DNA of 12,006 nt, taken from a bacterium (GTDB lineage: Bacteria; SM23-31; JAUVVT01). Positions 1-12,006 of this stretch are shown one piece after another. The position numbers and the translations under genes were made by a program. Under the pieces are notes generated by a model. That model was not told where the DNA came from. It worked only from the letters and a program-made list of their open reading frames with translations, and did no database searches. Every line of letters starts with the position of its first letter. The stretch's first letter is position 1. The stretch spans positions 1-12,006 of the forward strand of contig JAUWXV010000107.1 in NCBI GenBank assembly GCA_030616165.1, written 5' to 3'.

Positions 1-533
1 CAAATTCTGATACTCTTTGTTGCTTTGGTTGTGGCGTCAGCAAATGAAATTAAATACAGATATGCAATGTGTGTCGGCGAGCGTTTCAACAGTCCCGCAA
101 TAATCTCTCATGCTCAACATGCAAGGATTGATGTTTTTTCATCTTTAGCAGTTGCAGTAGCAGTTATTGGTGCGCGGGCAGGTCTTCATTTTGTTGACCC
201 ATTAATTGCAATTTTGAAATCGTGCATATTGTAAAAGCAAGCACGGAAATGCTGATAAGCAGTATTAAAAGTCTGATGGATGTATCAATATCTGATGAAA
301 AAATTTCTTCTATCAAAAATGTTGTTTCAAAAGTGAATGGAGTCATAGATATAAATTATATAAAAGCGAGACAGATAGGTCGGCATGTATGGATAGACCT
401 TTCTGTTTTCATTGACCCTGACATAACAATATTCGAGGGGAAAAGTATATCGGAAAATGTGAGAAACTATTTAACAAATAAGTTGCAAAATGTTGGAAAT
501 GTTCAGGTCTCTTTTATTGCAAGTAGAACATAA
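1..533 (+). pseudogene. mamM: MamM-like cation diffusion facilitator, 5'-partial and frameshifted
   Basis: Open from the first base of the window, so the N-terminal half lies upstream. It aligns end to end with the next gene (both CDF transporters): an NSPAII stretch, a histidine/aspartate pair four residues apart in the TM5 region (H from 118, D from 130), a DPLIAI segment, then a cytoplasmic domain with the IGRHVWIDL motif. The HxxxD pattern and this motif look closer to MamM than MamB, which is a by-eye judgement. The reading frame breaks: frame 1 stops at 232-234, while the rest of the protein continues in the -1 frame to a stop at 531-533. Adding one T to the TTTT run at 212-215 restores an alignment with the paralogue without gaps at the break. 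The site is not a canonical -1 slippery heptamer, so a mutation or an assembly error is likelier than programmed frameshifting. Role if intact: iron import into magnetosome vesicles as partner of MamB. Confidence 0.75.
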
Positions 534-552
534 TTCTTTAAAAAGATAAAAT

Positions 553-1524
553 ATGAATTTACAGAACAAAACAAATTCACATATTCCTGAAAAGTGTATT
601 AAGTGTGCTCAAAGGGTGCCGTGGGTATGTCTTTTTTCGAATTTTACTTTAGCCGTATTTAAAATGACTATTGGTTACCTTTCCGGCAGCAAGGGTCTTT
701 TTGCAGATGGTGTTCATTCGTTCAGTGATGTAATCGCAACAACGGGTGTTATAATAAGTTTGAAGATTGCCGGAAAACCTGAAGATAAAAAATATCCTTA
801 CGGAAGGGGAAAGGTCGAGTTTATAAGCTGTGTATTTGTTTACGCTGTACTACTTGGTGTTTCAATAATAATACTTCATGGTGCAGTTAAACACATTCTT
901 GCAGCAAAACAAACAGCACCGCATCTGATTTCATTGTTCTCTGCATTTGTATCGGTTATTGCAAATGTTATGCTTTACCGACTGGGGATGTGTGCTGGAA
1001 AACAGTTAAACAGCCCGGCAATAATTGCAAACGCAAATGAAAACAAGGCTGATATGTTCTCTTCGATTGCTGTTATTTTTGGGATTATAGGTTCAAATTT
1101 TGGATATTACTTTTGTGACCCTTTAGCAGCAATAATAGTAGGATTAATAATTTTTAAAACTGCTTCCACGCTCGGCTGGAAAGCTATTGAAGCACTTATA
1201 GATACATCCGTTCCTCCAGAAAAACTTAAAATATTAAGTAAGATTATAAGAAATGTAAAAGGAGTTAATATGGTAAATTACATAAAGACAAGACAGGTCG
1301 GGAATCAGTACTGGCTGGATGTGGAAGTGCAGGTATCACCAGAATTATCGGTGAGGGAAGGTGATGAAATTTCTAAAAATGTTAGAACAGGATTAATGAT
1401 GATTTCGAGACGCATTAAAGATGTTGTTGTAACCCTGTCCTGTGAAAAACCGAGAGTTAAAAAAAGTTTATTTAATAAACCAAAAATAAAATCTTTCTTT
1501 AATCGAGAAGTATTGATTAAATAG
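553..1524 (+). CDS. mamB: MamB-like cation diffusion facilitator (magnetosome iron transporter)
   Basis: A 323-residue CDF protein, full length for the family. It has a CxxC near the N-terminus (C15, C18) as in MamB and MamM, a TM2 segment with H55 and D59 at the metal-site positions, a KYPYGRGKVEF loop after TM2, an NSPAIIANA segment followed by E163 and D167 in TM5, and a C-terminal cytoplasmic domain from about residue 205 with a RQVGNQYWLDVEV strand. MamB of Magnetospirillum shows the same CxxC and NSPAIIANA blocks, which is why I prefer MamB over a generic FieF/CzcD pump. Known role of MamB: iron transport into, and formation of, the magnetosome vesicle with MamM. It starts 19 nt after the MamM-like gene. 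The leader is only A-rich, without a clear Shine-Dalgarno. The C-terminus carries a basic tail of about 25 residues (from about 299) absent from the upstream paralogue. Confidence 0.82.
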   Translation: MNLQNKTNSHIPEKCIKCAQRVPWVCLFSNFTLAVFKMTIGYLSGSKGLFADGVHSFSDVIATTGVIISLKIAGKPEDKKYPYGRGKVEFISCVFVYAVLLGVSIIILHGAVKHILAAKQTAPHLISLFSAFVSVIANVMLYRLGMCAGKQLNSPAIIANANENKADMFSSIAVIFGIIGSNFGYYFCDPLAAIIVGLIIFKTASTLGWKAIEALIDTSVPPEKLKILSKIIRNVKGVNMVNYIKTRQVGNQYWLDVEVQVSPELSVREGDEISKNVRTGLMMISRRIKDVVVTLSCEKPRVKKSLFNKPKIKSFFNREVLIK

Positions 1525-1537
1525 AAGAGAGGTAGTT

Positions 1538-2734
1538 ATGTACAAAAAAATCATTCTAAGTAATAAAGTAAAAACCATTCCTGTCCAGGTTCAAAAAAAT
1601 GAAGTGAAATATAAAATTATTCAGGACCTTATTAATAAGAATAATATAGGTTATAAAGTAAAAACAGTTCCTGTTCAGGTTCAAAATAATGGAATGAAAC
1701 ATAAAATTATTCAGGACCTTATTAATAAGAATAAGATAAGTAATAAAGTAAAAACAGTTCCTGTTCAGGGTAAAAATAATAAAACGAAACAGAAAATTAA
1801 TCCGGACCTTATCAAGAAGAATAAGAAAAGTAATAAAGTAAAAACAGTTCCTGTTCAGGGTAAAAATAATAAAACGAAACAGAAAATTAGTCAGGAATTT
1901 ATAAATAATAATAAGATAGGAGGATGTGAAATGAAGTTATGTATAATTAAAAATTGCAGGGAAGAAGCCTATAAAGAGAATTTCTGTGCCAAGCACTACG
2001 TGGAGATTATGAAAAAAAGTGTTCAAGAATTGAATAAGGAAAATCTCTCTGTCGAAAGTTCCAATAAAGGGAATAATGGAAATGGTTTATACGGGTTAGA
2101 TGGTGCAAGTACAAAGGTACAGTTTTTTGTGCATTCACTTCTTGTTTATGTCGGAAAGTTCACAGATATTGGGATTTCTGCTTTTGATAATTTGTTTAAT
2201 CTCGGCAGGAGTGAAGTTGCGGACATTTACAGACAAATAGGCACTAAGTACATTAGCAAGGAGAAATATAAAAAGGCAATCCCGATTCTGAAGAAAGTTG
2301 TTGCTTTAAATCCGGGTGATTCTGAGTCAATTTACAATCTTGGGTCTGCTTATTTAACTGAGGGCTCGTTAGATAAGGCGATGGATTGTTATAAAAAAGC
2401 AATCCAACTTAATCCTGATAATCAGAATTATTATTATGAAATCAGTATTGCTTATGAGCAGAAGAAACTTATAGATGAGGCAATTGATTCTTTAAAGAAA
2501 GCAGTTAAGATTGACTCTGGTAATCCAGAGGTTCATTATCGGCTCGGTATTGTTTATGATAATAAAAAAGCATTTGAAAATGCGGTCTCTTCTTACAAGA
2601 AAGCTATTGAACTTAATCCAAGACAATCAAATTATTATCACAGTCTTGGATTTGCCTATGAGAGTTTGAACTTACGTAAGGAAGCAGTCGATTGTTTTAA
2701 AAAAGCTATTGCCCTTGAACAGTCAGTCGTATAA
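1538..2734 (+). CDS. mamA: MamA-like TPR protein with N-terminal 30-residue repeats and a Cys/His cluster
   Basis: From the first ATG the product is 398 residues. Residues 9-128 are four 30-residue, lysine/asparagine-rich repeats with core KVKTVPVQ; residues 135-153 hold a C-x4-C-x9-C-x2-H cluster that could bind a metal; residues 155-228 are a linker; about 229-398 are five tetratricopeptide repeats (e.g. the YxxLGxAY and KKAIxLNP signatures). MamA of known magnetotactic bacteria is about 217 residues of five TPRs and forms a protein coat on the magnetosome surface, so the TPR part matches well and the N-terminal half is extra. Position between mamB-like and mamQ-like genes supports the name. 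Two starts are credible: 1538 (GAGAGG at 1527-1532) gives the long form; in-frame ATG 1931 (AGGAGG at 1918-1923, 7-nt spacing) gives 267 residues starting just before the Cys/His cluster. Both may be used. No signal peptide or membrane segment is seen. Confidence 0.75.
   Translation: MYKKIILSNKVKTIPVQVQKNEVKYKIIQDLINKNNIGYKVKTVPVQVQNNGMKHKIIQDLINKNKISNKVKTVPVQGKNNKTKQKINPDLIKKNKKSNKVKTVPVQGKNNKTKQKISQEFINNNKIGGCEMKLCIIKNCREEAYKENFCAKHYVEIMKKSVQELNKENLSVESSNKGNNGNGLYGLDGASTKVQFFVHSLLVYVGKFTDIGISAFDNLFNLGRSEVADIYRQIGTKYISKEKYKKAIPILKKVVALNPGDSESIYNLGSAYLTEGSLDKAMDCYKKAIQLNPDNQNYYYEISIAYEQKKLIDEAIDSLKKAVKIDSGNPEVHYRLGIVYDNKKAFENAVSSYKKAIELNPRQSNYYHSLGFAYESLNLRKEAVDCFKKAIALEQSVV
1562..1921 (+). 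repeat. Four tandem 90-bp in-frame repeats
   Basis: Units at 1562-1651, 1652-1741, 1742-1831 and 1832-1921, all exactly 90 bp and encoding 30 residues each with consensus NKVKTVPVQ at the front and DLINKNKI at the back. Units 3 and 4 share about 62 identical bases in a row, so they duplicated recently; units 1 and 2 are more diverged, with synonymous or conservative changes (ACC/ACA, GTC/GTT, I/V), as expected if the repeat is translated and kept under selection. The array is very basic (many Lys) and lacks acidic runs. Confidence 0.95.
1918..1933 (+). promoter_or_regulatory. Strong internal ribosome binding site and alternative mamA start
   Basis: AGGAGG at 1918-1923, 7-nt spacer, then ATG at 1931-1933 in frame with the long ORF. 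It is the best Shine-Dalgarno in the magnetosome block and sits exactly at the end of the repeat array. Translation here yields a 267-residue Cys/His-plus-TPR protein without the repeats. Confidence 0.7.
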
Positions 2735-2865
2735 TATCACAATCATACTTTTGTGAAAGGGATTTCCTTATTTAAGGTAAATTAATAAGAGAGTTTAATT
2801 GGAGAAATCTCCTGATTAAACAATATTTAAGTTTTTATTTTTAAATTATAAAGATAGGGATAATA
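2735..2865 (+). other. 131-bp gap with two inverted repeats, possible operator or attenuator
   Basis: The longest intergenic gap within the operon. It holds TCACAA (2737-2742) and TTGTGA (2751-2756) as an inverted repeat with an 8-bp spacer, starting 3 bp after the mamA stop, and a second dyad at 2796-2818 whose core is GGAG-AAAT-CTCC with flanking TAAT/ATTA, followed by AT-rich DNA. Either could be a weak terminator, an operator or an mRNA processing site. I found no convincing -35/-10 pair here. An AGGG at 2856-2859 may serve as the ribosome binding site of the next gene. Confidence 0.4.
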
Positions 2866-3567
2866 ATGAATGATAGTGTTGGCACATCAATTGTTAAAAA
2901 ATTATATAAAGAAATTTATAAAACAAATAAGAATAATACGCATCGTCGTAGAATTAATACAAGAGATATAATTGTTACAGGAATGATTGTTATTGTCGTG
3001 TTGTTTTTTGCTTATGGCGGTATCTATTATTATAATGTATTTATTAACCTGAGATATGATATAGATGCAAACTTGGCTCAGATTGATACCCAGCTTCAAA
3101 AAAGGAAAAATTTGATTATCAATCTTGGGAAGACCGTAATTGATTATGCTGAGCATGAAAGAGAAATATTTACCTACCTTGCAGAATTAAGAGCAGCGTT
3201 TAATGGTAAAAATACTGAAGAAATCTTAAAATCTGACAATAATGTGGTAACTAATGAAGCGGACTTGGCTCTCAAAAACGAAGATGAAATAAATTGGGAA
3301 GATACACTATCAAAACTGATGGCAATTGCTGAGAGATATCCTGATTTGAGATTGAGTGAAAATTTTCAGAGCTATATGAGTGCAATCTTGGAATTTGAAA
3401 ATAAAATTGCAGAATTAAGAATGATATATAATGATTCTGTTAATGAATATTCAACTATCAGAGACCAATTCCCAGGGTACGTTTTTGCAACAATATTCAG
3501 GTCCCAAAAATACGAATTCTTTAAAGTTAACCAGGATGAAAATAATTTTGTTGAGGTCGAATATTAA
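2866..3567 (+). CDS. mamQ: MamQ-like LemA-family membrane protein
   Basis: A 233-residue protein with a cytoplasmic basic N-terminus, one membrane helix at about 35-55, and then the LemA signature: YYYN at 54-57, LR at 62-63, an AQIDTQLQKRKNLI stretch at 71-84, and TVIDYAEHE at 90-98. The rest is helical and should form the antiparallel helix bundle typical of LemA. The C-terminus ends in a conserved-looking FPGYVFATIFRSQKYEFF stretch before an acidic tail. MamQ is the LemA-like protein of magnetosome islands and is needed for magnetosome membrane formation in Magnetospirillum; its biochemical role is not known. A general LemA protein is the alternative, but the neighbours favour MamQ. It lies 12 nt before the PDZ-permease gene. 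Confidence 0.8.
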   Translation: MNDSVGTSIVKKLYKEIYKTNKNNTHRRRINTRDIIVTGMIVIVVLFFAYGGIYYYNVFINLRYDIDANLAQIDTQLQKRKNLIINLGKTVIDYAEHEREIFTYLAELRAAFNGKNTEEILKSDNNVVTNEADLALKNEDEINWEDTLSKLMAIAERYPDLRLSENFQSYMSAILEFENKIAELRMIYNDSVNEYSTIRDQFPGYVFATIFRSQKYEFFKVNQDENNFVEVEY

Positions 3568-3579
3568 TATTAAGAAATA

Positions 3580-5460
3580 ATGTTTGAATATTATAAAATT
3601 GTAAATTTCTTTAAAAAAAAGATTTTAACTTTTAAAGATACGGCAAGTGTTTTAAAAGATGATGAAAATTCTATTCAACGCTCGTTAATTTACTTAATAT
3701 TTATTTCTATAATACTTGCAATCTGCATTTTTGCAATGTTTTATAATTCAGAATCGGAACACGGAAATAAAGACCTTGCATGGTTTGGAGCTCTTGCGGC
3801 TTCGGTTGATAATGTTTCAATAGTCAACTCTAATCGTCAGGCTGAAAAAGGTGCATTAATAACTTCAATAACTCCGAATTCTCCTGCTCAAAAATCTGGC
3901 TTGATGGTTGGGGATATTATAGTTAATGTTGCCGGGGAAAAAATTAAAGATGCAGGCTCCTTAAAAAAGGAAATTATGGATAAAAAACCTAATGATAGAT
4001 TTAATATGACAGTTATCAGAAATGATCGTTGGGAGGTTTTATCAGTAAGGTATGGGAATTATAATCCAAACCTTCAAGCAGGTAATCTTTATGTGCGTGG
4101 GAATTACACAAGAGTGATTGATAATAAGAATATTGCTGTAGTTATAATAATTTTTATTATAGTTTTTTTAGCAATATTTCTTAATTTGACTGACAGGGCA
4201 GTTATAGTCGGGGCTGGTGCGCTTGCTGCTATTATTGTGGGTACTTTTCTTGGATTTTATAATCAGAGTGAAGCGTTTTCTTCAATAAATCTCAGTACAC
4301 TCTCACTACTTTTGGGGATGGGATTAATTTCACTTGTTCTTCAGGAAGCAGGTTTGTTTGATTACCTTGCAAAGCGCCTTATAATTGCTACAGAAGGTGA
4401 TGGATGGAAATTGATGCTCTTTTTTTGTTTGATAACTTATGTTTTTTCATGTTTTGTGAACAACCTCACAACAATTCTGATAATCGCCCCGATTACGCTG
4501 AACCTTGCGAATGGATTAAAACTTGACCCAAAACCATTTATAATAAGTGAAATAATTTCTTCAAATATCGGTGGTGCAAGTTCAATGATTGGTGATTTTC
4601 CAAATATGCTGATTTCTTCAGAGACCGGCCTTCTCTTTCATGATTTTATATTTTATATGATGCCTGTATGTCTAATTCTGTTATTTGTTTTATTGGTTTA
4701 CATTAAAGCAGCAAAAGGAAGCTTTTTTGCTCAAAGAAGTAACCGTTTGAACCATCCGGAAGTAACTGAATTATTTGAAAGAATTAATTCTGAAATTCCC
4801 AAAGCTATAAAAAATAAAACTGCCGTAATCAGGGGACTAATTTTATTGGGAATTGTTATTATAGCATTTATTTTATCAGATAAATTAGGACTGCCGCCTG
4901 CGGTTATTGCTTTAACAGGTGGATTTACTATACTATTAATAAGTGGTGTTGATGCAACATCGGTTATAAAAAAATTTGGATTTAAAGATATAATATTCTT
5001 TTCAGGGATGTTTGTTCTTGTCGGCAGTGTAGATGCATCTGGTTTTCTTGATTATTTATCTGGAATATTAACTGGATTATCAGGGGATAATATACTTGTT
5101 CAGTGTATAATATTGATGTGGCTGGCTGGGATATTGACATCATTTTTAAATGCTGGTCCTGCAACGATGCTGTTTATTCCTGTGGTATTTAATTTCGAGA
5201 TGATTTCCCCGCATAATATATATTGGTGGTCTTTATCACTTGGGGTTCTCGCCGGGTCTTCGTCAATGATAACAGGTGCAACTGCCGGCCAGGTTGCTTC
5301 AACAGTAATAGAAGATTATTTAATAGCAAATAAAAAAAATACGCAATTGAAATTATCCGATTTTCTGACCTTCAAAGAATATGCTGAAATCGGGATACCA
5401 ATTATGATTATATTTCTTTTAATCTCAAGTGCTTATATCACATTTTTATATTTTATTTAA
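3580..5460 (+). CDS. PDZ domain fused to ArsB/CitT-type permease (MamN-like)
   Basis: A 626-residue protein with three parts. Residues 1-34 are a basic cytoplasmic start; 35-55 a membrane helix; about 67-157 a PDZ domain (GALITSITPNSPAQKSGL at 91-108, then GDIIVNVAGEKI at 111-122) that would face the periplasm or vesicle lumen; about 182-626 a multi-helix permease of ArsB/NhaD/SLC13 type. Family marks are FVNNLT at 292-297, SNIGGASSMIGDFPN at 328-342 and the pseudo-repeat LNAGPATM at 523-530. The permease part, about 445 residues, fits MamN (437 in Magnetospirillum), a predicted ion antiporter of magnetosomes. PDZ domains in magnetosome islands normally belong to MamE, MamP or related proteins; this one has neither the trypsin-like domain nor CxxCH magnetochrome motifs. 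The fusion is intact within one frame, so it is not a sequencing joint between two ORFs. No strong ribosome binding site; coupling to the upstream gene (12 nt) is likely. Confidence 0.75.
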   Translation: MFEYYKIVNFFKKKILTFKDTASVLKDDENSIQRSLIYLIFISIILAICIFAMFYNSESEHGNKDLAWFGALAASVDNVSIVNSNRQAEKGALITSITPNSPAQKSGLMVGDIIVNVAGEKIKDAGSLKKEIMDKKPNDRFNMTVIRNDRWEVLSVRYGNYNPNLQAGNLYVRGNYTRVIDNKNIAVVIIIFIIVFLAIFLNLTDRAVIVGAGALAAIIVGTFLGFYNQSEAFSSINLSTLSLLLGMGLISLVLQEAGLFDYLAKRLIIATEGDGWKLMLFFCLITYVFSCFVNNLTTILIIAPITLNLANGLKLDPKPFIISEIISSNIGGASSMIGDFPNMLISSETGLLFHDFIFYMMPVCLILLFVLLVYIKAAKGSFFAQRSNRLNHPEVTELFERINSEIPKAIKNKTAVIRGLILLGIVIIAFILSDKLGLPPAVIALTGGFTILLISGVDATSVIKKFGFKDIIFFSGMFVLVGSVDASGFLDYLSGILTGLSGDNILVQCIILMWLAGILTSFLNAGPATMLFIPVVFNFEMISPHNIYWWSLSLGVLAGSSSMITGATAGQVASTVIEDYLIANKKNTQLKLSDFLTFKEYAEIGIPIMIIFLLISSAYITFLYFI

Positions 5461-5465
5461 GTCTT

Positions 5466-6413
5466 ATGAATATTGGAAAACAAGTCGTTATAAAAAAGAG
5501 ATGGGTTGAATTAGGTTCTGCAATATTTATTGCAGTGATAGTATTATTAGCTCTTTTCAGCGGGCAGAGGGATACATTTGAATCGGCAAAATTTTATAAT
5601 CACTTTGATGATGTTATTATTGGAGACATTACATTTTCTGATATTTTGTTTTTAATTATACTTGGTTTTATCTCGGGTGTAGTTGGTGGAATGCTTGGCA
5701 TGGGCGGAGGTGTGTTGAAAGTTTCTAATCTTCACCTTTTATTCGGATATGAAATGGTTTTTGCAAGAGCGGTTTCACTATTAAGCTACGTGGTTATATC
5801 CATATCTGCTTTTTTCCGTTATAGGAGATATAATTTAATACTCTGGAATGTGGTAAAAATGCTTATCCCATCAGCAATTCTGGGAGCATTAATCGGTGTA
5901 ATACTTGGTAATTATGTTAACGAAAGACTGATTGAGGTTTTTCTTGGTCTTTATGCACTCTTTACAGGCATTATTGTATTAAACCAGATATGGACTGAAC
6001 CATTTGAAAAAGAAATCGAATCACTCCCAAAAGAGGCAACAAATGAAACTGCAGTATCCGGTATTGGAATTGGGATGGGGTTTATAAGCAGTATAATAGG
6101 TATAAGTGGTGGTGTTTTATCTACACCGCTCCAGCAGTTAATATTAAAGTTACCGTTGAAAAATTCTATTGCAAATTCTGTTACCACTGCCATTTTTTGT
6201 TCATTTACTGCATCAGTATTAATTATCTGGACAGGTTTACATAGTGGATATTTTTCTTTTAGTAATGTTTTGCTGACAACATTATGCTTGACACCCGGAA
6301 ATATTATGGGAGGGCAGGCTGGAAGTTATCTGACGAAAAGGTTATCCGTAAATTATGTAAGGATTACGTTTGCAATTATGGCTTTTATAATAGGCTTTAA
6401 AATTATTATTTGA
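5466..6413 (+). CDS. TauE/SafE-family permease (MamO C-terminal-like)
   Basis: 315 residues with an N-terminal helix (about 16-32), a polar stretch, and about eight further membrane helices. The two TauE/SafE half-repeat signatures are visible: GGMLGMGGGVLKV at about 74-86 and a GISGGVLSTP block at about 213-222. In Magnetospirillum this permease fold is the C-terminal half of MamO, behind a degenerate protease domain; here it stands alone. It starts 5 nt after the PDZ-permease stop, so translation is probably coupled. The transported substrate is unknown; TauE/SafE proteins elsewhere export sulfite or organosulfonates. Sure of the family, less sure of the magnetosome equivalence. Confidence 0.72.
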   Translation: MNIGKQVVIKKRWVELGSAIFIAVIVLLALFSGQRDTFESAKFYNHFDDVIIGDITFSDILFLIILGFISGVVGGMLGMGGGVLKVSNLHLLFGYEMVFARAVSLLSYVVISISAFFRYRRYNLILWNVVKMLIPSAILGALIGVILGNYVNERLIEVFLGLYALFTGIIVLNQIWTEPFEKEIESLPKEATNETAVSGIGIGMGFISSIIGISGGVLSTPLQQLILKLPLKNSIANSVTTAIFCSFTASVLIIWTGLHSGYFSFSNVLLTTLCLTPGNIMGGQAGSYLTKRLSVNYVRITFAIMAFIIGFKIII

Positions 6414-6443
6414 TATTTCATATTATTAATAAATAACATACTT

Positions 6444-6680
6444 TTGGTTAATAAAATGTTAATTTCAATATTTGCATTAATTGGATTGTTTTTCGTAATA
6501 ATTAAAGTTTATGATAAAGGAAGGAAGGATGGTATTATGGAGGCAGTCAAATATTTTACCAGAGAAATGAAAAAAAGAGAGATTAATGCAGAAGTTATTA
6601 TTGATGGTAAAGATATTGATGAATTAGAGAAATCTAAAAAATTATTTAAGATTCCATTTTTAAGACGGGAGAAAAAATGA
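6444..6680 (+). CDS. Small single-pass membrane protein, unknown
   Basis: Two starts are possible: TTG 6444 (78 residues) or ATG 6456 (74 residues), the latter preferred because the protein then begins at its membrane helix (MLISIFALIGLFFVIIKVY). Neither has a clear Shine-Dalgarno. After the helix comes a charged cytoplasmic domain with DGKDIDELEK and a basic end (FLRREKK). MamI (about 70 residues) and MamL are small magnetosome membrane proteins, but both have two helices, so I do not assign either. Its stop overlaps the next start by 4 nt (ATGA), so the two are almost certainly co-translated. Confidence 0.6.
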   Translation: MVNKMLISIFALIGLFFVIIKVYDKGRKDGIMEAVKYFTREMKKREINAEVIIDGKDIDELEKSKKLFKIPFLRREKK

Positions 6681-7006
6681 TGGAAAAAAAATCTAAAAAA
6701 AGAAACAAAGATAATTCAGATTTTACAAAAAAAACTCAACAAAAAAGGACAGGAGCAAAAGAAGAATACGAAAATAAATATGATTTCATTGAAGATATTG
6801 AGGATAAAATACGGAATGGAATTAAAAGATTACACAAAATTAATCTGAAGAAGCTGGACGTGGGTGGACTTTTTGTAAAGAGCGAACAGTTGCGCAGGAC
6901 TATAAGTGTGATTGACAGACGTGCTTCAAGTTGTGCAAATGACATTTCTTCAAAAGTAGTTGATTTCATTAATAAATCTATCAAAAATTATAAGAAAAAA
7001 AGATAA
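6677..7006 (+). CDS. Small basic soluble protein, unknown
   Basis: 109 residues from ATG 6677, or 108 from the adjacent ATG 6680; GGGAG at 6667-6671 serves either. No membrane helix or signal peptide. The first 30 residues are Lys/Gln-rich and probably disordered; residues 33-109 look helical with alternating charges and could form a coiled coil; the end is again basic (NYKKKR). It overlaps the preceding membrane-protein gene by 4 nt and ends 49 nt before feoB. I recognise no family. The pairing suggests a membrane anchor plus a soluble partner acting with the magnetosome or iron-uptake genes, which is inference from context only. Confidence 0.6.
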   Translation: MMEKKSKKRNKDNSDFTKKTQQKRTGAKEEYENKYDFIEDIEDKIRNGIKRLHKINLKKLDVGGLFVKSEQLRRTISVIDRRASSCANDISSKVVDFINKSIKNYKKKR

Positions 7007-7055
7007 ATAGCGATATTCTTAAATCTAAGTTTAAGACCTTTATGAAGAGAGAAAT

Positions 7056-9023
7056 ATGAGTGTAGAAGAAATAGAAGAATTAAAAGTTAATTCAAACAGC
7101 TCTAATCGTGTCAAAAAAATTGCTATTGTCGGTCTTCCTAATTCCGGAAAGAGCCAGATTTTTAATAATCTAACTGGTGAATATAACATAGTCGCAAATT
7201 ATCCTCTAACTACCATCGAACCAAAAAGAGCACATTGTCAAATAAGAAACCACCCTTGTGAAGTTATTGATACTCCTGGTCTTCATTGTTTGTATATTCA
7301 TTCTGAGGAAGAACTCATCGTAAGGGACATGATTTTCTCAGAAAAACCGGATGTAATCATTCAGTGCATTGATACTAATCGGCTGAAACAATCCCTTGTC
7401 CTTACCTCAGATTTATTGGAATTGGGGATACCAATTGTGATTTCCCTTAATGCAATAGATGAAACAATGAGAAAAGGTATATACATTGATTCAAGTGGAC
7501 TATCTCGCTTTTTGGGTGTTCCGGTTGTTGAGTTAATGGCTCTGCATAAGAAAGGTACAGAAGAGTTAAAGGATGCTATATATAATGCAAGGAATGGTAA
7601 GAAGAGTGTTCGGTATGGTGATATTATAGAGAAATGGATATCAGATGTAGCATCTAAACTGCCGGAAGATATTAATTATAAGCGGAAGGTATCTGTTTTG
7701 ATGCTGCTTCACGACCCGTTTTTAGCAGGCAACTTAAAAAAGGTATATGGTGAGGAAAAGACTACACAGATAAGAAAAGAAGTAAATAGGATAAGGTCGG
7801 GATTTAAAGGGAATCTTGCTCGTGTCATAAACAATAGGCGGAACAAGTGGGTGGATAATGTTACCGAGAAGGTAATAAAAAAGCAGAAGATAACGCGGGG
7901 AGAATTTTCTCAGGTTTTTGCTCATTTGAGTCGGCATCCTGTATTCGGACTCCCGATATTAATGACATTTATTTTCATAATGTATTTTCTTGTTGTGGAT
8001 GTTGCAAATGTAACCTCAAGTTGGATGGATGGAACATTATGGATTCCGGTCCAGCATCAAATAGATAACCTTATATCCAGTAGATTCTGGAGCGATTTTT
8101 TAATAGGTGATTATGGTATCCTGTCACTTGGTCTGGCTAATGCTGTTATAACAATTTTACCGATATTGTCGGTCTTTTTCATTTTTTTCAGCATTCTTGA
8201 GGACATTGGATATATACCTAATGTAAGTGTCTTGACAAAAAGAATTTTCGAAAAGATTGGATTAAGTGGTTCTGCTATTATGCCTTTGGTTCTCAGTTTT
8301 GGGTGTAAAACTATGGCTACTTTAACGACAAAATCCATTCGGTCTAAAAAGGAGAGATTTATAACTATATGTTTAATTGCATTTGGTATCCCCTGTGCTG
8401 CACAATTAGGAATCAATATTAGTATACTTGGCAGAATGGGTATAAGAGCATTTGCAATAGCTTTTTCTGTGCTCGCATTTATTGATATATTGGTGGGATT
8501 TGTTTTAAACAAGTTCTTGAAAGAGGAAAAGAAGAGTTATTTTATACAGGAACTGCCGGCAATGCGTTTGCCCAACCTGAAAGCAGTGCTTATTAAAACT
8601 TATTACAGACTTTATTGGTTTATCAAGGAAGCTGTGCCGGTATTTATATTCGCAGCGTCTGCATTATTTATAATGGATAAGGTTGGAATACTTGATGGAA
8701 TGAAAAATATATTGAGCCCTGTAATTATAGGATTTTTGGGATTTCCCACGGAAATGGTCGATGTTCTTATAATATGTATGGTAAGGCATGAAGCCGCTGC
8801 AGCAATGATTATAAACCTTGTGGAGAAAGACCTTCTTAATTATGTTCAGTGTATAGTTGCAGTAATTATTATTATGATGATTCCTTGTTTTGCAAACATT
8901 GGAGCCATGGTCAAGGAACTCGGATTAAAAAGGGCTGTCAATACAGTAGTTATTATTTATATAGGAGCGTTCTTATTGGCTGGGAGCCTGAATTGGATAC
9001 TTGGTAGTTTGTTTATCCTATAA
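7056..9023 (+). CDS. feoB: FeoB ferrous iron transporter
   Basis: A 655-residue GTPase-permease, somewhat short for FeoB (usually about 700-770). The N-terminal G domain has G1 GLPNSGKS at 26-33, switch I with NYPLTTIE at 48-55, G3 DTPG at 72-75 and G4 NAID at 132-135. A helical linker follows to about 290, then the membrane part with both Gate regions: one around GCKTMAT at 416-422, the other around VRHEAAA at 576-582, then IPCFANIGA at 609-617. Typical FeoB has GCNVPA in the first Gate and a DLPG G3, so this is a diverged member. FeoB imports Fe2+ across the inner membrane, and feoB genes recur in magnetosome clusters. No separate feoA or feoC gene is present; an FeoA domain sits in the next gene, 14 nt downstream. 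Ribosome binding site GAAGAGAG just upstream. Confidence 0.88.
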   Translation: MSVEEIEELKVNSNSSNRVKKIAIVGLPNSGKSQIFNNLTGEYNIVANYPLTTIEPKRAHCQIRNHPCEVIDTPGLHCLYIHSEEELIVRDMIFSEKPDVIIQCIDTNRLKQSLVLTSDLLELGIPIVISLNAIDETMRKGIYIDSSGLSRFLGVPVVELMALHKKGTEELKDAIYNARNGKKSVRYGDIIEKWISDVASKLPEDINYKRKVSVLMLLHDPFLAGNLKKVYGEEKTTQIRKEVNRIRSGFKGNLARVINNRRNKWVDNVTEKVIKKQKITRGEFSQVFAHLSRHPVFGLPILMTFIFIMYFLVVDVANVTSSWMDGTLWIPVQHQIDNLISSRFWSDFLIGDYGILSLGLANAVITILPILSVFFIFFSILEDIGYIPNVSVLTKRIFEKIGLSGSAIMPLVLSFGCKTMATLTTKSIRSKKERFITICLIAFGIPCAAQLGINISILGRMGIRAFAIAFSVLAFIDILVGFVLNKFLKEEKKSYFIQELPAMRLPNLKAVLIKTYYRLYWFIKEAVPVFIFAASALFIMDKVGILDGMKNILSPVIIGFLGFPTEMVDVLIICMVRHEAAAAMIINLVEKDLLNYVQCIVAVIIIMMIPCFANIGAMVKELGLKRAVNTVVIIYIGAFLLAGSLNWILGSLFIL

Positions 9024-9037
9024 TAAGGAGAAGATGT

Positions 9038-9793
9038 ATGAATAATCATATAAGAGAAAAGGAAGAATATCTGGAGAGATTGTGGAATATGAAAAACAAA
9101 GAGAAGGATTCGATGGATGTGCTGAAGAACGCCATGGGCGGGAGTTTTGACACCGAGATAATTGATGAATTATTGTCTGAAGATTTAGTTGCATTAACAA
9201 AAAATAATAATAAAATCGTCCTTACAAGAGAAGGTGAGGATTATGCCCGGCGAATAATCCGCGCACACAGAATTGCCGAGAGATTGATTTACGACGTCCT
9301 GGGAGGTGAGTTTGAATCAGGCGCCTGTGAGTTTGAACACATAGTTATCCCGGACCTTGTTGATAGTATTTGTATTTTGCTCGGACACCCCAGAGAATGC
9401 CCTCACGGAATGCCGATACCGGAAGGGGAATGCTGCGTCCGCTCTGCCAAGACAGCCCGCAATTCGGTTATCCACTTGACGGAGTTAGAGGTAGGACAGT
9501 CCGCACGCATCGCCTATGTCAGTTGCAAAGATGATCTCCAGCTTCATAAGATAGACGGTCTTCAGATAAGACCAGGAGTATTTGTTAAACTCCATCAGGT
9601 ATACCCTTCTTATGTGATTGAGTGTGAAGGGTCTAACATAGCGATGGATAAGGAAATAGTATCGAACATATTCGTGTGGAAATTCTCACAGGATTTTAAC
9701 TCGACCGAAAGAGATGCCCGTGGGATAAAAATGCCAAATCATAAAGGGTGGAGTAGAGGTTTTAGATTTATTCGCAGAGGAAGGTGTAATTAA
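9038..9793 (+). CDS. DtxR/MntR-type metalloregulator with FeoA-like domain
   Basis: 251 residues. An N-terminal winged-helix region (about 8-75, ending KIVLTREGEDYAR) is followed by the DtxR dimerisation and metal-binding domain: H77 and E81 in AHRIAERL, C97/E100/H101 in ACEFEHI, and HPRECPHGMPIP at 117-128. These match the metal ligands of DtxR (H79, E83, C102, E105, H106). Residues about 142-215 form an FeoA/SH3-like domain (LTELEVGQSARI, then IRPGVFVKL), common at the C-terminus of DtxR proteins. The last 35 residues are basic and atypical. An excellent ribosome binding site (AAGGAG 9025-9030, 7-nt spacing) follows feoB directly. DtxR proteins repress iron uptake genes when Fe2+ is plentiful; here the likely targets are feoB and the upstream block. 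GC in the middle of the gene is about 48-50 percent over two counted 60-bp lines, well above its neighbours, hinting at a separate origin. Confidence 0.85.
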   Translation: MNNHIREKEEYLERLWNMKNKEKDSMDVLKNAMGGSFDTEIIDELLSEDLVALTKNNNKIVLTREGEDYARRIIRAHRIAERLIYDVLGGEFESGACEFEHIVIPDLVDSICILLGHPRECPHGMPIPEGECCVRSAKTARNSVIHLTELEVGQSARIAYVSCKDDLQLHKIDGLQIRPGVFVKLHQVYPSYVIECEGSNIAMDKEIVSNIFVWKFSQDFNSTERDARGIKMPNHKGWSRGFRFIRRGRCN

Positions 9794-9837
9794 TTATCAT
9801 CTGTCAACTAATAGCCAAAAGCAATCAGGTCAGTTAT

Positions 9838-10599
9838 ATGAACATCGAACTTATCATTTTAATTTTTGTTCTTGCATTTTTGTGCGAATTCATTGATTCT
9901 TCAATTGGTATGGGATATGGCACAATTCTTTCCCCGTTGCTCATTATAATAGGGATAGACCCTTTAGTGGTTATTCCATCGATTCTCGTATCCCAATTTC
10001 TGTCGGGAATCAGTGCCGGTTTATTTCACAATAAATACGAAAATTTAAATTTAAAATCCTGGTCAAAAGATTTAAAAATAATTCTGACTATAAGTATTTT
10101 TGGAACATTGGCTTCTGTAACTGCTGTACTTGTCGCAATTACCATCCCTGTTGCAGTCCTTAAAATATACATTGGATTATTAATATTCATTATTGGTATA
10201 GTCCTCGTTTCTAATGCCCGTTTCGTATTTTCATGGAAAAAAATAGTAGTATTAGCCTTATTAAGTTCTTTTAATAAAGGAATATCGGGGGGAGGATTTG
10301 GACCTGTTATCACTGGTGGTCAAATAATTTCCGGCAATGGTTATAAAAATTCAATCGCCTGTACAACATTTTGTGAAGTACAAATCTGTTTCACTGCATT
10401 TGTTTTATATTTAATTATGAAAGGAATTCCTGATTCCTATGTAATTTTTCCCTTGATTATAGGTGCTGTTGCTTCAACTCCCTTTGGACCTAAAGTAACG
10501 GGTAAGATTAATCCAGAGAAACTAAAACTTATAACAGCAATCATAATAATTACAATGGGTATTTTTACAATTACAAAAACCATCTATAATTATTATTAA
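9838..10599 (+). CDS. TauE/SafE-family permease, second copy
   Basis: 253 residues, nearly all hydrophobic, about eight helices. The two half-repeat signatures are FIDSSIGMGYGT at 18-29 and FNKGISGGGFGP at 145-156. It differs clearly from the TauE protein at 5466-6413 in length, in lacking the N-terminal helix extension, and in motif residues (an acidic FID before the first glycine motif), so it is not a recent duplicate. TauE/SafE proteins export sulfite, sulfonates or sulfur compounds; the substrate here is unknown. It lies 44 nt after the regulator, in the same direction, with AGG at about 9827-9829 as a weak ribosome site. It may be the last gene of the operon or a neighbour with its own promoter. 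Confidence 0.8.
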   Translation: MNIELIILIFVLAFLCEFIDSSIGMGYGTILSPLLIIIGIDPLVVIPSILVSQFLSGISAGLFHNKYENLNLKSWSKDLKIILTISIFGTLASVTAVLVAITIPVAVLKIYIGLLIFIIGIVLVSNARFVFSWKKIVVLALLSSFNKGISGGGFGPVITGGQIISGNGYKNSIACTTFCEVQICFTAFVLYLIMKGIPDSYVIFPLIIGAVASTPFGPKVTGKINPEKLKLITAIIIITMGIFTITKTIYNYY

Positions 10600-10662
10600 A
10601 AATTTTCCACTTTCCATTTTCCTACTTTCCCTTTTTTCCCATCCTTTTAATAAAAATGGTGG

Positions 10663-10682
10663 GATAGACATTCTTGTCTGTC
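10663..10682. terminator. Hairpin after the TauE gene, possible terminator
   Basis: GATAGACA and TGTCTGTC pair as an 8-bp stem (one G-T wobble) around a TTCT loop, 64 bp after the last stop of the operon. It is followed by ATAATTTAATT, not a real T-run, so termination is plausible but weak. It may instead be a dispersed hairpin repeat. Confidence 0.4.
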
Positions 10683-10769
10683 ATAATTTAATTATCTTTG
10701 TATGACTGTGTAATCCGTGAAAACCTGCCCTTTGCCTCTGCGTTTAATTCTCCAAATTCGTAAATCGTC

Positions 10770-10819
10770 ATTCGTAAATCGTAAATCCATCTTGTCATTC
10801 CCGCCCCCTCCTTGTCATT
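10770..10819. repeat. 50-bp direct repeat, copy 1
   Basis: ATTCGTAAATCGTAAATCC followed by CTTGTCATTCCCGCCCCC and CTCCTTGTCATT. It matches 11067-11116 at 49 of 50 positions. The 19-bp front part alone occurs a third time at 10891-10909, and a partial copy (ATTCGTAAATCGTC) precedes this one at 10756-10769. Confidence 0.9.
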
Positions 10820-10832
10820 ACGACTTTCTTCA

Positions 10833-10862
10833 TTGTCATTTCGACCGAAGCGGAGAAATCTC
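10833..10862. repeat. Dispersed-type repeat TTGTCATTTCGACCGAAGCG
   Basis: A 30-bp block beginning TTGTCATTTCGACC and ending GGAGAAATCTC. I recall this kind of block recurring between genes in several bacterial groups; only one copy is in this window, though its GGAGAAATCTC end also appears inside the dyad at 2801-2811. Confidence 0.45.
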
Positions 10863-10989
10863 AACTTTAATTTTCCACTTTCCATTTTTCATTCGTAAAT
10901 CGTAAATCCTAATTTCCTCTCTGTGCCCTCTGCGGTTCAATCCCCATTCCCAAATCGCCCTCATTTGTCATTTAGTCATTTGGATTTGA

Positions 10990-11017
10990 TTTGACATTTG
11001 AGCTTTGACATTTGAGC
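10990..11017. repeat. Tandem 14-bp duplication
   Basis: TTTGACATTTGAGC occurs twice head to tail (10990-11003, 11004-11017), perfect. No function can be inferred. Confidence 0.9.
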
Positions 11018-11066
11018 TTAATATTCCTGCTTCTATCTCTCTGTGCCCTCTGTGGTTCCATTCTTC

Positions 11067-11116
11067 ATTCGTAAATCGTAAATCCTTCTTGTCATTCCCG
11101 CCCCCTCCTTGTCATT
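11067..11116. repeat. 50-bp direct repeat, copy 2
   Basis: Same unit as 10770-10819 with one difference (A/T after AAATCC). Here it runs directly into the CCCCGAGTACTCGGGG palindrome. Confidence 0.9.
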
Positions 11117-11117
11117 C

Positions 11118-11133
11118 CCCCGAGTACTCGGGG
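11118..11133. repeat. Perfect 16-bp palindrome, REP-like
   Basis: CCCCGAGTACTCGGGG, flanked by TTGTCATTC on the left and AAATCC on the right. The GTCATTCCC...GGGAAATCC frame is typical of REP-like hairpin repeats. It could act as a hairpin in transcripts of either strand. Confidence 0.75.
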
Positions 11134-11371
11134 AAATCCACACAAAATATATCCTCCTGCCCTTTGCGTCTGCGGTTAATTTAATCAACCTGTTTAATTT
11201 TTTAAAAAAAATAAAAAAAATCCTTTGACTTTCCTCAAATAAAACATTAAATTTAAACAATTATAATTACGTTCGGTTAAACCAATACTATACATAAAAC
11301 TTCTCCGCTCATCATCCTGTTCATCTGATTCATGTATTTCTTAAAAACAAGCAATTTTTTATAATTCTCGT

Positions 11372-11443
11372 AAATTCATATACACAACACCTATTTCTTG
11401 ACAATATAATTAGATAATTACACATTTTCGCATGACACGATTG
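11372..11443. repeat. 72-bp direct repeat, copy 1
   Basis: Begins AAATTCATATACACAACACC and holds CTTGACAATATAATTA. It pairs with 11480-11551: the first 35 bases are identical, 63 of 72 overall. The two starts are 108 bp apart. Confidence 0.92.
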
Positions 11444-11446
11444 TAG

Positions 11447-11466
11447 GGGCGGTTCACGAATCGCCC
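11447..11466. repeat. GC-rich hairpin between the two 72-bp repeats
   Basis: GGGCGGTTC and GAATCGCCC pair (one G-T wobble) around the central AC, in otherwise AT-rich DNA; the real loop would be TCACGA with a 7-bp stem. This type of block is a known dispersed repeat in many bacteria. It may have been inserted between the repeat copies. Confidence 0.6.
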
Positions 11467-11479
11467 TCTATTAAGAACA

Positions 11480-11551
11480 AAATTCATATACACAACACCT
11501 ATTTCTTGACAATACAGTTGAATAGTTATACATTTTCGTATGGCATGATTG
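11480..11551. repeat. 72-bp direct repeat, copy 2
   Basis: Second copy of 11372-11443. The nine differences all fall in the last 37 bases and all are transitions. Confidence 0.92.
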
Positions 11552-11724
11552 GCAGGATTATTGGACACGTGCTCTCACCAAAAAAACGAGGAAGAAAATT
11601 AGAAAATAAAAACAAATAAGTATTGTGTCCCCAAATTTGTTATATAAAATCATATAATGAAGAATATTATTTTATCGGATTAATTATAATTATACTACTC
11701 AATAACATTTTATAAGGATAGCTT

Positions 11725-11895
11725 ATGTGCTATAAAGCAAAACCAATTTATTTACTATCTTCAGTACAGAGTACTCCTCAGATAAAGAAAGAGCTTGATT
11801 CATTTCAAGAATATTGGTTGTCTAAACATAGTTCTGCTGATTTACTGAAATTATATCATTATACAACACTAGTGCGTTGTGACATAAATACTTGA
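11725..11895 (+). pseudogene. Short ORF apparently truncated by an insertion
   Basis: ATG 11725 with AAGGA at 11714-11718 (6-nt spacing) opens a 56-codon frame starting MCYKAKPIYLLSSVQ. Its composition up to about codon 47 (QIKKELDSFQEYWLSKHSS) looks like real protein. The last codons run into the presumed insertion-sequence end at about 11863-11874 and stop at TGA 11893-11895, inside the -35 box of the next promoter. I read it as the 5' end of a host gene split by the element. The family is not recognised. Confidence 0.45.
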
Positions 11896-11920
11896 CAATG
11901 TAATTATTTTATGGTATATT
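11892..11920 (+). promoter_or_regulatory. Strong sigma-70-type promoter
   Basis: TTGACA at 11892-11897, a 17-bp spacer, TATATT at 11915-11920, with TG one base upstream of the -10 (extended -10). Transcription should begin near 11927, leaving a leader of about 20 nt before ATG 11948. It is the clearest promoter in the window. Confidence 0.8.
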
Positions 11921-11947
11921 ACCTTCTCACTAAAGGAGGTAGTAACC

Positions 11948-12006
11948 ATGCAAGTTAAGAATAAAGTTAGATTAAAGCCCAAAGATCGAGCGTTATTAAA
12001 ACAACT
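11948..12006 (+). CDS. 5' end of a gene, possibly a transposase
   Basis: ATG 11948 has an excellent ribosome site (AAAGGAGGT at 11932-11940, 7-nt spacing) and the promoter above. Only 19 codons are inside the window: MQVKNKVRLKPKDRALLKQ. The KxRLxPxDRALL pattern resembles the start of IS630-type transposases, but 19 residues are too few to be sure. The gene is well supported; the product is a guess from the position behind an IS-like end. Confidence 0.6.
   Translation, partial: MQVKNKVRLKPKDRALLKQ

Follow-up and report, generated by a model that had tools for sequence, protein, structure and literature searches.

A probable magnetosome gene cluster of Omnitrophota-like type, split over two contigs of one draft genome

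Described clusters and the gene content of the locus

Magnetosomes are magnetic-crystal compartments that serve as the compass of some bacteria. The clusters most like the locus analysed here are those of two Omnitrophota MAGs, nDJH2bin18 (JADFXX010000001; L050) and nDJH6bin18 (JADFYF010000004; L051), where, as here, mamE is accompanied by a PDZ gene, a NifX-magnetochrome gene, mamP, a small two-helix gene (mamL), mamM, mamB, mamA, mamQ and a fused PDZ-mamN gene, after which feoB follows. Both L050 and the present locus carry a TauE gene between PDZ-mamN and feoB. In Desulfovibrio magneticus RS-1, magnetochrome and NifX/NifB domains are combined in one protein, FmpB, and a stand-alone TauE protein is required for magnetite formation (PMC4287615), and a TauE-type protein corresponding to the C-terminal part of MamO (MamO-Cter) has been reported for Nitrospirota, along with man genes (PMC8353452). 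The Hydrogenedentota clusters L052 and L054 encode related MamP, MamE, MamA and MamB/MamM proteins, but their gene order differs, and no MamN was found within the cluster stretches examined. Gene order in Nitrospirota and Nitrospinota clusters is also unlike that found here, and in the Nitrospinota cluster L067 a FeoB-DtxR pair follows mamB and MamO retains its protease part.

The stretch of DNA analysed (the window; 12,006 bases) is the whole of contig C135, part of a 3.74 Mb draft genome in 343 contigs that is 90% complete. Genes on the plus strand, separated by short gaps, span positions 1-10,599, and open reading frames and profile searches confirmed what the earlier note had described at 1-9793, namely consecutive same-strand mam-like genes running into feoB and a DtxR-FeoA gene. 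The contig opens with the C-terminal part of mamM (1-533, plus strand, as are all following genes), a CDF iron transporter. It is followed by mamB (553-1524), likewise coding for a CDF iron transporter, which scored 263 bits against the MamB model NF033616 compared to 210 bits for the generic CDF model (NCBIfam). The product of mamA (1538-2734), a TPR scaffold, matched NF040959 with 170 bits over residues 193-394, and MamA structures were among its PDB matches. The first ~130 residues of this reading frame form four 30-residue tandem repeats, encoded by four in-frame 90-bp tandem repeats (1557-1918) whose differences between copies are mostly nonsynonymous. Since an internal ATG with an AGGAGG site is present at 1931, these repeats may lie outside MamA, and judging from the sequence 1931 is possibly the real start. 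Next, mamQ (2866-3567) codes for a LemA-type membrane protein, for which NF040966 (111 bits) was the sole NCBIfam match.

The PDZ-mamN fusion (3580-5460) codes for an N-terminal membrane helix, a PDZ domain at about residues 70-157 and a CitMHS-type transporter at 187-622. Its MamN profile score was about 372-373 bits, the next best among 289 other genomes being 221 bits. A single-protein MamN scan of named genomes found nothing, and a literature search for a described PDZ-MamN fusion returned no Omnitrophota paper. An AlphaFold model of the fusion had a mean pLDDT of 37 and was set aside. The following gene (5466-6413) had been read earlier as MamO(TauE), and the TauE half of that assignment holds (PF01925, 142 bits; MamO model NF040961, 186 bits, with the best stretch at model positions 355-497), but profile searches found no protease domain, and the gene is better called TauE or MamO-Cter than MamO. 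Its counterpart in L050 barely matches the MamO model (29.5 bits). Two small reading frames lie between TauE and feoB, one for a single-helix protein with a TTG start (6444-6680) and one for a basic protein (6677-7006), neither with a family match. The ferrous iron importer gene feoB (7056-9023; TIGR00437, 351 bits, above cut-off) codes for a protein 51% identical to the FeoB part at the end of L050. It is adjoined by a gene for a DtxR-type regulator with a FeoA domain (9038-9793; PF02742, DtxR C-terminal, and PF04023, FeoA), whereas the L050 and L051 sequences end inside feoB; relatives of the regulator occur in the clusters L067 of Nitrospinota, where it follows feoB, and L077 of Magnetococcales. 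A second TauE-family gene (9838-10599; PF01925, 86 bits), for which no relative was found in 29 reference magnetosome loci, probably marks the edge of the cluster. Dispersed short direct repeats occupy 10600-11190, and the GC skew of the window becomes negative from about 10.5 kb. An Rfam search gave no matches, and scans for promoters and terminators gave no more hits than in shuffled sequences.

The earlier note had proposed inspecting the upstream contig for mamE, mamI, mamP and mamK. Upstream genes were indeed found, though on a separate contig, C181 (locus L013), the window being a complete contig. In order, C181 carries two-component genes, a gene for a NifX-like membrane protein (L013 3882-4445), mamE (4683-6032) and on to mamP (8537-10087), mamL (10113-10364) and the start of mamM (10348-10752), with which the contig ends. 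MamE has an intact serine protease (HtrA) triad and no haem or magnetochrome motif, is 41% identical to Omnitrophota MamE, and, at 227 bits, outscores every other HtrA of the genome on the MamE model, the runner-up reaching 151. Between mamE and mamP lie genes for a PDZ/zinc-ribbon protein (6139-6867), an FmpB-like NifX-magnetochrome protein (6895-7938; PF18509) and a 64-residue two-helix protein (8063-8257), the latter being all that was found by way of mamI and a candidate for it. MamP contains three PDZ domains and three CxxCH motifs, with the magnetochrome domain PF18509. The assignment of mamL draws on similarity and on its position directly before mamM, which is also seen in Omnitrophota, Magnetococcales and Nitrospinota loci. 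Immediately before the cluster, on the same strand, L013 194-3607 codes for a two-component system, made up of a PAS histidine kinase and an NtrC-type regulator, and for one further protein with a receiver domain; these are possible regulators of the cluster and are present here unlike in L050 and L051.

The architecture had earlier been described as unusual and the gene complement as atypical. The unusual architecture is present, but it is largely common to the Omnitrophota clusters; the complement is in fact an architecture shared with them, PDZ-MamN included, and the genes follow one another in nearly identical order. Differences are seen in MamP, which has three CxxCH motifs here and two in Omnitrophota, and in the sequences themselves, the Mam proteins being about 34-44% identical between the two. 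In the NifX-magnetochrome protein, the magnetochrome part is C-terminal, in contrast to RS-1 FmpB, where it is N-terminal and where a PDZ domain is reportedly also present (PMC4287615).

The mamM junction and the composition of the contigs

Judged from their sequences, C135 and C181 are very probably the two parts of one split magnetosome gene cluster of Omnitrophota-like type. The sole N-terminal part of MamM in the whole genome is on C181 and the sole C-terminal part is on C135, so that the contigs are most simply taken as adjacent. The overlap between their ends, 32 nt long, has an identity of 81% and, as this is not 100%, strain variation or an error at the junction is likely. The reading frame of mamM breaks around positions 205-235 of the window, within 235 bases of the contig end, and may have the same cause as the mismatch at the junction.

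The frame break, together with the lack of MamK inside the recovered part of the cluster (C181 and C135), could instead mean that the cluster is decaying or silent and that magnetosomes are no longer made. A precedent is provided by a phototroph that is not magnetotactic and in which silent magnetosome clusters are known (PMC9938234). Such a state is nevertheless considered unlikely, since every other gene is intact, the MamE triad and the MamP haem motifs are kept, and the location of the break near a contig end, with the 81% overlap, suggests assembly or strain variation.

That C135 and C181 are contaminants from an Omnitrophota-like magnetotactic organism would agree with their closest relatives being Omnitrophota and with the cluster occurring in no other genome of the phylum. 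This is regarded as very improbable, however, since their GC contents (33.6% and 35.5%, respectively) and tetranucleotide distances (0.112 and 0.127) are inside the range of the genome, in contrast to distances of 0.33-0.43 for the Omnitrophota clusters, and since their Mam proteins resemble those of Omnitrophota only at the identities given above. The low GC and the placement of the lineage outside Proteobacteria had both been predicted correctly. The collection contained six genomes of the source phylum, which is little known, one other being in the same family and the remainder in the same class; magnetochrome or MamN genes were found in the source genome only (1/6), and no magnetochrome domains were found in the other five.

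Phylogeny, motifs and MamK-family actins

The reference set consisted of 29 magnetosome loci found via a MamP alignment that included the sequence of the MamP structure PDB 4jj0, and generic outgroup proteins were taken from up to 290 genomes. Trees of the CDF and LemA proteins against such outgroups had been proposed as a check on the cluster, and they placed the proteins with their magnetosome counterparts. A MamQ tree was built because BLAST score alone fails to separate MamQ from LemA; MamQ grouped with Omnitrophota MamQ (100/96), with all 30 LemA rows across a branch (100/99). MamB grouped with Omnitrophota MamB (100/100) within the MamB clade (98/94). MamM, for which two frames and two contig pieces were joined as in the assembly, fell within the MamM clade (100/95), in a starred clade with Omnitrophota and Hydrogenedentota, and 30 generic CDFs were separated from MamB/MamM by one branch (91/90). 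MamN was placed in the magnetosome clade (100), closest to Omnitrophota (93) and apart from CitMHS/ArsB. For all four proteins, the nearest relatives were those of the two Omnitrophota MAGs. The NAxENxxD motif in TM5 of MamB and the CxxxD/HxxxD motifs of MamM follow the Omnitrophota sequences, not the generic CDFs. These trees and the upstream mamE, magnetochrome-bearing mamP and mamL support the identification as a magnetosome gene cluster. A generic operon for iron or metal homeostasis, made of ordinary CDF, TPR, LemA, CitMHS and TauE proteins and playing no part in magnetosomes, would be conceivable in that each family is common by itself and that MamQ and MamA scores alone overlap generic proteins, but it is refuted, to our minds almost beyond doubt, by the MamB/MamM, MamQ and MamN trees, the adjacent mamE, mamP and magnetochrome genes, and the synteny with known clusters. 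No Mam match on C135 or C181 reached the curated equivalog cut-offs of NCBIfam; the tested Mam proteins of the Omnitrophota cluster were likewise below them, which makes the cut-offs look overly strict for deep lineages.

A MamK-family actin was found on a third contig, C145, with 383 bits (cut-off 400), between a small coiled-coil gene and ParB-/ParA-like genes. The composition of C145 (GC, tetranucleotide) is also inside the range of the genome, and a flanking gene is 77% identical to that of the family-mate G002. In the tree, the actin grouped with those of class-mates (100/100), which are without the cluster. One to three MamK-family actins are present in each of the class-mates G003, G004 and G005, in which no MamN, magnetochrome or Mam-type MamB was found, and a further six of 280 genomes searched (L211-L216) contain such actins (380-432 bits), the 11-20 kb around them being free of magnetosome genes. 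As these actins occur without a cluster, the MamK actin was rejected as proof of one, but the C145 protein may serve in magnetosome positioning.

In G003, G004 and G005 (L189 3126-7215, L191 843-4481 and L193 3267-7632, respectively), a small coiled-coil gene and feoB come after a MamK-family actin gene; G003 and G004 additionally have a rubrerythrin/ferritin-like gene next, and no mam genes lie close by. This neighbourhood possibly reflects an iron-related use of the MamK-like actin, or a remnant. Near the MamK-family gene, L080 3783-5033 codes for a fusion protein that combines a ParA-type ATPase with the receiver domain of a response regulator; its ATPase part shares 50% identity with a ParA encoded between mamE and mamK in Nitrospinota L067 (1660-2427).

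Proposed working, origin and significance

By homology with known systems, the cluster would be expressed and would function in magnetosome formation. MamL, MamQ and MamB would shape and load a membrane vesicle, into which MamB and MamM would bring Fe(II) supplied by FeoB with the DtxR-FeoA regulator. The MamN and TauE transporters would handle protons or anions, with the PDZ domain of MamN probably in the lumen, and MamE, with its intact triad and lack of haem, would process lumenal proteins. MamP and the FmpB-like NifX-magnetochrome protein could oxidise part of the iron via c-type haems, giving a mixed-valence crystal, and MamA would coat the vesicle. The crystal would most likely be magnetite, which is the better guess because nDJH2bin18 and nDJH6bin18 are not among the genomes that Lin et al. 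(2020) named as having greigite-type genes (PMC7602337).

The published list of magnetotactic bacteria comprises 16 phyla (PMC12805115). The fullest reading of the data is offered tentatively, as a possibility that we would not yet bet on: a magnetosome former in a phylum absent from that list, with an anciently diverged cluster of Omnitrophota type and perhaps a class-native MamK-family actin, beside ParA/ParB-like genes, that positions the magnetosomes. This would possibly be the first record of the magnetosome trait in the source phylum. MreB of the source genome is 80% identical to that of a class-mate and 63% to that of Omnitrophota. The kinship between this cluster and those of Omnitrophota is old, and transfer and inheritance both stand as explanations.

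Magnetosome clusters outside Proteobacteria have been sampled sparsely; the locus contributes a deep lineage to them and extends the layout of PDZ-MamN, NifX-magnetochrome protein and stand-alone TauE beyond Omnitrophota. Through class-mates that have a MamK-family actin beside feoB but no such cluster, the origin of MamK can be put to the test. Should magnetotaxis prove new for the phylum, the finding would be relevant to the question of an ancestral trait versus one passed between phyla.
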